A stretch of 64,000 nt of DNA from NCBI RefSeq assembly GCF_041477585.1, contig NZ_JBGNYA010000001.1, positions 2,914,001-2,978,000 on the forward strand, in the 5' to 3' direction. The notes beneath the pieces are model-generated. The model made no database searches. It saw nothing but the letters and a program-made list of their open reading frames with translations, and had not been told where the DNA came from. This document shows positions 1 through 64,000 of the stretch, in pieces (position 1 is the stretch's first letter; every line of letters begins with the position of its first letter). Both the position numbers and the translations under genes were made by a program. This stretch comes from Halobellus sp. MBLA0158. Lineage in GTDB: Archaea > Halobacteriota > Halobacteria > Halobacteriales > Haloferacaceae.

Positions 1-1
1 C

Positions 2-928
2 GGGACGAAGGTGATGATGCCAGCCGTTCTCGTGCTCCTGGTCGGCCTCGCGGTCTGGGCCGGAGCGCGCCCGGGCGCGGCCGAGGCGTACGCGTTCTAC
101 CTCCGGTTCGACCTCTCGACCGTCCGGGCGAACTTCTTCGACGTGCTCGGGCCCGCGGCGGGGCAGGCGCTCTTCACCCTCTCGCTCGGCGCGGGGACGA
201 TGATCACCTACGCCTCCTACATCGACGAGGACCGCTCGCTGCCCTTCGACGGGACCGTGATCGCCGTCCTCAACACGCTGGTCGGCGTGCTGGCGGGCCT
301 CGTCGTCTTCCCGCTCCTGTTCTCGCTCGGCGTCGACCCGGCGCAGACGGCCCCCGGACCGGGCGCGCTGTTCGTCGGCCTCGCGGGCGCGTTCGCCCAA
401 CTGCCGGCGGGGGCGGTCGTCGCGACGGCGTTCTTCGGCGTCGTGGTGCTGGCGGCGCTGTCGTCGTCGATCAGTATGCTCGAAATCCCGGTCTCGTTCC
501 TCGTCGACGAGTACGGCCTCACGCGACGGCGCGCGGTCGCCGTCGTCACTGGCGCAGTCGTCGTGACCGGCGGGATCTGCGCGATCAACCCCACGATCCG
601 GGGTACGGCGGTGTTCGGCTTCGTCGCCGGCCCGCTCGTGGACACGCTCCTGACGGCCGGGCTGGCGGCGGTGCTTGTGTTCGTCGGCTGGGTGATGGGC
701 CGCGACGCCGTCTCGGAGTTCCGCTCGGGCGCGGGCGATCTCGCGGGCGGCCTCGCGACGCCGTGGCTCCTCGGCGCCGGCGTCGCCCTGCCCGTCTTCC
801 TGTTTTTCACGCTCCTGACGAACTTCGGCGTGGACGCCAGCCTCGGCTTCTGGCCGACGGTCGCCGTCGCCGTCGTCGCCGGCGGCGCGGCGTTCGCCGG
901 CCTCCGGACCGAGCGTTCGCTCGTCTAG
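2..928 (+). CDS. SNF-family Na+-dependent symporter, C-terminal part (cut by window edge)
   Basis: The frame is open from base 2, so only the C-terminal 308 residues are seen. The protein is almost entirely hydrophobic helices. The segment at about 173-225 reads FTLSLGAGTMITYASY, which matches the LeuT-type TM6 motif whose unwound helix holds substrate and Na+; the KVMMPA motif lies just upstream at the window start. This identifies the neurotransmitter:sodium symporter (SNF) family, probably importing an amino acid across the cytoplasmic membrane. The tail after the last helix is short. The substrate cannot be told, and internal ATG/GTG codons at 11-19 should not be taken as the start. Confidence 0.88.
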   Translation, partial: GTKVMMPAVLVLLVGLAVWAGARPGAAEAYAFYLRFDLSTVRANFFDVLGPAAGQALFTLSLGAGTMITYASYIDEDRSLPFDGTVIAVLNTLVGVLAGLVVFPLLFSLGVDPAQTAPGPGALFVGLAGAFAQLPAGAVVATAFFGVVVLAALSSSISMLEIPVSFLVDEYGLTRRRAVAVVTGAVVVTGGICAINPTIRGTAVFGFVAGPLVDTLLTAGLAAVLVFVGWVMGRDAVSEFRSGAGDLAGGLATPWLLGAGVALPVFLFFTLLTNFGVDASLGFWPTVAVAVVAGGAAFAGLRTERSLV

Positions 929-973
929 GGCGGGCGCTATTCGGCCCGGCGGAAGCGGCGTCCCGCCGCCCGA

Positions 974-1174
974 TCACTCGTGGTCAAGCGAGACCGTCCG
1001 GCGGCGGATCGCTCCGCAGCCCGGACAGACGTGGCGGTACTCGACGGTCTTCCCGGTGGTCACGGCCTGCCAGGAGCCGCCGTCGTCGTCGTAGCCGCAC
1101 TTCGGGCAGACGAGGTCGACCTCGCTGTACCGCGACTGTAACCGTTCGAAGGGTGACCGCGGTGATGTGGCCAT
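974..1174 (-). CDS. Small zinc-ribbon protein (HVO_0649-type)
   Basis: A 66-residue soluble protein with one clear zinc ribbon: CPKCGYDDD near residue 22 and CPGCGAIRRR near residue 50, joined by a beta-rich stretch. The arrangement is like the C-terminal ribbon of archaeal TFS/RPA12, but the N-terminal domain is absent, so it is not TFS itself. The ATG at 1174 (MATSPRS) is chosen over upstream ATGs because family members usually start just before SPFERLQSRYSEVDL. It faces the symporter gene convergently. Role unknown; nucleic-acid or protein binding through zinc is an inference. Confidence 0.75.
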   Translation of the reverse strand: MATSPRSPFERLQSRYSEVDLVCPKCGYDDDGGSWQAVTTGKTVEYRHVCPGCGAIRRRTVSLDHE

Positions 1175-1320
1175 AGTCAACACGTACCACGATACGAACT
1201 GTCATAAATCATCCCGATCGTTCACGATTCCCACGCGGTGATATCGACGGACGACGAACCTCCCCTTGTCGGATTGCGGAAACCCTTTTGCCTCCCGTCG
1301 GCACGTACGTGACGATGATC

Positions 1321-1327
1321 GGAGGTG
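1321..1327 (+). promoter_or_regulatory. Strong ribosome binding site of pccB
   Basis: GGAGGTG lies 7 nt before GTG 1335 and is complementary to the 16S rRNA 3' end. It decides the start codon of pccB. A Shine-Dalgarno-led start is notable here because many other genes in the window look leaderless. Confidence 0.65.
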
Positions 1328-1334
1328 GTCCGAC

Positions 1335-2885
1335 GTGACGATGGAGGACCGGATCGAGGAGCTACGCGAAAAGCGCGTGCGCGCGCTGAAAGGCGGCGGC
1401 GAAGAGCGGATCGAGGCCCAACACGACAAGGGGAAGATGACCGCCCGCGAGCGGATCGACTACTTCCTCGACGACGGGACCTTCAACGAGATCGACCAGC
1501 TCCGCACCCACCGGAACCACAACTTCGGGATGGAGGAAAAGCAGCTGCCGGGCGACGGGGTCGTGACCGGCTACGGCGAGGTGGACGGACGAAAGACGTT
1601 CGTCTTCGCCCACGACTTCACCGTCTTCGGCGGCTCGCTCGGCGAGGTCTTAGCGGAGAAGATCACGAAGGTGATGGACAAGGCGGTGGAGGTCGGCGCG
1701 CCGGTCGTCGGCCTCAACGACTCCGCGGGCGCCCGCATCCAGGAGGGCGTCCAGTCGCTCGCGGGCTTCGGCGAGATCTTCCGCCGCAACACGGAGGCCT
1801 CGGGCGTCGTCCCGCAGATCTCGGCGATCATGGGACCCTGCGCCGGCGGCGCGGTCTACTCGCCCGCGCTCACCGACTTCACGTTCATGGTGAAGGACAC
1901 GAGCCACATGTTCATCACCGGCCCCGACGTGATCAAGACGGTCACGGGCGAAGAGGTGAGCTTCGAGGAGCTCGGCGGCGCCGTCACCCACGCCTCCACC
2001 TCCGGGGTCGCGCACTTCGCCTGCGAGAGCGAGGAGGAAGCCCTCGACGACATCCGCCGGCTGCTGTCGTATCTGCCGCCGAACAACGTCGAGGACCCGC
2101 CGCGCGTCGAGCCGTGGGACGACCCCGAGCGCGCCGACGAGTCGCTGAACGACGTGGTCCCCGACGAGCCCCGCAAGCCCTACGATATGCACGACGTGAT
2201 CGGCGGCGTCCTCGACTCCGATTCCTTCTTCGAGGTCCACGAGGGCTTCGCGAAGAACGTCGTGGTCGGCTTCGCCCGGCTGGACGGCCACTCGGTCGGC
2301 GTCGTCGCCAACCAACCGAGAGTCAACGCCGGCACGCTCGACATCGAAGCCTCCGAGAAGGCCTCGCGGTTCGTCCGCACCTGCGACGCGTTCAACGTCC
2401 CGATCGTCACCTTCGTCGACGTCCCCGGCTTCCTCCCCGGCACGGACCAGGAGCACAACGGCATCATCCGCCACGGCGCGAAGCTCCTGTACGCCTACTC
2501 CGAGGCGACGGTGCCGCTCTTGACTGTGATCACCCGGAAGGCCTACGGCGGCGCCTACGACGTGATGGCCTCCAAGCACCTCGGCGCCGACGCCAACTAC
2601 GCGTGGCCGACCGCCGAGATCGCAGTGATGGGGCCGCAGGGCGCGGTCAACATCCTCTACGACGACGAACTGGCCGCGGCGGACGACCCCGACGCGCGCC
2701 GCGACGAACTAATCGAGGAGTACAGGGAGGAGTTCGCGAACCCCTACACCGCCGCGGACCGGGGCTTCATCGACGCGGTCATCGAGCCGCCCGAGACCCG
2801 GGCGCGGCTCGTCTCGGACCTCGAACTGCTCCGCTCGAAGCGCGATTCCCTCCCCGAGAAGAAACACGGGAACCTCCCGATCTGA
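1335..2885 (+). CDS. pccB: Acyl-CoA (propionyl-CoA) carboxylase, carboxyltransferase beta subunit
   Basis: A 516-residue carboxyltransferase that moves CO2 from carboxybiotin to acetyl- or propionyl-CoA, giving malonyl- or methylmalonyl-CoA. It has the two crotonase-like halves of the family: ...[14 protein letters not shown] and [17 protein letters not shown] in the first half, [17 protein letters not shown] and [10 protein letters not shown] in the second. The length is typical. The start is GTG 1335 ([14 protein letters not shown]), preceded at 7 nt by a GGAGGTG ribosome binding site; longer in-frame extensions do not look like the family. pccX follows after 3 nt. The biotin carboxylase partner gene is not in the neighbourhood. 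Confidence 0.93.
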
Positions 2886-2888
2886 GCG

Positions 2889-3170
2889 ATGCCCGAAGAC
2901 CTCACAGAGCGGCTGTCGCTCCCCGACGACGCCACCGACGAGGAGGCGGCCGCCATCGCCGCCGCGGTCGCCGCCCACGTCGCGGACGGAGAGCGAGCCG
3001 CCGTGGCCGCCGCGGCAGCGGCCGCCGCGTCCTCGGAACCGACCTGGGACGGCGAGCGGTGGACCTTCGCCGGCCGCGTCGATTCGACGAGCGGCCGACG
3101 GATCCGGCGGGTGCCCAGCGGGGCGCCGACGGACAAGTGGACGGCCGCCGGACGCGCCGAGCGGTTCTGA
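2889..3170 (+). CDS. pccX: Small acyl-CoA carboxylase subunit, PccX-like
   Basis: A 93-residue protein with an acidic N-terminus, an alanine-rich helix (about 20-55) and a short C-terminal part, WTFAGR...[20 protein letters not shown]. Position directly behind pccB and this layout match the small third subunit PccX described for the propionyl-CoA carboxylase of Haloferax mediterranei, where it is needed for activity and so for propionate flow into the PHBV polymer. It is probably cotranscribed with pccB (3-nt gap). The alanine-rich stretch is low complexity, so similarity alone is weak evidence; the call rests on context. Confidence 0.75.
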
Positions 3171-3290
3171 ACGCGACGAGCAGCCATAGATTCTACACTG
3201 AGTGCCGGGCGTACAGAGACAGCTACGGCGCCGAACCACCTCGGGAGGTCCACCTCGCGGAACCGCTGACGAAATATATCGTCTCGAAGA

Positions 3291-3318
3291 GAATATATTA
3301 GATCAGTACCAACGTACT
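3291..3318 (+). promoter_or_regulatory. TATA-like box and start-site palindrome before the winged-helix gene
   Basis: AATATATTA at 3292-3300 is a TATA-like element about 25 bp before ATG 3322. Between them AGTAC-CAAC-GTACT (3305-3318) is a perfect 5-bp-arm inverted repeat sitting at the expected transcription start. A second AATATAT copy lies at 3273-3279. This fits a leaderless, self-regulated gene, since the first product is a DNA-binding protein. Confidence 0.5.
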
Positions 3319-3321
3319 AGT

Positions 3322-3837
3322 ATGCCCCGGGAGTTCGGGATCGCAGAGAGCTTCGAAGACGAGCTCGCGGCCGCGCCGGCTGACGAGCGCGTGTACCGGA
3401 TCGCCCTCCAGTTGCACGAGCCGGCGCGGATTTCGGAGATCGCCGACCGGGCGGACTGCGCTTCCGACACCGCTCGTCGCCACTGTGAGCGGCTCGCCGA
3501 AATCGGCGTGCTCGACAGCGTCGGCGACGAGCCGGTGACGTACCGGCGCAACGAGGCGTACTTCGAGTGGCGGAGACGCGATCGGCTGACGGAACTGTCG
3601 AGCGAACAGCGGCGGGAGCGACTCGCAGAGCTCACGAGTCGAGAGCGGGAGTTCCGCGACCAGTACGGTGTCGACGACCCGGACGCCGTCGTCGCGACCG
3701 AACACGCCGATTACGACGAACTCGAAGCAGTCTGGGCAGATCTCAGCGAGTGGCGGACCGTTCGACGGCGCATGGAGCGGCTCGAATCGGTGCGCCGTCG
3801 CACGACGAGCGACTCGTCGTCACCCTCGCAGGCGTGA
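3322..3837 (+). CDS. Winged-helix DNA-binding protein, DUF7342-like
   Basis: A 171-residue soluble protein. Residues 15-75 form a winged helix (RISEIADRADCASDTARRHCERLAEIGVL with a following wing GDEPVTYRRNEAYFEWRR), and the rest is a charged helical region with ERLAELTSREREFRDQYGVDDPDAV, typical of the haloarchaeal DUF7342 group. ATG 3322 is chosen because it starts right after a TATA-like box and a palindrome. The stop overlaps the GTG of the next gene (GTGA). The pairing with a TumE-like protein suggests an antidote or autorepressor role, which is inference. Confidence 0.75.
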   Translation: MPREFGIAESFEDELAAAPADERVYRIALQLHEPARISEIADRADCASDTARRHCERLAEIGVLDSVGDEPVTYRRNEAYFEWRRRDRLTELSSEQRRERLAELTSREREFRDQYGVDDPDAVVATEHADYDELEAVWADLSEWRTVRRRMERLESVRRRTTSDSSSPSQA

Positions 3838-4274
3838 CAGGGGATACCTCTTCCCGAACGGTCAACGAGAGCCTCCTGGCCCATCTGCAGTCGGTGCTCG
3901 GTCGGCTGCCGGAGGTCGCCGAGGCGTCGCTGTTTCCGCGCTCCAAACAGGAGACGCTGCTCGTCGCTCTCGAAACGGCAGCGTATCCGGACGCAATCGA
4001 GACAGTGCGCCTGGAAATCCGGGCCTATACGAACGGCGAGTTCCACATCTCGTACCTCGAACGATACCTGGGTGAGCGACGCCAGTGTCGGTGGGACCGA
4101 CACGAACAGGACCACAACAGCCGTGATCACTTCCACCCGTTACCGGACGCCAGCACGGCGGCAGCCGAAGATCGGTCGTTTCCGCTGGATCTGACCGCCG
4201 TGCTCCGGAGTGTCGTCTTCCCGTGGGTCGAAGAGCGGTTCAGCGAGCTCTGGGACGGAGAGAACGGGAGATAA
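3834..4274 (+). CDS. TumE-like (DUF6516-type) protein, possible toxin partner
   Basis: A 146-residue protein starting at GTG 3834, four bases inside the upstream stop codon, so it is translationally coupled. The core LEIRAYTNGEFHISYLERYLGE followed by WDRHEQDHNSRDHFHPLP resembles the beta-sheet core of TumE/DUF6516 proteins, whose conserved part is a D/N-rich ...RWDNxPHH... motif. In other prokaryotes TumE is the toxin of the TumA-TumE pair, where TumA is the small HTH partner. Here the partner is a winged-helix protein. A toxin function is inferred from pairing only. Confidence 0.6.
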   Translation: MTGDTSSRTVNESLLAHLQSVLGRLPEVAEASLFPRSKQETLLVALETAAYPDAIETVRLEIRAYTNGEFHISYLERYLGERRQCRWDRHEQDHNSRDHFHPLPDASTAAAEDRSFPLDLTAVLRSVVFPWVEERFSELWDGENGR

Positions 4275-4362
4275 TCCCTCGAAGGTGGCGCAGAACGTCG
4301 TCACTTGGTGTCTGAAGCCGCCGCTCGCGACCGCGACACCGTCGAGAACAGAGACAGAACGG

Positions 4363-4569
4363 TTACGCCGAAGCCGACGAGGAGGGGTCCGAGCCGCCCT
4401 TCTTCCGCGTGATGTAGCCCGCGATCCGGTTGCGGACGCCCTTCGATTCGACGTTCGTGAGCGTCGCGACGCTTTCCTTGTTCGTCTCGAAGTCCGTGTT
4501 GAACGCCTCGGGATACTTCTCTAAGAGGAGCTTCCCGAGCTGTTTGACGTACTTGGGTTTGATCGCCAT
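4363..4569 (-). CDS. rps17e: 30S ribosomal protein S17e
   Basis: A 68-residue basic-to-mixed protein found in archaeal and eukaryotic small ribosomal subunits. MAIKPKYVKQLGKLLLEKYP and the later NRIAGYITRKKGG are diagnostic of S17e, including the conserved KGVRNRIAGY motif. It is on its own transcript, downstream of and codirectional with the lrp gene, with about 110 bp between them. Confidence 0.95.
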   Translation of the reverse strand: MAIKPKYVKQLGKLLLEKYPEAFNTDFETNKESVATLTNVESKGVRNRIAGYITRKKGGSDPSSSASA

Positions 4570-4678
4570 ATCCCTTCTTCTGCCAGCGTCGCACTAAAAC
4601 GATTCGTTCCGGCCCGCAGGAGTCGAACGTCGGCAAGGCGGTCTCGAAGCCTCCCGCGACCTCCGAGAGAACCGACGC

Positions 4679-5101
4679 CTACGGCGATCGCCCGAGCTGT
4701 TCGTCGAGGATGAGCCGCGTCTTCGTGTTCTTCACCTCGTCGAGTTCGCGCGCGCGAGTGATGAGGTCGTTCACCGCCTGGGTGTCGGCGGCGTCGACGA
4801 CGAGGACGACGTCTTCCTCCCCCGAGACCTGCCAGACGAAGTCGACCTGGTCCCATTCTGTCATCTGATCGGTGATCTCCGTGGTGTCGACGTCGACCTT
4901 CACCGACACCTCGATCATCGCCTTGATGTTTCCCGTGCTCGTCGAGACGGTGAAGCGCTCGATGATGCCCTCCTCCAGGAGGCGCTCGACGCGGTTCCGA
5001 ACCGTTCCCTCGGAGGTCCCGACCTGTTCGGCGATCTCCGTGTAGGGCGTCCGGGCGTCGCGTCGGAGGATGTCGAGGATCTGGCGATCGAGGTCGTCCA
5101 T
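4679..5101 (-). CDS. lrp: Lrp/AsnC-family transcriptional regulator
   Basis: A 140-residue regulator: AsnC-type HTH at residues 1-60 (MDDLDRQILDILRRDART...GTVRNRVERLLEEGII) and an RAM/AsnC ligand-binding beta-alpha-beta domain at 65-140. Such proteins form octamers and sense amino acids. It is divergent from carA, and a near-perfect TTACGAA-A-TTCGTAA palindrome lies in the 97-bp shared intergenic region, about 30 bp upstream of its own ATG. Autoregulation and control of carA are therefore likely, though inferred. The effector is not readable from sequence. Confidence 0.9.
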   Translation of the reverse strand: MDDLDRQILDILRRDARTPYTEIAEQVGTSEGTVRNRVERLLEEGIIERFTVSTSTGNIKAMIEVSVKVDVDTTEITDQMTEWDQVDFVWQVSGEEDVVLVVDAADTQAVNDLITRARELDEVKNTKTRLILDEQLGRSP

Positions 5102-5132
5102 ACGAGGCCAACGACCTCGGGGGGCTTACCGA

Positions 5133-5172
5133 TTACGAAATTCGTAACTCAGCTACGAAAGTAACACTTATA
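5133..5172. promoter_or_regulatory. Palindromic operator between lrp and carA, with carA TATA
   Basis: TTACGAA-A-TTCGTAA (5133-5147) is palindromic apart from its central base, followed by a degenerate second copy, TACGAAAGTAA (5154-5164). CTTATA at 5167-5172 is about 27 bp before the carA ATG and is its likely TATA box. The spacing of the two copies (about 20 bp) fits cooperative binding by an Lrp-type multimer, here most likely the product of the adjacent gene. Confidence 0.65.
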
Positions 5173-5198
5173 CCCCCGGATAACGTCCGTTTCTCGTA

Positions 5199-6266
5199 AT
5201 GTCGGACGCCTATCTGGCCCTGGAGGACGGCCGCGTGATCGAGGCTCGCGGGCGCGCTCCGGGACGGACCCGCGGCGAGCTAGTGTTCACGACTGCGTAC
5301 ACCGGCTACGAGGAGAGCCTGACCGACCCCTCCTACGAGGAGCAGGTGCTCACCTTCTCGTACCCGCTCATCGGTAACTACGGCGTCCGGGAGGAGCGAT
5401 TCGAGTCCGACCGCGTCCACCCGCGCGCGGCGATCGCCCACGAGTTCACCGAAGACGTCGTCGAGTGGCTCCACGAGGAAGACGTCCCTGCGATCGACCA
5501 CATCGACACCCGCGAACTGGTCACCTCCATCCGCGAGGAGGGCGCGATGAAGTGCGGCATCGCCGTCGGCGACGACGTCACGCCGGCGGACGCGAAGGCC
5601 GAACTGGAACAGTGCAAGGGAATGAGCGAGCACGTCGACATCGGCAAGCGCGTCACCACCGTCGAACACACGACCTACGGCGAGGGCGGCGACGTCGACG
5701 TCGCGCTCATCGACTGCGGCGCGAAGATGTCGATCGTCGAGTCGCTCGTCGAGCGCGACGCCACGGTCCACGTGCTCCCCTACGACACCACGAGCGAGGA
5801 TCTCGCGGCGGTCGACCCCGACCTCCTGTTCATCTCGAACGGCCCGGGCGACCCGGCGAACTTCGAGGCCGCCCAGGAGCTCGTCGAAGCGCACGTCGGC
5901 GAACTGCCGATCGCCGGGATCTGCCTCGGCCAGCAGGTCGTCGCCCGCGCGCTCGGCGGCACGACCGAGAAGATGGACTTCGGCCACCGCGGCGTGAATC
6001 AGCCGGTCCGCGACCTCGACTCCGGGAAGGTCGTGATGACGACCCAGAACCACGGCTACACCGTCGGCGAGCCGGGCGACAAACTCGACGTGAAGCAGAT
6101 CAACGTAAACGACGACACCGCCGAGGGCCTCGCGAACGAGGAACTGGACATCATCACCCGTCAGTACCACCCCGAGGCCCACCCCGGTCCCCACGACTCG
6201 CTCGGCTTCTTCGACGACGTCCTCGCGATGACGGACGCGAGCCAGCACGTCGTCGCCGACGACTGA
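5199..6266 (+). CDS. carA: Carbamoyl-phosphate synthase, glutaminase (small) subunit
   Basis: A 355-residue enzyme that hydrolyses glutamine and passes ammonia to CarB for carbamoyl phosphate, the precursor of arginine and pyrimidines. The N-terminal CPSase small-chain domain covers about 1-150 (FTTAYTGYEESLTDPSYEEQ) and a class I glutamine amidotransferase domain covers 165-350. The triad is visible: nucleophile Cys242 in GICLGQQ, His324 and Glu326 in QYHPEAHPGP. No carB lies next to it in this window. Control by the divergent Lrp protein is suggested by the shared operator. Confidence 0.95.
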   Translation: MSDAYLALEDGRVIEARGRAPGRTRGELVFTTAYTGYEESLTDPSYEEQVLTFSYPLIGNYGVREERFESDRVHPRAAIAHEFTEDVVEWLHEEDVPAIDHIDTRELVTSIREEGAMKCGIAVGDDVTPADAKAELEQCKGMSEHVDIGKRVTTVEHTTYGEGGDVDVALIDCGAKMSIVESLVERDATVHVLPYDTTSEDLAAVDPDLLFISNGPGDPANFEAAQELVEAHVGELPIAGICLGQQVVARALGGTTEKMDFGHRGVNQPVRDLDSGKVVMTTQNHGYTVGEPGDKLDVKQINVNDDTAEGLANEELDIITRQYHPEAHPGPHDSLGFFDDVLAMTDASQHVVADD

Positions 6267-6267
6267 T

Positions 6268-6344
6268 AGCGATTACTCTCACTGTTTCCCACCGACGCCA
6301 CCCCCGGTGACGGCGTTCGGCGGTACGAGACGAGAGTAATCACT
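6268..6344. repeat. Nested inverted repeat downstream of carA
   Basis: A 13-bp arm at 6268-6280 (agCGATTACTCTC) is repeated in inverted form at 6332-6344 (GAGAGTAATCact) with one mismatch. Between them a second hairpin (ACGCCACC...GGTGACGGCGT) is centred near 6303. The 77-bp unit could be a transcript-end structure of carA or a small MITE-like element. No transposase is present and no second copy was seen in the window. Confidence 0.5.
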
Positions 6345-6449
6345 ACGAAGCCTGAACACACGGCCTCGTCGCTCGATTTTTCCGCGGTACGCGTCTGTCG
6401 GAGAAGGAGCCACACCAACGCTAAGGTATCACAGCCAGTATTACTACAT

Positions 6450-6710
6450 ACGAGCGAGTCCACGCGCGTCACGGAGAAGGGACAGGCGACGATCCCGAAG
6501 GAGCTCCGGGAGAAGTACGGTTTGAATCCCGGCGACGAGGTCGTCTGGATGGACACCGACGAGGGGATCGTCGTCAAAAAGCGCACCCGCACCAGCGGTC
6601 GCGGGATGCTCGTGCCCGAAGACACGCCCGAAGAGAAGCGCGAAGAGATCGCCGAGGCGCTGGAACAGCGAGTCCGCGACCGTCGCGACCGCAACTACGA
6701 GGACGCCTGA
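6450..6710 (+). CDS. VapB-type AbrB/SpoVT antitoxin, start codon apparently lost
   Basis: The frame encodes TSESTRVTEKGQATIPKEL then REKYGLNPGDEVVWMDTD, a textbook swapped-hairpin AbrB domain, followed by a helical toxin-binding tail (TPEEKREEIAEALEQRV). Its 3' end overlaps the toxin ATG (TGATG). No ATG, GTG or TTG precedes the AbrB core in this frame: the position where ATG is expected reads CAT-ACG, consistent with loss of the G from ATGACG. The first conventional start is TTG 6522, in the middle of the domain. Either translation uses a non-standard codon, the gene is dead, or there is a base error. Coordinates give the conserved reading frame. Confidence 0.75.
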   Translation, partial: TSESTRVTEKGQATIPKELREKYGLNPGDEVVWMDTDEGIVVKKRTRTSGRGMLVPEDTPEEKREEIAEALEQRVRDRRDRNYEDA

Positions 6711-7117
6711 TGGCGACGTACACCGCCGACGCCGTCGCACTCTTGGCCTATCTCGTCGACGCGCTCCCGCCGGAGGCGGACCGAGTATTTACCGAGGCCG
6801 AGGCTGGAGAGACGGTGATCCAGGCACCGAGCACGGCGCTCGGCGAGGTGCTGTACTCGGTTTCGCGGGACAAGGACGTCCGGGGCGTGACGCTCACGGG
6901 GACGCCCGAAGACGCCCGTCAGGCGCTGGTCGGGAGCGGGCCGATCTCGGTCGCGCCGGTCGGCGACGCCGAACTCGTCGAATACGCAGGCGTGGTCGAT
7001 CGGTTCAGTATTCACGACGGCCTGATCGTCGCCAGCCACCGAGCACGGGATACGGACGCGATCATCACTACCAACAGCGCGATCGCCGAGGTCGACTACG
7101 AAACCGTCTGGGAGTAG
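6710..7117 (+). CDS. PIN-domain ribonuclease, VapC-like toxin
   Basis: A 135-residue PIN protein. Acidic residues expected to bind Mg2+ are visible: Asp8 in MATYTADAVALLAYL, Glu in TALGEVLYSVSRD, and the Asp pair in FSIHDGLIVASHRARDTDAIITTN. VapC toxins cleave RNA, often tRNA, and are held by an AbrB-type VapB. The ATG overlaps the antitoxin stop by one base, so it is normally translated after vapB. If the antitoxin really lacks a start, this toxin must be inactive, weakly expressed, or controlled by another VapB. Confidence 0.85.
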   Translation: MATYTADAVALLAYLVDALPPEADRVFTEAEAGETVIQAPSTALGEVLYSVSRDKDVRGVTLTGTPEDARQALVGSGPISVAPVGDAELVEYAGVVDRFSIHDGLIVASHRARDTDAIITTNSAIAEVDYETVWE

Positions 7118-7171
7118 GGGGCGCCCGTCGAGACCCACGGATTTATGACGAAACGCACGGAGAACGGACCT

Positions 7172-8482
7172 ATGAGCCAACCGGAGATCGTCCAGAGCGA
7201 CCTCGCCGGCGAGGACGTCGTCGCCCGAGTCGACCTCGGCGGCGAGGACGAACTGTACGTGACGCCGACGCGGACGCTCCTCTACCGCGCCGAGGGCCTG
7301 CTCTCCGACGAGTCCGTCGAGGAGTATCCGCACGAGGCCGAGCGGATCACGGTCTCGGAGGGCCGACGGAAGGCGAAGGTGACCCTCGATTACGGTCTCG
7401 ACGGCGAAGCGACGATCTCGCTCCCCGCCAAGCGCCTCGACCGCGCGCTCCCGCCGATCGTCGAGGGCGTCCTCCGCGCGAACGGGATCCTCGACGACGA
7501 CGAGGACATCGAGCGGCTCTTCCGGTTCAGCGAGCTCACGATCGTGATCGCCGGAAAGCGCGTCGTCCGACACATCGGCGGCAACCTCTGGGACGAGGAC
7601 TTCGAGTCTTACCACTACGGCGATGTCACCGACCTCGCGTTCGAGGACGGGAGCGTCGCCACCTCGGTCGTCCTCACGGTCGACGGTCGACAGGAGCGCT
7701 TCAAAGCGCCGAACGAGGACGCCCGCGCGGTCCGAGCCGCCCTGGAGACGACGCTGCTCTCCTACTGGGAGGTCGACTCGCTGGGCGAACTCCGCGCGGC
7801 CGCCGAACCCGACGAGCCCGACGGCGAGGGCGAGCCCGAACCCGAGCCGGACAGGAACGTCTCCTTCGGCGATGGCCCCGATCCGCTGATCGCCGACCCC
7901 GCAGAGCCCGAAGAGCTCCCGGAGAACGCGACCCGCGAGTCCGACGACGGAGGCCAGGGGGGCGAGCCGGGCGTCCAGGCGGACGCCGGGAACGCGCCGG
8001 GCGGGAGCGACTCCGCGACAGGGGCCGATCAGGCCACACAGCACATCGAGTCGTCGCCGGCGACTGAGGCGTCAGCCGGCACGCGGTCGGGCCGTCAGGA
8101 AAACGGATCGAGCGGCGCCTCGGCCGACGTTCCGGGATCCGAAGCCCCACGCGGCGGGTCCGAGACGGAGACGGAGACGGAGCCGGAAACGGCGTGGGCG
8201 GACTCGATACAGGAGTCCACCGGCGCCCCGTCGGCCGAATCGCCGCGGCGGGGCCAGGACGCCCCGACGACCCACGAGGAACCGCCGCGCGGCAGCGGCG
8301 GGGCGGAGAGCCCCGAAACCGGATTCGAGGGCTCGGGCTTCGAGTCGGCCGCGCCCGCCGACGAACAGCTCCGCGAGGAGCTCGCCGAACTGCGCGAGGC
8401 GGTCGAGCGACAGAACCAGGAGCTGCGCGCCCAGCGCGAGCTAGTGGAGCAGCTCATCGAGGAGCTCCGACGCGGGCGGTGA
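7172..8482 (+). CDS. DUF7115-like protein: two PH-like repeats, disordered linker, coiled coil
   Basis: A 436-residue soluble protein. Residues 1-205 contain two similar halves: DELYVTPTRTLLYRAEGLL...PHEAERITVSEG and SELTIVIAGKRVVRHIGG...YHYGDVTDLAFEDG, each followed by beta strands and an amphipathic helix. This pattern resembles bacterial PH-like domains. Residues 210-395 are a very acidic, low-complexity linker rich in E, P, S, G. Residues 396-436 form a heptad coiled coil (REELAELREAVERQNQELR). ATG 7172 (MSQPEIVQ) matches the usual family start; ATG 7145 is less likely. Function unknown. Confidence 0.7.
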   Translation: MSQPEIVQSDLAGEDVVARVDLGGEDELYVTPTRTLLYRAEGLLSDESVEEYPHEAERITVSEGRRKAKVTLDYGLDGEATISLPAKRLDRALPPIVEGVLRANGILDDDEDIERLFRFSELTIVIAGKRVVRHIGGNLWDEDFESYHYGDVTDLAFEDGSVATSVVLTVDGRQERFKAPNEDARAVRAALETTLLSYWEVDSLGELRAAAEPDEPDGEGEPEPEPDRNVSFGDGPDPLIADPAEPEELPENATRESDDGGQGGEPGVQADAGNAPGGSDSATGADQATQHIESSPATEASAGTRSGRQENGSSGASADVPGSEAPRGGSETETETEPETAWADSIQESTGAPSAESPRRGQDAPTTHEEPPRGSGGAESPETGFEGSGFESAAPADEQLREELAELREAVERQNQELRAQRELVEQLIEELRRGR

Positions 8483-8502
8483 TCCTCCGCGACGCCCCTC
8501 GA

Positions 8503-9030
8503 TCACTCCCGTCCGAGCACTTTTCGCACGCACGACGGCCCGAACGGCCCCAGTTCGACGGATTCGAACCGCACGAAGTGTCCCGTCGAGAGCCCCGCGC
8601 CGCACCGGCGGCACTCGTAGTCCCCGTCGCGCCGGACCACCTGCTCGTCGAAGGAGACGAACGTGCCGCCGCGGCGCGTGCGGAGGCGACCGTTCTCGCG
8701 CTCGATGACGCCCCTGAGTTCGGCCGTATCGAGGATCTCGCGGGTGAGGTCGGGGTTCGTCGTGACCGTCTCGATCCGGTCGACCGCGGCCGACAGCGGG
8801 AGCGAGTCGACTTCGAGGTGCGCGAGGAGCTGGACGCCGACCTCGACGCGCGCGTCTCGATCGAGGTCGTCGAAGGCGGTCGCGTCGGAGTTCGGACTGT
8901 CCGTATCGTCCACGCGCGCGCGACACGAGCGGTCGCCGGCGTCGCTACTGTCGCCACCGCCGTCTTCGCCGTCGCCGCCGCCGTCGAACGCCCCGAGGTC
9001 CGCCTGGTCGTCCTCGCTCACATCCGCCAC
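8503..9030 (-). CDS. Haloarchaeal conserved protein with one CxxC (DUF5830-like)
   Basis: A 175-residue protein. The first 50 residues are acidic and low complexity; the conserved part starts near DARVEVGVQLLAHLEVDSLPLSAAVDRIETVTTNP, with a helical region, a short strand-rich RRGGTFVSFDEQVV, and the ending ECRRCGAGLSTGHFVRFES...FGPSCVRKV. The four cysteines (CRRC plus one near the end) could bind zinc. The start is GTG 9030, though GTG 9021 would do as well. The family name is from memory and tentative; function unknown. Confidence 0.65.
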   Translation of the reverse strand: MADVSEDDQADLGAFDGGGDGEDGGGDSSDAGDRSCRARVDDTDSPNSDATAFDDLDRDARVEVGVQLLAHLEVDSLPLSAAVDRIETVTTNPDLTREILDTAELRGVIERENGRLRTRRGGTFVSFDEQVVRRDGDYECRRCGAGLSTGHFVRFESVELGPFGPSCVRKVLGRE

Positions 9031-9118
9031 TCCGTCGGGGCGGCCAAAATAGTTGCTCGTCGCCGCCCGCCGGACTGCCGGCGGTCATCAACTGTTATGC
9101 CGCGGGGGCGGGGAACCG

Positions 9119-9772
9119 ATGACGATGGATCACAGCCGACTCCGGGCGCGGGTCGTCGCCGGCGCGGCGCTCGCTGTCGTCGCCGCCGCCGCGCTCGTCG
9201 TCTCGCCCGACATCGTCTTCGCGCGGGCGGCGTGGCTGGCCGCGGAGCCGATCCGACTCGTCGCCGCGGCGGTCGTCCTCGCGGCGATCCGGCCGCTCGT
9301 GGCGTGGCCGACGACGCTGCTCGCCGTCTTCCTGGGATACGGCCTGGGCGTCGCCGGCTTCCCGCTCGCGCTGGCGCTCGTCACGCTGACCAGCGTGCCC
9401 CCGTTCCTCCTGGCGAAGCGCTACGGTCGGATCGGCGCCGCCGCGGACGCCGGCGAGGCGTTCGTCGACCGGACCGGCGACCTCCGGAGCGTCGTCGCGA
9501 GTCGGTTCGTCCCCGCGCCCTCGGACGTCGTCTCGGTCGCCGCCGGCGTCGCCGGCGTGCGTCTCCCCACGTTCCTCCTGGGGACGGCCATCGGCGAGAT
9601 CCCGTGGGTCGCCGCCGGCGTCCTCGCGGGCGCGTCCGCGGAGCGACTCACCGCCGGGGCCGTCGCGGGCGCGGTCGACCCCCGCGTCGTCGCGGTCGCC
9701 GGACTGCTCGCCGTGGCGCTCCTCGGGCCGACGGCCTACGGGTGGTATCGGGAGCGGGGGCACGAGTCGTAG
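9119..9772 (+). CDS. TVP38/TMEM64 (VTT/DedA-like) membrane protein
   Basis: A 217-residue membrane protein with about six hydrophobic helices. The stretch LLAVFLGYGLGVAGFPLALALVTL, then a cytoplasmic loop with KRYGRIGAAAD and the re-entrant SRFVPAPSDVVSVAAGVAGV and GTAIGEIPWV segments, follow the VTT domain shared by TVP38/TMEM64 and DedA proteins, now linked to phospholipid scrambling or transport. ATG 9119 (MTMDHSRLRAR) is chosen because the upstream extension is not hydrophobic and lacks conservation signs. It diverges from the preceding gene. Confidence 0.75.
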   Translation: MTMDHSRLRARVVAGAALAVVAAAALVVSPDIVFARAAWLAAEPIRLVAAAVVLAAIRPLVAWPTTLLAVFLGYGLGVAGFPLALALVTLTSVPPFLLAKRYGRIGAAADAGEAFVDRTGDLRSVVASRFVPAPSDVVSVAAGVAGVRLPTFLLGTAIGEIPWVAAGVLAGASAERLTAGAVAGAVDPRVVAVAGLLAVALLGPTAYGWYRERGHES

Positions 9773-9842
9773 ACCGCCGGACACCGACGCCGTCGTCGGA
9801 CTTGCGAAGGTTTAAGAACGTCATCGAACAACGGAGAAGTGA

Positions 9843-9997
9843 GCCCGGGTGGCTTAGCTGGACATAGCGCCGCACTCATAGGGTTTCCTGAGATTCGGTG
9901 CGGTACGCCTTGGAAGCCTCCGCCGCTCCCCACGGGGCCCGCCGAGCCTCGGACCTGGGACATGCGGAGATCGTGGGTTCGGAGCCCACCCCGGGCA
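9843..9997 (+). tRNA. tRNA-Met (CAU), elongator type, with 81-nt intron
   Basis: The acceptor arms GCCCGGG (9843-9849) and CCCGGGC (9990-9996) pair fully, with discriminator A at 9997. The anticodon stem pairs CCGCA (9870-9874) with TGCGG (9963-9967), anticodon CAT at 9877-9879, and T stem GTGGG/CCCAC (9973-9977/9985-9989). The intron runs 9881-9961, right after A37, the usual archaeal site removed by the splicing endonuclease. An elongator identity is favoured because haloarchaeal elongator tRNA-Met is known to carry an intron here and initiator tRNA is not. The CCA end is not encoded. Confidence 0.92.
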
Positions 9998-10007
9998 CTT
10001 CTCGATG

Positions 10008-10433
10008 TTACACCTCCGAGAGCGTCGACACCCGCGCGTTCTCCTTGAGTCTGATCCCCGCACCGCCGACGGTGAGCGGGATGCGGGAGAGCGTGTCCAC
10101 CCGAAGCGACGGATGGGACGCGCCGCGTTCGAGGATCTCGGTCCGGGGCTGGAGTAGCGCCTCGTCCGACAGCGACTCCCCCGCCAGGGACTCGTTGTAC
10201 TCCAGGAGGTACGTGCCGGCTTCGAGGTGCCACCACTGGTACTCGTCGCCCTCGTCGCGCCAGGTCCGGCTGTGCGGGACGACGTCGGCTTCTGTGAGTT
10301 CGCCGCCGCCGAAGTCGACGCGGCCGGGGCCGTGGACCTCGTAGACCTCGGCGACGGTGAGATCGACCGCGCTGTCGCTGACCTGCGTCGGTTCGTGGAC
10401 GATGCCGTCGACCGCGTCGGCGAGTCCGGACAT
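10008..10433 (-). CDS. dCTP deaminase/dUTPase-fold protein
   Basis: A 141-residue protein with the trimeric dUTPase fold pattern: SDSAVDLTVAEVYEV at the N-terminus, then LEAGTYLLEYNE and a C-terminal TEILERGASHPSLRVD. These match the shortened dCTP deaminase/dUTPase-like family widespread in haloarchaea. Such enzymes keep uracil out of DNA by hydrolysing dUTP or deaminating dCTP. The catalytic assignment between the two reactions cannot be made by eye. ATG 10433 begins MSGLADAV. It ends 10 bp from the tRNA-Met gene, convergently. Confidence 0.7.
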   Translation of the reverse strand: MSGLADAVDGIVHEPTQVSDSAVDLTVAEVYEVHGPGRVDFGGGELTEADVVPHSRTWRDEGDEYQWWHLEAGTYLLEYNESLAGESLSDEALLQPRTEILERGASHPSLRVDTLSRIPLTVGGAGIRLKENARVSTLSEV

Positions 10434-10477
10434 ACGCGCAGGTGTGGACGCGGACGACAAAAACGTCGGTCCCGGGG

Positions 10478-12451
10478 CTACCGGAACAGGACCGTCGGAC
10501 CGCGCTCTGCGTCCTCGACGGACGCGTCGTCGTCGATCGCCGGGAGCCGAACCGTCGCAGTCGTGCCGGCGGCCTCCCCGTCCGATCGGACCTTTTCCCC
10601 CTCCGTCGCCTCGATCTGGAAGGAGCCGCCGTACCGCGTGACGATCCAGTTGATCAGCCACAGCCCGAGGCCGGCGCTGTGCTGGAGCGCGGTCTCGTTG
10701 CCCGTCGAGACCACCGCGGCCTCCATCTCGTCGATTCCGGGCCCGTCGTCGGCGACGACGACCTCGATCCACGCCCCGTCGTCGCGGATCGAGACCGTCG
10801 CGGCGGGGCGCTCTGCGGGGTTGTGCTTGATCGCGTTCTCGATCAGTTCGGCGAGCGCCTGCCGGAGTTCGGCCCCCGCGCAGATCCCCCGATCGGTCTC
10901 GACCGCGACGTCGATCCTCGCCCGAGGGTGGTCCTCGCGGGCCGCCGCGGCGACGCGCGAAAGCAGGGTCGCCGGATCCAACCGCGCCGGATCGCGCTCG
11001 CGGCTGGCGTGGCGTTCGAGGTCGCGGGCGTGCTCGCTCACGCTCATCAGCCCGCGGGAGATGCGCTCGATGCGGCGTCCGGCCTCGGCGACCTCCTCGG
11101 CATCGCCGCGGCGCACCACGTCGGCCCAGCCGGCGAGCGCGGTCGTGTCGTTGCGGAGGTTGTGCCGGAGCACGCGGTTGAGCAGGCGGATCAGCGTGGC
11201 CGTCCGCTTGCGGGCGGTGACGTCCTTCTGGATGCCCAGGTAGTGCGAGAGGTCCCCCGCCTCGTCGAAGACGGGGCTGAGTTGCACCTGATTCCAGAAG
11301 GGCGTGCCGTCCCGGCGGTAGTTGACGAGTTCGACCTGGACGGGCTCTTCTACCTCGATGGCCTCTGCGAGTCGCTCGATCTTCTCCCCGTCGGTCGCTT
11401 CTCCCTGGAGGAAACGACAGTTCCGCCCCTGGATCGACTCGGCGTCGTAGCCGGTGATGCGCTCGAATCCCTCGTTGGCGTACACGATCGGGAGGTCCGA
11501 CCGGGACGGGTCCGCGATCGTGATCCCGACGTCGGCCTCGTCCATCGCTCGCGTCTTGGTCCGGAGCTCGCGGGTCCGCGCCTTCCGCGTGGTGATGTCG
11601 CGGCCGACGCCCTGGATCCCGACGACGTCTGGACCGTCGAAGATCGGCGTCGCGTTGATCTCGATGATGACGCGCTCGCCCGTCCGGTCGAGAAACGTGA
11701 GTTCGAGCCGCTCGACGCGCTCGCCCTCGCAAACGCGAGCGTACGCCGCCGTCGCGCTCTCGACGTCGGCGGCGGCGATGAACTCGATGAACGGGCGGTC
11801 GGTCAGCGCCTCGGGATCGTAGCCCAAAACGCGCTCGACGGCGGAGGAGACGTACGTGAAACGGCCGTCCGGACCGACGCGGAAGATGATGTCGAAGCTG
11901 TTCTCGGCGATCCCCTCGAACCGCCGTTTCTCCCGTTCGAGGTGATCGGCCCGGGTCTGGAGGCTCCGTTCGTACTCCCGGCGCTCGACGAATCCTCCCA
12001 CGAGGTTCGCCAGCAGTTCCAGAAACAGCTCTTCGGTCTCCGAGAAGGCCGCGTTCCGCTCGTCGTGGTCCGCGAAGCAGACCGTCCCGTAGACCTCGCC
12101 GTCGACGACGACCTTCGAGCCGATGTAGGTCCCCAGGTCGAAGGCCTCGATCGCGCGTTCGTCGATCGGCGACTCCGACGCGTGCTGGACGGCGAGGGTC
12201 CCCTCGCGTTCGATGGTCTCCCGACAGTAGGCCCGATCGAGAGGGCAGGTCTCGCCCGGCCTGATGCGGTCGTGATCGCCCGTCGCGCGAACGATCTCTT
12301 GGGTCCCCTCGTCGATCCGGGTGAAAAATCCGATCGGGAGGTCGAGGTAGTCGACGCCGATCTCGAGCGCTCGGGTGACCGGGTCCTCGTCGTCCCGCGT
12401 TGCTTCCACGAAGACCTCGTAGAGCCGCTCGCGGGCAGACGCGGAGTCCAT
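10478..12451 (-). CDS. GAF-PAS-LOV sensor histidine kinase (putative blue-light receptor)
   Basis: A 657-residue soluble kinase. GAF domain at about 5-155, PAS at 175-290, LOV-type PAS at 303-415, and kinase core from 420 with H430 in RVLRHNLRND, then an HATPase domain with ENAIKHN and DDGPGIDE. The LOV domain carries GRNCRFLQ with the photoactive Cys345, and the flavin-contacting N326, N377, N387 and Q408 expected for the family. No membrane helix or receiver domain. It starts at ATG 12451, about 23 bp after a TTTAAG box. A blue-light or redox role is likely; the response regulator is not nearby. Confidence 0.88.
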   Translation of the reverse strand: MDSASARERLYEVFVEATRDDEDPVTRALEIGVDYLDLPIGFFTRIDEGTQEIVRATGDHDRIRPGETCPLDRAYCRETIEREGTLAVQHASESPIDERAIEAFDLGTYIGSKVVVDGEVYGTVCFADHDERNAAFSETEELFLELLANLVGGFVERREYERSLQTRADHLEREKRRFEGIAENSFDIIFRVGPDGRFTYVSSAVERVLGYDPEALTDRPFIEFIAAADVESATAAYARVCEGERVERLELTFLDRTGERVIIEINATPIFDGPDVVGIQGVGRDITTRKARTRELRTKTRAMDEADVGITIADPSRSDLPIVYANEGFERITGYDAESIQGRNCRFLQGEATDGEKIERLAEAIEVEEPVQVELVNYRRDGTPFWNQVQLSPVFDEAGDLSHYLGIQKDVTARKRTATLIRLLNRVLRHNLRNDTTALAGWADVVRRGDAEEVAEAGRRIERISRGLMSVSEHARDLERHASRERDPARLDPATLLSRVAAAAREDHPRARIDVAVETDRGICAGAELRQALAELIENAIKHNPAERPAATVSIRDDGAWIEVVVADDGPGIDEMEAAVVSTGNETALQHSAGLGLWLINWIVTRYGGSFQIEATEGEKVRSDGEAAGTTATVRLPAIDDDASVEDAERGPTVLFR

Positions 12452-12473
12452 ATCGTCACTTGGGTCACATACA

Positions 12474-12479
12474 CTTAAA
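12474..12479 (-). promoter_or_regulatory. TATA-like box of the LOV kinase
   Basis: TTTAAG on the minus strand lies about 23-28 bp before the ATG at 12451, as expected for a leaderless haloarchaeal transcript. Confidence 0.45.
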
Positions 12480-12619
12480 CAGCGCGCCGAATCATCACTG
12501 TTGATAGCGAAGCGCAAATCGCAGTAACACCCGTGTCACCACCTGATACCGGTGTCCGCGAGCGTTTAAGCGGATCGCGGTACTACGCCGTACTGTCGTA
12601 ACTGACGCTACTCGAATCT

Positions 12620-13276
12620 ATGTCACAGCAGAAAGCCGACTACATCGACGATACCGACATCGACACGGCGCTCGACCAACTCCCCGACGACGAGACGATC
12701 GAAGAGACCGTTTCGAACCTCAAAGACCGCGGCTTCGACGTCGTCGTCGTCGACGACGCCGAGGAAGCGCTCGAAGCGGTCACAGGCCACATCCCCGCCG
12801 GCGCCTCGGTGATGAACGGCCACTCGACGACGCTCGAAGAGATCGAGTTCATCGACTACCTCACCGAGGGCGACCACGAGTGGGACGCACTCCCCAACGA
12901 GATCTGGAGCATCGACGACGACGCGGAGCGACAGGCCGCCCGCCGCGAATCCCAGACCGCGGACTACTTCCTCGGCGGCATCAACGCCATCGCGCAGACG
13001 GGCGAGCTCGTCGCCGCGGACCTCTCGGGCAGCCGGATCGGCGCGTACCCCTTCGCGGCGAGCAACGTCGTGATCGTCAGCGGCGTGAACAAGATCGTCC
13101 CGACCCTCGACGACGCGCTCGACCGCCTGGAGTCCGTCGCCTACCCCCTCGAAAACGAGCGCGCACAGGAGGCCTACGGCGTCGAGTCCGCGATCGCGAA
13201 GCAGCTCATCTACCGCCGCGAGACCGAAGAGGGCCGCACGACGGTCGTTCTCGTCCGCGACCAGCTGGGCTACTGA
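12620..13276 (+). CDS. LUD-domain protein (LutC/YkgG-like)
   Basis: A 218-residue LUD-domain protein. The core motifs are ASVMNGHSTTLEEIEFIDYL and ...TADYFLGGINAIAQTGELVAADLSGSR, and VIVSGVNKIVPTLDDALDRL. In LutABC systems the LUD subunit joins Fe-S proteins for L-lactate oxidation, but stand-alone LUD proteins like this one exist widely and their job is not clear. No lutA or lutB is next to it. It has its own promoter, with TTTAAG near 12566. Confidence 0.82.
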   Translation: MSQQKADYIDDTDIDTALDQLPDDETIEETVSNLKDRGFDVVVVDDAEEALEAVTGHIPAGASVMNGHSTTLEEIEFIDYLTEGDHEWDALPNEIWSIDDDAERQAARRESQTADYFLGGINAIAQTGELVAADLSGSRIGAYPFAASNVVIVSGVNKIVPTLDDALDRLESVAYPLENERAQEAYGVESAIAKQLIYRRETEEGRTTVVLVRDQLGY

Positions 13277-13424
13277 GGCCCGTTTCGGCTCTTTTTCCGA
13301 TCGACGCTCCGGCCGACTCCGAGGGATTCCGAAGGTGAATCGGGACGGTTCGCGTGCGGGCGCGAGTATCACTATTGATCATCGGCAGGGAATGCTTATC
13401 TCGGGAGCGTGCCAACGACCCGAT

Positions 13425-13823
13425 ATGTCGGTCCAGGAACGGTGTACGTCCACGTACACGATCGAGTGGGACGGGGAAGTAGAAGCCGTCGTTCATACCT
13501 GGGACGACTTCGCGGCCAAGGGATCGTTCAGGCGCGGATGCGAGGAACTACTGGAGATCATCGAATCGCGCGGCGCGCGGAAGACGCTGATCGACACCAG
13601 CCGGATCAGGGCCCACGACGTCGGCGACCAGGAGTGGCTGCGGGACGACTGGGTCCCGCGGACGATCGAGGCCGGCGTCGAGTACACCGCCGTCGTCTAC
13701 GGGGAAAGCGCCGTCGCCAAGATCGATATGGAGGACTTGCTCGCGAATCTGGACCACCTCGACTACACGACGAAGATGACGACCGACGTCGACGCCGCAC
13801 GGGCGTGGCTCGCAGAGCGGTGA
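13425..13823 (+). CDS. STAS/SpoIIAA-like protein
   Basis: A 132-residue protein with an alternating strand/helix pattern of the SpoIIAA-like fold: TYTIEWDGEVEAVVHTWDDFA, then EELLEIIESRGARKTLIDTSRI and EAGVEYTAVVYGESAVAK, ending in an amphipathic DVDAARAWLAER helix. Similar haloarchaeal and bacterial proteins are stand-alone STAS-like domains with unknown partners. ATG 13425 (MSVQERC) is preferred to the longer reading from 13335, which is basic and unlike the rest. A strong hairpin follows the stop codon. Confidence 0.65.
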   Translation: MSVQERCTSTYTIEWDGEVEAVVHTWDDFAAKGSFRRGCEELLEIIESRGARKTLIDTSRIRAHDVGDQEWLRDDWVPRTIEAGVEYTAVVYGESAVAKIDMEDLLANLDHLDYTTKMTTDVDAARAWLAER

Positions 13824-13827
13824 GACA

Positions 13828-13854
13828 TCGCGGTTCGAAACTGCCGAACCGCGA
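13828..13854 (+). terminator. Stem-loop just after the STAS-like gene
   Basis: TCGCGGTTCG (13828-13837) and CGAACCGCGA (13845-13854) form a perfect 10-bp stem with a 7-nt loop, five bases after the stop codon. There is no oligo-T tail, so it may protect or process the transcript end rather than act as an intrinsic terminator. Confidence 0.5.
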
Positions 13855-14174
13855 CGATACGGCGGTCGAGGCCGACTCCCTGAGAGCCGGCCCCCACGCG
13901 CCGACCGGGTAGGGGTACTCGGTAGCAAGGGGATCTGGAATAAAACGGTTTCCCCCCGAGTATCGATTCGGAGATTCTGCGTATCGTGGGACTGTTATCT
14001 CTGTTCGTTTGGCCCTGAGCGTCACGGAAATCCCCGATCGAGATACGAGATCGATCGAATCGGGGCCGATCGAATTGAAGCCAATAGATCCAAGACCGAA
14101 GCGGTCCGGCAGTCGGCGAACTGTACAATCCGCTCGTCCCCTCGAAAAATGGAAACCGCGGAAGCGGTACTCGC
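13855..14174. other. Gene-free spacer before the S-layer genes
   Basis: About 320 bp, less GC-rich than the flanks, between the STAS-like gene and the end of the first S-layer gene. I see no credible ORF. The minus strand has an oligo-T run at 14145-14149, about 25 bp after the S-layer gene stop, the usual kind of archaeal transcription stop signal. Confidence 0.5.
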
Positions 14175-17054
14175 TTAGTCTCGCCGGATGGCGAGCAGGG
14201 CCGCGGCGACGAGCGCGGTCAGCGCGACGACCACGCCGAAGCCGGGCGTCGAGGTCGGCGTCTCGGTCGCCGGCGCCGACGTCTGGGTGTCGGGCGCCGA
14301 CGTCTCAGTCGCCGTCTCGGTGTCCGGGGCGTCCGTACCCGGCTCGGGCGTCGCCGTGTCCGTGTCGGGCGCCGCGGTCGTCGTCGGCGCCTCGACGACT
14401 TCCACGACCTGACCTTCTTCGGTCACTTCGTCGGCGCCGCCGCTACCGTCGTCGACGACGATGTCGTAGGTGTCGCCGACGCTCTGCCCGCTGAAGTCGA
14501 ACGTGGCGCTCCACGCGCGGTCGGCCTGGACGACCGGCGAGGCGGTCTTCAGGAAGCTTGGGCTCGTGCCGTCGGTGCTCCGGACGCGAAGCGTCAGCTC
14601 CGTTCCGGGAGCGAGCGACGTCGTGCCGCCGAGGCTCTGCTCGGCCGCGTTCGAGACGTTGTACGGCTCGCTCACCGTGATCGTCGGCTCGACGACCTCG
14701 TATTCGAGGAGGCGCGTCTCGTCCTCGTCGCTGTCGAGGTCCTCGGAGGTGAAGTCCGTCGAATCCGTGTTGAAGACGGTGAAGTTCGCCTCCAGGGCCG
14801 TGTCGTCGGCGATCGACGTGCCGTCGTAGTACCGCTCGACGCCGGTGTCGACGACCACGAAGTAGGTGTCGTTGTCACCGTCGGCGATGACAGTCGTGTT
14901 CGCCTCGGTGACGTTGACCATCTTCGGTTCCTGGTTCGCGCCGGGGTCGGCCTGCTCGATGGTGAGGTTGTAGACCCCGCCGTTGGCGCTCGTGTTCTTC
15001 AGGTCGAAGAACTCGCTCGTGACGTCCTCGTTGGCCTGCGCGTCGAGCGCGCCTTCGAGTCCCGAGGAGACGAGCTGGTGGATGACGATGTCCTCGTTGG
15101 CGATCTCGTCAGTCCGTGTGATCTCGTCGTCGGCCAGTCCCTCGTTGATGTCTTCGAGGTCCGAGACGCTGTACCCGTCGGGGGCGGTCCACGAGCGGAG
15201 CGCCGTCGTGTTACGCTCTTCGAGCACGACGGTCGCGACGTCCGTCGAGTCAGCCGTCTCGGACTCGCCCGGACGGACTTCGAGGTCGTACTCGCCCGCG
15301 TCGATCAGGTCGGTGACCCGAGTCGAGATGTTCGCGAACGTGATCTCGTCGTCGCTGTCCGAATCGAGGCTCCACGGGTTAGCGCTCGCGCCCGCGGCGT
15401 AGGTCTGCTCGGAGTTGTTGAGGTTGTAGGTGTTCAGGTACACCGTCGCCTGATCGTCACCGTCGTCGTCGTGGACAGTCACGTTCGAGACGGTCCCCTG
15501 ACTCGGCGTTCCGAAGGAAAGCGTGGCGTAGTCGGTGCTCTCCATCGTCACGCCGATTTCGAGGACGTCACCGCGCTGATCGGTGATGACGCTGGACTCG
15601 AAGCTGGTCTCGTCGTCGCCGGCGCTGCTCACCGTGACCGTCTCCGTTTCGACGTCGATGCCGGAGTAGTCGTCGGTCACGCGGACCGTGTAATTGCCGG
15701 CGTCGAGGTCTAGGTCCGAGACGTTGTAGCTGAAGTCGTACTCGCCCTGTCCGTTGAGTTGCGCCGACGAGATCGTCGCCCCGCTGTCGTCGACGACGTC
15801 ACCGCTGCTGTCGAGGAGTTCAACGGTCAGCGGCCGGTCGGACGCGCGGGCGGTGACCGTGCCCTCGATGTTGTCCTCGGTCGTCACCGACTGGTCGTCA
15901 AGCGAGACCGCGAGACCGAGGTCTCGAAGCGTCAGTTCGGCCGTTCCGGACGTTCCTTCGACATCGATATCATACGCTCCAAGCGTCCGATCCTCGGAGT
16001 AGAACACGTAGACTTTGCTCGTAGGACCGGTCGAACCAGACACGAAGACGGAATCCGTATCGTCATCACTTCCTTCGATAGTCACATCCGCGTCAACGCT
16101 GTCGGCGATGACCGAGACATTGGTTCCGCGGTAGGCAGACACCGAGTTTCCTCCTTTAATCGTCGAAGGCGCGAACGTTACGGTCTCGTTTCCGCTGTTG
16201 CTCACGCTGTTTCCAGTCGTGTCAGTAACCGTGTCAGGGACGTTAACGACTAGATCTCCGGTCCGAAGTTCGTTATTGTTGAATTGAACGACGACTCGAC
16301 CTTTGTCTGGTTGGGATATCGTGTAATCTCCCGAACTGACAACGCTGTCGTCGACATATATCTGAACGTTGCTGAGTGTGCTACTGTTTATCTGCTCGCT
16401 AAACGCGAGTTCGATCTCCGAATCAGTACTCGAAGAGGGATCGTTGTCGTAGTGGATCGCGCTTTCTAGCGTCGGGCTCCCCGATTGGCTACCAACCCCC
16501 GAATCCTGAATCGTAATCTGCTGGAAGTTGCTGTATGGCGCGTCGTCCGTTCCAGAGAGATCCCCGTCTCCGTCGTAGTCGACGCCAAACTGCGCGTTCA
16601 CCGCCGTATCTCCCGAAACGTCGGGAGCGACGATGTTTGTGACCTCGAAGGAGATGTTAACTGTATCGGAGTTGACTCCCGCGTTGTCGGAGAGCGTGAC
16701 GTTGATCGTATTCGTCGTCGAGTCGATGCTGATGTCTCCCGATGTGAACGTCACGGCTCCCTCGTTTACGTTGGCGCTCTGACCTCCCGAACTGTCGGTT
16801 GTGAAGTTGTCCGGCAGGTCAACCGAGAAGATCTGATTACCATCTCCGCTCGTATTGACGTCGCTGGCGTTAAGCGTGAACGTATAGGTGTTGTTGCTTC
16901 CCTCGTCCACTGTTGCCGGTGTGATACTACTGTTACCGGTGTTCGTCGATGCTGCTGCAGCACTCCCAGTAAATACCACCGTCCCAGCGAAGACGCTGAG
17001 CACTAGTATCACCGAGAGAGACACCGCACGGTGTGAATTCGTATTTCCTATCAT
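14175..17054 (-). CDS. S-layer glycoprotein A with PGF-CTERM tail
   Basis: A 959-residue secreted protein. N-terminus: signal peptide with the halophile surface-glycoprotein pattern (SVFAGTVVFTGSAAAA). The middle is beta-rich, acidic and has many Asn-X-Ser/Thr N-glycosylation sites. C-terminus: Thr/Pro/Glu-rich stalk then TSTPGFGVVVALTALVAAALLAIRRD-type PGF-CTERM anchor, processed by archaeosortase ArtA with lipid attachment. It is a paralog of the adjacent gene; conserved blocks include LDAGNYTVRVTDDYSG and VTVYLNTY-type repeats. About 145 extra N-terminal residues are not shared. ATG 17054 is chosen because the signal peptide begins there. Confidence 0.88.
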   Translation of the reverse strand: MIGNTNSHRAVSLSVILVLSVFAGTVVFTGSAAAASTNTGNSSITPATVDEGSNNTYTFTLNASDVNTSGDGNQIFSVDLPDNFTTDSSGGQSANVNEGAVTFTSGDISIDSTTNTINVTLSDNAGVNSDTVNISFEVTNIVAPDVSGDTAVNAQFGVDYDGDGDLSGTDDAPYSNFQQITIQDSGVGSQSGSPTLESAIHYDNDPSSSTDSEIELAFSEQINSSTLSNVQIYVDDSVVSSGDYTISQPDKGRVVVQFNNNELRTGDLVVNVPDTVTDTTGNSVSNSGNETVTFAPSTIKGGNSVSAYRGTNVSVIADSVDADVTIEGSDDDTDSVFVSGSTGPTSKVYVFYSEDRTLGAYDIDVEGTSGTAELTLRDLGLAVSLDDQSVTTEDNIEGTVTARASDRPLTVELLDSSGDVVDDSGATISSAQLNGQGEYDFSYNVSDLDLDAGNYTVRVTDDYSGIDVETETVTVSSAGDDETSFESSVITDQRGDVLEIGVTMESTDYATLSFGTPSQGTVSNVTVHDDDGDDQATVYLNTYNLNNSEQTYAAGASANPWSLDSDSDDEITFANISTRVTDLIDAGEYDLEVRPGESETADSTDVATVVLEERNTTALRSWTAPDGYSVSDLEDINEGLADDEITRTDEIANEDIVIHQLVSSGLEGALDAQANEDVTSEFFDLKNTSANGGVYNLTIEQADPGANQEPKMVNVTEANTTVIADGDNDTYFVVVDTGVERYYDGTSIADDTALEANFTVFNTDSTDFTSEDLDSDEDETRLLEYEVVEPTITVSEPYNVSNAAEQSLGGTTSLAPGTELTLRVRSTDGTSPSFLKTASPVVQADRAWSATFDFSGQSVGDTYDIVVDDGSGGADEVTEEGQVVEVVEAPTTTAAPDTDTATPEPGTDAPDTETATETSAPDTQTSAPATETPTSTPGFGVVVALTALVAAALLAIRRD

Positions 17055-17108
17055 ATGTTGTTTGATGAGCGACGTCGTCTCGCGTCGCTGTATGCCCCCC
17101 CTTCGTGT

Positions 17109-17172
17109 GGAGACAGTACCTGCCGTCTCCAAAGGGCTACCCCGACCGAATCAGTGCAGTGTAAAAAAATTT
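17109..17172 (-). promoter_or_regulatory. Promoter and leader hairpin of S-layer gene A
   Basis: On the minus strand AATTTTTTTAC (17161-17172) is TATA-like, and about 30 bp further GGAGAC (17125-17130) pairs with GTCTCC (17109-17114) around a 10-nt loop. This puts the start of transcription some 80-90 nt before the ATG. A related element occurs at the same place in gene B. Confidence 0.5.
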
Positions 17173-17319
17173 GCTACAAACAGTTGTTCTATTGGACAGT
17201 TGTGCTACAGTAGTGACTGACCGATATAGCGTCGAAAGAAATCGAATCGAAGGGACCGGAATGAGATCCGGTGGTTGGTAACCGCGAAATTCCCTCAAAG
17301 AGGGAACGCGAGAACTACG

Positions 17320-19752
17320 TTAGTTCTCGCGGCGGACGGCGAGCAGCGCAGCGGCGATGAGCGCCGTCAGCGCGACGACCACACCGAAGCCAGGCGTGCT
17401 GGTCGGCGTGGAGGTCGGCGTGTCCGTGTCGGGCTCGGGCGTCGCCGTGTCCGTGTCGGGCTCGGGCGTCGCCGTGTCCGTGTCGGGCTCGGGCGTCGCC
17501 GTGTCCGTGTCGGGCTCGGGCGTCGCCGTGTCCGTATCCGTCATCACTGCTTCGACGACGGTGCCACTTTCTTCCTCAGCGCTTGCAAGGATGTTGGAGT
17601 TGACGACGATGTCGTATTCGTCACCAACGTTCTGTCCGCTAAAGTCGAACTCCGCACTCCAGGAACCGTCAGGCTGGATTACGGGCGAAGCCGTCTTCAG
17701 GAAGCTCGGACTAACGCCATCCTGGCTGCGTACGCGGAGGTTCAGCTCCGTACCCGGAGCGATGTTGGTCGTACCACTCACCGTCTGGCCGCTCGATGCG
17801 GAGACATTGTACGGCGTATCGATGGTCACTTCCGGCTCGTTGGCGTTCCACGTGAGGAATGTCTCCTCATTTTCGTCGTCGTCGAACTCACCGTCGGGCG
17901 TGAAGTCGAACCCAGCGTCGTCCTTCACGACAGTGAAGTTCGTCTCGAGTGCCGTGTCATCGTCGGCCGGCAGAGCGTTCTTGTTGGTACCATCGGAATC
18001 AGCGAGATCGACATCACCGGTATCGACGAGGATGAAGTAGGTGTCGTTAGCACCGTCTGCGATCACGGTGGTGTTCACGTCCGAGAGGCTCAGGTTCTGT
18101 GCTTCCTGGTTCGCACCGGGACTGGCCTCTTCGATCGTCAGCCGGATCGGGTTATCAGTCTCGTTCAGGAATCGAGTGGTAACCTCTTCATTCTGACGTG
18201 CGTCGAGCAGGCCCTCAAAGCCAGAAGCCTCGAGCTGGTGAACTGCCCAATCACCGACAGCAACTTCTGACGACTGAGTGATTTCATTGTTCGCGAGGGC
18301 CTCGTTCACGTCTTCGAGGTCCGAGGGACTAAGTTCTTCACTGCTCCCCGTCCACATACGGAGGCTTTCTGTACCCCGCTCTTCAAGAACGAGGGTCGCG
18401 ACGCCGTCAGCACCACCGGAGGTATCGGCCGCAGGACTCTGTCCGGCGGCGACTTCGACATCGTATTCACCAGCATCGATCAGATCCTGGGTAGGAGTAC
18501 TGACGTCTTGGCTGGTAACGCTGTCGTCGCTGTCGTCATCAACAGCAAACGGTTGACTGGAACCAGTTCCAGCCTCTAGGTCGTACGTGTTGAGATAGAC
18601 CGTCACCTGACCGTCGCCGTTCTCGTCTTCGACTGTCGCATTGGCAACAACACCTTCGCTACCATCCACTTCGCCTACTGTGATGGTAGCGTAGTCGTTG
18701 CCCTCCATCTCGACAGTCATCTCGACGATATCACCACGGTGCTGGGTGATCGTGTTGTCGACGAACTCCGCGTCTTCGTCGGTCTCCGAGAGCGTAATCG
18801 TGGAAGATTCGACTTCAACGCCGGAGCTGTTGTCTGTCACTTGGACGGTGTAGTCTCCTGCGTCCAGGCTGCTAGTCGGGAAGGCGAAGTCGTATTCACC
18901 CTGACCACTGGTGGTTGTGCCGATATCATCGACGACATCGCCGTCACCACCATCATCCACGAGCTCAACCTCGATATTCTGATTGGACGCCCGGGCATTG
19001 ACGGTCCCCTCGATATCATCGCCAATCGAGACGTTGGTATCGTCGATGGAGACACTGAGCCCGAGATCGCGGATCGTAAGGTAGTTACCTGAACTGTTCA
19101 GTTCATACTCCCCGAGTTCTCTATCTCCGGTGTTGAAGAAGAACACCGTGCTGTTTTCGCCAGCCGAGAAGCTCTGGAAGTAATTGAAGTCGTCTTCGTT
19201 GTCTTCGATGGAGAACCCGGATACAGCCGAATTGTTATCCGCACTGGTGTCTTCGAACGCAACGGTCGCGCCTTGGTAGGCAGTCACGTTCGAAGACGGT
19301 TCACCTACCGTCCCACTACCAATATCAACGGTTTGGGACGCAAATGCAACTGATTTCTCACCGGCGGAATTCGCGACAGTTGAACTAAGGTCAACTTCCA
19401 AGTCGTTGGAGTTGATTAGTGAATTCCCATTAAGAATCAACTGTACGTTGCCAGATCCATCGTGGCTCGATGCACTCAGGGCATAGTTAATCTGGCTGGA
19501 GACGTTATCACCGTCGTCAAGGACGGTGAAGTTGTTGGCATCAATGGAATCGCTGTCAATAGGCCCATCGAACGGTACTTCTATCACTTCGCTGCCACTG
19601 ACGTTCTCGTAGTGAACAGCCCCACCAACGTAGTCTTGTGAGGCTTGGTCCGCAGCAGCACTCCCCGTAAACGCCACAGTGCCAGCGAAAACGCTGAACA
19701 CCATAAGCGCCGCGAGGACTACCGCGCGGAACTTGTTGTTGGTTCCTGTCAT
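17320..19752 (-). CDS. S-layer glycoprotein B with PGF-CTERM tail
   Basis: An 810-residue secreted surface protein, paralogous to the neighbouring gene A. Signal peptide: KFRAVVLAALMVFSVFAGTVAFTGSAAA. The body is acidic and beta-rich with numerous N-glycosylation sequons and conserved blocks such as NTTVIADGANDTYFILVDTG and PSFLKTASPVIQPDGSW. The tail is a stalk of TPEPDTDTA repeats then TSTPGFGVVVALTALIAAALLAVRREN, a PGF-CTERM signal. Base composition is clearly lower in GC than the flanking genes over most of its length. ATG 19752 is the standard start for this signal peptide type. Confidence 0.9.
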   Translation of the reverse strand: MTGTNNKFRAVVLAALMVFSVFAGTVAFTGSAAADQASQDYVGGAVHYENVSGSEVIEVPFDGPIDSDSIDANNFTVLDDGDNVSSQINYALSASSHDGSGNVQLILNGNSLINSNDLEVDLSSTVANSAGEKSVAFASQTVDIGSGTVGEPSSNVTAYQGATVAFEDTSADNNSAVSGFSIEDNEDDFNYFQSFSAGENSTVFFFNTGDRELGEYELNSSGNYLTIRDLGLSVSIDDTNVSIGDDIEGTVNARASNQNIEVELVDDGGDGDVVDDIGTTTSGQGEYDFAFPTSSLDAGDYTVQVTDNSSGVEVESSTITLSETDEDAEFVDNTITQHRGDIVEMTVEMEGNDYATITVGEVDGSEGVVANATVEDENGDGQVTVYLNTYDLEAGTGSSQPFAVDDDSDDSVTSQDVSTPTQDLIDAGEYDVEVAAGQSPAADTSGGADGVATLVLEERGTESLRMWTGSSEELSPSDLEDVNEALANNEITQSSEVAVGDWAVHQLEASGFEGLLDARQNEEVTTRFLNETDNPIRLTIEEASPGANQEAQNLSLSDVNTTVIADGANDTYFILVDTGDVDLADSDGTNKNALPADDDTALETNFTVVKDDAGFDFTPDGEFDDDENEETFLTWNANEPEVTIDTPYNVSASSGQTVSGTTNIAPGTELNLRVRSQDGVSPSFLKTASPVIQPDGSWSAEFDFSGQNVGDEYDIVVNSNILASAEEESGTVVEAVMTDTDTATPEPDTDTATPEPDTDTATPEPDTDTATPEPDTDTPTSTPTSTPGFGVVVALTALIAAALLAVRREN
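17420..17540 (-). repeat. 27-bp tandem repeat encoding the S-layer stalk
   Basis: Four identical 27-bp units (17420-17527) and one partial unit (17528-17540) encode a nine-residue period, A-T-P-E-P-D-T-D-T. The perfect identity points to recent expansion by slippage or unequal crossing over. Gene A has only one comparable unit, so stalk length differs between the paralogs. Confidence 0.85.
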
Positions 19753-19854
19753 AGTTTGGTTGGATCGCATCGGTCGTCGACAACAGCTTTGCGCGCACCA
19801 TCACGCGAACGCGTGCGTCCGGTCGCCCGGAGTCGGCCCGCAGTACTCGCTGCT

Positions 19855-19908
19855 GTCTCCATAGGTAGGGGTACAGAACAAGCAAACACCACGTCCGGTA
19901 AATACTTT
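19855..19908 (-). promoter_or_regulatory. Promoter and leader element of S-layer gene B
   Basis: On the minus strand, AAAGTATTTAC (19898-19908) is TATA-like, and GGAGAC plus GCAGCGAGTACTGC follow. The GGAGAC...GTACTG sequence resembles the hairpin in the leader of gene A. The leader to ATG 19752 would be around 120-130 nt, long for a haloarchaeal gene but known for S-layer genes. Confidence 0.5.
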
Positions 19909-19960
19909 GTGTGTTGTCTGACGCCGAATCGACGCGAGAGGGCGCCAGACACCGGAATTA

Positions 19961-19992
19961 TGTGAGAACAATTCACACACCAGAGTATAAAA
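19961..19992 (+). promoter_or_regulatory. Palindrome and TATA box upstream of mch
   Basis: TGTGA-N7-TCACA (19961-19977) is a perfect five-base-arm inverted repeat, and TATAAAA follows at 19986-19992, about 60 bp before the mch ATG. It may be an operator for mch; the regulator is unknown. Confidence 0.45.
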
Positions 19993-20052
19993 TCCGATTT
20001 GGATTCCACACCGACTACCAACCACTTTACCCGAGGACGACCATCCCCACGT

Positions 20053-20994
20053 ATGGACTCGATCAATCGGATGGCCATCGAGCTCATCGACGAGGCCATC
20101 GACTTCGCGGACGAACTCCGCGTCGAGCCGTACGAACTGGACTCGGGGGCGACCGTCCTCGACTTCGGCGTCGACAGCGAGGGCGGTATCGAGGCCGGGA
20201 TGCTCCTCGCGGAAATCCAGACCGCGGGGCTCTCGACCGCCCAGACTCGAATGGATGACGTCGCCGGCGCGCCGGTCCCGCACGTCGAACTGCAGACGGA
20301 CCATCCCGCCCTCTCGCTGCTGTGCTCCCAGAAGGCCGGCTGGGAGCTCGCCTTCGAGGACCCACCGTTCGACGGCCTCGGATCAGGTCCGGCCCGCGCG
20401 CTCGTCGCCGAGGAGGAGGAGTTCCACGCGCTCGAGTACTTCGACGAGTTCGATCTCACCGTCCTCTCGGTCGAGAGCATCGACCTCCCCGACGACCGCG
20501 TCGCCGAACACGTCGCCGAGAAGGCGGAAGTCGAGCCGAGCGGCGTCTTCCTCCCGGCCTACGCCACCGGCTCGACGGTGGGCAGCGTCACCGCCGCGGC
20601 CCGCGCGGCCGAACTGGCGCTGTTCCGGCTCTTCGAGCTCGGGTACGACCTCCGCGACGTCCACTCGGCGTTCGGCTCGGCGCCGGTCGCGCCCGTCTCC
20701 TACGACGAGAGCGTCGCGATGGCCCGCACGAACGACGCCGTCGCTTACGGCGGCGAGGTCCACCTCACCGTCGCCCGCGACTTCGACGGCTTCGGTCAGG
20801 TGCCCTCCAGCGCGGGCGAGGAGTACGGCGCCCCCTTCGCGGAGATCTTCGAGCAGGCGGACTGGGATTTCTACGAGGTCCCCGAGACGGTGTTCGCGCC
20901 CGCGAAGGTCACGATCGACGTCGTCGACGGGCCGACCTACGTCCGCGGCGAGACCGACGAGGAACTGCTCGCCGAATCCTTCGACTTCCGATAA
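20053..20994 (+). CDS. mch: Methenyltetrahydromethanopterin cyclohydrolase
   Basis: A 313-residue enzyme, the usual length for Mch, which interconverts methenyl- and formyl-pterin in one-carbon metabolism. Recognisable stretches: DFGVDSEGGIEAGMLLAEI and, near residue 175, PAYATGSTVGSVTAAARAAELALFRL, and AFGSAPVAPVSYDESVAMARTNDAV. Haloarchaea use it outside methanogenesis, probably with tetrahydrofolate-type cofactor. No other C1 gene is adjacent, though the glycine cleavage operon lies 8 kb away. The next gene starts 3 bp after its stop. Confidence 0.93.
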   Translation: MDSINRMAIELIDEAIDFADELRVEPYELDSGATVLDFGVDSEGGIEAGMLLAEIQTAGLSTAQTRMDDVAGAPVPHVELQTDHPALSLLCSQKAGWELAFEDPPFDGLGSGPARALVAEEEEFHALEYFDEFDLTVLSVESIDLPDDRVAEHVAEKAEVEPSGVFLPAYATGSTVGSVTAAARAAELALFRLFELGYDLRDVHSAFGSAPVAPVSYDESVAMARTNDAVAYGGEVHLTVARDFDGFGQVPSSAGEEYGAPFAEIFEQADWDFYEVPETVFAPAKVTIDVVDGPTYVRGETDEELLAESFDFR

Positions 20995-20996
20995 CG

Positions 20997-21494
20997 GTGC
21001 GCTTCAAACTCCTCCCCGAGGCGCCGGAGTCGCTGGATTTTATTGACGATGCCCAGCGCGCCGTCCCGCTCGTGCCGGGCACCGAAGACGACTGCTGTGC
21101 CCGCCTGATGCGCCGGCTCGACTTCCCCACCCGCGACGTGGCTCGGACGTGGCTCACCTTCCTGCGCGCGCTCGAACTCGCGCGCGAGACCGAATCGGGG
21201 ACCTTCGTCCGGGAGTCTACCGAGCCGACGCCGGCCCATCTCCGTAAATCGTTTCGCGAGCGCGTGTACGGCGCACGTGAAGTGCTGAGGGCGCTCGATC
21301 CCGACGAGCCGAAGTCCGTCGACGAGATCTTCGCCGCGTTCGAGGACCGCGTCCCCGTCTGGGAGACCCACCGCGCGGCCGAGGACTGGCGGGACGTCTG
21401 GCGCGAGCGCGTCGAACGCATCCTGGCGTGGGCGGTCCTGCTCGATCTCGCGGCCGAACGCGACGACGGGTACGTGCGAGTCGCGGAAGAATAG
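20997..21494 (+). CDS. Conserved haloarchaeal protein linked to mch
   Basis: A 165-residue mostly helical soluble protein starting at GTG 20997, two bases after the mch stop, so the two are an operon. The visible features are FKLLPEAPESLDFIDDAQRAVPLVPGTEDDCCARLMRRL, a CC pair, a hydrophobic RTWLTFLRALELA helix and the C-terminal WRDVWRERVERILAWAVLLDLA. Similar proteins sit next to mch in other haloarchaea by memory. I cannot assign a function. Confidence 0.7.
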   Translation: MRFKLLPEAPESLDFIDDAQRAVPLVPGTEDDCCARLMRRLDFPTRDVARTWLTFLRALELARETESGTFVRESTEPTPAHLRKSFRERVYGAREVLRALDPDEPKSVDEIFAAFEDRVPVWETHRAAEDWRDVWRERVERILAWAVLLDLAAERDDGYVRVAEE

Positions 21495-21508
21495 CAGTCT
21501 TCGCGGCG

Positions 21509-22816
21509 CTACGTCGCCGGCGGCACGTCCGGGCCACCCTCGGCGCCGTCGGGGGCGCCGCTCTCATCCTTTCCGTACTGCTCTCGCAGCCGACGGATGC
21601 GCTCGGGAATCGACGGGTGCGTGAGGTGGAACGCGGCGTACGCCGGGTGCGGAAACGGATTGCTCAGGTTCTCGCCCGCGAGCGTGCGGAGCGCGCGGGT
21701 CATCGCGGCGGCGCCGCCCATCGTCTCGGCGGCGAAGTCGTCGGCCTCGCGCTCGTGGGCCAGCGACAGCTGATTCGTCAGCGGCGCCGAGAGCGTCAGC
21801 ACCGGCCCCGCATAGAGCAGCCCGATCCCGAGCGCGGCGTAGGTCTCGCTCGGAAGCCCGAACGCCGCGTAGACCCACTGGGAGGTCGTCACCCACCACA
21901 GGAACGCGAAGACGACGGCCATCTGGACCGCCGACGCCGCGAGCTGCTTCCAGATGTGGGCCTTCTTCCAGTGAGCGAGCTCGTGTGCGAGCACGGCCTG
22001 GATCGCCTCGCGGTCCATCTGCTCGACGAGCGTGTCGAAGAGCACGACGCGCTTGGCGCGGCCGAAGCCGACGAAGTAGGCGTTCGAGTGCGACGAGCGC
22101 CGGCTGGCGTCCATCTCGTAGACCTGCTCACACTCGAAGCCCGCGCGCTCGAAGACGTCCTCGACGGCGTCCCGGAGGTCGCTCCCCTCGATCGGCTCGA
22201 AGTCGTTGAAAAGCGGCGCGATCACGCGCGGGTAGATGACCATCATCAGCAGGGAGAAGGCCACGACGAGCGCCCAGCCCGCGACGGGCCACACTCTCGG
22301 CAGGGCCGCGACCGCGAGCAGGACCGCGCCGGCGACGATCCCCCCGAACACGAGCGCGACGCCCGTGCCGACGAGCAGGTCACGGAGCCACAGCGCGGCG
22401 GTCTGATTGTTGAAGCCGAACCGCTCTTCGACGACGAACGTCTCGTAGGCGTCGAACGGCGCCGAGAGCACTCGACCGGCGACGATCGCCCCCGCGAGGA
22501 GGACGACGCCCTGGGCGACGCTCGGGAGCCCGGTCGCCGACAGCGCCGCGGCGACGTCGCCGTAGAGCCCCGAGACGACCGCGGCGAGGAGGAGGACGAC
22601 GCCGAGCCACGACTGGACCCGCGAGAGCGTCGTCTTCGCGCGCTGGTACGCGAGCAGTTCCTCGGGGTCGTCGACGTCGAGCGCGTCGCGGACCCACTCG
22701 TCCGCATCCCGGACTGCTTCGGCGCCGTAGCGGACGTTCAGGTAGCCGAGGACCGTCTCAAGCACCAGTACCCCGCCGAGCAGGCCGACGAGCGCGAGCG
22801 CGGGCAACGAGACCAT
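21509..22816 (-). CDS. M48-family membrane metalloprotease (Ste24-like CAAX protease)
   Basis: A 435-residue integral membrane protease. Zinc motif HELAH in the sequence VLAHELAHWKKAH with the third ligand Glu in EREADDFA about 70 residues later; hydrophobic helices at the N-terminus and around the motif give about seven membrane spans. This is the Ste24/CAAX prenyl protease 1 architecture, with the active site in a membrane chamber. The C-terminus (GAPDGAEGGPDVPP) is a low-complexity tail. ATG 22816 (MVSLPALAL) starts the first helix. It faces the 20997-21494 gene convergently. Confidence 0.88.
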   Translation of the reverse strand: MVSLPALALVGLLGGVLVLETVLGYLNVRYGAEAVRDADEWVRDALDVDDPEELLAYQRAKTTLSRVQSWLGVVLLLAAVVSGLYGDVAAALSATGLPSVAQGVVLLAGAIVAGRVLSAPFDAYETFVVEERFGFNNQTAALWLRDLLVGTGVALVFGGIVAGAVLLAVAALPRVWPVAGWALVVAFSLLMMVIYPRVIAPLFNDFEPIEGSDLRDAVEDVFERAGFECEQVYEMDASRRSSHSNAYFVGFGRAKRVVLFDTLVEQMDREAIQAVLAHELAHWKKAHIWKQLAASAVQMAVVFAFLWWVTTSQWVYAAFGLPSETYAALGIGLLYAGPVLTLSAPLTNQLSLAHEREADDFAAETMGGAAAMTRALRTLAGENLSNPFPHPAYAAFHLTHPSIPERIRRLREQYGKDESGAPDGAEGGPDVPPAT

Positions 22817-22906
22817 ACGGGAGTGGAGGGCGTCGCTGGCCTTCAACGTCGCGGGAGCGGACCGACGGAGGAAGGCTTTTGCGTCGGTCCCCCGCAGGGC
22901 TCACCG

Positions 22907-23599
22907 ATGGCCGACCCCGTCGCAGCCGTTCTCTTCGACCTCGACGACACGCTGGTCCGGTACCGTCGGTCACCCGAGACGCTCCTGCGCGAGTCGTTCG
23001 ACGCCGTCGGCGTCGATCCCGTCTTTCCGGTCGAGGCCTACTACGACCGCTTCGACGAGTTCGCCGAACGGACCCACTCGATGCGTGAGCTCCGCGAGGA
23101 GTGCTTCGCCGCGCTCTGTGCCGAACGGGACCGCGACCCGGATCTCGGCCGCGAGGTCGCGAGCGCCTACGCCGACGCCAGGGACCACCGCGACGTCGAG
23201 TTCCTCCCGGGTGCGCGTGACGTCCTCGATGCGTTCGCCGCGGAGTACCGCCTCGGTATCGTGACGAACGGCGCTCGCGACCCCCAGGCCCAGAAGATCG
23301 ACGCCGTCGGGCTGGACTCGGTCGTCGACGTCGTCGTGTTCGCGGGCCACGACGCGCCGCCGAAGCCCGCGCCCGAGCCGTTCCGTCACGCGCTCGACGC
23401 GCTCGAAGCCGGTCCCGAGGCCGCCGTCCACGTCGGAAATTCGCTCGATTCGGACGTCGCGGGCGCGGCCGCGGCTGGGATCCGATCGGTGTGGCTCGCG
23501 GGCGGCGACGCGGCCGATGGAGCCGCCTCGGCCGAGCGTGCGGACCACGTCGTCGAATCGCTCGCGGAACTGTCGAGGCGGCCGTGGCTGGAGAAGTAG
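22907..23599 (+). CDS. HAD-superfamily hydrolase
   Basis: A 230-residue HAD enzyme. Motif I is DLDDT (nucleophile Asp, near residue 11), motif II is VTNG, motif III the Lys in PPKPAPEPF, and motif IV GNSLDSDV. The helical cap sits between motifs I and II (about 20-85), the class C1 subtype of phosphatases and dehalogenases. The substrate is not predictable. ATG 22907 (MADPVAAVLFDLDD) is 90 bp from the divergent protease gene. Confidence 0.85.
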   Translation: MADPVAAVLFDLDDTLVRYRRSPETLLRESFDAVGVDPVFPVEAYYDRFDEFAERTHSMRELREECFAALCAERDRDPDLGREVASAYADARDHRDVEFLPGARDVLDAFAAEYRLGIVTNGARDPQAQKIDAVGLDSVVDVVVFAGHDAPPKPAPEPFRHALDALEAGPEAAVHVGNSLDSDVAGAAAAGIRSVWLAGGDAADGAASAERADHVVESLAELSRRPWLEK

Positions 23600-23601
23600 G
23601 C

Positions 23602-25257
23602 TCAGTCGTCGGCCGCGGCGGCCTCGGAGTCGTCGCCGTCGACGGCGCCGCCGCCGACCTCGCGGACCGTTCCGACGCCCTTCGATTGGCCCTCGCGGAA
23701 GACGAACCGCTGGCCCTCCTCGACGAGGTACGGCCGGAACTTGAACTCCACCGTCGCCGTCCCGGTGTCGCCGGGGAGCAACTGCCCGCCCTCGGGGTGG
23801 AAGACGACCGCCTCGCTCACGGTTTCGAGGTGGACGACCGGCTCGTAGCCCTCGCGGATCCGCGTCGGGTGATTGAGGACCATCACCTCCGCCTCGAAGG
23901 AGCGGACGGCCGGCGGGTCGGCGTCCGCGGGGAGCAACGCCATCCCGCGTTCGATCTCGTCCTCGCTGACCCCCTTGAGCGCGATGCCGACGATCCGGCC
24001 CGCCTTCGCGCGGTCGACCCGGTGGTGATGCATCTCGATCGAGCGCACCTCGACCTCCCGGTAGGAGCCGTCGGGCATCGGGCCCAAGAGGAGTTCGTCG
24101 CCGGCCTCGACGCTCCCGGAGTTGACGGTCCCGGAGGCGACGGCGCCGACGCCCGTCACCGAGTAGGTCCGATCGACGTACATCCGGAAGTCCTCTCTGG
24201 TCTCCCGGGCCGTCTTGGGGAGGCGCTCGAACATCGCGTCGAGGTCGTCGAGGCCGTCCATCGTGACCGCGCTCGTCCGGAGGATCGGCACCACGGAGTC
24301 GCTCAGTTCCTCGACCGCGGCCTCGACGCCGTGGCGCGCGACGCCCAGGGGCGTGCGGCCGACGTCCCGGAGCATCCGCTCGACCTCGCGTTCGACCTCG
24401 TCTAATCTGTCTTCGTCGACGGCGTCGGCCTTCGTGATCGCGACGATCGTCGGCAGTTCCATCGCCAGCAGGATTCCGAGGTGCTCGCGCGTCGTCTTCG
24501 TCGGACCGTCGTCGGCCGCGACGACGAGCAGGCCGTAGTCGAGGCGCTGGCCGACCAGGCCGCGGATCGTCGTCCGGAGCCAGGGCTCGTGGCCGACCGT
24601 GTCGACGAAGGAGACCAGCCGGTCGGATTCCTCCACCACGCGCGCGCGGTCCGATTTCCGGTGGGGGTTGTCCATGTGGACCGCGCCGTCGCCGGCGAAG
24701 CCGTAGACGGCATAGGAGAGATCGGCCGAGAGCCCGCGCTCGACCTCGTGGGGCTGGACGTCGAGGAAGCCGCGGGTGCCGCCCTCGCCGTCGTCGGCGG
24801 TGCCGGTGACGAGCGAGCCCACGAGCGTCGATTTCCCGTGGTCGACGTGGCCGGCGGTGCCGACGACGATGTGGTCGTCGTCGACGTCGAGCACCGCGCC
24901 CTCCTGGACGGTCGCGACGCCGACGAGGCCGCGGTCGCCGTCGTCGCCGACGCCCCACGTCTCGACGTCCTCGATGTGGGCGCCCGCCTCCTCGGCCAGG
25001 ATCGAGAGCACGTCCATCGACTCGGAGAAGTCCTCGGGCGGGATGCCGGCGATCCCGCCGTCGTCGGTGACGCCGACGACGTAGGTCGCCGTGCCGTCGC
25101 CCGAGAGCACGCGGTGGCGCAGTTGCGCCGCCAGGCTCTCCAGGCGTCCGTCCGCGAGGTGGAGGTCCCGCGAGAGCCGCTCTTTGAATTCGACGTTGCC
25201 ACCCTCCTCCTCGCCGCGCTCGAGGGCCGATTCGAGAACGGCCCGATCAGCGCTCAT
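23602..25257 (-). CDS. GTPBP1-family translational GTPase
   Basis: A 551-residue GTPase. Residues 1-125 form an N-terminal domain with NVEFKERLSRDLHLADGRLESL. G1 is GTAGHVDHGKSTL, G3 is DTVGH, G4 is TKAD; EF-Tu-like domains II and III follow (SVTGVGAVASGTVNSG ... GTATVEFKFRPYLVEEGQRFVFREG). This is the GTPBP1/GTP1 group, related to EF-1alpha and implicated in mRNA surveillance in eukaryotes. The archaeal role is not settled. It starts right at ATG 25257 and converges with the HAD gene (2-nt gap). Confidence 0.85.
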   Translation of the reverse strand: MSADRAVLESALERGEEEGGNVEFKERLSRDLHLADGRLESLAAQLRHRVLSGDGTATYVVGVTDDGGIAGIPPEDFSESMDVLSILAEEAGAHIEDVETWGVGDDGDRGLVGVATVQEGAVLDVDDDHIVVGTAGHVDHGKSTLVGSLVTGTADDGEGGTRGFLDVQPHEVERGLSADLSYAVYGFAGDGAVHMDNPHRKSDRARVVEESDRLVSFVDTVGHEPWLRTTIRGLVGQRLDYGLLVVAADDGPTKTTREHLGILLAMELPTIVAITKADAVDEDRLDEVEREVERMLRDVGRTPLGVARHGVEAAVEELSDSVVPILRTSAVTMDGLDDLDAMFERLPKTARETREDFRMYVDRTYSVTGVGAVASGTVNSGSVEAGDELLLGPMPDGSYREVEVRSIEMHHHRVDRAKAGRIVGIALKGVSEDEIERGMALLPADADPPAVRSFEAEVMVLNHPTRIREGYEPVVHLETVSEAVVFHPEGGQLLPGDTGTATVEFKFRPYLVEEGQRFVFREGQSKGVGTVREVGGGAVDGDDSEAAAADD

Positions 25258-25360
25258 ACCCGATGGGTAGCAACGGTCGGCTATAACCCTTTTCGTGGTG
25301 TGGGTTGGCTTGTCACAATAACCCTCCCGAGCGAACGGGCCGTCTCGCTCACGACCAGTA

Positions 25361-25903
25361 TCAGTCCGTCAGCCGCTCGTACGCGCGGTTGACTCGCTTG
25401 AAAGTCTCCTCGTCGCCGTCGTCGGTGTCGGGGTGGACCGCCTTCACCCGCTCGCGGTAGGCGCGTCGGACCGCCTCCTCGTCGGCGCCGGGATCGAGCC
25501 CGAGCGTCCGGTAGGCTTCCTCGACGGTCGGCTCGTTCCGGTCGGTTCGGGGCGGGCGCCGTCCGTCGGGCCCGCCTCGCCGACGCCGACCCGTCCGGTC
25601 GCCGCCGAACGCGCGGCCCCCACCGTCGCCGGCGGCGCGCCGGCCGGGGCCGAACCCCTCGAAGTCGCCCGGACCGCGCGAGGCGGCGCTCGCTCGCCGG
25701 CGCTCGCCGCCCTGTCTCGCGGTCTCGCGGATCCGCTCGCCGAGGCGGCCGCTGGCGTGGTACCACAGCAGGTACGTCGCGGCGGCGAACACGGCGGCGA
25801 AGAGCAGCAGAAACGGCTGGAAGGCGAACGCGAGGACCGTCAGCAGGACCGTCGTCCCCGCGAACACGGCCGCGATTCCGATGAGGAGCCCGTCGCTGTC
25901 CAC
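25361..25903 (-). CDS. Membrane-anchored J-domain (DnaJ-like) protein
   Basis: A 180-residue protein: two hydrophobic helices (about 6-45), an Arg/Gly-rich linker (60-120) and a C-terminal J domain with the essential HPD in VKAVHPDTDDGDEETFKRVNRAYERL. Such proteins recruit DnaK to a membrane site. GTG 25903 is preferred; the longer reading from 25966 is basic and unlike the family. It lies divergently from the thioesterase gene. Confidence 0.8.
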   Translation of the reverse strand: MDSDGLLIGIAAVFAGTTVLLTVLAFAFQPFLLLFAAVFAAATYLLWYHASGRLGERIRETARQGGERRRASAASRGPGDFEGFGPGRRAAGDGGGRAFGGDRTGRRRRGGPDGRRPPRTDRNEPTVEEAYRTLGLDPGADEEAVRRAYRERVKAVHPDTDDGDEETFKRVNRAYERLTD

Positions 25904-25992
25904 AGCGGAGGGAAGGCGCGGAGCACCGTAAGGGTCTCGCCGGGAGTGCCGGAGGCGACAGAACAATTACGCGCGTCGGGCAAGACCCGGCA

Positions 25993-26466
25993 ATGTCGAC
26001 GATTCCGCTCGAAGACACCTACATCGAGAACCGGGTGCTCGTCCAGCCGAACGACACCAACAACAACGACACCGCCCACGGCGGCAACGTCGTCAAGTGG
26101 ATGGACGAGGTCGGCGCGATGTCGGCGATGCGCTTCGCCGGCCAGACGGTGGTCACCGCCCGAATGGAGGGCGTGGACTTCCACCGGCCGATCCCCCGCG
26201 GCAACACCGCGCTCATCGAATCGTACGTCTACGACGCGGGCACGACGAGCGTCAGCGTCCACCTCCGCGTGTTCAGCGAGGACCCGCTCTCGGGCGAGCG
26301 CGAACTCACCACGGAGTCGCACTTCATCTACGTCGCGATCGACGAGGCGAACGACCCGACGCCGGTGCCCGACCTCGAAGTCACCTCCGAGCGCGGCGAG
26401 GAACTCCGGGCGGCCGCCCTCGACGAGGCCGTCGACGGGCCGACCGAAGCGGAACAGACTCCCTGA
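25993..26466 (+). CDS. Acyl-CoA thioesterase (hot-dog fold, ACOT/YciA type)
   Basis: A 157-residue single hot-dog domain. The family signature is ENRVLVQPNDTNNNDTAHGGNVVKWMDEVGAM, with the catalytic-region Asn/Asp and HGG, then ARMEGVDFHRPIPRGN. It hydrolyses acyl-CoA to the acid and CoA, probably as a hexamer in the cytoplasm. The C-terminal tail is acidic. Short 5' spacing from the divergent J-domain gene suggests a shared promoter region. Confidence 0.88.
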   Translation: MSTIPLEDTYIENRVLVQPNDTNNNDTAHGGNVVKWMDEVGAMSAMRFAGQTVVTARMEGVDFHRPIPRGNTALIESYVYDAGTTSVSVHLRVFSEDPLSGERELTTESHFIYVAIDEANDPTPVPDLEVTSERGEELRAAALDEAVDGPTEAEQTP

Positions 26467-26580
26467 GCGACCGTTCAGACCTGTTTTCTCGACCCGGAAG
26501 TCGTCAGCGACGCGTGTCCGCTCACCCTGATTCCCGTTCCGCGGAAGGTCCGGCGCGCGAGAGAGGAACCCAGACCATAT

Positions 26581-26596
26581 TTTAGGCCAACCTAAA
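26581..26596. promoter_or_regulatory. DtxR/IdeR-like palindrome 1
   Basis: TTTAGG-CCAA-CCTAAA has perfect six-base arms, the pattern of DtxR-family operators (TTAGG...CCTAA). It lies 34 bp from palindrome 2 and 285 bp before the three-gene operon that ends in a DtxR-family regulator. Confidence 0.75.
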
Positions 26597-26614
26597 TCGA
26601 AGACGTTTTGAATT

Positions 26615-26630
26615 TTTAGGTTGTCCTAAA
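26615..26630. promoter_or_regulatory. DtxR/IdeR-like palindrome 2
   Basis: TTTAGG-TTGT-CCTAAA, again with perfect six-base arms, overlapping an AT-rich stretch (AATTTTTAGG) that resembles a TATA region. Binding here would be expected to block the promoter. Confidence 0.75.
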
Positions 26631-26880
26631 ACCGAAGCCTGTTCGGACGCCAGTCGGCGACGGTCGCGGTGGCCCTCCGAACGGACGCCAACAACGGGCC
26701 TATGACACCACTCAGCCGAACTCAGCACCGAGAACGACCGCTGCACGCGACCGGGTACGGCGAGCTCCGCCGTCGCTCCGGTGCGATGCCGACTCGAAGT
26801 GCCGGGAGGCACCAGCGCTTCCCGCGGAGGACCTCGGAGACTCCTGGCAGTCGGCGACATCAGGGAGCGAGGAGGGGGAG

Positions 26881-27795
26881 ATGGTAGGTCCAACGCTAGT
26901 CGAGATCAGGAGCCACATCGAGAGCCTGGCCAGCGAGACCGGCGAGTACTGCATCCGGTGCGGGCGCACGGGCGACAGGCCGGTCCCCGCGGCCGGAAAG
27001 CGGTTCGACGATCGTGAGACCGCGCGGAAAGCGGTGCGAGCGACCGAACAGTACCGGACCGCGCTCCGGCGCTACGACCCGCGGGTCCCCTACTACGACC
27101 TGATCGTCTGTCAGGTCGCGGAGCCGTCGCGTCCGGCGGACGAACATCAAGCGGCTACAACAGAGGCCCGTCGGACGCTCTCGGAGCCCGTGCTCGACGT
27201 CGGGACCGCCGAGCCAGAGCGGCGGGAGCTCGTGGAATTCTGTCACCGCATCGCGGGCGCGGTCTTCGAGACGCTCTCGGACGCCGGCTACGACGACGTC
27301 GAAGCCAGCATCTTGGACGAGTACTTCGAGCTGGCAGAGAGCGTCGGCGATCCGGACGAGCTCTGTCTGTGCCTGCTCGAAAGTATGGCCGTCGAGATCG
27401 AGACGCGGCTCGGAGCGGCCGAGCAGGCCGAGGTCCTCGGCGGCGCGACGACCCGACTGGGAGCGACAGACGCCACCGACGAGCCGATCGCGGCGACGTT
27501 GGCGCATCTCAGCGACCGCGGGCTGATCGGCGAGTACAGTTGCTCCGCTCCGGTCGATTCGGACGGCGCCTCCCGATCGATCGTCGTCCGGCTCACCGAT
27601 TACGCGCTGTCGCCGCGGGGCGATCGGCTGCCGATACTCCCCATCGTCATCGAACTGTTCCGGCGACAGGCCGACCCCGCCCCGACGTCGTTCAGCGCGA
27701 CCGAGTGCCGTAGCGGCTGGCGAATCACGCTCACGCCCGCAGACGCCGGCGAGCCGGCCGCGCTCTCCAGCGCCCCCATCGAATCCGAAGAGTGA
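26881..27795 (+). CDS. Conserved haloarchaeal protein, first gene of the DtxR operon
   Basis: A 304-residue acidic soluble protein. The N-terminal 80 residues (LVEIRSHIESLASETGEYC, then a CIRC motif and VPYYDLIVCQV) form one unit; a helical region LVEFCHRIAGAVFETLSDAGYDD follows at 115-195, and a beta-rich C-terminus follows that. I recall similar proteins as DUF7551/DUF7552 but do not trust the name. GGAGGGGG just before ATG 26881 supports the start. Its operon partners are a 54-residue protein and a DtxR-family regulator. Function unknown; a role in metal response is inferred from context. Confidence 0.7.
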   Translation: MVGPTLVEIRSHIESLASETGEYCIRCGRTGDRPVPAAGKRFDDRETARKAVRATEQYRTALRRYDPRVPYYDLIVCQVAEPSRPADEHQAATTEARRTLSEPVLDVGTAEPERRELVEFCHRIAGAVFETLSDAGYDDVEASILDEYFELAESVGDPDELCLCLLESMAVEIETRLGAAEQAEVLGGATTRLGATDATDEPIAATLAHLSDRGLIGEYSCSAPVDSDGASRSIVVRLTDYALSPRGDRLPILPIVIELFRRQADPAPTSFSATECRSGWRITLTPADAGEPAALSSAPIESEE

Positions 27796-27797
27796 CG

Positions 27798-27962
27798 ATG
27801 GATACTCGTGCCGACCACCCAGGACCGGAAGCCGTCCCGACGACGGACGGTGCCGACGGAGGCTCCGAGGCGTTGGAGGCGGTTTTCAGCGCCGCATTGG
27901 GTCCCGCACCGGCCGTCAAGCCCCCGGCCACGATGAAACGAGCGGGATGGGCGGACGGATAA
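27798..27962 (+). CDS. Small 54-residue protein coupled to the DtxR regulator
   Basis: ATG 27798 lies two bases after the stop of the preceding gene, and its stop overlaps the regulator's ATG (TAATG). The product is acidic at the start (MDTRADHPGPEAVPTTDG) and ends with a short helical GLY/ALA stretch and KRAGWADG. It has no recognisable domain. The tight coupling on both sides argues that it is translated even though it is short. Confidence 0.55.
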   Translation: MDTRADHPGPEAVPTTDGADGGSEALEAVFSAALGPAPAVKPPATMKRAGWADG

Positions 27963-28345
27963 TGGCGGAGCGCTCGCAGTACCTCCTCGCGCTCTACATC
28001 GCCGAACACCGCGAGTCGACGCCGGTGTCTTCGGGGACCGTCGCGGACCTGCTCGGGAAATCGACGGCGACGACGACGGAGACCTTCCAGCGGCTGGCGG
28101 ACGACGGCCTCGTGGAGTACGAGCGGTACGAGGGCGCCCGGCTCACCGACGAAGGTCGGGAGCGCGCCGCTGAACTCCACGAGACGTACGTGGCGCTCTC
28201 GTGGTTCTTCCGTACGGTGCTCGACCTGGATGGGTACGAGACCGAAGCGAGGCGTCTGGCGAGCAGCGTCAGCGCCGACGTCTCCGACCAGCTGGTGTCG
28301 ACGTTCCTCGTCGCGGAAGCAGAGCGAGAGGGCGAGGACGAGTAG
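27962..28345 (+). CDS. DtxR/MntR-family metal-dependent transcriptional regulator (SirR-like)
   Basis: A 127-residue protein. Residues 1-60 are a winged helix (QYLLALYIAEHRES...GTVADLLGKSTATTTETFQRLADDGLVEYERYEGARLTDEG) and residues 60-125 a helical dimerisation and metal-binding domain typical of DtxR (ELHETYVALSWFFRTVLDLDGYETEARRLASSVSADVSDQL). Glu and His metal ligands are present in part, but I cannot check all positions. ATG 27962 is coupled to the upstream gene. It is the obvious candidate for binding the TTTAGG-type boxes upstream and at nifU. Confidence 0.85.
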   Translation: MAERSQYLLALYIAEHRESTPVSSGTVADLLGKSTATTTETFQRLADDGLVEYERYEGARLTDEGRERAAELHETYVALSWFFRTVLDLDGYETEARRLASSVSADVSDQLVSTFLVAEAEREGEDE

Positions 28346-28432
28346 CGGACGGCACCAGCGGCTCGCCGTTCGACCGTTCACTCGGCGACACCACGAAAAA
28401 TAAGCGACCCGGTCACGATCCAGCGAGGCGTC

Positions 28433-28759
28433 TCAGAACGGCGGGCTGTAGTCCTCGTACTCGTCCATATCCTCCATCTCGTCGGTCTTCGACGGCATCA
28501 CCGCCGCCCGCGGTCCGCCCGCCCGCCGGACGGTCACCTCGGACACCTCGTCGAGTTCTTCGGCGAGTCGCTGTTTGATGGCTTTCATCGTCATCGGCGC
28601 GATACCACACCCCGAGCAGGCCCCGCCGATCGCGACGGTCACCTCGCCGGTCGCCTCGTCGACGTCCTCGATCTCGAAGTGGCCGCCGTGTTCTTGGATC
28701 TGCGGGACGTTGTCGCTCAGGTAACTCCGGGTCTGTCGCTCGAGTTTTTCAGCGCTCAT
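28433..28759 (-). CDS. nifU: NifU C-terminal domain (Nfu-type) Fe-S scaffold protein
   Basis: A 108-residue protein with the Nfu signature CSGC within AIGGACSGCGIAPMTMKAIKQRL. Two such proteins hold a [4Fe-4S] cluster between them and deliver it to target enzymes. The C-terminus (DEMEDMDEYEDYSPPF) is an acidic tail. ATG 28759 is about 25 bp after a TATA-like TTTATTATATAT, so the transcript is probably leaderless, and DtxR-like boxes lie directly upstream, linking it to iron status. Confidence 0.9.
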   Translation of the reverse strand: MSAEKLERQTRSYLSDNVPQIQEHGGHFEIEDVDEATGEVTVAIGGACSGCGIAPMTMKAIKQRLAEELDEVSEVTVRRAGGPRAAVMPSKTDEMEDMDEYEDYSPPF

Positions 28760-28780
28760 CACAGTCGGAGATACGGTCGA

Positions 28781-28793
28781 ATATATAATAAAT
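28781..28793 (-). promoter_or_regulatory. TATA box of nifU
   Basis: TTTATTATATATT on the minus strand, 22-34 bp before ATG 28759. The first DtxR-like box begins 8 bp upstream of it. Confidence 0.6.
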
Positions 28794-28800
28794 CTGTTCA

Positions 28801-28816
28801 GTTAGTAACGCCTAAA
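28801..28816. promoter_or_regulatory. DtxR/IdeR-like box upstream of nifU
   Basis: GTTAGT-AACG-CCTAAA matches 10 of the 12 arm positions of TTTAGG-N4-CCTAAA. Position directly upstream of the nifU TATA box suggests control of nifU by the adjacent DtxR-family protein. Confidence 0.6.
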
Positions 28817-28845
28817 AATTTGGTATTCGGGCTACTTACGACTAT

Positions 28846-28861
28846 TTTAGGTGGTGCTAAC
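28846..28861. promoter_or_regulatory. Second DtxR-like box in the nifU upstream region
   Basis: TTTAGG-TGGT-GCTAAC matches 10 of 12 arm positions and starts 45 bp from the first box. A further half-site GGCCTAAC is near 28895. Distance from either start codon leaves open which gene it serves. Confidence 0.45.
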
Positions 28862-28980
28862 AATTTCTATTACTGAATTCTGACTTTTCGTATGGCCTAA
28901 CTTCGGTCCGCGTCAGTCGTCTCATCGGCCGAGCTGATGCCGCTTCGGTCGGCCTCGGATCGGCAAGCGTCTCTCGGACG

Positions 28981-29023
28981 ATATTGCGAATTGATATCGC
29001 AATATGAGATATAATATATAAAT
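28981..29023 (+). promoter_or_regulatory. Perfect 9-bp-arm palindrome and TATA of the zinc-ribbon gene
   Basis: ATATTGCGA-N7-TCGCAATAT (28981-29005) is a perfect 25-bp inverted repeat. ATATATAAAT at 29014-29023 is the TATA box, about 50 bp before ATG 29074. The palindrome lies immediately upstream of the TATA/BRE region, a good operator position, and differs from the DtxR boxes. Confidence 0.65.
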
Positions 29024-29073
29024 CGGGCCGCGGAATCAGTATCTTCAACACCGACCGCTCCTCACGCACCAGT

Positions 29074-29235
29074 ATGAGCCTCGAACGCGAGTACGAGTGC
29101 CCCGAGTGCGGCCACGACGGCTTCTGGAAGACCGCGTCGATGGAACTGCACCTCGGCACGAAGACGAAGTGGCGCTGCAACGAGTGCGGCTACGGATTCA
29201 TCGAGATCGACGGGATCAGCACCGCAAAAGCGTAA
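29074..29235 (+). CDS. 53-residue zinc beta-ribbon protein (DUF7838-like)
   Basis: A small protein too short for most gene finders: YECPECGHDGFWKT, then TKWRCNECGYGFIEIDG. The two CxxC knuckles form one zinc ribbon, similar to those of transcription factors and to Sprouty-type metal-binding proteins. It has its own TATA box and a strong palindrome upstream, which suggests regulated expression. It is convergent with the glycine cleavage operon (5-bp gap). Function unknown. Confidence 0.75.
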   Translation: MSLEREYECPECGHDGFWKTASMELHLGTKTKWRCNECGYGFIEIDGISTAKA

Positions 29236-29240
29236 TTCGG

Positions 29241-30665
29241 CTATTCTTCCGCGTCGATCGATCGCCAGGAGAGCCGCGGGTTCCGCGCGGCGTCGGCCTG
29301 GTCGATCCGCCGCGCCGTCGTCTTCGACGGGGCGGATTCCAGCTCCGCAGCGTCGGCGTCGAACGCGGCGTTGAACGCCGCGGCGAGGTCCTCCAGGGAG
29401 TCCAGGCTCTCGGCCTCTGTGGGCTCTGTGAGCATCGCCTCGGGGACGAACTCCGGCCACTTCGTCGTGGGCGGGTGAACGCCGTGGTCCAGCATCGCCT
29501 TGGCGACGTCCGCGGCGTCGCGGTCGCCCGCGGTGGCCGCGAACTCGTGGTGGAACGGTCCGTAGGGGATCTCGCAGTCGATCTGCTCGGCGAGGTAGTT
29601 CGCGTTCAGGACTGCCTTCGCGGAGGCGTCTTCGAGCCCCTCGTCGCCGAGACGGGCGATGTAAGCGTAGGCCTTCAGGAGGACGAGCCAGTTGCCCTGG
29701 TAGCCGTGGACCTTGCCGACCGTCTCCGCGGGCTCGAACAGTTCGTAGTGGCCGTCGTCCTCGCGAACGCGCGGGCTCGGGAGGAACGGAGCGAGCTCCT
29801 CTGTGACGCCGACGGGGCCCGCGCCGGGGCCGCCGCCGCCGTGCGGCGTCGCGAACGTCTTGTGGACGTTGTAGTGCATCACGTCGAAGCCCATATCGCC
29901 CGGTCGCGCCCGCCCGAGCAGCGCGTTGAGGTTCGCGCCGTCGTAGTAGAGCAGTCCGCCCGCGTCGTGGACGATGTCGGCGATGTCGGCGATGTCGCGC
30001 TCGAACAGCCCGACCGTGTTGGGGTTCGTGAGCATCAGCGCGGCCGTGTCGTCGGAGACGGCGGCTTCGAGGGCCTCCAGGTCGACGCGGCCGTCGTCCC
30101 CGGAGGGGAGTTCGACGACGTCGTAGCCAGCCATCGCCGCGCTCGCGAAGTTCGTGCCGTGCGCCGACGAGGGGACGATGACCTCCGAGCGGTCGTGGCC
30201 GTTCGCCTCGTGGTAGGCCTTCGCGACGAGGATGCCCGTGAACTCCCCGGCGGCGCCGGCGGGCGGCTGGAGCGTCACGGCGTCCATCCCGCCGATCCTG
30301 GCGAGGTAGTCCTGGAGGCCGTAGAGGACTTCGAGCGTCCCCTGGAGGCTCTCTGCCGAGCGGTCGGGGTGGACCGCGCCGTTCGGGTCGGCCGCGACGT
30401 CCTCGGCGAAGGAGGGGTTGTACTTCATCGTACACGACCCCAGCGGGTACGGCCCGCTCTCGACGCTCCAGTTCATCTGGGAGAGCCGCGTGTAGTGCCG
30501 CGCGACCTCGGGCTCGGCGAGGCTCGGCAGGGAGAGGTCGTCCCGCGTCAGGTCGTCGGGGAGCGGCGAGCCCGCCTCTCCGACGTCGACGCTCGTGTCG
30601 TCCTTCTCCGAGAGCAGCGGTTCGTACCGGTCGTCGTCGCCGTAGCGTGCCTGATCGTGATTCAT
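29241..30665 (-). CDS. gcvPB: Glycine dehydrogenase (decarboxylating), subunit 2
   Basis: A 474-residue C-terminal half of the P-protein. It holds the PLP Schiff-base lysine, K269 in HYNVHKTFATPHGGGGPGAG, and the start SVESGPYPLGSCTMKYNP typical of subunit 2. With subunit 1 it decarboxylates glycine and loads the aminomethyl group on lipoyl-GcvH. It is last in the gcvT-H-PA-PB operon, 13 bp after gcvPA. Confidence 0.96.
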   Translation of the reverse strand: MNHDQARYGDDDRYEPLLSEKDDTSVDVGEAGSPLPDDLTRDDLSLPSLAEPEVARHYTRLSQMNWSVESGPYPLGSCTMKYNPSFAEDVAADPNGAVHPDRSAESLQGTLEVLYGLQDYLARIGGMDAVTLQPPAGAAGEFTGILVAKAYHEANGHDRSEVIVPSSAHGTNFASAAMAGYDVVELPSGDDGRVDLEALEAAVSDDTAALMLTNPNTVGLFERDIADIADIVHDAGGLLYYDGANLNALLGRARPGDMGFDVMHYNVHKTFATPHGGGGPGAGPVGVTEELAPFLPSPRVREDDGHYELFEPAETVGKVHGYQGNWLVLLKAYAYIARLGDEGLEDASAKAVLNANYLAEQIDCEIPYGPFHHEFAATAGDRDAADVAKAMLDHGVHPPTTKWPEFVPEAMLTEPTEAESLDSLEDLAAAFNAAFDADAAELESAPSKTTARRIDQADAARNPRLSWRSIDAEE

Positions 30666-30678
30666 CGTGATCCCTCCA

Positions 30679-32022
30679 TTAGACGGCCTCCGCGAACGCC
30701 TCGACGAGGTCGTCCGCCCGTCCGGCGTTCACCTCGGTTACACACACCTGAAGCCGGTGGTCGCCGACGACGTGGACCGCGAAGCCCTCGGCTTCGAGGT
30801 CCGAGGCGATGGCCGGCGCAGGCTGGTCGGTGCGGACCAGGAATTCCCGGAAGTGGTGTCTGTCGTGGACGGGGGCCTTGATGCCCTTGAGGTCGCCCAG
30901 CCGCTCTGCGAGCGACTCGGCCTCGCGGACGCACTCGCTCGCGAGGTCGACGAGGCCGTCGGCGCCCAGGAGCGCCAGGTGCATCGCCGTCCGCAGGGCC
31001 ACCCACGCCTGGTTCGTGCAGATGTTCGAGGTGGCGCGCTCCTTGCGGATGTGCTGTTCGCGCGTCTGGAGCGTGAGCGTGTACGCCCGTCGCCCGCTTT
31101 CGTCCTCGCCGGCGCCGACGAGTCGGCCGGGCACCTGCCGCAGGAAGTCCTCCCGCGTGGCGAACAGGCCCAGGCCCATCCCGTAGGCGGTCGGGAGCCC
31201 GAGCGCGTCGGCCTCGCCGACGACGACGTCGGCGCCGACGCTCGCCGGCGGTTCGAGGAGTCCGAGCGCGACGACGTCGGTGCCCAGACAGAACAGCGCC
31301 CCGGCGTCGTCGGCGACCTCGCCCACGGCCGACAGCCGTTCCTCGATCGTTCCCCGAACCGTGGGGTTCTCGGCGTAGATCATCGCCGTCCCCTCGCCCG
31401 CCAGGTCGGCCAGGGCCTCGACGTCGACGTTGCCGTCGTCCATCGGATACGTCGCGACCGAGAGGTCGGTCCCGTCGACGTAGTTGTCGAGGACCGCGCG
31501 CTTGTTCTCGTGGAGGAGTTCCGGGACCAGCACCTCGGTGCCGGAGACGCGGCGGACGCGGTCCGAGAGCCGCGCCGCCTCGCCGAGCGCGGTCGCGGCG
31601 TCGTACATCGAGCAGTTGGCGACGGGCAGTCCCGTCAGCTCGACGATCATCGACTGGTACTCGAAGAGCGCCTGCAGGAAGCCCTGGGTGATCTCCGGCT
31701 GGTACTGCGTGTAGGACGTCAGGAACTCCGCGCGCTCGGAGAGTTCGTCGACGACCGACGGGACGTAGTGGGTGTGGTGGTCCCGCCCCAGGAACTCCGT
31801 CAGGTCGTCGTTCTTCGCGAGCGTCGCCGACAGCTCCGCTCGGAGCTCGCGCTCGCTCCGCGGGTCGATCCCGAGGTCGCCCTCGAACCGGACCTCGGGG
31901 GGGACGTCGAACAGTTCCTCTTCGCTCTCGACGCCGACCTCGTCCAGCATCGCCGCCGTCTCCGCGGGGGAGTGCGGCGTGTACGGACTACCGTCGGCGT
32001 CCTCGTGTCGTCGCTTGCTCAT
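30679..32022 (-). CDS. gcvPA: Glycine dehydrogenase (decarboxylating), subunit 1
   Basis: A 447-residue N-terminal half of the P-protein. The signature [18 protein letters not shown]...[22 protein letters not shown] is clear, as are [22 protein letters not shown] and the C-terminal domain. ATG 32022 (MSKRRHED) is chosen because the upstream in-frame reading is arginine-rich and unlike the family. It is third in the operon, separated by 71 bp from gcvH. Confidence 0.95.
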
Positions 32023-32093
32023 AGGTTCGTCTGGGGGCTCCGTTCGGATGCGCGTTGCGGTCGCGGTCGCATCGAGTGCGCGTTCCCGAACGC

Positions 32094-32474
32094 TCACTCG
32101 GTCTGTTCGCGGTACTCGTCGGCCGAGAGAAGATCGTCGAACGCGCCGTCGTCGCTCACGTCGACCTCCAGCATCCACCCGTCGCCGTAGGGGTCGTCGT
32201 TCACCAGCTCGGGCCGGTCGAACAGCTCTTCGTTCACCGCGGTGACGGTGCCCGAGATCGGCGCGTAGAGGTCCGAGACGGCCTTGATCGACTCGACGAC
32301 GCCGAACTCCTCGCCCTGTGTGATCTCGTCGCCGACCTCGGGGAGCTCGACGAAGACGACGTCGCCCAGTTCGTCCTGGGCGAAGTCGGTGATGCCGACG
32401 GTCGCGGTGTCGCCGTCGGTGGTCGCATACTCGTGCGATTCCAGGTACTTCCGGTCTTCGGGTACTTCGAACAT
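32094..32474 (-). CDS. gcvH: Glycine cleavage system H protein
   Basis: A 126-residue lipoyl carrier, the usual length. The lipoylated lysine is K64 in [17 protein letters not shown]. It shuttles the aminomethyl group from the P-protein to the T-protein. It starts 1 bp after the gcvT stop. The lipoate ligase needed to load it is not in the window. Confidence 0.96.
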
Positions 32475-32475
32475 A

Positions 32476-33570
32476 TTAGTCTTCGATGAATGGTGTGGAT
32501 ACGACTTCCGCGCGCTTCTCCTGGCCGCGGACGGCGACCGAGAGCTCGGTTCCCGGCTCGGCGAGGGCCGCCGGGACGTAGCCGAGCGCGATCGCCTCGC
32601 CCAGCGTCGGGCTCATCGTCCCGCTCGTCACGTGGCCGACGGGTTCGCCGTCCGCGAGTATCTCGTAGCCGTGGCGGGCGATCCCCCGCTCGCGGAGGAT
32701 CAGCCCGGCGAACGCCTCCTCGACGCCGTCGGACGCCACCCGCGCGAGGGCGTCGCGGCCGACGAACTCCGTGTCGAGGTCGACGGTCCAGCCGACGCCC
32801 GCCTCGTAGGGGTTCCGGGGCTCGTCGTCGGGGTCGAAGTCCTGTCCCGAGAGGAGGAATCCCATCTCGGTTCGGAGGGTATCGCGCGCGCCGAGTCCGC
32901 ACGGCTCGCATCCCTCGGCGTCGACGAACGCCTCCCAGATCGCTCCGACCTCGTCGGTCGGACACAGGATCTCGAAGCCGTCCTCCCCGGTGTAGCCCGT
33001 CCGCGACACCCACGAGCGGACGCCCGCGACGTCGGCGTAGGCGCCCTCGCCCCACGAGAACGGCTCGACGTCGGCGTCGGTCTGGGACCCGACCGCGTCG
33101 ACCGCGTCCGGCCCCTGGACCGCGACCATCGCCCACTCGTCGGTCTCGTTTTCGACGTCGGCAGCGAGATCCCACTCGTCGCGGTGGTCGACCCAGCGGC
33201 GGTACGCTTCCTCGTCGTGACCGGCGTTCGGCACGAAGAGGTACCGTTCCCCCTCGTCGGGGAGGCGGTAGACGATCGTATCGTCGATGATGGTTCCCGA
33301 CTCGTCGGTGATCATCGCGTACTGCGAGTCGCCGACCGAGAGCGCGGACACGTCGTTCGAGGTGAGCCGCTGCATCAACGCCGTCGCGTCGGGCCCCGTG
33401 ACCGTGATCTCGCCCATATGCGACACGTCGAAGATGCCGACCGACTCCCGAACGGCCGCGTGCTCGGTGCGGATCGAATCGAACTCGACCGGCATCTCCC
33501 ACCCGCCGAAGTCCGTGAACCGCGCGTCGGCGCCGTATGCGCCCGACAGCGGGGGCTTCCGAAGGGCCAT
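32476..33570 (-). CDS. gcvT: Glycine cleavage system T protein (aminomethyltransferase)
   Basis: A 364-residue tetrahydrofolate-dependent aminomethyltransferase, first gene of the operon. [26 protein letters not shown], and the C-terminal [22 protein letters not shown] then [21 protein letters not shown] are family signatures. It releases ammonia and makes methylene-tetrahydrofolate. ATG 33570 (MALRKPPL) is chosen; the extension to 33639 does not look conserved. A TATA-like AAAACATTTC is at about 25 bp, and TTTATT at about 60 bp upstream. Confidence 0.95.
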
Positions 33571-33744
33571 ACCGGACGGTCGGGTTGCGGCAAGAAATGT
33601 TTTGGTATGTCGGCGCCCGGAATCGGAGGAATAAATCACATAGCGCGATATGAAATCTGATTCAGGAGGCGACCGGTACGGCGCGGAAGGCTCTACGCGG
33701 CGCGACCGCTCTCGGGGAGAGAATCTGGAAAAACGAGAGGTACG

Positions 33745-34236
33745 CTACGCGTCGGACGAGGCGGTGCTCTCGGTCGGTCGGTCAGTCTGTTCGGCCCGTT
33801 CGCTCTGTTCAGCCTCGTACCGCGCGGCCTGCTCGTCGAGGAGGGCCTGGCGCTTTTCGGTCGCCGCCTCGGACATCAGGTCCTCGCTCCACTCGAAGCC
33901 CGCGTCGGTGTCGAGGTCGACGCTCGCGACGCCGTCGAGGTCGCTCACGCGGCCTTCGACCTCCTCGTAGAAGTACGGGACCATATGGCACATCGGGGAG
34001 GTAAGGCGCATCCGCACGCGGACGTCGCCGCCGTCGACCTCGACGGCCTTCACGAGCCCCAGTTCGACGATGTCGAGGTTCGAGCCGGTCGCCGCGCTGC
34101 AGGGATCGACGACGTCGCGCAAGCGCTCGCAGATCCGGTCTGCGGACACGCTCCCGTCCGCGTCGATCCGGTCGACGTTGTCCGTGGGAGCGGCGGGTCC
34201 GACGTCGTCGCCGGCCCCCTCCGCGTCGGCGCTCAT
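33745..34236 (-). CDS. MIP18/PaaD-like (DUF59) metal-sulfur assembly protein
   Basis: A 163-residue protein with a MIP18 domain at about 30-115 (RDVVDPCSAATGSNLDIVELGLVKAVEVDGGDV and LTSPMCHMVPYFYEEVEGRV), with Cys in both conserved loops, an acidic N-terminus and a long helical tail (EKRQALLDEQAARYEAEQSE). Family members help Fe-S cluster maturation or act in ring-hydroxylating systems. Its ATG overlaps the stop of the amidohydrolase gene by four bases (ATGA), so they are translationally coupled and probably act together. Confidence 0.82.
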   Translation of the reverse strand: MSADAEGAGDDVGPAAPTDNVDRIDADGSVSADRICERLRDVVDPCSAATGSNLDIVELGLVKAVEVDGGDVRVRMRLTSPMCHMVPYFYEEVEGRVSDLDGVASVDLDTDAGFEWSEDLMSEAATEKRQALLDEQAARYEAEQSERAEQTDRPTESTASSDA

Positions 34237-35303
34237 CCCGCCACCTCGAAGTCCGTCGACTCCCACTCGTCTGTGAGTTCCTCGGTACTGTACTCGTCGC
34301 CCTCGATGTCCGACTGGATCTCGTCGATGTCGAAGCCGTGGGCCTCCGCCCAGTTCTCGCCGAGGATCTTCTTTTTGTCCTCCTGGGTGATCTCGAAGGT
34401 GCCGGCGAAGCCCTTCATCTCCGGGAAGTCGTACTCCCAGAACCGTTCGAGGAGGAGGCCGGGGTGGAAGTGCGGCGCGCCGGTCCCCCAGAGGATCTTG
34501 TTGAGCGCCTGCTTGCCGCCGCCGTACAGGAGGTCTTCGAGCGTCTCCGCGAACGACTCCGGCGAGGTGACGAGCTCGGCCAGCGTGAGTTCGAGGTTGA
34601 CGTAGACGTTGGGGTGGCGGGCGATCTGCCAGCCGGTCTCCTCGGCGAAGGAGAGGCCGCCGTGGACGATCTCGAAGGTGAGGTCCGGGAACGACGCGGC
34701 CGCCTCCTCGACGTCGCCGACCTTGTAGGAGTCCATCGGGACCGCGCCGAACGGCAGCGCCTTGTGGACGGCGACGACGTCGAGGCCGAGGTCGGCGGCG
34801 TGCTCCCACAGCGGGAACGCGACCTCGGGGTCGTCCATCTTGAAGCCGTGGTGGGTGCCGTCCTGCTCCCAGTAGGAGGGGTAGACCTTCACGCCGTGGG
34901 GGTCGAACTCCTCGACCTGACGGGTCAGTTCGGCCTGCGGGTCGTCGAGTCCGACCGCGTCGATGCTCGCCAGCGCGGCGGTCCGATTCGGGTTGCGCTC
35001 GACGAACTGCTTGGCCTTCGCCTCTGCGGTGAGGCCGTCGTGGAACACCGTGATCGACTGCGGGTGGATGACCGCGAAGTCGGTGTGGCTCTCGCGGAAG
35101 ACCGCGTTCTCGGTGTTCTCGATCGGCCAGTCGCCGAGGAACGACTCGTCGGTCCGCCGGTACCCGTCGGGCATCTTGCTCTCTAAGGCGAGGCCGATCT
35201 CGGCGACCTGCTGGGCGTACCGGGGCACCCGGAAGTTCGATTCTGTCTGGTTGTACGCGTGCGTGACGGCGTCCGCGACGAACACGTCGTCCAATCCGTC
35301 CAT
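34233..35303 (-). CDS. Amidohydrolase-2 family (TIM-barrel metal-dependent hydrolase)
   Basis: A 356-residue protein of the amidohydrolase-2/ACMSD-like group. Metal-ligand motifs: DAVTHAYNQTE at the start, HGVKVYPSYWEQDGTHHGF, AVHKALPFG and EIVHGGLSFAEETG. Products of this group act in aromatic-acid breakdown (decarboxylases and lactonases), but the substrate is unknown. It is upstream and coupled to the MIP18-like gene, a pairing that suggests the partner loads or protects a metal centre. Confidence 0.78.
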   Translation of the reverse strand: MDGLDDVFVADAVTHAYNQTESNFRVPRYAQQVAEIGLALESKMPDGYRRTDESFLGDWPIENTENAVFRESHTDFAVIHPQSITVFHDGLTAEAKAKQFVERNPNRTAALASIDAVGLDDPQAELTRQVEEFDPHGVKVYPSYWEQDGTHHGFKMDDPEVAFPLWEHAADLGLDVVAVHKALPFGAVPMDSYKVGDVEEAAASFPDLTFEIVHGGLSFAEETGWQIARHPNVYVNLELTLAELVTSPESFAETLEDLLYGGGKQALNKILWGTGAPHFHPGLLLERFWEYDFPEMKGFAGTFEITQEDKKKILGENWAEAHGFDIDEIQSDIEGDEYSTEELTDEWESTDFEVAG

Positions 35304-35503
35304 ACGACCGTAATGATAGACGGTGATGATAGTTGTTTGGGGTACGTCGCAGTCGGGCGATTACGCGGGAGCGAGGGAGAGAAAGCGCGTCGGGGCCGGC
35401 GTCGACGAGGAGAGCGTCGGCGGAGACAGCAGGCGGTCGAGATCGAGAGCGTCCGCGGTCGGGGCGTCGGCGGTCGAGAGCGGCCGAAGCGGCGACGGAG
35501 CGA

Positions 35504-35788
35504 TCAGCTCCCCGCCGCGGACTCGGCTTCGGTCCCGTCGGCGGAGAGCCGCGGCGTGACCGCATCGGCCCGCCAGACGTTCCCGCGGCGCCCGACCCGC
35601 GAGAGGTCGAGCCGCACCGACTCGCCGCTGGTCAGCGACGCGAGCGCCTCCCGAGTCGCGTCGTCGGCGTAGTCGACGAGGTGGTACGTCGCGTTGGTCC
35701 CGGTCGAGCGGACCGTGACCGCGTCGTGGCCATTCATTTCCGATACGATAGTGAACGAACTGGCACCTTCGATCAGTTCTGAACTCAT
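35504..35788 (-). CDS. Small conserved haloarchaeal protein (DUF7999-like)
   Basis: A 94-residue protein. The conserved core is NGHDAVTVRSTGTNATYHLVDYADDATREALASL then ESVRLDLSRVGRRGNVWRAD. It is beta-rich with one helix. ATG 35788 (MSSELIEG) is about 27 bp after a TTTATAC box; an internal ATG at 35737 is also possible. The family name is tentative. Function unknown. Confidence 0.6.
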   Translation of the reverse strand: MSSELIEGASSFTIVSEMNGHDAVTVRSTGTNATYHLVDYADDATREALASLTSGESVRLDLSRVGRRGNVWRADAVTPRLSADGTEAESAAGS

Positions 35789-35946
35789 TCTGTTCAACGA
35801 ATTCTCTTTTTTCCGTATAAATCTACCCTACTAGGTGTAATAGGTGTATGGATAAGATATCTCAAATGCTCTGTCGTCGCGCCGGCGGCCGTTCGAGCGA
35901 GGCCGCGCATCGTCGGCGTTATGTCGGTCCCCGCGGTAGCGGGGCT

Positions 35947-36435
35947 ATGGACCTGCTGGGACGGCTGTTCGGCGCCGAGGACGAGGAGCCGCGGATCGCG
36001 CTCTTCGTCGACGGGCCGAACGTCCTCCGCGACGAGTTCGACGTCGACCTCGACGACGTGCGGGAGGCCGCCGCGGAGATCGGCCAACTGACCGCCAAGC
36101 GGCTCTACCTCGACGAGCACGCGACGCCGGGGCTGATCCAGGCCGCCGAGGCGCGCGGCTTCGAGGTGATCGTCACGAGCGGCGACGTCGACGTCCGGCT
36201 GGCGGTCGACGTCACGCGCTTCGTCGTCGAGGACCGCGCCGACGTCGTCGCCGTCGCCTCCCGGGACACCGATTTCAAGCCCGCGCTGGAGGCCGCGAAC
36301 GCCTACGGCTGCCGGACCCTCGCGATCGCCCCGGGGGAGTTCGGCCGCTCCGACGCCCTCCGCAACGCCGCGACCGAACGGGTGACCCTGGAGTCCGGCG
36401 ACGACGGGCCGACCCTCGTCGGCTACGACGGGTAG
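35947..36435 (+). CDS. NYN-domain nuclease-like protein (TIGR00288 type)
   Basis: A 162-residue protein with a PIN-like NYN domain: IALFVDGPNVLRDEFDVDLDD, ...GDVDVRLAVDVTRFVVED, and VVAVASRDTDFKPALEAANAYG. The acidic residues needed for metal binding (Asp in FVDGPN, Asp in GDVDV, Asp in SRDTDF) are present. NYN proteins are RNA nucleases or RNA-binding. ATG 35947 (MDLLGRLFG) is favoured over the basic upstream reading. Single gene. Confidence 0.8.
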   Translation: MDLLGRLFGAEDEEPRIALFVDGPNVLRDEFDVDLDDVREAAAEIGQLTAKRLYLDEHATPGLIQAAEARGFEVIVTSGDVDVRLAVDVTRFVVEDRADVVAVASRDTDFKPALEAANAYGCRTLAIAPGEFGRSDALRNAATERVTLESGDDGPTLVGYDG

Positions 36436-36466
36436 CCCGGCCCTCCGGGTGGACGCCGACCGCGGC

Positions 36467-36937
36467 TCACAGGGTCTCGCGGACCGCCCCGGAGATCAGA
36501 CTCGGGATCTCGCCGATGACCTCGGGGAAGGTGAGGCCGAGCTGCGCCGTCAGTTCCTGCTGGTCGTAGTACCCGCGGATGGATTCGATCCCCTCCGCGG
36601 AGAGCTCTACGACGCTGACGCCTTCGAGGGCGATCGTATTACCCGTCGGCGGGAGTCCCTCGCGCATCCCCTCGTGTGTCCCGTGCATCGTCCACTCCTC
36701 GATCCGGACGTCGTCGGACTCGACGTCCAGGAGGCGCCGCTGCTCGAACCGGAAGTCGGGGAACCGATCGGCGGTGAGCCGAACGAACTCGCCGATTTCC
36801 TCGCCCGAGATCGGCCCGTCGAAGAGTGGGTCGACGTAGGTCCCGCCGTCGGCGAACTGCGCCATCACGGTTTCGGGGTCGTGATCGTTCCAGCCCTCGA
36901 TGTACCGATCGTGGAACGCGGTCTTGTCGTCGGGCAT
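36467..36937 (-). CDS. SnoaL-like/ester cyclase-type NTF2-fold protein
   Basis: A 156-residue alpha+beta barrel. HDRYIEGWNDHDPETVMAQFADGGTYVDPLFDG and EWTMHGTHEGMREGLPPTGNTIALEGV are the typical SnoaL/NTF2 features. The family includes polyketide cyclases, isomerases and non-enzymatic binders. No catalytic residues can be confirmed, so the reaction is unknown. It converges with the NYN gene. Confidence 0.78.
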   Translation of the reverse strand: MPDDKTAFHDRYIEGWNDHDPETVMAQFADGGTYVDPLFDGPISGEEIGEFVRLTADRFPDFRFEQRRLLDVESDDVRIEEWTMHGTHEGMREGLPPTGNTIALEGVSVVELSAEGIESIRGYYDQQELTAQLGLTFPEVIGEIPSLISGAVRETL

Positions 36938-37047
36938 CGTGTGTCATATCATAACACTACACAATCATATTTCGGGACGAGGGCCCCTCAATCCGCGGTC
37001 AGAACCGAAGCGAGTGGCCTTTCTGCCCGCCGTTTCGAACCTCGTGT

Positions 37048-37896
37048 ATGGAAGACCTCGGAACGCCGGTACTCGACAATCACCTCCACCTCGATCCGGA
37101 GCACGGCCGCGGGCTGGACGCCGTCCGCGACTTCCGCCGACTGGGCGGCACCCACCTGCTGGTCGTGAACAAGCCCTCCTGGCACCTCGGCGTCGAGCCC
37201 GAGGCGGGAGAGGACTTCCGCCCGGTCTTCGAGACGACGACCGAGGTCGTCGCCGCCGCGAGCGACCTCCTCCCCGGCCGGGCCTGGCCCGTGCTGGGCG
37301 TCCATCCCGGCCTGATCTCCCGGCTCGTCGACGAGCGCGGCTTCGACCCCGACGAAGCGGCGGACCTGATGTGCGCGGGCCTCGACCGCGCCGCCGAGTA
37401 CGTCCGCCGCGGCGACGCGCTGGCGCTGAAGTCCGGGCGGCCGCACTACGACGTCTCCGAGGCCGTCTGGGCGGCCTCGAACGACGTGATGCGCCACGCC
37501 TTCTCGCTGGCGGGCGACCTCGGCTGCGCCGTCCAGCTCCACACCGAAGCGACCGACGACCTGACCGAGGTCGCCGAGTGGGCCGAAGAGCGAGACGTGC
37601 CGGCCCACAAGGTCGTCAAGCACTACGCGGGCGGGCGGCTCGCGGGGCCGACCCCGAGCGTGATGAGCGAGAAAGAGAGATTGGAAATCGCCGCCGCGGC
37701 GGGCGATTCGTTCCTGATGGAGACGGACTTCGTCGACGACCCCGACCGACCGGGTGCGGTCCTCGGGCCGAAGACCGTCCCGCGGCGCGTCCGCTGGCTC
37801 CTGGAGGAGGGCTACGACGACGCTGTCGCGAACGCACACGTCGAGACGCCTGCCCACGTCTACGGGATCGACACCGAGGCGACGCTGGAAGCGTAG
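37048..37896 (+). CDS. TatD-family metal-dependent hydrolase
   Basis: A 282-residue TIM barrel. The start VLDNHLHLDPEHGRG carries the HxH metal motif, LGVHPGLI follows, then KVVKHYAGGRL and the metal-site Asp in METDFVDDPDRPGAVLGPK, followed by the final AHVETPAHVYG. TatD-like proteins are DNases or generic hydrolases. The order matches the archaeal subfamily. It has its own start ATG 37048, near a divergent SnoaL-like gene. Confidence 0.82.
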   Translation: MEDLGTPVLDNHLHLDPEHGRGLDAVRDFRRLGGTHLLVVNKPSWHLGVEPEAGEDFRPVFETTTEVVAAASDLLPGRAWPVLGVHPGLISRLVDERGFDPDEAADLMCAGLDRAAEYVRRGDALALKSGRPHYDVSEAVWAASNDVMRHAFSLAGDLGCAVQLHTEATDDLTEVAEWAEERDVPAHKVVKHYAGGRLAGPTPSVMSEKERLEIAAAAGDSFLMETDFVDDPDRPGAVLGPKTVPRRVRWLLEEGYDDAVANAHVETPAHVYGIDTEATLEA

Positions 37897-37967
37897 CGGG
37901 GGTGTCGGCGGCGGACTCGCGACAGTCGACAAGAAAGGCATTTGAATCCCGGCGGGAATGGTGGAGT

Positions 37968-38564
37968 ATGACCGAGGCCGAAGAGACCTACTACACCGAA
38001 GAACGCTGGCAGAACTGGCTCTCGCGCGTCGAGGAGGAAGACCTCGATCCCGAGAACGAAGACTCCGCGCGCCTGCTCTTGAACCTCCAGGACGACGCCG
38101 CCATCGCGGTGGCGAAGATCGTCTCCGCCTTCGAGGAAGGCCGCCTCGACGAGGAGGAAGCCATCGAGGAGCTCGAACGCGTCCGCACGATCGTCCTCTC
38201 CGAGCCCGATCTCGACATCGAGGACGACGCCGCGCGCGAGGACAAAGAGATGCTCGTCGACGGCGTCCAGACGAGCCTGGTCTGTGTCTTCTACGCCGCG
38301 GAGGAGTACATCGTCGCCGGCGCCGCCGAGGAGGTGCCGCTCACGGAGTACGTCGAGGCCGCCGCGGCCGCCGAAGCGGAAGACGATATGGACGCCGCCC
38401 TGGGCTATCTGGTGCAGGCGGGGACCCGCATCATCGAGGGCGACGAACTGGACATGGCCGTCGCCGAGGACCTGGAGTACGGGCTCGTCTCCGAGTGGGT
38501 CAACGGCCTCGACAGCCTCCAGAGCGCGATGAGCGACCCCGAAGTCGTCGAAGAAGAGGACTGA
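37968..38564 (+). CDS. DUF2150 family protein
   Basis: A 198-residue acidic helical protein, MTEAEETYYTEERWQNWLSRVEEEDLDPENEDSARLLLNLQDDAAIAVAKIV in outline, with many Glu/Asp. It matches the archaeal DUF2150 family. It has no catalytic motifs I can see. ATG 37968 follows the TatD gene by 71 bp in the same orientation, so they may be cotranscribed. Confidence 0.75.
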   Translation: MTEAEETYYTEERWQNWLSRVEEEDLDPENEDSARLLLNLQDDAAIAVAKIVSAFEEGRLDEEEAIEELERVRTIVLSEPDLDIEDDAAREDKEMLVDGVQTSLVCVFYAAEEYIVAGAAEEVPLTEYVEAAAAAEAEDDMDAALGYLVQAGTRIIEGDELDMAVAEDLEYGLVSEWVNGLDSLQSAMSDPEVVEEED

Positions 38565-38786
38565 CGGGACTGCCGGCGGCCGCGACACGCCGGCGCTCCC
38601 CGCTCTTCGGAGCGGGCGCGTCGCTCCACCGCGGCGCCGCAGGTAGGTCGATCCGGCCTCTCGACCGCCGACGGCGAGCTGTTTTCTCTCGATCCGGGAT
38701 CCGGTCCGCCGCACGCCGGCCGGAGTTAGACGATCGTCGACAGCGCTATCGACAAATCAATAAGCGGGACGCGAGATAGCGGACGT

Positions 38787-40124
38787 ATGACTGCCGTCGG
38801 CATCGACGCCATCGAGATCAGGACCGGGAAGCTCCGCCTGGACCTTCCCAACACGTTCGCGCCCGTGAAGGGCGAAGACCCCGGGAAGTACACGAAGGGG
38901 ATCGGCATCCAGTACTCCTCGCTGCCGGACGTCTACGAGGACATCGTCACGATGGGCGCCAACGCGGCGAAGCGCCTGATGGACCGCAAGGGCCTCACGC
39001 CCGACGACATCGGGCGGATCGACGTCGCGACCGAGTCCGCCTTCGACAACTCCAAGCCCGTCTCCACGTATATCGCGGGCTGTCTCGAATCCGTCTACGA
39101 CGGCGACTTCCACCACGCGAACAAGGGCGAGCGGAAGTTCGCCTGCCTCGCGGGGACCCAGAGCATCGACGACGCCTACAACTGGATCCGCGCCGGGCGC
39201 AACCGAGGTCGAGCGGCGCTCGTGATCGCGACCGACACGGCCCTCTACGAGCGCGGCGACCCCGGCGAGGCCACGCAGGGCGCGGGCGCGGTCGCGATGC
39301 TGATCGACGAGGATCCCGACATCGTCGCGCTCTCGACCGAGCAGGGCTACGGCAGCGCCGACGAGACCGACTTCCTCAAGCCGAATCAGCAGTTCCCCAG
39401 CGTCGACGGCCAGCGCTCGATCCAGGTGTACCTCGCGCGGATGCGCGAGGCGCTCGAAGACTACGAGTCGGTCGCGGGCGAGACCCACCCCGACGACTTC
39501 GTCTACTTCCCGTTCCACACGCCGTACCCGGGGATGGTCCGGAAGGCCGCCCTGCTGGGCTACCGCCACATCACCCGCGACACCGAGATCGAGGACGCGC
39601 TCGCCGACGACATCGGGATGCAGCCCCGCGAGGGCGACTACGCCGACCGCGAGGACTACGAGGACGCGATCCGGGCGTACATGGACGAACTGAAGGAGAC
39701 CCGGCGGTACCAGGAGTGGTACGAACAGGCCATCGAGCCGACCGTCGACATCTCGGGGCAGGTCGGCAACTGGTACACCGGCTCGGTCCACGTCGCCCGG
39801 CTGTCGGCGCTCCGGGCGGCCGCCGAGCGCGACGCCGACCTCGCGGGCGAAAAGCTGTTGGTCGGATCCTACGGGTCGGGCGCGCAGGCGGAGATCCACA
39901 GCGAGACCGTCCAGGACGGCTGGCGCGAGGCGATCGACGCGGTCGACGTCGAATCGCAGCTGGACGCCCGCTACGACCTCGACTTCGAGGAGTACGAGCT
40001 CGTCCACGACGCCCACAACCACGAGAAGGACGTCGACATCGAGGAGTTCACCCAGCCCGACGGGGAGTTCGTCTTCACCGGCTGGGGCCGGATGAATGAG
40101 CGGCGCTACGAGTACGTCGAGTAG
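38787..40124 (+). CDS. hmgB: Hydroxymethylglutaryl-CoA synthase
   Basis: A 445-residue enzyme condensing acetoacetyl-CoA and acetyl-CoA to HMG-CoA, the first committed step of the mevalonate route to archaeal isoprenoid lipids. The nucleophile is C120 in GERKFACLAGTQS; DVATESAFDNSKP and VYFPFHTPYPGMVRKAALLG are conserved blocks. The 222 bp upstream hold no gene. The next two genes on the other strand (Cys-rich protein and HTH regulator) are its usual neighbours in haloarchaea by memory. Confidence 0.95.
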   Translation: MTAVGIDAIEIRTGKLRLDLPNTFAPVKGEDPGKYTKGIGIQYSSLPDVYEDIVTMGANAAKRLMDRKGLTPDDIGRIDVATESAFDNSKPVSTYIAGCLESVYDGDFHHANKGERKFACLAGTQSIDDAYNWIRAGRNRGRAALVIATDTALYERGDPGEATQGAGAVAMLIDEDPDIVALSTEQGYGSADETDFLKPNQQFPSVDGQRSIQVYLARMREALEDYESVAGETHPDDFVYFPFHTPYPGMVRKAALLGYRHITRDTEIEDALADDIGMQPREGDYADREDYEDAIRAYMDELKETRRYQEWYEQAIEPTVDISGQVGNWYTGSVHVARLSALRAAAERDADLAGEKLLVGSYGSGAQAEIHSETVQDGWREAIDAVDVESQLDARYDLDFEEYELVHDAHNHEKDVDIEEFTQPDGEFVFTGWGRMNERRYEYVE

Positions 40125-40133
40125 CGGCCCCGA

Positions 40134-40355
40134 TCAGCAGCAGCCGTCCGCGTCCGGGTCCCACTCGCAGGCGTCGCCGCGCATCAGGTTCTCCTCGTCG
40201 ACGTACGCCGAGAGGCACGCGTAGTTGCAGAAGTACGTGGGCGAGCCGCAGTCGTCGGTGCAGTCGCGGACGCAGACCGGGTCGTGAGCGAAGATCCGCG
40301 AGTCGCAGTAGGCGCAGGCTTCGTCCGCCGCGGGCGTCGTGATAGTCGTTGCCAT
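40134..40355 (-). CDS. Small cysteine-rich metal-binding protein next to hmgB
   Basis: A 73-residue protein with about ten cysteines, including CAYCDSRIFAHDPVCVRDC, SPTYFCNYACLSAY and a final CEWDPDADGCC. The spacing resembles TRASH/MYM-type zinc fingers. It converges on hmgB (9-bp gap). A role as a metal-binding accessory is likely; nothing more can be said. Confidence 0.7.
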   Translation of the reverse strand: MATTITTPAADEACAYCDSRIFAHDPVCVRDCTDDCGSPTYFCNYACLSAYVDEENLMRGDACEWDPDADGCC

Positions 40356-40408
40356 AGGCGACGTTCGATCCCGAGCCGGGAAAACGTTTCTCGGGTGTTG
40401 GCGCCGCC

Positions 40409-41107
40409 CTACGGTAACCGCCGGAGGTCCTCCAGCATCTCGTCGAGGTCGCGGTTCGAGATCGCCAGCGAGAAGCCGTCGATCGTCGCCAGCGAGGGCG
40501 CGTGCTCCCAGAGGTCGTCCTCGGTGAGGCCGTGGAGCACCACCGCGTTCGGCGTCGGATTGACGACGCGCATCGCGACCAGCGGCGACTCGCCGCGCGT
40601 GACGCCGGTGAAGACGAGCGCGCGCGAGGTCGACTGGCCGTAGAGGCGGTAGAACTCTTCCGAGGAGAGGCGGGTGATCGCCTCGATGCTGTTGATGACC
40701 GTGTGGCCGCTGATCCGGTCCTGGTCGCCGCGGACGAGCTCTGTCGCGTCCATCGCGTCGTAGAGCGTCTCCAGGGGGATCGACGTCGGGTACTCCCGGA
40801 GGTCCTGGACGATGTCGCTCTCGAAGCCCGCGGAGATGACGCGGGCGTACTGGCGGATGCGGCCGCCGCCGCGTGACTCGTCGATGTCCAACAGCGCCTC
40901 GACCATCCGCCGGACGACGCCGATGCCGGGGCTCTCGCGCCGCCCGCTCTCGTAGTCGGAGATCACGGACGAGGAGACGTCCAACTGCTCGGCGAGGGCG
41001 GTCTGGGAGACGTCGAAGTCGGTCCGCCACTTCCTGAGCGTGGCGCCCGGATCGTCGCTCAGCGTGATCTCGCCCGCGATCCGGCGGGCGAGGTCCTCTC
41101 TGGGCAC
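40409..41107 (-). CDS. Xre-type HTH transcriptional regulator (COG1709 type)
   Basis: A 232-residue regulator: an N-terminal segment, an Xre HTH near residues 25-75 (LRKWRTDFDVSQTALAEQLDVSSSVISDYESGRRES) and a C-terminal alpha/beta domain (IRQYARVISAGFESDIVQDL to the end). Start taken as GTG 41107 (VPREDLARRIAGEI). The HMG-CoA synthase gene lies two genes away, so control of lipid synthesis is possible but unproven. Confidence 0.82.
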   Translation of the reverse strand: MPREDLARRIAGEITLSDDPGATLRKWRTDFDVSQTALAEQLDVSSSVISDYESGRRESPGIGVVRRMVEALLDIDESRGGGRIRQYARVISAGFESDIVQDLREYPTSIPLETLYDAMDATELVRGDQDRISGHTVINSIEAITRLSSEEFYRLYGQSTSRALVFTGVTRGESPLVAMRVVNPTPNAVVLHGLTEDDLWEHAPSLATIDGFSLAISNRDLDEMLEDLRRLP

Positions 41108-41311
41108 TGTGGTCACGACGCGGTGCCTCCCGCGCCGGAGAGCGCTCGACACATCCTTGCCTCACCTGAGCGAGGCGGCCGCAAAAGCGTATCGAAGGGA
41201 GGGTTCGACGAACGCCGGGTTGATAAACGGCGCACGCGAGGACGCCGTTCGCGACGCGGCCGAACGCGCGTTCGGGGAACGTTCAATACGGCTCGCGCGT
41301 CAGATGCGCGC

Positions 41312-41983
41312 GTGCCCTCGACGCTCGTCCACGTCTCGATCGCGCTGCTTTTGGCGGCGGCGCTGCTCGGCGAGTCGTTCGACGGCCGGAGCGCGCTCGT
41401 CGTCGCCGCGGCGACGGTCCTCCCCGATCTGGACGTCGCGCTCGAACCGCTGCTCTCGGGCGCGCACCGCTCTGTCGGCCACACGTTCCTGTTTCCGGCG
41501 CTCCTGCTCGCCGTCCTCGTCTGGGACGTGCGCTTCAGGTCCCAGTCGGCGCTCCGCGAGCGGTACGGCGCGCGCGGCGTCGAGGTGGCGTTCGTCGCGG
41601 TCGCGTGCGTCGTCGGCGCCGCGATCGTCCCCGACCTCGTCGTGGGCGGCATCAACGCCCTCTACCCGATCCACGACCAGTTCTACACGGTCGACGGCCG
41701 GCTGTTCTACTCGACCGATCGGGGGTGGGTCCAGACGTTCGTCGACCTCTCGCCGCCCGAGCCCGAGTCGGGGTCGGGATCGCAGCCGCGGACGACCCGG
41801 AACTTCGACTTCCGGACCGTGCTCGACGCGGAGCCGACCCTCGGCGTCGAGAACGGCGGCGACGGGGGCGGCGGAGAACCACAGCGGGTCGAGCGGCTCT
41901 TCCCTGTCGCGATGACGGGATTCCGGGCGTGGCTCATCCCGCTCGCGGCGTTCGTGACGGCCGTGCGGCTCCGGCGGGCGTGA
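41312..41983 (+). CDS. YdjM-family membrane-bound metal-dependent hydrolase
   Basis: A 223-residue membrane protein. The YdjM signature HVSIALLLAAALL, VLPDLDVALEPLLSGAHRSVGHTFLFPALL includes the Asp/His metal motifs (PDLD and HRSVGHT). About four membrane helices with a soluble loop (residues 130-195) rich in acidic residues. GTG 41312 is the start; the upstream reading is basic. It is followed by a GNAT acetyltransferase gene 49 bp away. Confidence 0.75.
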   Translation: MPSTLVHVSIALLLAAALLGESFDGRSALVVAAATVLPDLDVALEPLLSGAHRSVGHTFLFPALLLAVLVWDVRFRSQSALRERYGARGVEVAFVAVACVVGAAIVPDLVVGGINALYPIHDQFYTVDGRLFYSTDRGWVQTFVDLSPPEPESGSGSQPRTTRNFDFRTVLDAEPTLGVENGGDGGGGEPQRVERLFPVAMTGFRAWLIPLAAFVTAVRLRRA

Positions 41984-42032
41984 GCGAAGAGAGATGGGAG
42001 CGCTCTTGGCGTCGCGCGGCCGAGCGTGACCG

Positions 42033-42596
42033 ATGACTGGCGAGGCGGACGCGGGCGACGGCGATATCGACATCGACATCCGACCGTACGATCCGGCGCG
42101 CGACGACCGCGCGCTGTGGGCGCTCAAGACGGGGTTCGAGCGCGGGATCGGCGCGGAGACCGGCGGCGACGAGAAGGAGAGCGCCTACGAGGCGAAACTG
42201 ACCGACGACTACCGCGAGCGCTGGCTCGCGTGGGTAGAGCGGTGCGTCGACGAGGATCCCGACTGCGTCGTCGTCGCCGACGCGTCAGCGGCCGATACGG
42301 AATCGGACGGGACGGGCGAGAGCGACCCGCTCGTCGGCTACGCGTTCGTCCTCCCGGAGTCGCTCTCGTTCATCTGGGACGCCGCCGTTCTCAACGAGAT
42401 CTACCTCGCGCCCGCCTCGCGCGGGACGGGCGTCGCCGACGACCTCTTCGAGGCGGTGCTCGCCTGCGCCCGCGGGCAGGACCTGCCGCTCGACCGACTG
42501 GTCTTGGACGTCGATCGCGAAAACGAGCGGGCGCGGGCGTTCTACGAGCGCTACGGCTTCGAGCACTGGGGCGAGATGGTCGCGCGCGGGCTGTGA
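42033..42596 (+). CDS. GNAT-family N-acetyltransferase
   Basis: A 187-residue acetyltransferase. The acetyl-CoA motif A is LAPASRGTGVADDLFEAVLACA with RGTGVA, followed by ENERARAFYERYGFEHWGE. The N-terminal 20 residues are acidic. Substrate unknown (protein amino groups or small amines). Follows the YdjM gene in the same direction. Confidence 0.88.
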   Translation: MTGEADAGDGDIDIDIRPYDPARDDRALWALKTGFERGIGAETGGDEKESAYEAKLTDDYRERWLAWVERCVDEDPDCVVVADASAADTESDGTGESDPLVGYAFVLPESLSFIWDAAVLNEIYLAPASRGTGVADDLFEAVLACARGQDLPLDRLVLDVDRENERARAFYERYGFEHWGEMVARGL

Positions 42597-42615
42597 GCCG
42601 AGGTCGACCGTTCAA

Positions 42616-43200
42616 TCACTCCCCGGACGCGAACGAGCCGAGCGCGCCGCCGACGCCCCCGAACACGAGCGGGTAGACGATCCCCGCCAGGAGGATCGCG
42701 GTCACGAGCGTCGGTCCGGCGTCGGTGTCGCCGACCGAGATCGCGAAGAGGAACGCCCCGACGACCGACAGCGGGAGATACGCGACGACCGCGGTCGCGC
42801 CGCCGACGGCGCCCGACAGGAGGTCGTCGCTCCGGCTCGCGACCGCGACGAGCGCGCCCGCGAGGACGAGTAGGACCGGCGGCACGAGGAAGAGCCAACT
42901 CGGGAAGGTGTCGCCGCGGCCGACGAGGTTCACCGCGCTGGAGCCGAACAGGCCGGGGATCTCGGTGGTGACGAAGTGGGCGTTGAAGAACACCCAGCCG
43001 ACGAGCTTCCAGGTGCCGAAGTCGCCGGTGGCGATCTCCAGGATCCGGGCCGCAAAGGAGTTCGCGATCTGCTGGCCGGTCACGGCGTAGGTGAGCGCGT
43101 AGCCGATCAGGTACGACAGGAGCCCCCCGACTCCGCCGTACAGCACGGTTCGACCGTCCGGTGCGATGCCCTGCGACGGCGACGATTCGGAGCGTGACAT
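42616..43200 (-). CDS. Haloarchaeal membrane protein (DUF7978-like)
   Basis: A 194-residue protein with five hydrophobic segments (for example LLSYLIGYALTYAVTG, WLFLVPPVLLVLAGALVAVA, GATAVVAYLPLSVVGAFLFA, TLVTAILLAGIVYPLVFGG), without charged catalytic motifs. It resembles the haloarchaeal DUF7978 group in my memory. Function unknown. The gene ends 19 bp from the acetyltransferase, convergent. Confidence 0.6.
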   Translation of the reverse strand: MSRSESSPSQGIAPDGRTVLYGGVGGLLSYLIGYALTYAVTGQQIANSFAARILEIATGDFGTWKLVGWVFFNAHFVTTEIPGLFGSSAVNLVGRGDTFPSWLFLVPPVLLVLAGALVAVASRSDDLLSGAVGGATAVVAYLPLSVVGAFLFAISVGDTDAGPTLVTAILLAGIVYPLVFGGVGGALGSFASGE

Positions 43201-43260
43201 CGCTTGGACGTGAGCGCGCTCCCGTAGGAATCTTCTGGTCGAAAGCGGGGCGCGGACCGC

Positions 43261-43719
43261 TCACTCGATACCGATCGAGGGCTTCTCGCGCCGCCCTGTG
43301 ACCTCCTCGGCGTCGAGGCGGTAGAGTTGGTACGCCAGGTCCCGCGCGGGCTCGTCGTAGATCGTGAAGTAGGGGATGTCGACCGCGCGGATCGACTCCA
43401 CGACGGTCCCGTCGATGGCCGCCTCGGGCACCTCGGTGAGCGGCCCGCGGACGACGACCGACGCCCAGCCGTCGTCCCCCTCGACGGCGACGACGAGCGC
43501 GGCGCCGTCGGACCGCGAGACGAACCGGCGCTTTTCGGACTCCTCGGCGTACCCGAACCGGAGGTACACCGCGCGCTCGTCGGCGTCGTAGCCGTACGAC
43601 ATCGGGATCGCGTACGGCTCGTCGGCGTCGGCCAGCGCCAACACCCCCACGCCGCCGGTGCCGAGCAGGTCGTCGATCGCCTCGCGGTCCATCGCGATCG
43701 CACTGTCGTCGTCGCTCAT
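43261..43719 (-). CDS. Pyridoxamine 5'-phosphate oxidase-like FMN-binding protein
   Basis: A 152-residue flavin-binding split barrel: GVGVLALADADEPYAIPMSYGYD, VYLRFGYAEESEKRRF and a mixed sheet. The fold is shared by PNPOx-like and F420/FMN reductases. The start ATG 43719 (MSDDDSAIAMDREAID) is preferred to 43746 or 43788. It diverges from rfcL with about 100 bp between. Substrate unknown. Confidence 0.8.
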   Translation of the reverse strand: MSDDDSAIAMDREAIDDLLGTGGVGVLALADADEPYAIPMSYGYDADERAVYLRFGYAEESEKRRFVSRSDGAALVVAVEGDDGWASVVVRGPLTEVPEAAIDGTVVESIRAVDIPYFTIYDEPARDLAYQLYRLDAEEVTGRREKPSIGIE

Positions 43720-43820
43720 ACCCGACAGTTCGCCCCGTTCGGTCATAAAACATCGCGTGAGTAACAGGACTGACGGCCCCCTCCGCAACCACTAAACGCG
43801 CCTCCGACCACGTTCCGGTA

Positions 43821-45317
43821 ATGACCGACTGGACGGAGACGTACCGCCCGACGACGCTCTCGGAGGTCCGCGGCAACAACAAGGCCCGCGACGCCCTGCG
43901 GGAGTGGGCCGAGACGTGGGAGGACCACCGCGAGCCCGTCGTCTGTCACGGCGCCCCGGGCGTCGGCAAGACGTCGGCGGCGCACGCGCTCGCGAACGAC
44001 ATGGGCTGGGAGGTCGTCGAGCTGAACGCCTCCGACGAGCGGACCGCCGACGCCATCGAGCGCTACGCCGGGCGCGCCTCGCGGAACGCCACCCTCTCGG
44101 GCTCGGCCGGCGGCGACAGCGGCGGGCGACAGCTCGTCGTGATGGACGAGGCCGACAACATCCACTACCAGTACGACCGCGGCGGCGCGCAGGCGGTCAC
44201 GCAACTGCTGAAGGACGCGAATCAGCCGATCGTCCTCATCGCCAACGAGTACTACGAGATGTCTCAGGGCCTGCGGAACGCCGCACGGGAAATCGAGTTC
44301 CGCGACGTCTCCGCGCGGTCGATCGTGCCCGTCCTGCGGGACATCCTCCGGAAGGAGGGGATCGGCTTCGACGAGGAGGCCCTAGAGCGGATCGCCGAGG
44401 CGAACAGCGGCGACCTCCGGGCGGCCGTGAAGGACCTCCAGGCGAGCGCCGAGGGGGCGGACCACGTGACCCTCGACGACGTCACGACCGGCTCGCGCAA
44501 CCGCGCGGTGGGGCTCTTCGAGTTCCTCGACGCCGTGCTGAAAGAGGAGCCGGCGCGGGAGGCGCTCCAGACCGCCTACGACGTCGACGAGACGCCCGAG
44601 GACCTCCTGAAGTGGGTCGAGGACAAGGTCGGCCTCGTCTACGAGGGCGAGGAACTGGCGCGCGCCTACGAGTTCCTCGCGAACGCCGACGTCTGGACGA
44701 GCCGCGTCTACGCCACCGACTACGACTACTCCTGGTGGCGCTACGCCACCGACAACCTCGCCGGGGGCGTCGCGGCCGCGCGCGACCACACCCGCGGCGG
44801 CTGGACCCGCTACGGCGGCGCGCCCTACCGTTCGACGCGGGATTCGACCCGCGACGAGGTCGTCCGCGCGATCGCGGAGTCGGGCGGCTTCTCGATGTCG
44901 ACCGCCCGCCTCGACGTCCTGCCGTTCCTCGCGGCGATGACCCACCACTGCAAGCCGCGGGACCTCACGGTCGCGATGGCCGCGTGGTACGACCTCGACG
45001 AGGCCGCCGTCTCCTATATCACCGGCAGCGGCGAGACGACGAACAAGGTGCAGTCGATCGTCGAGGACGCCGCCGACCTCCGTGCGGACGCGGTCGAGGA
45101 GCACGCCGGGGGCGCGTTCGCCGGCGGTCAGAGCGAACGGGAGCACGGCGACGGAGCCGACGAGACCGACGGCGACGGCGACGGCGACGACACCCAGCAG
45201 ACTCTCGATGCGGACGTGATGGACCGCGAGAGCGACGACGGCGGCGACGAGTCCGAGAGCGAGGCCGACCCGGCGGCCGACGACGACGGCCAGGCCGGGC
45301 TCTCGGACTTTATGTAA
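43821..45317 (+). CDS. rfcL: Replication factor C large subunit
   Basis: A 498-residue clamp-loader ATPase that, with RfcS, loads PCNA on primed DNA. Walker A is GAPGVGKTSAAHAL, Walker B VVMDEADN, sensor-1 region ANEYYEMSQGL. The C-terminal domain runs to about 420; the rest is a very acidic tail ending QAGLSDFM, a PIP-box (Q-x-x-L-x-x-F) that binds PCNA. No intein is present. Single gene with ATG 43821. Confidence 0.96.
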   Translation: MTDWTETYRPTTLSEVRGNNKARDALREWAETWEDHREPVVCHGAPGVGKTSAAHALANDMGWEVVELNASDERTADAIERYAGRASRNATLSGSAGGDSGGRQLVVMDEADNIHYQYDRGGAQAVTQLLKDANQPIVLIANEYYEMSQGLRNAAREIEFRDVSARSIVPVLRDILRKEGIGFDEEALERIAEANSGDLRAAVKDLQASAEGADHVTLDDVTTGSRNRAVGLFEFLDAVLKEEPAREALQTAYDVDETPEDLLKWVEDKVGLVYEGEELARAYEFLANADVWTSRVYATDYDYSWWRYATDNLAGGVAAARDHTRGGWTRYGGAPYRSTRDSTRDEVVRAIAESGGFSMSTARLDVLPFLAAMTHHCKPRDLTVAMAAWYDLDEAAVSYITGSGETTNKVQSIVEDAADLRADAVEEHAGGAFAGGQSEREHGDGADETDGDGDGDDTQQTLDADVMDRESDDGGDESESEADPAADDDGQAGLSDFM

Positions 45318-45329
45318 GTCGGCGGACGC

Positions 45330-45869
45330 TCACGCGACGGAGCCGGACCGATCGAACCGGGTCGCCGTCGCGTCGACCACGACGCCGAAGAGCGCGCCCG
45401 GGACCGCCAGGAGCGCGCCGAGGACGGCGCCCAGGACGTTCCCGGTCAAGAGTAGTCCCGCGAGCGCGCCCCCGACTCCACCGGCGGCGTACCCGGTCGT
45501 GGCACACCACACGGCCCGCGCGGATCCGGTCTCGCGGAGCAGGACCGTCGCAAGGGCACCGAGGGCGATCGGGCCGCCCTCGAAGACGAGCGCGACGACC
45601 GTACCGACGAGGATCCCGCCGAGCGTGAAGCGGGCGAGCCCGAACGCCGCCGCGAGCGAGAGGTCGGGCGTGCCCGGGTTCGTGCCCGACCACAGCGAGG
45701 CGATCCCGACGACGACCGCGAGCGCGTGGACCGCCAGGAGCGTCGGGAGGAGTCGGCGACCGGTCAGTTTCGCGACGAGTAGACCCACGCCGGCGAGGAG
45801 GGGGAGGGCGAGCGCGACGGCCGCCGCGCCGAGGAGCGCGACGAAGCCGGCGCCGGGGACGTTGGTCAT
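45330..45869 (-). CDS. Small multi-helix membrane protein
   Basis: A 179-residue protein with five or six hydrophobic helices (AGFVALLGAAAVALALPLLAGVGLLV, LTGRRLLPTLLAVHALAVVVGIASL...) and a Gly/Ala-rich composition. I do not recognise the family. It ends 13 bp from rfcL and starts 71 bp downstream of the ABC ATPase gene in the same direction. Confidence 0.55.
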   Translation of the reverse strand: MTNVPGAGFVALLGAAAVALALPLLAGVGLLVAKLTGRRLLPTLLAVHALAVVVGIASLWSGTNPGTPDLSLAAAFGLARFTLGGILVGTVVALVFEGGPIALGALATVLLRETGSARAVWCATTGYAAGGVGGALAGLLLTGNVLGAVLGALLAVPGALFGVVVDATATRFDRSGSVA

Positions 45870-45940
45870 ACGCTAGGCTACCGAACCGACCGGTAAGTGC
45901 TTTGTCGGGAACGGAACGACGGCGGGGGCGGGCTCGCCGC

Positions 45941-46675
45941 TCAGAGGATCTTCGAGAGGAACCGCTCGCCGCGTTCGGTCTGGGGGTTCTCGAAGAACGA
46001 CTCGGGCGCGCCGATCTCGACGACCCGGCCCTCGTCCATCAGGACGACCCGGTCGCCGACCTCGCGGGCGAAGCCCATCTCGTGGGTGACGACCATCATC
46101 GTCATCCCGTCCTCGGCGAGTCCGCGCATCACGCCGAGCACCTCGCCGACGAGCTCGGGGTCGAGCGCGCTCGTGACCTCGTCGAAGAGCATCACCTTCG
46201 GGTCCATCGCCAGCGCGCGAGCGATCGCGACGCGCTGCTGTTGGCCGCCCGAGAGCTGATTCGGGTAAGAGTTCGCCTGCCCGAGCAGGCCGACGTCTTC
46301 GAGCAGTTCCTCGGCCCGACTCCGCGCCTGCTCCTTGCCGATGCCGCGGACCTTCCGGGGCGCGAGCGTGACGTTCTCCAGGGCGGTCTTGTGCGGGAAG
46401 AGATTGAACGACTGGAAGACCATCCCGATCCGTTGCCGAAGGCGATTGATGTCGCCGTCGGGGTCGGAGATGGACTGGCCGTCCAGGCGGATCTCGCCCG
46501 CCTGGATCTCTTCGAGACGGTTCGCACACCGAAGCAGCGTCGACTTCCCCGAGCCCGAGGGCCCGACGACGACGCAGACCTCGCCGTCTTCGATGTCCAA
46601 GGAGACCTGCTTGAGGACGTGGGTGTCGCCGAAGTACTTGTCGATGTGATCGAACTCCAGGAGGACGTCACTCAT
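45941..46675 (-). CDS. Polar amino-acid ABC transporter ATPase (GlnQ/HisP-like)
   Basis: A 244-residue ATPase. Walker A is [13 protein letters not shown], the Q-loop is near [13 protein letters not shown], signature [15 protein letters not shown], Walker [15 protein letters not shown], and the H-loop VVTHEM. The highly conserved [11 protein letters not shown] is typical of amino-acid importers. It powers import with the adjacent permease and binding protein. Its ATG overlaps the permease end by 8 bp. Confidence 0.94.
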
Positions 46676-47498
46676 TCGTATCACCGCCCCAGTCGGCGCG
46701 GTCTTCGAGGTACTCCACGAGCCGGCCCATCGGGATCGTGATCGAGAGGTACGCGATCGCGACCAAGACGAGCGGCGTCCACGGGTCGAACGTCGCGCTG
46801 TTGACGTCGCGGAACTGTTGGATCAGTTCGGGTATCGCGATCACCGTGAGAAGCGAGGTGTCCTTCACGAGGATGATCTGGTCGTTGCCGACCGCCGCGA
46901 GCGCGTTCCGCCAGGCCTGCGGGATGACGACCTCGCGCATCGCCTGCACGTAGCCCATCCCGAGCGAGCGCGCGGCCTCCATCTGGCCGTCGGGGACCGC
47001 GCCGATCCCGCCCCGGACCGCCTCGCCGACGTACGCCGCGTGGTTGAGCGTCAACGAGATGATCGCCGTCGGGAGCCCCCAGTTCTGGATCGGGAACGTC
47101 CCCGGCCACAGCGTCGGGATCCCGAAGTAGACGACGAAGATCTGGAAGAGCAGCGGCGTCCCGCGGAAGAACTGGACGTAGGCCGCCGAGATGCCGTTCG
47201 TGATCCGGGTCTTCGAGACGCGCGCGAGCCCGACGAAGATACCCGAGGTGACAGAGAGGACGCTGCTCGTGACGACGATGCCGAGCACCAGCCCGTAGGC
47301 GCCGATGAACTGCGGGAGGATCGTCGGGATCAGCCCGTAGTCGACCTGCGACGACAGGATGTAGAGCACCAGGAGGACGACGCCGAGCGCGAAGAAGCTC
47401 GACAGCCCGACGCCGAGATACTTCAGCGTCTGATCGTCGAAGAAGCCGTCGGCGACAGCGTTGGCTTCCGGCGATGCGCTCGAGTATGAGTCTGCCAT
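46668..47498 (-). CDS. Polar amino-acid ABC transporter permease
   Basis: A 276-residue inner-membrane permease with five or six helices. The EAA motif is in [47 protein letters not shown], which contacts the ATPase. The N-terminal ~35 residues are soluble. It is the second gene of a three-gene operon (binding protein, permease, ATPase). Confidence 0.93.
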
Positions 47499-47529
47499 AG
47501 CTGGGTGGAGAAGGCGAGGGTAGTTGAGG

Positions 47530-48423
47530 TTATCCCGCGAAGTACTCGGAGTAGATCTCGTCGTAGGTGCCGTTCTCCTTGATCGCGGCGAGCGCCTCGT
47601 TGACGCGTTCGAGGAAGGCGTCGTCGTCCTCGCGGAACGCGATGCCGTAGTTCTCGATGGTGAGCGTCAGGTACGGCGGGGCCTCCTGGTCGCTCTCGGC
47701 GGCGGCGCCCTCGCCTTCGAGGAAGACCACGTCGTCGCGCTGATTGGCGAACTCGGCGTTCACCGTGTTGTCGTTGATGACGGCGTCGACCTGGCCGTTG
47801 ATGAGCGCCTGGAACGCGCCGGAGATCTGGTCGTAGCGGTTCAGTTCGAGGTTGCCGTCGAACTCCTCTTGGAGCTCTTCTGCGGCACCGGCGCCGGTCG
47901 TCCCCTTCTGGACGCCGACCGGACGGCCCTCCAGATCGGCCTTCGAGGTGATCTCGCCGTCGTCGCGGACGATGACGGTCTGGTAGGCCGTGAAGTACGG
48001 ATCCGAGAAGTCGACCTTCTCGTCGCGGGTCTCGTTGATCGTCATCGCCGACATGATGATCCGGAAGTTGTTGTTGTTCAGCGACGGGATGATCGAATCG
48101 AAGCTCGTGGGCTTGAACTCGTAGTCGACGCCCAACTGGTCCTCGAAGATCGCCGCCGCGATGTCGACGTCGAAGCCGGTCAGTTCGCCCGAGGTCGTCT
48201 CGTACTCGAAGGGGCGGTACGGGATGTCCGAGCCGATCACGACCGTCTCGGGGACCACGGATTCGGTGGTCTCCGCCTGGGTCGTCGACTCCGTGGAGCC
48301 GCCGCTTTCGGTCGTCGATTCGCCGTCTCCGGACTGACCGCTCGATCCGCCGCCGGTACAGCCGGCGACGAGACCGCCGGCCAGAACGCCCGCTCCGGTC
48401 TTCAGGTACGTCCGTCTCTCCAT
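47530..48423 (-). CDS. Amino-acid ABC transporter substrate-binding lipoprotein
   Basis: A 297-residue binding protein. N-terminus MERRTYLKTGAGVLAGGLVAGC has a twin-arginine (Tat) motif and a lipobox, the usual route for halophile lipoproteins. An acidic Ser/Thr/Gly linker follows, then the SBP_bac_3 fold (VIGSDIPYRPFEYETTSGELTGFDVDIAAAIFE, GRPVGVQKGTTGA, NGQVDAVINDN). Likely polar amino acid or glutamine. It is the first gene of the operon; an operator-like repeat overlaps the start. Confidence 0.93.
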   Translation of the reverse strand: MERRTYLKTGAGVLAGGLVAGCTGGGSSGQSGDGESTTESGGSTESTTQAETTESVVPETVVIGSDIPYRPFEYETTSGELTGFDVDIAAAIFEDQLGVDYEFKPTSFDSIIPSLNNNNFRIIMSAMTINETRDEKVDFSDPYFTAYQTVIVRDDGEITSKADLEGRPVGVQKGTTGAGAAEELQEEFDGNLELNRYDQISGAFQALINGQVDAVINDNTVNAEFANQRDDVVFLEGEGAAAESDQEAPPYLTLTIENYGIAFREDDDAFLERVNEALAAIKENGTYDEIYSEYFAG

Positions 48424-48458
48424 AACAACGTCGTGTTATAGAGAGGAATATAACAACG
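48422..48458 (-). promoter_or_regulatory. Operator-like repeats at the start of the ABC operon
   Basis: ATAACAACG occurs at 48422-48430 and again at 48450-48458, and TGTTATA (48434-48440) is inverted with respect to both, making ATAACA-N6-TGTTAT and TGTTATA-N8-TATAACA. The cluster overlaps the TATA region and the ATG of the binding protein, so a repressor bound there would stop transcription. Confidence 0.5.
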
Positions 48459-48620
48459 TGTCGTTTCGGTACACGTCCGTTCACCCATCGGACGCCTTTC
48501 CGACCGACCGTATGACACGACGCCACGAGCCGCGGCGCATTCGACAGATCGCCAACGGATCAGTCGCGACCGCGGCCGCGATGCGCCGGATGCGTCGACC
48601 GCTCGAAGGCGGCGCCGTCG

Positions 48621-49457
48621 TCAGTTCCCGAGTGCGCCCCGGGCGTCCGCGCCGTCCGCGCGCCGGAGCGCGACCCACGCGAGCGCGACGAGGGCCAGCG
48701 CGGCCAGCGTCCCGCCGAGGGAGACGTACTGGAGCGTCCCGCCGTACACGAGCCGCCCGACGACGAGCAGCGCGACGACGACGAACGCCGCCGAGCCCGC
48801 CAGCCGCCGGACGCGCGTGGCGGCCGCGTCCGCGGACCCCGCGGGGCGGGTCGCCGACCACACCGCCGCCGAGAGGAGCGCCGCGTAGGCGCCCAGGCCG
48901 AGCAGGTAGTAGACCGCCTGGACGGTCGGCCCGAACGTGACGAAGGCGTGCGGCGTCAGAACGACGAGCACCGGGAGGAGGACGCCCGCGGCGGCGAGGG
49001 CCGTCCGCGCGCGCGTCGGCGTCGCGTCCGAGTCGCCGTACGCCCACGCCGCGGCGAGCGCGACGCCGGTGAAGATGAGCGACGCGGTGCTGAAGTGCGC
49101 CAGCAGGACGACCCACTGGTAGGTCGTCACGGTGAGCGCGCCGAGGATGATCTGGGAGGGCAGGAGGAGCGTCGCCCCCGCGAGCGCGAGGCGGATCCGC
49201 CAGTCGGCGCCGCGCCGCCACGCCGAGACGGTCGTCCCGAGGACGACGAAGCCGGTGACCATCGCGACGAGGCGGTGGAACCACTCGACGAAGCTGCTCC
49301 AGTTCGCCGGGAAGAGGCCGAGAAAGCCGTCACAGAGCGGCCAGCGCCCGGCGCAGGTCAGCCCCGCGCCCGACGCCGCGGTGTACACGCCCAGCACCAT
49401 CAGAATCCCCGTGAGCGCCGCCGAGACCCCGACGAGACGACGAAGACGCGCGTCCAT
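48621..49457 (-). CDS. ctaA: Heme A synthase (CtaA/COX15 type)
   Basis: A 278-residue membrane protein with eight predicted helices. It has the C-terminal pairs of histidines expected for heme B and heme A sites (for example WSSFVEWFHRLVAMVTG and VVLLAHFSTASLIF, TPHAFVTFGPTVQ), and the extracellular loop CAGRWPLCDGFL with a cysteine pair, like CtaA. It oxidises heme O to heme A for aa3-type terminal oxidase. ATG 49457 is preferred. The gene is divergent from the M24 peptidase. Confidence 0.85.
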   Translation of the reverse strand: MDARLRRLVGVSAALTGILMVLGVYTAASGAGLTCAGRWPLCDGFLGLFPANWSSFVEWFHRLVAMVTGFVVLGTTVSAWRRGADWRIRLALAGATLLLPSQIILGALTVTTYQWVVLLAHFSTASLIFTGVALAAAWAYGDSDATPTRARTALAAAGVLLPVLVVLTPHAFVTFGPTVQAVYYLLGLGAYAALLSAAVWSATRPAGSADAAATRVRRLAGSAAFVVVALLVVGRLVYGGTLQYVSLGGTLAALALVALAWVALRRADGADARGALGN

Positions 49458-49578
49458 ACGTCCCGGGTCGGGCCCGGAGCTACTTGAATCGCTCTTTCGG
49501 TTCGGGCAGGTGAGAACGGCCCCTCCGCGGCGGCCGCGTTTCGACACGTTTCAAACCCCGGCGACGAAACGCGGGGGT

Positions 49579-50700
49579 ATGACAGCCGAGACAGGACGGC
49601 TCGACCACCGGCGCGAGCGCCTCGCCGAGTTCCTCGACAGCGAGGGCCTCGACGCCGTCTGGTTCGGCCGGCCGAACTCCTTCGCGTGGCTCACCGGCGG
49701 GAGCAACGTCGTCAGCCGCACCGCCGACGTGGGGGTCGCCGCCGCCGGCTACACGCGGGACGACGGATTCGTCGCCGTCACCGACAACATCGAGGCCGAG
49801 CGCCTCGCGCGCGAGGAACTCCCCGACGCCTTCGACGTCTCGTCGGTGCCGTGGTACGAATCCTCCCTCGCCGAGGCCGTCGCGGACGCCACGGCGGGCG
49901 ACGGCGCGGCCGACTTCGACGTCCCCGGGCTGGGAGGGATCGACGCGAGCAGGCTCCGGCGGCCGCTGTCGCCGACCGACTGCGAGCGGTACCGGTCGCT
50001 CGGCCGCGACGTCGCCGACGCGCTCGAACGGGTCGCGCGGGAGCTCCAGCCGGGCGACACCGAACACGAGGTCGCGTCGGGCCTGCGCGTCTCGCTCGCG
50101 ACCCGCGGGGTCGAGGCGCCGGTCGTCCTCGTCGGCGGCGCCGAGCGCGCGCAGTCGTATCGCCATTTCACGCCCTCCCGGAGCGAACTCGGCGGGTACG
50201 CGGTGCTCTCGGTGACGGCCGAGCGCGGCGGCCTCCACGCCAGCGCGACCAGAACCGTCGCGTTCGCGGACGCGCCGGAGTGGCTGTCCGACCGCCACGA
50301 GGCCGCGATGCGCGTCGAGGCGACCGCGCTGGACGCCACGCGGCAGGCGGTCGACGCCGACGACGAGCGGACCGCGGGCGACGTCTTCGAGGCGATCAGC
50401 GACGCCTACGACGCCGTCGGCGAACCCGACGAGTGGCGGAAGCACCACCAGGGCGGCGCCGCCGGCTTCGCCGACCGCGAGTGGTTCGCCGCGCCCGACG
50501 GCGACGAGCGGGTCGAGGCGCCGCTCGGCTACGCGTACAACCCGACGGTTCGCGGGGCGAAGTCCGAGGACACCGCGCTGCTCACAGAGCGCGGGATCGA
50601 GGTCATCACCGAGACGGGCCAGTGGCCGACCGAGACCGTCGGGTCCTGTCTCGACGACGATTTCGAGGTCGAGCGGCACGCGGTCCGCAGGCTCGATTGA
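49579..50700 (+). CDS. M24-family peptidase-like protein (creatinase/Xaa-Pro type)
   Basis: A 373-residue protein with an N-terminal creatinase domain (about 1-130, WFGRPNSFAWLTGGSNVV) and a C-terminal pita-bread domain (from 140). The region HHQGGAAGFADREWFA and YAYNPTVRGAKSEDT replaces typical metal-binding positions of M24 enzymes; I do not see the usual D-D-H-E-E set clearly, so it may be a non-hydrolytic member. ATG 49579. Substrate unknown. Confidence 0.72.
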   Translation: MTAETGRLDHRRERLAEFLDSEGLDAVWFGRPNSFAWLTGGSNVVSRTADVGVAAAGYTRDDGFVAVTDNIEAERLAREELPDAFDVSSVPWYESSLAEAVADATAGDGAADFDVPGLGGIDASRLRRPLSPTDCERYRSLGRDVADALERVARELQPGDTEHEVASGLRVSLATRGVEAPVVLVGGAERAQSYRHFTPSRSELGGYAVLSVTAERGGLHASATRTVAFADAPEWLSDRHEAAMRVEATALDATRQAVDADDERTAGDVFEAISDAYDAVGEPDEWRKHHQGGAAGFADREWFAAPDGDERVEAPLGYAYNPTVRGAKSEDTALLTERGIEVITETGQWPTETVGSCLDDDFEVERHAVRRLD

Positions 50701-50805
50701 GTCGAAACGGGGGCCGCGACGACTCGCCTCCGAGTTACTCTTCGTCGTCTGTCGAATCACCGTTCGACAGATAGCTTTTTTTGTGCCGCTGTCCTCGCCG
50801 CCGCT

Positions 50806-53049
50806 ATGGGACTCGACGACGACGCGCGGGAGTATCACCGCGAGGATCCTCCCGGCAAGATCGAGATTTCGACGACGAAGCCGACGAACACACAGCGAGA
50901 CCTCTCGCTGGCGTACTCCCCGGGGGTCGCCGCGCCGTGTCGCGACATCGACGCGGACGCGAACCGGGCCTACGAGTACACCGCGAAGGGCAACCTCGTC
51001 GGCGTCGTCTCGAACGGCTCTGCGGTCCTGGGCCTCGGTGACATCGGCGCGCAGGCCTCAAAGCCCGTGATGGAAGGCAAAGGCGTCCTGTTCAAGCGCT
51101 TCGCCGACATCGACGTGTTCGACGTCGAACTCGACCTCGACGATCCCGGCGAGATCGTCGACACCGTGCGCGCGATGGAGCCGACCTTCGGCGGCATCAA
51201 TCTGGAGGACATCAAGGCCCCCGAGTGCTTCGAGGTCGAATCGCGCCTACGCGAGGAGGTCGACATCCCGGTCTTCCACGACGACCAGCACGGCACGGCC
51301 ATCATCTCGGGCGCGGCGCTCCTGAACGCCGCCGACGTCGTCGGCAAGGAGCTCGACGACCTGAACGTGGTCTTCTCCGGCGCGGGCGCGTCCGCGATCG
51401 CCACTGCGCGCTTCTACACCTCCCTCGGCGTTCGGAAGGAGAACATCGTGATGTGTGACTCCTCGGGCGTCATCGGGACCGATAGAGAAAATCTCAACGA
51501 GTTCAAGTCCGAGTTCGCCACAGACACCGACGACGACACTCTCGAAGATGCGATGGACGGCGCCGACGTCTTCGTCGGCCTCTCGGTCGGCGGCATCGTC
51601 TCCCAGGAGATGGTCGCCTCGATGGCGGAGAACCCGATCGTCTTCGCGATGGCGAACCCCGACCCCGAGATCAGCTACGAGGACGCCAAGGCCGCCCGCG
51701 ACGACACCGTGATCATGGCGACCGGCCGCTCGGACTACCCGAACCAGGTCAACAACGTCCTCGGATTCCCGTTCATCTTCCGCGGCGCGCTCGACGTGCG
51801 CGCGACCGAGATCAACGAGGAGATGAAGCGCGCCGCCGCCGAGGCGCTGGCCGACCTCGCGCGCCAGGACGTCCCCGACGCCGTCGTGAAGGCCTACGGC
51901 GACCAGCCGCTCCAGTTCGGCCCCGACTACGTCATCCCCAAGCCGCTCGACCCCCGCGTCCTCTTCGAGGTCGCGCCCGCGGTCGCGGCGGCCGCGATGG
52001 AGTCGGGATCCGCCCGGACGGAGGTCGACCTCGAAGCCTACGAGGAGCGCCTCGAAGCCCGGCTCGGCAAGTCCCGCGAGATGATGCGCGTCGTCCTCAA
52101 CAAGGCGAAGTCCGACCCCAAGCGGGTCGCGCTCGCGGAGGGCAGCGACGAGAAGATGATCCGCGCCGCCTACCAGATGCAAGAGCAGGGCATCGCCCAC
52201 CCCGTGCTGGTCGGCGACGCCGACGAGATCGTCGCGACGGCCGCGGACCTCGGCCTGGACTTCCAGCCGGAGGTCGCAGACCCCTGGGACGGCGACTGGG
52301 ACGACTACGCCGACCGCCTCTACGAGCTCCGCCAGCGCGAGGGCATCACCAAGCGCGAGGCCCACGAGCTGGTCCGCGGCGACAGCAACTACCTCGCCAG
52401 CGTGATGGTCGAACAGGGCGACGCCGACGCGATGCTGACGGGGCTGACCCACCACTACCCCTCGGCGCTGCGGCCGCCGCTCTCGATCATCGGCACCGCG
52501 CCGGACGCCGAGTACGCGGCCGGCGTGTACATGCTGACGTTCAAGAACCGCGTCATCTTCGCGGCCGACACGACCGTCAACCTCGATCCCGACGCCGACG
52601 TGCTCGCCGAGATCACGAAGCACACGGGCGAGCTCGCCCGGCGGTTCAACGTCGAGCCGCGCGCGGCGATGCTGTCGTACTCGAACTTCGGCAGCGTCGA
52701 CAACGACGGAACGAGAAAGATCCGCGACGCCGTCGAGTCGCTCCACGGCGACGACGACGTCGACTTCCCGGTCGACGGCGAGATGCAGGCCGACACGGCG
52801 GTCGTCGAGGACATCCTCAACGGCACCTACGAGTTCTCCGAGCTCGACGAGCCCGCGAACGTGCTCGTCTTCCCGAACCTGGAGGCGGGCAACATCGGCT
52901 ACAAGCTCCTCCAGCGGCTCGGCGGCGCAGAGGCTATCGGGCCGATGCTCGTCGGGATGGACAAGCCGGTCCACGTCCTCCAGCGGGGCGACGAGGTGAA
53001 GGACATCGTCAACCTCGCGGGCGTCGCCGTCGTCGACGCGCAGGAGTAA
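50806..53049 (+). CDS. maeB: NADP-dependent malic enzyme (MaeB type, with PTA domain)
   Basis: A 747-residue enzyme decarboxylating malate to pyruvate with NAD(P)H production. Residues 1-430 are the malic enzyme part: [31 protein letters not shown] and the NAD(P) site [16 protein letters not shown]. Residues 435-747 are a phosphotransacetylase-like domain ([17 protein letters not shown]) that in MaeB regulates activity with acetyl-CoA. The tail includes [30 protein letters not shown], typical of PTA. Length fits the family. Confidence 0.93.
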
Positions 53050-53056
53050 GAGCGAC

Positions 53057-53752
53057 TCAGTCGCTGGCGCGTCCCTCGAACCGCGACGGCGGCGGGTACT
53101 GGGGCTCGGTGTCGCTCGCGCCCTCCCCGGGCGTCGACCGGCCGGCGTCACGGGCCTCGGCGGCCCGGTCGGCGCCGATCGGCTCCGGGATCACACAGCG
53201 GTCGGCCCGTCGGTTCACGTGGGCGTACTCGTCCGGGGCGTTCGCGAGCGGGTGAGCGGGGTTCTCACGGCCATCGATCCGCGCCGCCCGGAGCTCGGCG
53301 AAGCCGGCGATCCGAGCGCAGATGCCGCGCCAGTGGGTCTCGCTGCCCGGCGGGGCCCGGTTCCGTCCGCTGGGCCGCCACTCGGCGGCGCCGCCGGCCC
53401 CCGCGAGCACCTCGCCGTTCACCGCCGCGGCGAGGGCGTCGTGATCGACGAGGACGCCGACGCGGGCGTCCGCGGGCGCTCGGGCCGCCAACACGTCGAG
53501 TCCGAGGTGGAGTGCCCGGTACTCGGCGACGTTGTTGTCGGGCGCCGTGTCGGGAAGGGACAGGCGGGCGACGCGGGTGCCGTCCCGCGCTTCGATGACG
53601 ACCCCGAGCCCCCCCGCGTCGCCGTCGCGGCGATACGAGCCGTCGGTGGCGACGTAGAAGTGTCGATGGTGGGTGCGCGGGGGGTGTGCGATGTGCGGCG
53701 TCGGCGAGTCATCGAACAGGTCACGGAGCGTCGACCGGCCGTGAGCGGCCAT
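53057..53752 (-). CDS. Ribonuclease HI-like protein
   Basis: A 231-residue protein. Acidic active-site positions are visible: Asp in [10 protein letters not shown], Glu in [13 protein letters not shown], Asp in [13 protein letters not shown], and Asp in VNRRADRC. These are the four carboxylates of RNase HI. It removes RNA from RNA-DNA hybrids such as Okazaki primers. The C-terminus is a low-complexity tail. It converges with maeB (7-bp gap). Confidence 0.8.
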
Positions 53753-53872
53753 ACGTTCACTATCTCGCGCTGATTCTTAAATATGACCCAGGGCGCCGGG
53801 CGATTCGATTGCCGGCGGCGCGGCCGATCCGCACCGGAATTGTTAGCCGGCCGGGCGACGAACCGGGTCGGT

Positions 53873-54397
53873 ATGGCCCGCATTTCCGAACTGACCGCGC
53901 GCGATCTGATGACCGGAGACGTCGAGACCGTCTCGCCCGACGACGACGTGAGCGAGGTCCTCGGCCGGCTCGCCGAGGCGGAGTTCAACGGCTTCCCGGT
54001 CGTCGACGACGACGGCGCGCTCGTCGGCATCGTGACCCAGCACGACCTCGTCGGCCTCTTCGAGGTCCAGGACCGGACGCTGTGGATCCCCGTCGGCTTC
54101 CCGCCGTTTATGGAGACGCTCACCTACGCGATCGACGTCTCCTGGGACGACCTCGACCTGGGGATCGACCTCCTCCGGAACGCGGACAAGCCGATCCGGG
54201 AGGTGATGACGGCGGAAGTCGTCGCGGTCGGCCCCGAGACGCCGCTGGACGACGTCCTCGATCTGCTGGCGGACGACGACCGCGACATCAACCGCCTGCC
54301 CGTGGTCGAGGACGGTCGCGTCGTCGGCATCGTGGCCCGCCAGGACGTCATCCGCGCGATCCGCGACGAGCGGCGGGCCGCTGATGCGGACGCGTAA
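53873..54397 (+). CDS. Two-CBS-domain protein
   Basis: A 174-residue protein consisting of two CBS motifs, ARDLMTGDVETVSPDDDVSEVLGRLAEAEFNGFPVVDDDGALVGIVTQHDLVGLF and IREVMTAEVVAVGPETPLDDVLDLLADDDRDINRLPVVEDGRVVGIVARQDVIRAI in outline. The pair forms a Bateman module that binds adenylates such as AMP or ATP. The partner is unknown. ATG 53873 is chosen; a DMT-type transporter gene follows in the same direction. Confidence 0.88.
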   Translation: MARISELTARDLMTGDVETVSPDDDVSEVLGRLAEAEFNGFPVVDDDGALVGIVTQHDLVGLFEVQDRTLWIPVGFPPFMETLTYAIDVSWDDLDLGIDLLRNADKPIREVMTAEVVAVGPETPLDDVLDLLADDDRDINRLPVVEDGRVVGIVARQDVIRAIRDERRAADADA

Positions 54398-54485
54398 CGC
54401 AGACGCGGGCGGGGAGCCGACGACCGAAACGGAGTGACCCCCCGCGAGACGAAACGTTGAGGGCAGAGCCGAGCGGACGTCCGCT

Positions 54486-55415
54486 GTGACCCGCTACCGG
54501 AACCTCCTGCTCTTCGTCCTGCTCGCCGCGGCGTGGGGGTCGGCGTTTATGGCCATCAAAGCCGGGCTCGCGTACATCCCGCCGGTCCTCTTCGCGGCGC
54601 TCCGCTACGACGTCGCCGGCGTCCTGATGCTCGGCTACGCGTTCTACGCCACCGACCAGCCGATCCCCGAGAGCCGCGGCCAGTGGGCGCTCGTCGCCGT
54701 CGGCGCGACGCTGCTCATCGCCGGCTACCACACCCTGCTCTTCATCGGCGAGACCGACCCCGCGGTCACCTCGGCGGCCGCGGCCGTCATCGTGAGCCTC
54801 AGCCCCGTCCTGACCACGGGCTTCGCCCGGCTGTTCCTCCCGGAGGAGCGGCTCACGGCCGTCGGCATCGCCGGACTGCTCTTGGGCCTCGTCGGCGTCG
54901 TGGTCCTCTCGAACCCCGACCCGGACAATCTGCTCGCCGGCGGCGCCGTCGCGAAGCTCCTCGTCTTCGGCGCGGCCGCGGCGTTCGCGCTCGGCTCCGT
55001 GCTCACCCGCCGGATCGAGGCGTCGCTCCCGATCGAGACGATGGAGGCGTGGTCGATGGTCGGCGGCGCGCTCATCATGCACGGCGTGAGCCTCGGCCTC
55101 GGGGAGTCCCTCGGCGACGCGGTCTGGAACGCCGAGTCGCTGGCGGCGCTCGCGTACCTCTCCGTGGTCGCGAGCGCGCTCGGCTTCCTGATCTACTTCG
55201 ACCTGCTGGACCGGCTGGGCCCGATCGAGATCAATCTCGTCTCCTACGTCGCGCCGATCGCCGCGGCGCTGGCAGGCTGGGCCGTCCTCGACGAGGTGCC
55301 GACGGTCTACACCGCGGCGGGCTTTCTCGTCATCTTCGCGGGATTCCTGCTCCTGAAGCGGCGGGCGATCCGCGGCGAACTCCCGCGGGTCCGGAAGCTG
55401 GTGTCGCGGCCGTAG
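54486..55415 (+). CDS. EamA/DMT-family membrane transporter
   Basis: A 309-residue permease with ten membrane helices in two EamA repeats (LLLFVLLAAAWGSAFMAIKAGL ... ARLFLPEERLTAVGIAGLLLGLVGVVVL; second copy around 155-290). Members export amino acids, metabolites or drugs. The start GTG 54486 precedes the first helix. The substrate is unknown. Confidence 0.88.
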   Translation: MTRYRNLLLFVLLAAAWGSAFMAIKAGLAYIPPVLFAALRYDVAGVLMLGYAFYATDQPIPESRGQWALVAVGATLLIAGYHTLLFIGETDPAVTSAAAAVIVSLSPVLTTGFARLFLPEERLTAVGIAGLLLGLVGVVVLSNPDPDNLLAGGAVAKLLVFGAAAAFALGSVLTRRIEASLPIETMEAWSMVGGALIMHGVSLGLGESLGDAVWNAESLAALAYLSVVASALGFLIYFDLLDRLGPIEINLVSYVAPIAAALAGWAVLDEVPTVYTAAGFLVIFAGFLLLKRRAIRGELPRVRKLVSRP

Positions 55416-55451
55416 AGTAGAAACAGACGGAGACGACGGCGCGGGCGGCGG

Positions 55452-56066
55452 TTACAGCTCGATGTCGTCGGTGTGGAACGCCCCTTCGTCGACCTCGGGG
55501 TCGTACTCCTCGACCGCGGTGAGGACCATCTCCAGGGTCGCCTCGGGCGTCCAGCGGGCGGTGTTGATCGAGAGGTCGTAGAAGGACTGGTCGGTGACGT
55601 CGATGTCGTAGTAGGACTTGTAGCGGCCGGCCTCGCTGACCTCGCGGACGCGCATCTCGGCCTCCATCTCGTCGCGGTCGCGGGTCCGGTCGACGCGGAC
55701 CTCCTCGGGCGCGTCGAGCCAGATCCGCAGGTCCGCGCGGTTGCCCGCGAGCCACCCCGCGAGGCGCGATTCGAGGACGAACGGCTTGTTCGCGGCGCCC
55801 CACTTCTCGGCGATCGTCCGCAGGCGGTGGTCGAGCGCGCGGTCGATCTCGTCGGTCTCGTCGGTCTTCGCGATGAGCTGCGACAGCGAGAGGTCGCGCT
55901 CGTCGGCGAGCTGGCGGAAGATGTCGCCGCCGGAGACGTACCCGCAGTCGAGGGCCTCCGAGAGCCCCTCACAGAGGGTCGTCGCCCCACAGCCCGGCGG
56001 TCCCGAAACCGTGATGAAGAGGTTGCTGTCGACCGACCGGGCCGTCGGGACGTCGTCGTCTGTCAT
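55452..56066 (-). CDS. CMK-like nucleotide kinase with altered P-loop
   Basis: A 204-residue AAA/P-loop NTPase resembling archaeal cytidylate kinase: SGPPGCGATTLCEGL, then CGYVSGGDIFRQLADERDLS, FVLESRLAGWLAGNRADLRIWLDAP and RYKSYYDIDVTDQSFYDLSINTARW. The P-loop reads GPPGCGATT, with Ala where a Lys would be required for ATP binding, although the rest of the CMP kinase pattern is intact. The rest of the fold supports binding of nucleotides. The protein may be a non-kinase regulatory paralog. ATG 56066 is about 20 bp from a CAATAAG box. Confidence 0.75.
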   Translation of the reverse strand: MTDDDVPTARSVDSNLFITVSGPPGCGATTLCEGLSEALDCGYVSGGDIFRQLADERDLSLSQLIAKTDETDEIDRALDHRLRTIAEKWGAANKPFVLESRLAGWLAGNRADLRIWLDAPEEVRVDRTRDRDEMEAEMRVREVSEAGRYKSYYDIDVTDQSFYDLSINTARWTPEATLEMVLTAVEEYDPEVDEGAFHTDDIEL

Positions 56067-56369
56067 AGATATCCGGGACTTATTGCGGGAGCACAAAAAG
56101 CCGCTGAAGCGCGCTCTCGCTCGTCCCGCGGGAGCAGTTGACGCGGCGACGGTTCCCGCGGGGCTCGCCGGCGTCCGTCCGTGGACGCGAGAGCGCGAGA
56201 GCCGTCGAAAGATGAGACGGATCAATAAATGTTCTAAGCGGATCTAATCGGCTCGTGAAACGTCGTCCGAGCGGGCTGCGGAGCGGTGAAGAGAGCTGAA
56301 CAGACGCCAACGCTCGTACGGGTATATGTGGTCGGCAGCCCTTGGGGTGAGTGAGGTGTGTCCCCACTG
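56067..56369. other. Spacer between the CMK-like gene and a small membrane protein
   Basis: About 300 bp without a credible gene. It contains a local AT-rich stretch near 56219-56250 (ATCAATAAATG) and GTATATG near 56322-56328, about 42 bp before ATG 56370, a possible TATA box for the next gene. Confidence 0.5.
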
Positions 56370-56648
56370 ATGTCAAACGCGCTCCCTCCATTCGACTCCG
56401 AACGTCTCGGCCGCGTCCGCGACGCGCTCAGTTCGTCGCCCGCGTCGATCGAACACCCCGTCGAGGCCCTCGCCACGCCGCTTCGCTTCGTCGCGTTCTG
56501 GACGGCCATCGCCCTCCCGTTCCTGTACTTCCCGCTCCTCGCCGGCGGGCTGACCGGCAGCGAGCCGACCGTGTTCGTCGCCCTCCTCCTCGCGAACGCG
56601 GTCGCGCTCGTCGCCGGTCACGACTACCACAGCGCCGACTCGGCGTGA
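56370..56648 (+). CDS. Small two-helix membrane protein
   Basis: A 92-residue protein with two hydrophobic helices (RFVAFWTAIALPFLYFPLLAGG and TVFVALLLANAVALVAGHDY) and an acidic soluble N-terminus. I do not recognise the family. ATG 56370 (MSNALPPFDSE) is preferred to an upstream GTG. It is 75 bp ahead of the DUF1684 gene. Confidence 0.6.
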   Translation: MSNALPPFDSERLGRVRDALSSSPASIEHPVEALATPLRFVAFWTAIALPFLYFPLLAGGLTGSEPTVFVALLLANAVALVAGHDYHSADSA

Positions 56649-56723
56649 CCGTCGGGACGTACTCCCGCGCCGGGCACGATCGCGAACCGTCAAGGGTTAC
56701 GGCGCGGCGGCCGTAGGTCGACT

Positions 56724-57323
56724 ATGAGCGACGATGCCGACGAGCGCCCCGTGTCCGACAGCGAGGGCGCGGACGGCGAGTACGTCGAGACGCTCCGGGC
56801 GAACCGCGAGGAGAAAGACGAATTCTTCGGCACGCACCCGCAGTCGCCGGTGCCGCCGGAACACCGCGACGACTTCGACGGCCTCGACTACTTCGCGCCC
56901 GCGCCCGAGTACCGGATCGAGGCGACGGCGACCGTCCACGACGACCCCGAGCCGGTCCCGATGGAGACGACCGCGGGCGAGGAGGTCCGCTACGTCCGCG
57001 TCGTCACCTTCGCCTTCGACGTCGACGGCGAGACGCACGAACTCCACGGCTACAAGCAGCGCCCCGACGACCGCGAGGAGCCGATCTTCGTGCCGTTCCG
57101 CGACAAGACCACGGGCCAGGAGACCTACCGCGGCGGGCGCTACATCGAACTCCACCCCGAGGGCGACCTCGGCGACGGCGACGAGGTGGTCGTCGACTTC
57201 AATCTGGCCTATACGCCCTTCTGCGCGTTCAGCGAGACGTTCTCGTGTCCCCTCCCGCCCGAGGAGAACTGGCTGGAGACGGCGGTCCGCGCGGGCGAGC
57301 GCGACTGGTCGCCAGAGGCATAG
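56724..57323 (+). CDS. DUF1684 family protein
   Basis: A 199-residue beta-rich protein. The motif YKQRPDDREEPIFVPFRDKTTGQETYRGGRY then FNLAYTPFCAFSETFSCPLPPEENWL is diagnostic of DUF1684. The N-terminus is acidic. No enzymatic role is established. Own start ATG 56724; the M29 aminopeptidase gene follows in the same direction. Confidence 0.85.
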   Translation: MSDDADERPVSDSEGADGEYVETLRANREEKDEFFGTHPQSPVPPEHRDDFDGLDYFAPAPEYRIEATATVHDDPEPVPMETTAGEEVRYVRVVTFAFDVDGETHELHGYKQRPDDREEPIFVPFRDKTTGQETYRGGRYIELHPEGDLGDGDEVVVDFNLAYTPFCAFSETFSCPLPPEENWLETAVRAGERDWSPEA

Positions 57324-57418
57324 TATAGCTTTCGTCCGCCGGACCGGCGGCGGCCCGAATCGGCCCCCGCGACCGGGCGGTGCGAAAGGCGTTTGGTCCG
57401 GACGGCCAAGGGGCTGGT

Positions 57419-58510
57419 ATGGACCCGCGAATCCGCGAGCACGCGCAGATCATCGCCGAGCACTCGACCGGCATCGAGGCCGGGGACCGCGTCGTCATCA
57501 GCGCGCCCTCGGCGGCCGAGGACCTCGTCGTCGCGCTCCACGAGGAGTGCGCCGAGCGGGGCGCCCACCCCGTCCTCCTGAACAGCGACTCCCGGGCGAC
57601 CCGGGCGTTCCTCCGGAACCACGACGGCGACTTCGAGACGCCCGAACACCTGCTGGCGATGTACGAGGAGATGGACGCCTACATCGCCGTCCGCGGCGAC
57701 GAAAACGCCACCGAGACGGCCGACGTCGACCCCGATCGCAACGCCGCCTACCGCCGCGCGATGAAGCCCGTCCTCCAGGAGCGGCTCTCGAAGACCTGGA
57801 GCCTCACCCAGTATCCGACCTCGGGCAACGCCCAGCTCGCGGGGATGAGCACCGAGGCCTACGAGGACTTCGTGTGGGACGCCGTCGGCCTCGACTGGGA
57901 CGAACAGCGCGAGCACCAAGAGCAGATGGTCGAGATCCTCGACGAGGCCGACGAGGTGCGGATCCGCTCGGGCGAGGAGACCGACGTCACGATGTCGCTG
58001 GCGGGCAACCACACGCTCAACGACTTCGGCGAGGCCAACCTCCCCGGCGGCGAGGTGTTCACCGCGCCCGTCAGGGACTCCGTCGAGGGCGAGGTCCACT
58101 TCGATATGCCGCTGTACCGCCAGGGCCGAGAGATCGAAGACGTCCGCGTGCGCTTCGAGGAGGGCCGGGTCGAATCCTACAGCGCCGGCCGGAACGAGGA
58201 GGTGCTCGACGGCGTCTTCGAGACCGACGAGGGCGCGCGCTACCTCGGCGAACTCGGGATCGGGATGAACCGCGAGATCGACCGCTTCACCTACAACATG
58301 CTCTTCGACGAGAAGATGGGCGATACCGTCCATATGGCGGTCGGCTCGGCGTACCCCGACACCGTCGGCGAGGAGAACGAGCGCAACGAGAGCGCCGAGC
58401 ACGTCGATATGATCGTCGATATGAGCGAGGACTCGGTGATCGAGGTCGACGGCGAGGTCGTCCAGCGCAACGGCACCTTCGTCTTCGAAGAGGGCTTCGA
58501 CGAGGCGTAA
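57419..58510 (+). CDS. M29-family aminopeptidase
   Basis: A 363-residue metallopeptidase of the M29 (aminopeptidase T/thermophilic) type. Expected metal-binding and catalytic blocks are DFGEANLPGGEVFTAPVRDSVEGEVHFDMPLY, ...LGELGIGMNREIDRFTYNMLFDEKMGDTVHMAVGSAYP. The length is usual for the family. ATG 57419 begins MDPRIREHAQI. It trims N-terminal residues from peptides in the cytoplasm. Confidence 0.88.
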   Translation: MDPRIREHAQIIAEHSTGIEAGDRVVISAPSAAEDLVVALHEECAERGAHPVLLNSDSRATRAFLRNHDGDFETPEHLLAMYEEMDAYIAVRGDENATETADVDPDRNAAYRRAMKPVLQERLSKTWSLTQYPTSGNAQLAGMSTEAYEDFVWDAVGLDWDEQREHQEQMVEILDEADEVRIRSGEETDVTMSLAGNHTLNDFGEANLPGGEVFTAPVRDSVEGEVHFDMPLYRQGREIEDVRVRFEEGRVESYSAGRNEEVLDGVFETDEGARYLGELGIGMNREIDRFTYNMLFDEKMGDTVHMAVGSAYPDTVGEENERNESAEHVDMIVDMSEDSVIEVDGEVVQRNGTFVFEEGFDEA

Positions 58511-58651
58511 CTCGGCTGCCTCGCCGAAAATCGTCTCATCGGTTCGGCGGCGATCGGCCCTCAGAAGCGTGCCGGCGTGGTCAGGCGTCGCGGCGGCGGC
58601 GCACCAAAAGTACTATACCACATATTGTTGAAAATCGTACAAGTGGTGTAT

Positions 58652-58843
58652 GTGACCGCTCCGCAACACGTCCGGATCCAGTGCGAGTGCGGCGAGTGGC
58701 TGGAGCACTCGGCCGCGGCGCCGACGACCGACTGCGACTGCGGCGCGCGATACGTCGTGACCGTCACCGACATCACGCCGCCGGATCCTGCCGGAGTGGA
58801 GGCGACAGAACGCTCCGGGTCGTTCAGTTCGGCGAAGGACTGA
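58652..58843 (+). CDS. 63-residue zinc-ribbon-like protein
   Basis: A small protein with CECGEWLEHSAAAPTTDCDCGARYVV, that is two CxC knuckles that could hold zinc, followed by a short Thr/Pro-rich tail. GTG 58652 (VTAPQHV) is taken as start; the reading upstream is basic. An AT-rich stretch with ACTATACCA is about 35 bp upstream. Function unknown. Confidence 0.6.
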   Translation: MTAPQHVRIQCECGEWLEHSAAAPTTDCDCGARYVVTVTDITPPDPAGVEATERSGSFSSAKD

Positions 58844-58879
58844 GAGCCGACGTCTTTCTCGCGACCGCGATCACGACCG

Positions 58880-59947
58880 CTACTCCAGCGCCAGTCCGAG
58901 CGAGTGCGCCGGCGCCTCCAGCGGACTCGTCGGAAGCCCAGCCCGCACCTCGGGGTCGTTGTAGCCGCCGGGGGCGACGTCGTTCGGGCCGTCCGGGTAG
59001 AACAGCGCGGCCAGGAGTTGAATGTGGTCGCGGCCGACGCCGAGTTCGAACTGGCCGCCGCCGTACAACTGCACGCCGCGCGCGTCGGCCCACTCGATCG
59101 TCTCGAACAGCGACTGCACGGTCCCGAAGCGCGAGGGCTTGACGTTCAGCCAGCGCGGCTCGAACGGCAGGTCCTCGACCGATTCGACGCCGGTGATCGG
59201 GTAGTCCCACGATATCCGCCCCTCCTCGCCGTCGAAGAGCGGGCGCGTCTCCGACGTGAGCGCGGGATCCTCGATGACGGCGTCGGGGAACGCGTCGACG
59301 AGTCGCGCGTAGAGGTCCGGATCCGGCTCGGCGTCGACCTCCGTGCCCTCGTAGAGCCCCTTCAGATCGAGGATCCGGACCGCGTCCGTGGCGGCGACCG
59401 CCTCGATCAGGTCGGCGTCCCAGTCGGGCGTGGGGTCGAGCTTGAACTCGACATCGGGATACTCGTCGCGCATCGCGTCCAGGCGGTCGGTCGTCGGCGG
59501 GTCGCCGAGCCGCATCGAGGCGACAAAGCGGATCGGGTCGGGATCGCGGCCGACCGCCTCGCCGAGCGAGCGGTCGTTCTGTCGGAGCGCCAGATCCAGC
59601 CCCGCGGACTCCAGCGCCCAGCGGCGGTAGTGGTACCCCGGCTCCCGCTCGGGGTCCTTCGTCGGGAAGAGGTCGATTTCGTCGAGCCGCTCGGAAAAGG
59701 ACGCGAACGTGTACTCGCCTTCGAGGTCGAAGGCGGGCGCGTCGGCGAGGGCGTCGTGGTCCTCGGTGTCGTAGGTGACGTCCTCGCCGCGGCCCGTGTG
59801 GGTCGTCCCCTCGGCGTCCGGGCCGGAGAGACGGAACGTCGTCGTGGTCCGGACGAAGCCGCTGGAGGTGTCGCGGTCGCGCCGCGTTCGGTCCGTGGAC
59901 TCGATCGAGAGCGGGAGGTCGGAGACGGCGTCGAAGAGGTCGCTCAT
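58880..59947 (-). CDS. Enolase-superfamily protein (MenC/muconate cycloisomerase type)
   Basis: A 355-residue enolase-like barrel. The N-terminal cap is at about 1-115. Metal ligands in the barrel appear as Asp in ILDLKG, Glu in VIEDPALTS and Asp in ISWDYPITG, with catalytic Lys candidates in FKLDPTPDW and LNVKPSRFG. These match the muconate cycloisomerase/o-succinylbenzoate synthase subgroup. The specific substrate (menaquinone intermediate or sugar acid) is not clear; no other menaquinone gene is near. Confidence 0.8.
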   Translation of the reverse strand: MSDLFDAVSDLPLSIESTDRTRRDRDTSSGFVRTTTTFRLSGPDAEGTTHTGRGEDVTYDTEDHDALADAPAFDLEGEYTFASFSERLDEIDLFPTKDPEREPGYHYRRWALESAGLDLALRQNDRSLGEAVGRDPDPIRFVASMRLGDPPTTDRLDAMRDEYPDVEFKLDPTPDWDADLIEAVAATDAVRILDLKGLYEGTEVDAEPDPDLYARLVDAFPDAVIEDPALTSETRPLFDGEEGRISWDYPITGVESVEDLPFEPRWLNVKPSRFGTVQSLFETIEWADARGVQLYGGGQFELGVGRDHIQLLAALFYPDGPNDVAPGGYNDPEVRAGLPTSPLEAPAHSLGLALE

Positions 59948-60010
59948 CGGAGGGGGTACGCGCGGCGCGGGGAAAAGGCTGGCAGTCGGGCGCGACTCGC
60001 GCGGGCGGGG

Positions 60011-60781
60011 TCAGTCCGGTCCCGACCCGGCAAGCCGCAGTTCCAGTTTCTTCACCCGGGTCGCCAGCGCGGTGAACGTCGCCAGGAACGTGAGGACGAC
60101 CGCCCCGGCGGCCGCGAGCTGGAGCGCGGTCGACCCGCCGACGACGGCGGCGCCGGCGACCGGAAGCGACGTGTGGTGAGGATCGCCGACGATCGGGACG
60201 AAGTAGTCGACGACATCGTTGAAACCGTACCACGCGAGCGCGACGGCGACCGCCCGGACCGGGAAGTCCGCGATCCGATACAAGACGAACGCCTCGACGA
60301 CCATCGCGAGGTGGCTCACGAAGAGGAAGACATAGAGCGGGAGCCAGGTCGTCCGCAGGAACGGCTCGGCGAAGGCCGCGAGGACGTACGGCGTCCACAG
60401 GCCCAGCTTCCAGCAGCCGAAGAACGCCAGCGCCGCGAGGTACTCGTTCGTCCGGCCGAGCTTCCAGCTGGCGAACGCCAGGGCGATAAAGAGCGTCGCC
60501 AGCGGGCTGTCGGGGACGAACGGCCACATCACGACGGGCTCGGCCGCGAACTGCCACGTGATCAGCGGATCCGACAGCGGCAGCGGGTGGAAGCCGTAGT
60601 ACCAGAAGCCGAACAGGGTCCCGAGGAGGTTGATCGCGACGACGACCCAGGCGAACCGGAGTCCGACGTTTTCGAGCCACGTCGGCAGCGGAGCGAGCCA
60701 CCGCGGGAGGGGTTCGGGGTCGGGGAGTCCCGCGCCGGAGACCAGCCTGGAGAGCGGCGACGACGCGTCGGACGGTGCCAT
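60011..60781 (-). CDS. DUF1405 family membrane protein
   Basis: A 256-residue membrane protein with seven helices. It starts [42 protein letters not shown], and has [15 protein letters not shown] near the C-terminus. This is the DUF1405 pattern. ATG 60781 (MAPSDASSP). It lies divergently from pdxS (about 100 bp). Function unknown. Confidence 0.85.
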
Positions 60782-60854
60782 TATCGACCGCTCGGCGCGG
60801 CGGGAAAAATGGGTGCCGATTCCGGCCAGACGCGGCGGGAGCCCGAGTGATTCG

Positions 60855-60860
60855 TTTAAG
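60855..60860 (+). promoter_or_regulatory. TATA box of pdxS
   Basis: TTTAAG, 25-30 bp before ATG 60885, fits a leaderless transcript. Confidence 0.5.
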
Positions 60861-60884
60861 TGTGTCCGACCGCAATTCCTCTCT

Positions 60885-61793
60885 ATGTCCGAGGAGACCG
60901 ATCTGTCCGAACTCCGCCGCGGGACCGATCTCGTCAAGCGCGGGTTCGCACAGATGCAGAAGGGCGGCGTCATCATGGACGTCGTCGACGCCGAACAGGC
61001 GAAGATCGCGGAGGAGGCCGGCGCGGTCGCGGTGATGGCGCTGGAGGCCGTCCCCGCGGACATCCGCAAGCGCGGCGGCGTCGCGCGGATGGCCGACCCC
61101 GCCGACGTGGCCGAGATCGTCGAATCGGTCTCGATCCCGGTGATGGGCAAGTCCCGGATCGGCCACACGAAGGAGGCCCAGATCCTCGAAGCCGTCGGCG
61201 TCGACATGATCGACGAGAGCGAGGTGCTCACCCCCGCCGACGACCGCTACCACATCGACAAGCGCGACTTCACGGCGCCGTTCGTCTGCGGCGCGCGCAA
61301 CCTCGGCGAGGCGCTCCGCCGGATCGACGAGGGCGCGGCGATGATCCGCACCAAGGGCGAGGCCGGCACCGGCGACGTGAATCAGGCCGTCCACCACCAG
61401 CGCAACATCAAGGGCGCGATCCGCGAGCTCCAGGGCAAGACTCACGAGGAGCGCGAGGCGTGGGCCCGCGAGCACGAGGCGCCCGCGGACCTCGTCCACG
61501 AGACCGCCGAGATGGGGCGGCTCCCGGTCGTGAACTTCGCCGCCGGCGGCATCGCGACGCCCGCCGACGCGGCGCTGATGATGCATCACGGCTGCGACGG
61601 CATCTTCGTCGGCTCGGGCATCTTCGGCGCGGAGAACCCGCCCGCGATGGGCCGCGCCATCGTCGAGGCCGTCAACAACTGGGACGACCCCGAGACGCTC
61701 GCGGAGATCGCCTCGAACCTCGGCAAGGGGATGAAGGGCGAGTCCAACGCCTCGCTCCCCGAAGAGGAGAAGCTCCAGGGCCGCGGCGTCTGA
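60885..61793 (+). CDS. pdxS: Pyridoxal 5'-phosphate synthase, lyase subunit
   Basis: A 302-residue TIM-barrel enzyme making PLP from ribose-5-phosphate, glyceraldehyde-3-phosphate and ammonia. Asp and Lys positions: [32 protein letters not shown] (Lys that binds ribose phosphate), [17 protein letters not shown] (second Lys). It needs PdxT for ammonia, and pdxT is not in the window. The gcvP subunits and other PLP enzymes here use its product. Confidence 0.97.
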
Positions 61794-61835
61794 GCGGCCG
61801 TATCCGTTCTGTTCTTTGCTTCCCGTGCGTCCCGA

Positions 61836-62711
61836 TCAGTACAGCGTCGCGCCCTCGCTCACGCGCGTCTGATACGCCCGCGATTCGACGCCGGCCGTCG
61901 AGAACGCGTCGACCATCGCCGAGGCGACGTCCCGCCGGGCCGACTCGCGACAGACGGCGATGACCGCCGGGCCGGCCCCCGAGACCGTCACGCCCGTCGC
62001 GCCCGCATCGAGGGCGGCCTCGCGGACCGCGTCGTAGCCGGTGATCAGTTCCGCACGGGCCGGCGTGACGACGCGTTCGTCCATCCCGCTGCCGACGAGG
62101 GCGGGGTCGTTCCGACACATCCCGACCGAGAGCGTCGCCGCCGAGCCGATCGTGTGGACGATGTCCTCCATCGACGCCGACTCGGGGACGACCCGGCGGG
62201 CGTCGCGGGTCGAGACCGCGATCTCCGGCAGGCACGCGACGAGCGGGATCGACGCGTCGACGGTCGTGACGGCGTCGCCGCGGGCGACGGTGAAGCCGCC
62301 GAGGAGGGCGGGCGCGACGTTGTCGGCGTGGGCCTCGCCGGAGACGACGGCTTCGCCCTCGGCGGCGACGGCGACCAACTCCTGCCGGGAGTAGCCGCGG
62401 TCGTAGAGGGCGTTCAGCGCGACCGCGGCCGCGGCCGAGCTCGCCGCCGAGGAGCCGAGGCCCGAGGAGGGGCGGACGCCCTTGTCGATCTCGATATGCG
62501 CCGGCGCGTCCAGGGCGTCGGCGACCGCGCCAACGACGTTCTTGTCCGGGTCCTCGGGGATGTATTGGCTGCCGACGCCGCGCATCTCGATGGTGGTCCG
62601 GTCGGCCTTCTCGACGCGGACGACGTCGGCGGGACGGTCCAGGGCCACGCCGAACACGTCGAATCCGCTTCCGAGATTCGCGCTCGTCGCGGGGGCCCTG
62701 ACCGTCTGCAT
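61836..62711 (-). CDS. thrB: Homoserine kinase
   Basis: A 291-residue GHMP-family kinase making O-phosphohomoserine for threonine synthesis. The ATP motif is RPSSGLGSSAASSAAAAVALNAL; the start VRAPATSANLGSGFDVFGVALDRPADV is typical. C-terminal GVTVSGAGPAVIAVC is the third GHMP motif. ATG 62711 gives the family start. It converges with pdxS (42-bp gap). Confidence 0.94.
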   Translation of the reverse strand: MQTVRAPATSANLGSGFDVFGVALDRPADVVRVEKADRTTIEMRGVGSQYIPEDPDKNVVGAVADALDAPAHIEIDKGVRPSSGLGSSAASSAAAAVALNALYDRGYSRQELVAVAAEGEAVVSGEAHADNVAPALLGGFTVARGDAVTTVDASIPLVACLPEIAVSTRDARRVVPESASMEDIVHTIGSAATLSVGMCRNDPALVGSGMDERVVTPARAELITGYDAVREAALDAGATGVTVSGAGPAVIAVCRESARRDVASAMVDAFSTAGVESRAYQTRVSEGATLY

Positions 62712-62878
62712 ACGCGTTTCGTTGCCCAACGGCCGGTAAAAAGGTAGCGAACGGTAGCGAACGGAACGCGGGCGACGGCGACGGGATAGCCGGGAGCGCC
62801 GTCGAGACGGCCGCGGCCTCGCGGGACTCAGACCGGACGGAACGGAAAGCACTTTTCGTCGCTCCGAGTAGGCGGCGT

Positions 62879-64000
62879 ATGATCGGCGTCGTCGGCGGCG
62901 GGATCGCGGGACTCGCGGCCGCCTATCGGTTGCAACAGCACGGCCACGAGGTCCAGGTGTATGAGGCGTCGGACCGGATCGGCGGACTGGCGGCGACCTA
63001 CGAGACCGCCGGCGACGACGTCGAGCAGTTCTATCACCACCTCTCCAAGTCCGAAGAGACCATCGTCGAACTCGCCGAGGAGCTGGGCCTCGGCGACCGG
63101 ATCGAGTGGCGCGTCGGCACCAACGGCTACTACGTCGACGGCGTCGTCCACCCGCTCGACACGCCCTGGGAGATCCTCGCGTACCCGCACATGAGCCTCT
63201 ACGACAAGTACAGACTGGGAATGCTCACCCTCGGGGTCGACGTCCGCGGGCTCGTCCCCGACTTCGACGCCTACGACGAACTCGCCGAGTACGAGCACGT
63301 CACCGTCCGGGACTTCGTAGAAGAACACACCACAGAGAGCGTCTACGAGAACTTCGTGGATCCCCTTCTCGACGGGAAGTACGGAGATCGAAAAGACGAC
63401 ATCTCGGCGGCGTGGTTCCTCGGCCGCGTCCGCTTCCGGGGCGAGCGCGACCTCCTCCGCGGCGAGATCCTCGGCTACTTCGACGGCGGCTTCGGCGTCC
63501 TCCTCGACGCCCTGCTCGACGCCGTCGGCCGCGAGAACGTCACGACGAACGCGCCCGTCACCGACCTCACGGTCGCGGACGGCCGGGTGCAGTCGCTGAC
63601 GGTCGACCGCGGCGGCACGGAGGCCGCGCCGGGCGCAGATGCCGAGGATACCCACGACGTCGACGCCGCGGTCGTCGCGACGATGCCGAACGTCCTCGAA
63701 TCGCTGACGGGCTACGCCTGCGAGATCGACTTCCAGGGCGCGGTCTGCGGGCTCGCCACGTTGGACGAGTCCCTGCTCGACACCTACTGGCTGAACGTCG
63801 CCCACGACGCGCCCTTCGGCGCGCTCATCGAGCACACGAACTTCGTCGAGCGGGCGCGCTACGGCGGCGACCACCTCCTCTACGTCGCCGCGTACGTCCA
63901 GGATCGCGAGGAGGAGCTGTGGCGGATGGACGACGACGAGGTCCGGGAGATATGGCTCGACGAGATCGAGTCGATGTTCCCCGACTTCGACCGCGAATCG
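62879..64000 (+). CDS. FAD-dependent oxidoreductase, protoporphyrinogen-oxidase-like (cut by window edge)
   Basis: 374 codons are visible and the frame is open at the window end. Residues 1-30 form the FAD Rossmann motif GVVGGGIAGLAAAYRL with the acidic residue in VQVYEASDRIGGLA. Substrate-binding parts follow (YETAGDDVEQFYHHLSKSEETIVELAEELGL), with LLDGKYGDRKDDISAAWFLGRVRF and AVVATMPNVLESL. The family covers amine oxidase-like enzymes, UDP-galactopyranose mutase-like proteins and carotenoid or porphyrin oxidases. The C-terminus is missing, so a specific role is not given. Confidence 0.85.
   Translation, partial: MIGVVGGGIAGLAAAYRLQQHGHEVQVYEASDRIGGLAATYETAGDDVEQFYHHLSKSEETIVELAEELGLGDRIEWRVGTNGYYVDGVVHPLDTPWEILAYPHMSLYDKYRLGMLTLGVDVRGLVPDFDAYDELAEYEHVTVRDFVEEHTTESVYENFVDPLLDGKYGDRKDDISAAWFLGRVRFRGERDLLRGEILGYFDGGFGVLLDALLDAVGRENVTTNAPVTDLTVADGRVQSLTVDRGGTEAAPGADAEDTHDVDAAVVATMPNVLESLTGYACEIDFQGAVCGLATLDESLLDTYWLNVAHDAPFGALIEHTNFVERARYGGDHLLYVAAYVQDREEELWRMDDDEVREIWLDEIESMFPDFDRES

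Follow-up and report, generated by a model that had tools for sequence, protein, structure and literature searches.

The window analyzed here, a 64 kb stretch of the Halobellus sp. MBLA0158 genome, contains two palindromic operator boxes upstream of an operon that ends in a DtxR-like regulator of the Idr clade. We consider it probable (roughly 0.6) that this is an iron-regulon operon controlled by the paralogue TroR, with Idr acting on the same boxes without sensing metal. The window boxes belong to a genome-wide iron regulon and not to a private circuit, because they recur throughout the genome and many of them stand beside iron-uptake genes. The initial annotation had described a DtxR-family regulator with operators at its own operon as a compact, self-contained metal circuit; the operators are genuine, conserved DtxR-type boxes, but a self-contained circuit is not supported, since the boxes are spread genome-wide and abundant in genomes without Idr, and the regulator lacks the canonical metal ligands. 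The features of the locus are as follows.

26581..26596, no strand: upstream box TTTAGGCCAACCTAAA, an exact TTTAGG-N4-CCTAAA match
26597..26614, + strand: 18-bp spacer TCGAAGACGTTTTGAATT, putative core promoter between the boxes (BRE-like CGAAG and TATA-like TTTTGAA)
26615..26630, no strand: downstream box TTTAGGTTGTCCTAAA, an exact TTTAGG-N4-CCTAAA match
26631..26880, + strand: leader of 250 bp with no credible gene or known RNA (ORF comparison, Rfam, folding)
26881..27795, + strand: gene 1, DUF7552 + DUF7551 protein, 304 aa (PF24422, E 2.3e-36; PF24420, E 8.7e-67)
27798..27962, + strand: gene 2, 54-aa ORF, possibly a coupling spacer (ORF list, comparison with relatives, codon GC)
27962..28345, + strand: gene 3, Idr-clade DtxR-like regulator, 127 aa (PF01325, fold match, ligand columns, clade support)
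28433..28762, - strand: NifU-like Fe-S protein, 109 aa (PF01106, E 1.8e-14)
28801..28816, no strand: imperfect box with two mismatches, upstream of the NifU-like gene (motif scan)
28846..28861, no strand: second imperfect box with two mismatches, upstream of the NifU-like gene (motif scan)

The two window boxes are genuine regulatory sites. They start 34 bp apart, as initially annotated, and with up to two mismatches allowed the motif is found four times in the 64 kb window against 0.16 expected from the mean of shuffled windows. The pattern search over the genome and related haloarchaea that the initial annotation had suggested bears the motif out: the whole genome contains 15 perfect boxes against none for a reversed-motif control, and 24 against 3 when one mismatch is tolerated. 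The genes adjoining these boxes encode several iron-siderophore substrate-binding proteins (Peripla_BP_2), an FAD-dependent oxidoreductase, a 4Fe-4S protein and a DpsA-type ferritin. Other boxes have neighbors without an obvious tie to iron, for instance a gene for a GFO/IDH/MocA oxidoreductase. The operator box is common to the window operon and the iron-uptake genes of the same genome, which places the operon within an iron regulon that is probably of the haloarchaeal TroR type.

The boxes are conserved in relatives. Across 44 named haloarchaeal Idr loci, 127 boxes with at most one mismatch are found against a single control match, and a box lies close upstream of the regulator gene in 28 of these loci. 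In an initial set of loci, 13 of 32 DUF7551 matches have a box within 700 bp upstream; three of those matches are to the window's own gene, which is contained in more than one locus because the loci overlap. The boxed DUF7551-Idr neighborhood recurs within one genus (G331, G355). The NifU-like gene is probably a neighbor in the same regulon, and in Haloferax mediterranei, Halomicrococcus and Halobaculum a NifU gene is found right next to Idr. The imperfect boxes upstream of it in the window (28801-28861) are 45 bp apart, and degenerate related boxes also precede Idr-adjoining NifU genes in other haloarchaea.

The boxes of relatives are frequently paired in a fixed register: 52 of 60 distinct neighboring pairs within 80 bp start 36 bp apart, with none for the control motif, and in the 148 genomes of the family 36-bp pairs with up to three mismatches number 304 against 0 in a reversed-pattern control. 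When the 20-bp spacers of 43 such pairs are oriented by the neighboring gene, their consensus is CGAAA followed by TTTA. In archaeal promoters BRE and TATA box follow one another in this way, which suggests that the paired boxes enclose the promoter. In many relatives the start codon lies 3-6 bp after the second box, an arrangement that fits the leaderless mRNAs of haloarchaea. A pair elsewhere (L170, 5581-8113) consists of a perfect box with a second box 36 bp on, and the gene that follows encodes a DUF5059 and plastocyanin-like protein. The window pair keeps CGAAG and TTTTGAA in its 18-bp spacer but is atypical in that the first gene starts 250 bp downstream. From its elements we infer that the spacer is a core promoter enclosed by the boxes, and the downstream box would then be expected to lie over the stretch immediately ahead of the transcription start. 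Because many relatives do not have such a distance of 250 bp between second box and start codon, the promoter in use could also be a different one.

The region of about 250 bp that had been annotated as devoid of a credible protein appears to be just that. Its one 72-aa ORF is Arg-rich and has no relative among the haloarchaeal loci compared, and a hidden leader gene was rejected on these grounds. A riboswitch or structured leader in 26631-26880 was likewise rejected, since Rfam gives no match above the gathering score and the RNA folds no better than its shuffles (z 0.20).

Downstream of the boxes, the annotated operon of three plus-strand genes (304, 54 and 127 aa) ending in a DtxR-like regulator is borne out by the ORFs and by a PF01325 score of 39.8 bits for the last of them. 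Gene 1, previously listed as unrecognized, matches Pfam DUF7552 and DUF7551, both well above cut-off, and we know of no function for either family. Of the 293 genomes of the order, 154 encode a DUF7551 protein, often in the company of an FAD oxidoreductase, ABC substrate-binding genes, a DUF7260 gene or Idr. The AlphaFold model of gene 1 has a pLDDT of 81.8, and its comparison with the PDB gave nothing below E 0.1, so that assigning DUF7551 a fold was rejected. Because the predicted fold finds no confident relative, we propose only an accessory role for DUF7551 in the iron-limitation response. Of the two products first described as uncharacterized, gene 1 can thus be assigned to a Pfam family that is widespread, if without a known function, and the 54-residue peptide shows no sign of conservation. 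The annotated ORF for this peptide is present, and its TAA overlaps the ATG of the regulator gene. It may not be a functional protein, because it has no detectable relative among the loci compared and a lower third-position GC (0.70) than the neighboring genes (0.85 and 0.89). A conserved microprotein was considered and rejected: small ORFs occupy this place in some relatives (e.g. MSDGPRRRRTNAWAWAYLALFG...), but they are unrelated. Two other small or recurring products were seen in these neighborhoods. In several genera a DUF7260 gene stands between DUF7551 or a box pair and Idr (L078, 6894-7682; L081, 6920-7711; L161, 1352-2164). A 55-aa protein with an SVFxESGNxDGWIxSD motif recurs near Idr or behind a perfect box (L045, 1525-1692; L159, 2775-2942; L078, 8602-8769; L084, 8465-8632), and a Pfam scan of one copy gave no match.

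The 127-aa regulator contains the DtxR N-terminal winged-helix DNA-binding domain, PF01325 scoring well above its cut-off of 26 bits, and the metal domain PF02742 reaches 15 bits, below its cut-off of 27. Its AlphaFold model (pLDDT 83.5) matches DtxR, MntR and DR2539 in Foldseek with a TM of about 0.8 over 112-124 columns, so the protein is predicted to have the two-domain DtxR fold, including the dimerization domain. Across 67 sequences of the clade, the canonical metal ligands (DtxR M10, H79, E83, H98, C102, E105 and H106), as read from an alignment with SirR and solved structures, are replaced or deleted. H79 is Tyr in all 67 sequences, E83 is Ser in 64, C102 is Met in 58, E105 is Ala in 59 and H106 is Gly in 61, while H98 falls in a deletion. 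Judged from these columns, the regulator lacks the ligands that sensing of Fe2+ or Mn2+ in the known way would require.

The DNA-reading residues tell a different story from the ligands: at the counterpart of DtxR Gln43, 31 of 31 TroR-type and 63 of 67 Idr sequences have Glu, and most SirR proteins have Ser. As read from the alignment and not from a DNA-bound structure, the reading residues of Idr match those of TroR. The Cys tail (CPDC) is present in 29 of 31 TroR-type proteins and in 0 of 67 Idr proteins. The clade forms a single branch (support 100/98) with a long stem, apart from the TroR and SirR types, and its exact sister is uncertain owing to long branches. The window protein is 45-64% identical to clade members and about 37% identical to the TroR type. 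Two features are less ordinary in what is otherwise an ordinary iron-regulon operon with an Idr-type paralogue: the metal site is lost throughout the clade, and the paired boxes keep a tight geometry.

Three clear DtxR proteins are encoded in this genome: the window protein, a SirR type (L005), the only one with full canonical metal ligands, and a Cys-tail type (L006). The last, the TroR type, is without several of the canonical DtxR ligands; its conserved features include a Cys at position 80 and a tail of the form CPDCF...C. In the protein at L006 (1417-1869) and 30 relatives, this pattern suggests an unusual iron or Fe-S sensing site. Haloferax DtxR naming draws on PMC6801745 and PMC11349517, and SirR has been described with a FeoA domain (PMC11218638). 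Three Haloferax genomes contain an exact match to a published flanking primer for HVO_0863, TroR (PMC6801745), in each case near the gene of the Cys-tail type; a search of short Haloferax stretches for its partner primer gave no match. Because those three genomes each contain three strong DtxR genes, one per type, elimination, together with neighborhood, indicates that the window clade probably corresponds to Idr (HVO_0538) of Haloferax. In Halobacterium the Cys-tail gene lies beside genes that we read by eye as a SufC-type Fe-S assembly cluster, and the SirR-type gene adjoins a gene for a GDT1-family cation transporter. Both in this genome and in Halobacterium salinarum, a box of another kind, TTTAGA-N4-TCTAAA, lies near the start of the SirR-type gene, the two cleanest cases being L134 (1691) and L136 (1472). 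According to a 2024 NAR paper, TroR reportedly acts as a repressor of Idr and recognizes a conserved motif that precedes iron genes, and in a 2011 NAR paper Idr1 and Idr2 are said to bind near each other.

We compared the 148 genomes of the family, 65 with the Idr clade and 83 without it (presence called at about E 1e-22). At least five perfect boxes are present in 50 of the 83 Idr-less genomes, and box pairs in 49, so the paired box was rejected as a signature of Idr. Because the boxes are abundant in genomes without Idr, another, widespread protein must read them, and the best candidate is TroR, the ubiquitous DtxR paralogue with the Cys-rich tail. Genomes with Idr have a mean of 10.7 perfect boxes compared with 5.6 in those without, and the excess is found at P below 0.05 within four of the six genera tested. 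It may reflect an active role of Idr or a joint gain of iron-uptake islands, and the higher count would also fit Idr as a main reader where it is present. Haloferax mediterranei has a box pair followed by the substrate-binding gene E6P09_17310, the small gene E6P09_17315 and then, immediately downstream, Idr. Expression of E6P09_17310 and E6P09_17315 drops along with that of siderophore genes during denitrification (log2FC -3.20 and -4.11; PMC11218638). This pattern indicates co-regulation and is not proof of iron control.

Four other ways of assigning the boxes and the regulator have to be weighed against these data. The proposal made with the initial annotation was that the 127-aa protein represses its own operon in a metal-dependent manner, occupying the two boxes together with Fe2+ or Mn2+. 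Boxes at its own operon, a recognition helix compatible with them and a DtxR/MntR fold all speak for this idea, which nevertheless seems very unlikely given that all canonical ligands are replaced across the clade, that PF02742 falls far below its cut-off and that boxes are common where Idr is absent. The manganese regulator SirR has the complete metal site that Idr lacks and might be thought to read TTTAGG-N4-CCTAAA, but its recognition residue differs, its Halobacterium orthologue adjoins the cation transporter gene and its own promoter has TTTAGA-N4-TCTAAA instead; we regard this assignment as extremely improbable.

The remaining alternatives concern what Idr does. The clade might respond to a different signal, by way of another metal site or a small ligand, with its newly conserved residues (LHETYVxLSWFFR, DxxExEA) as the sensor, and the replacement motif is indeed very strongly conserved, with H73, Y76, S80, W81, F82, F83, R84 and E93 invariant in 21 Idr-clade sequences. 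Much of this motif consists of hydrophobic residues, whose role may be confined to restoring the helix core or the dimer interface, and we know of no ligand for the clade; sensing of this kind is in our view unlikely. It is rather unlikely, too, that Idr is an activator or anti-repressor that is induced in low iron and displaces TroR or forms inactive mixed dimers. Idr itself is in the boxed regulon in many genomes, and genomes with Idr have more boxes and pairs, although this correlation may only reflect the shared gain of iron-uptake islands. Four interlocking DtxR factors reported in Halobacterium salinarum, as cited in PMC6978704, would also accord with such a role.

Our preferred reading is the TroR-controlled operon with a sensorless Idr. 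When iron is sufficient, a metal-responsive DtxR paralogue, most likely the TroR type, would bind the boxes flanking the promoter and block transcription, and iron limitation would open the operon to yield the DUF7552-DUF7551 protein and the Idr-clade protein. Because its fold and TroR-like reading residues are kept and its metal site is lost, Idr most likely binds the same boxes independently of metal, where it would damp or modify the iron response. We also suggest, more tentatively and at somewhat under even odds, that a sensorless Idr has been kept widely in haloarchaea and reads the tandem operators of TroR in the 36-bp register around TATA, such that TroR controls Idr and Idr modulates the targets of TroR as a sensor and sensorless-partner pair. 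What was presumed to be a private metal switch thereby becomes part of the iron network already known in haloarchaea. The locus offers a testable reason for the presence of several DtxR proteins per cell, one of which senses and one of which apparently cannot, although the same boxes seem readable by either. The fixed layout of paired boxes around a core promoter also provides a simple genome-wide marker of iron-controlled genes, including uncharacterized ones such as those for DUF7551, DUF7260 and the recurring 55-aa protein.

Compared with bacterial DtxR, IdeR and MntR, the window protein shares the two-domain fold and palindromic operators, but it retains no primary or ancillary metal ligand and has no SH3/FeoA domain. 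It shares recognition-helix residues with TroR (HVO_0863), and the window boxes fit a genome-wide iron element, whereas the Cys at position 80 and the CPDC...C tail of the TroR type are both missing from it. There is also a likeness to the Haloferax volcanii protein that is by elimination probably Idr (HVO_0538), and to the Halobacterium salinarum member of the clade, with which similarity and phylogeny group the window protein. The Haloferax and Halobacterium Idr proteins and the window protein are all short DtxR proteins with an SWFFR-type motif, boxes upstream and iron-gene neighbors; the Idr gene lies behind the DUF7552-DUF7551 gene in the window, and in Haloferax a DUF7260 gene takes that place.
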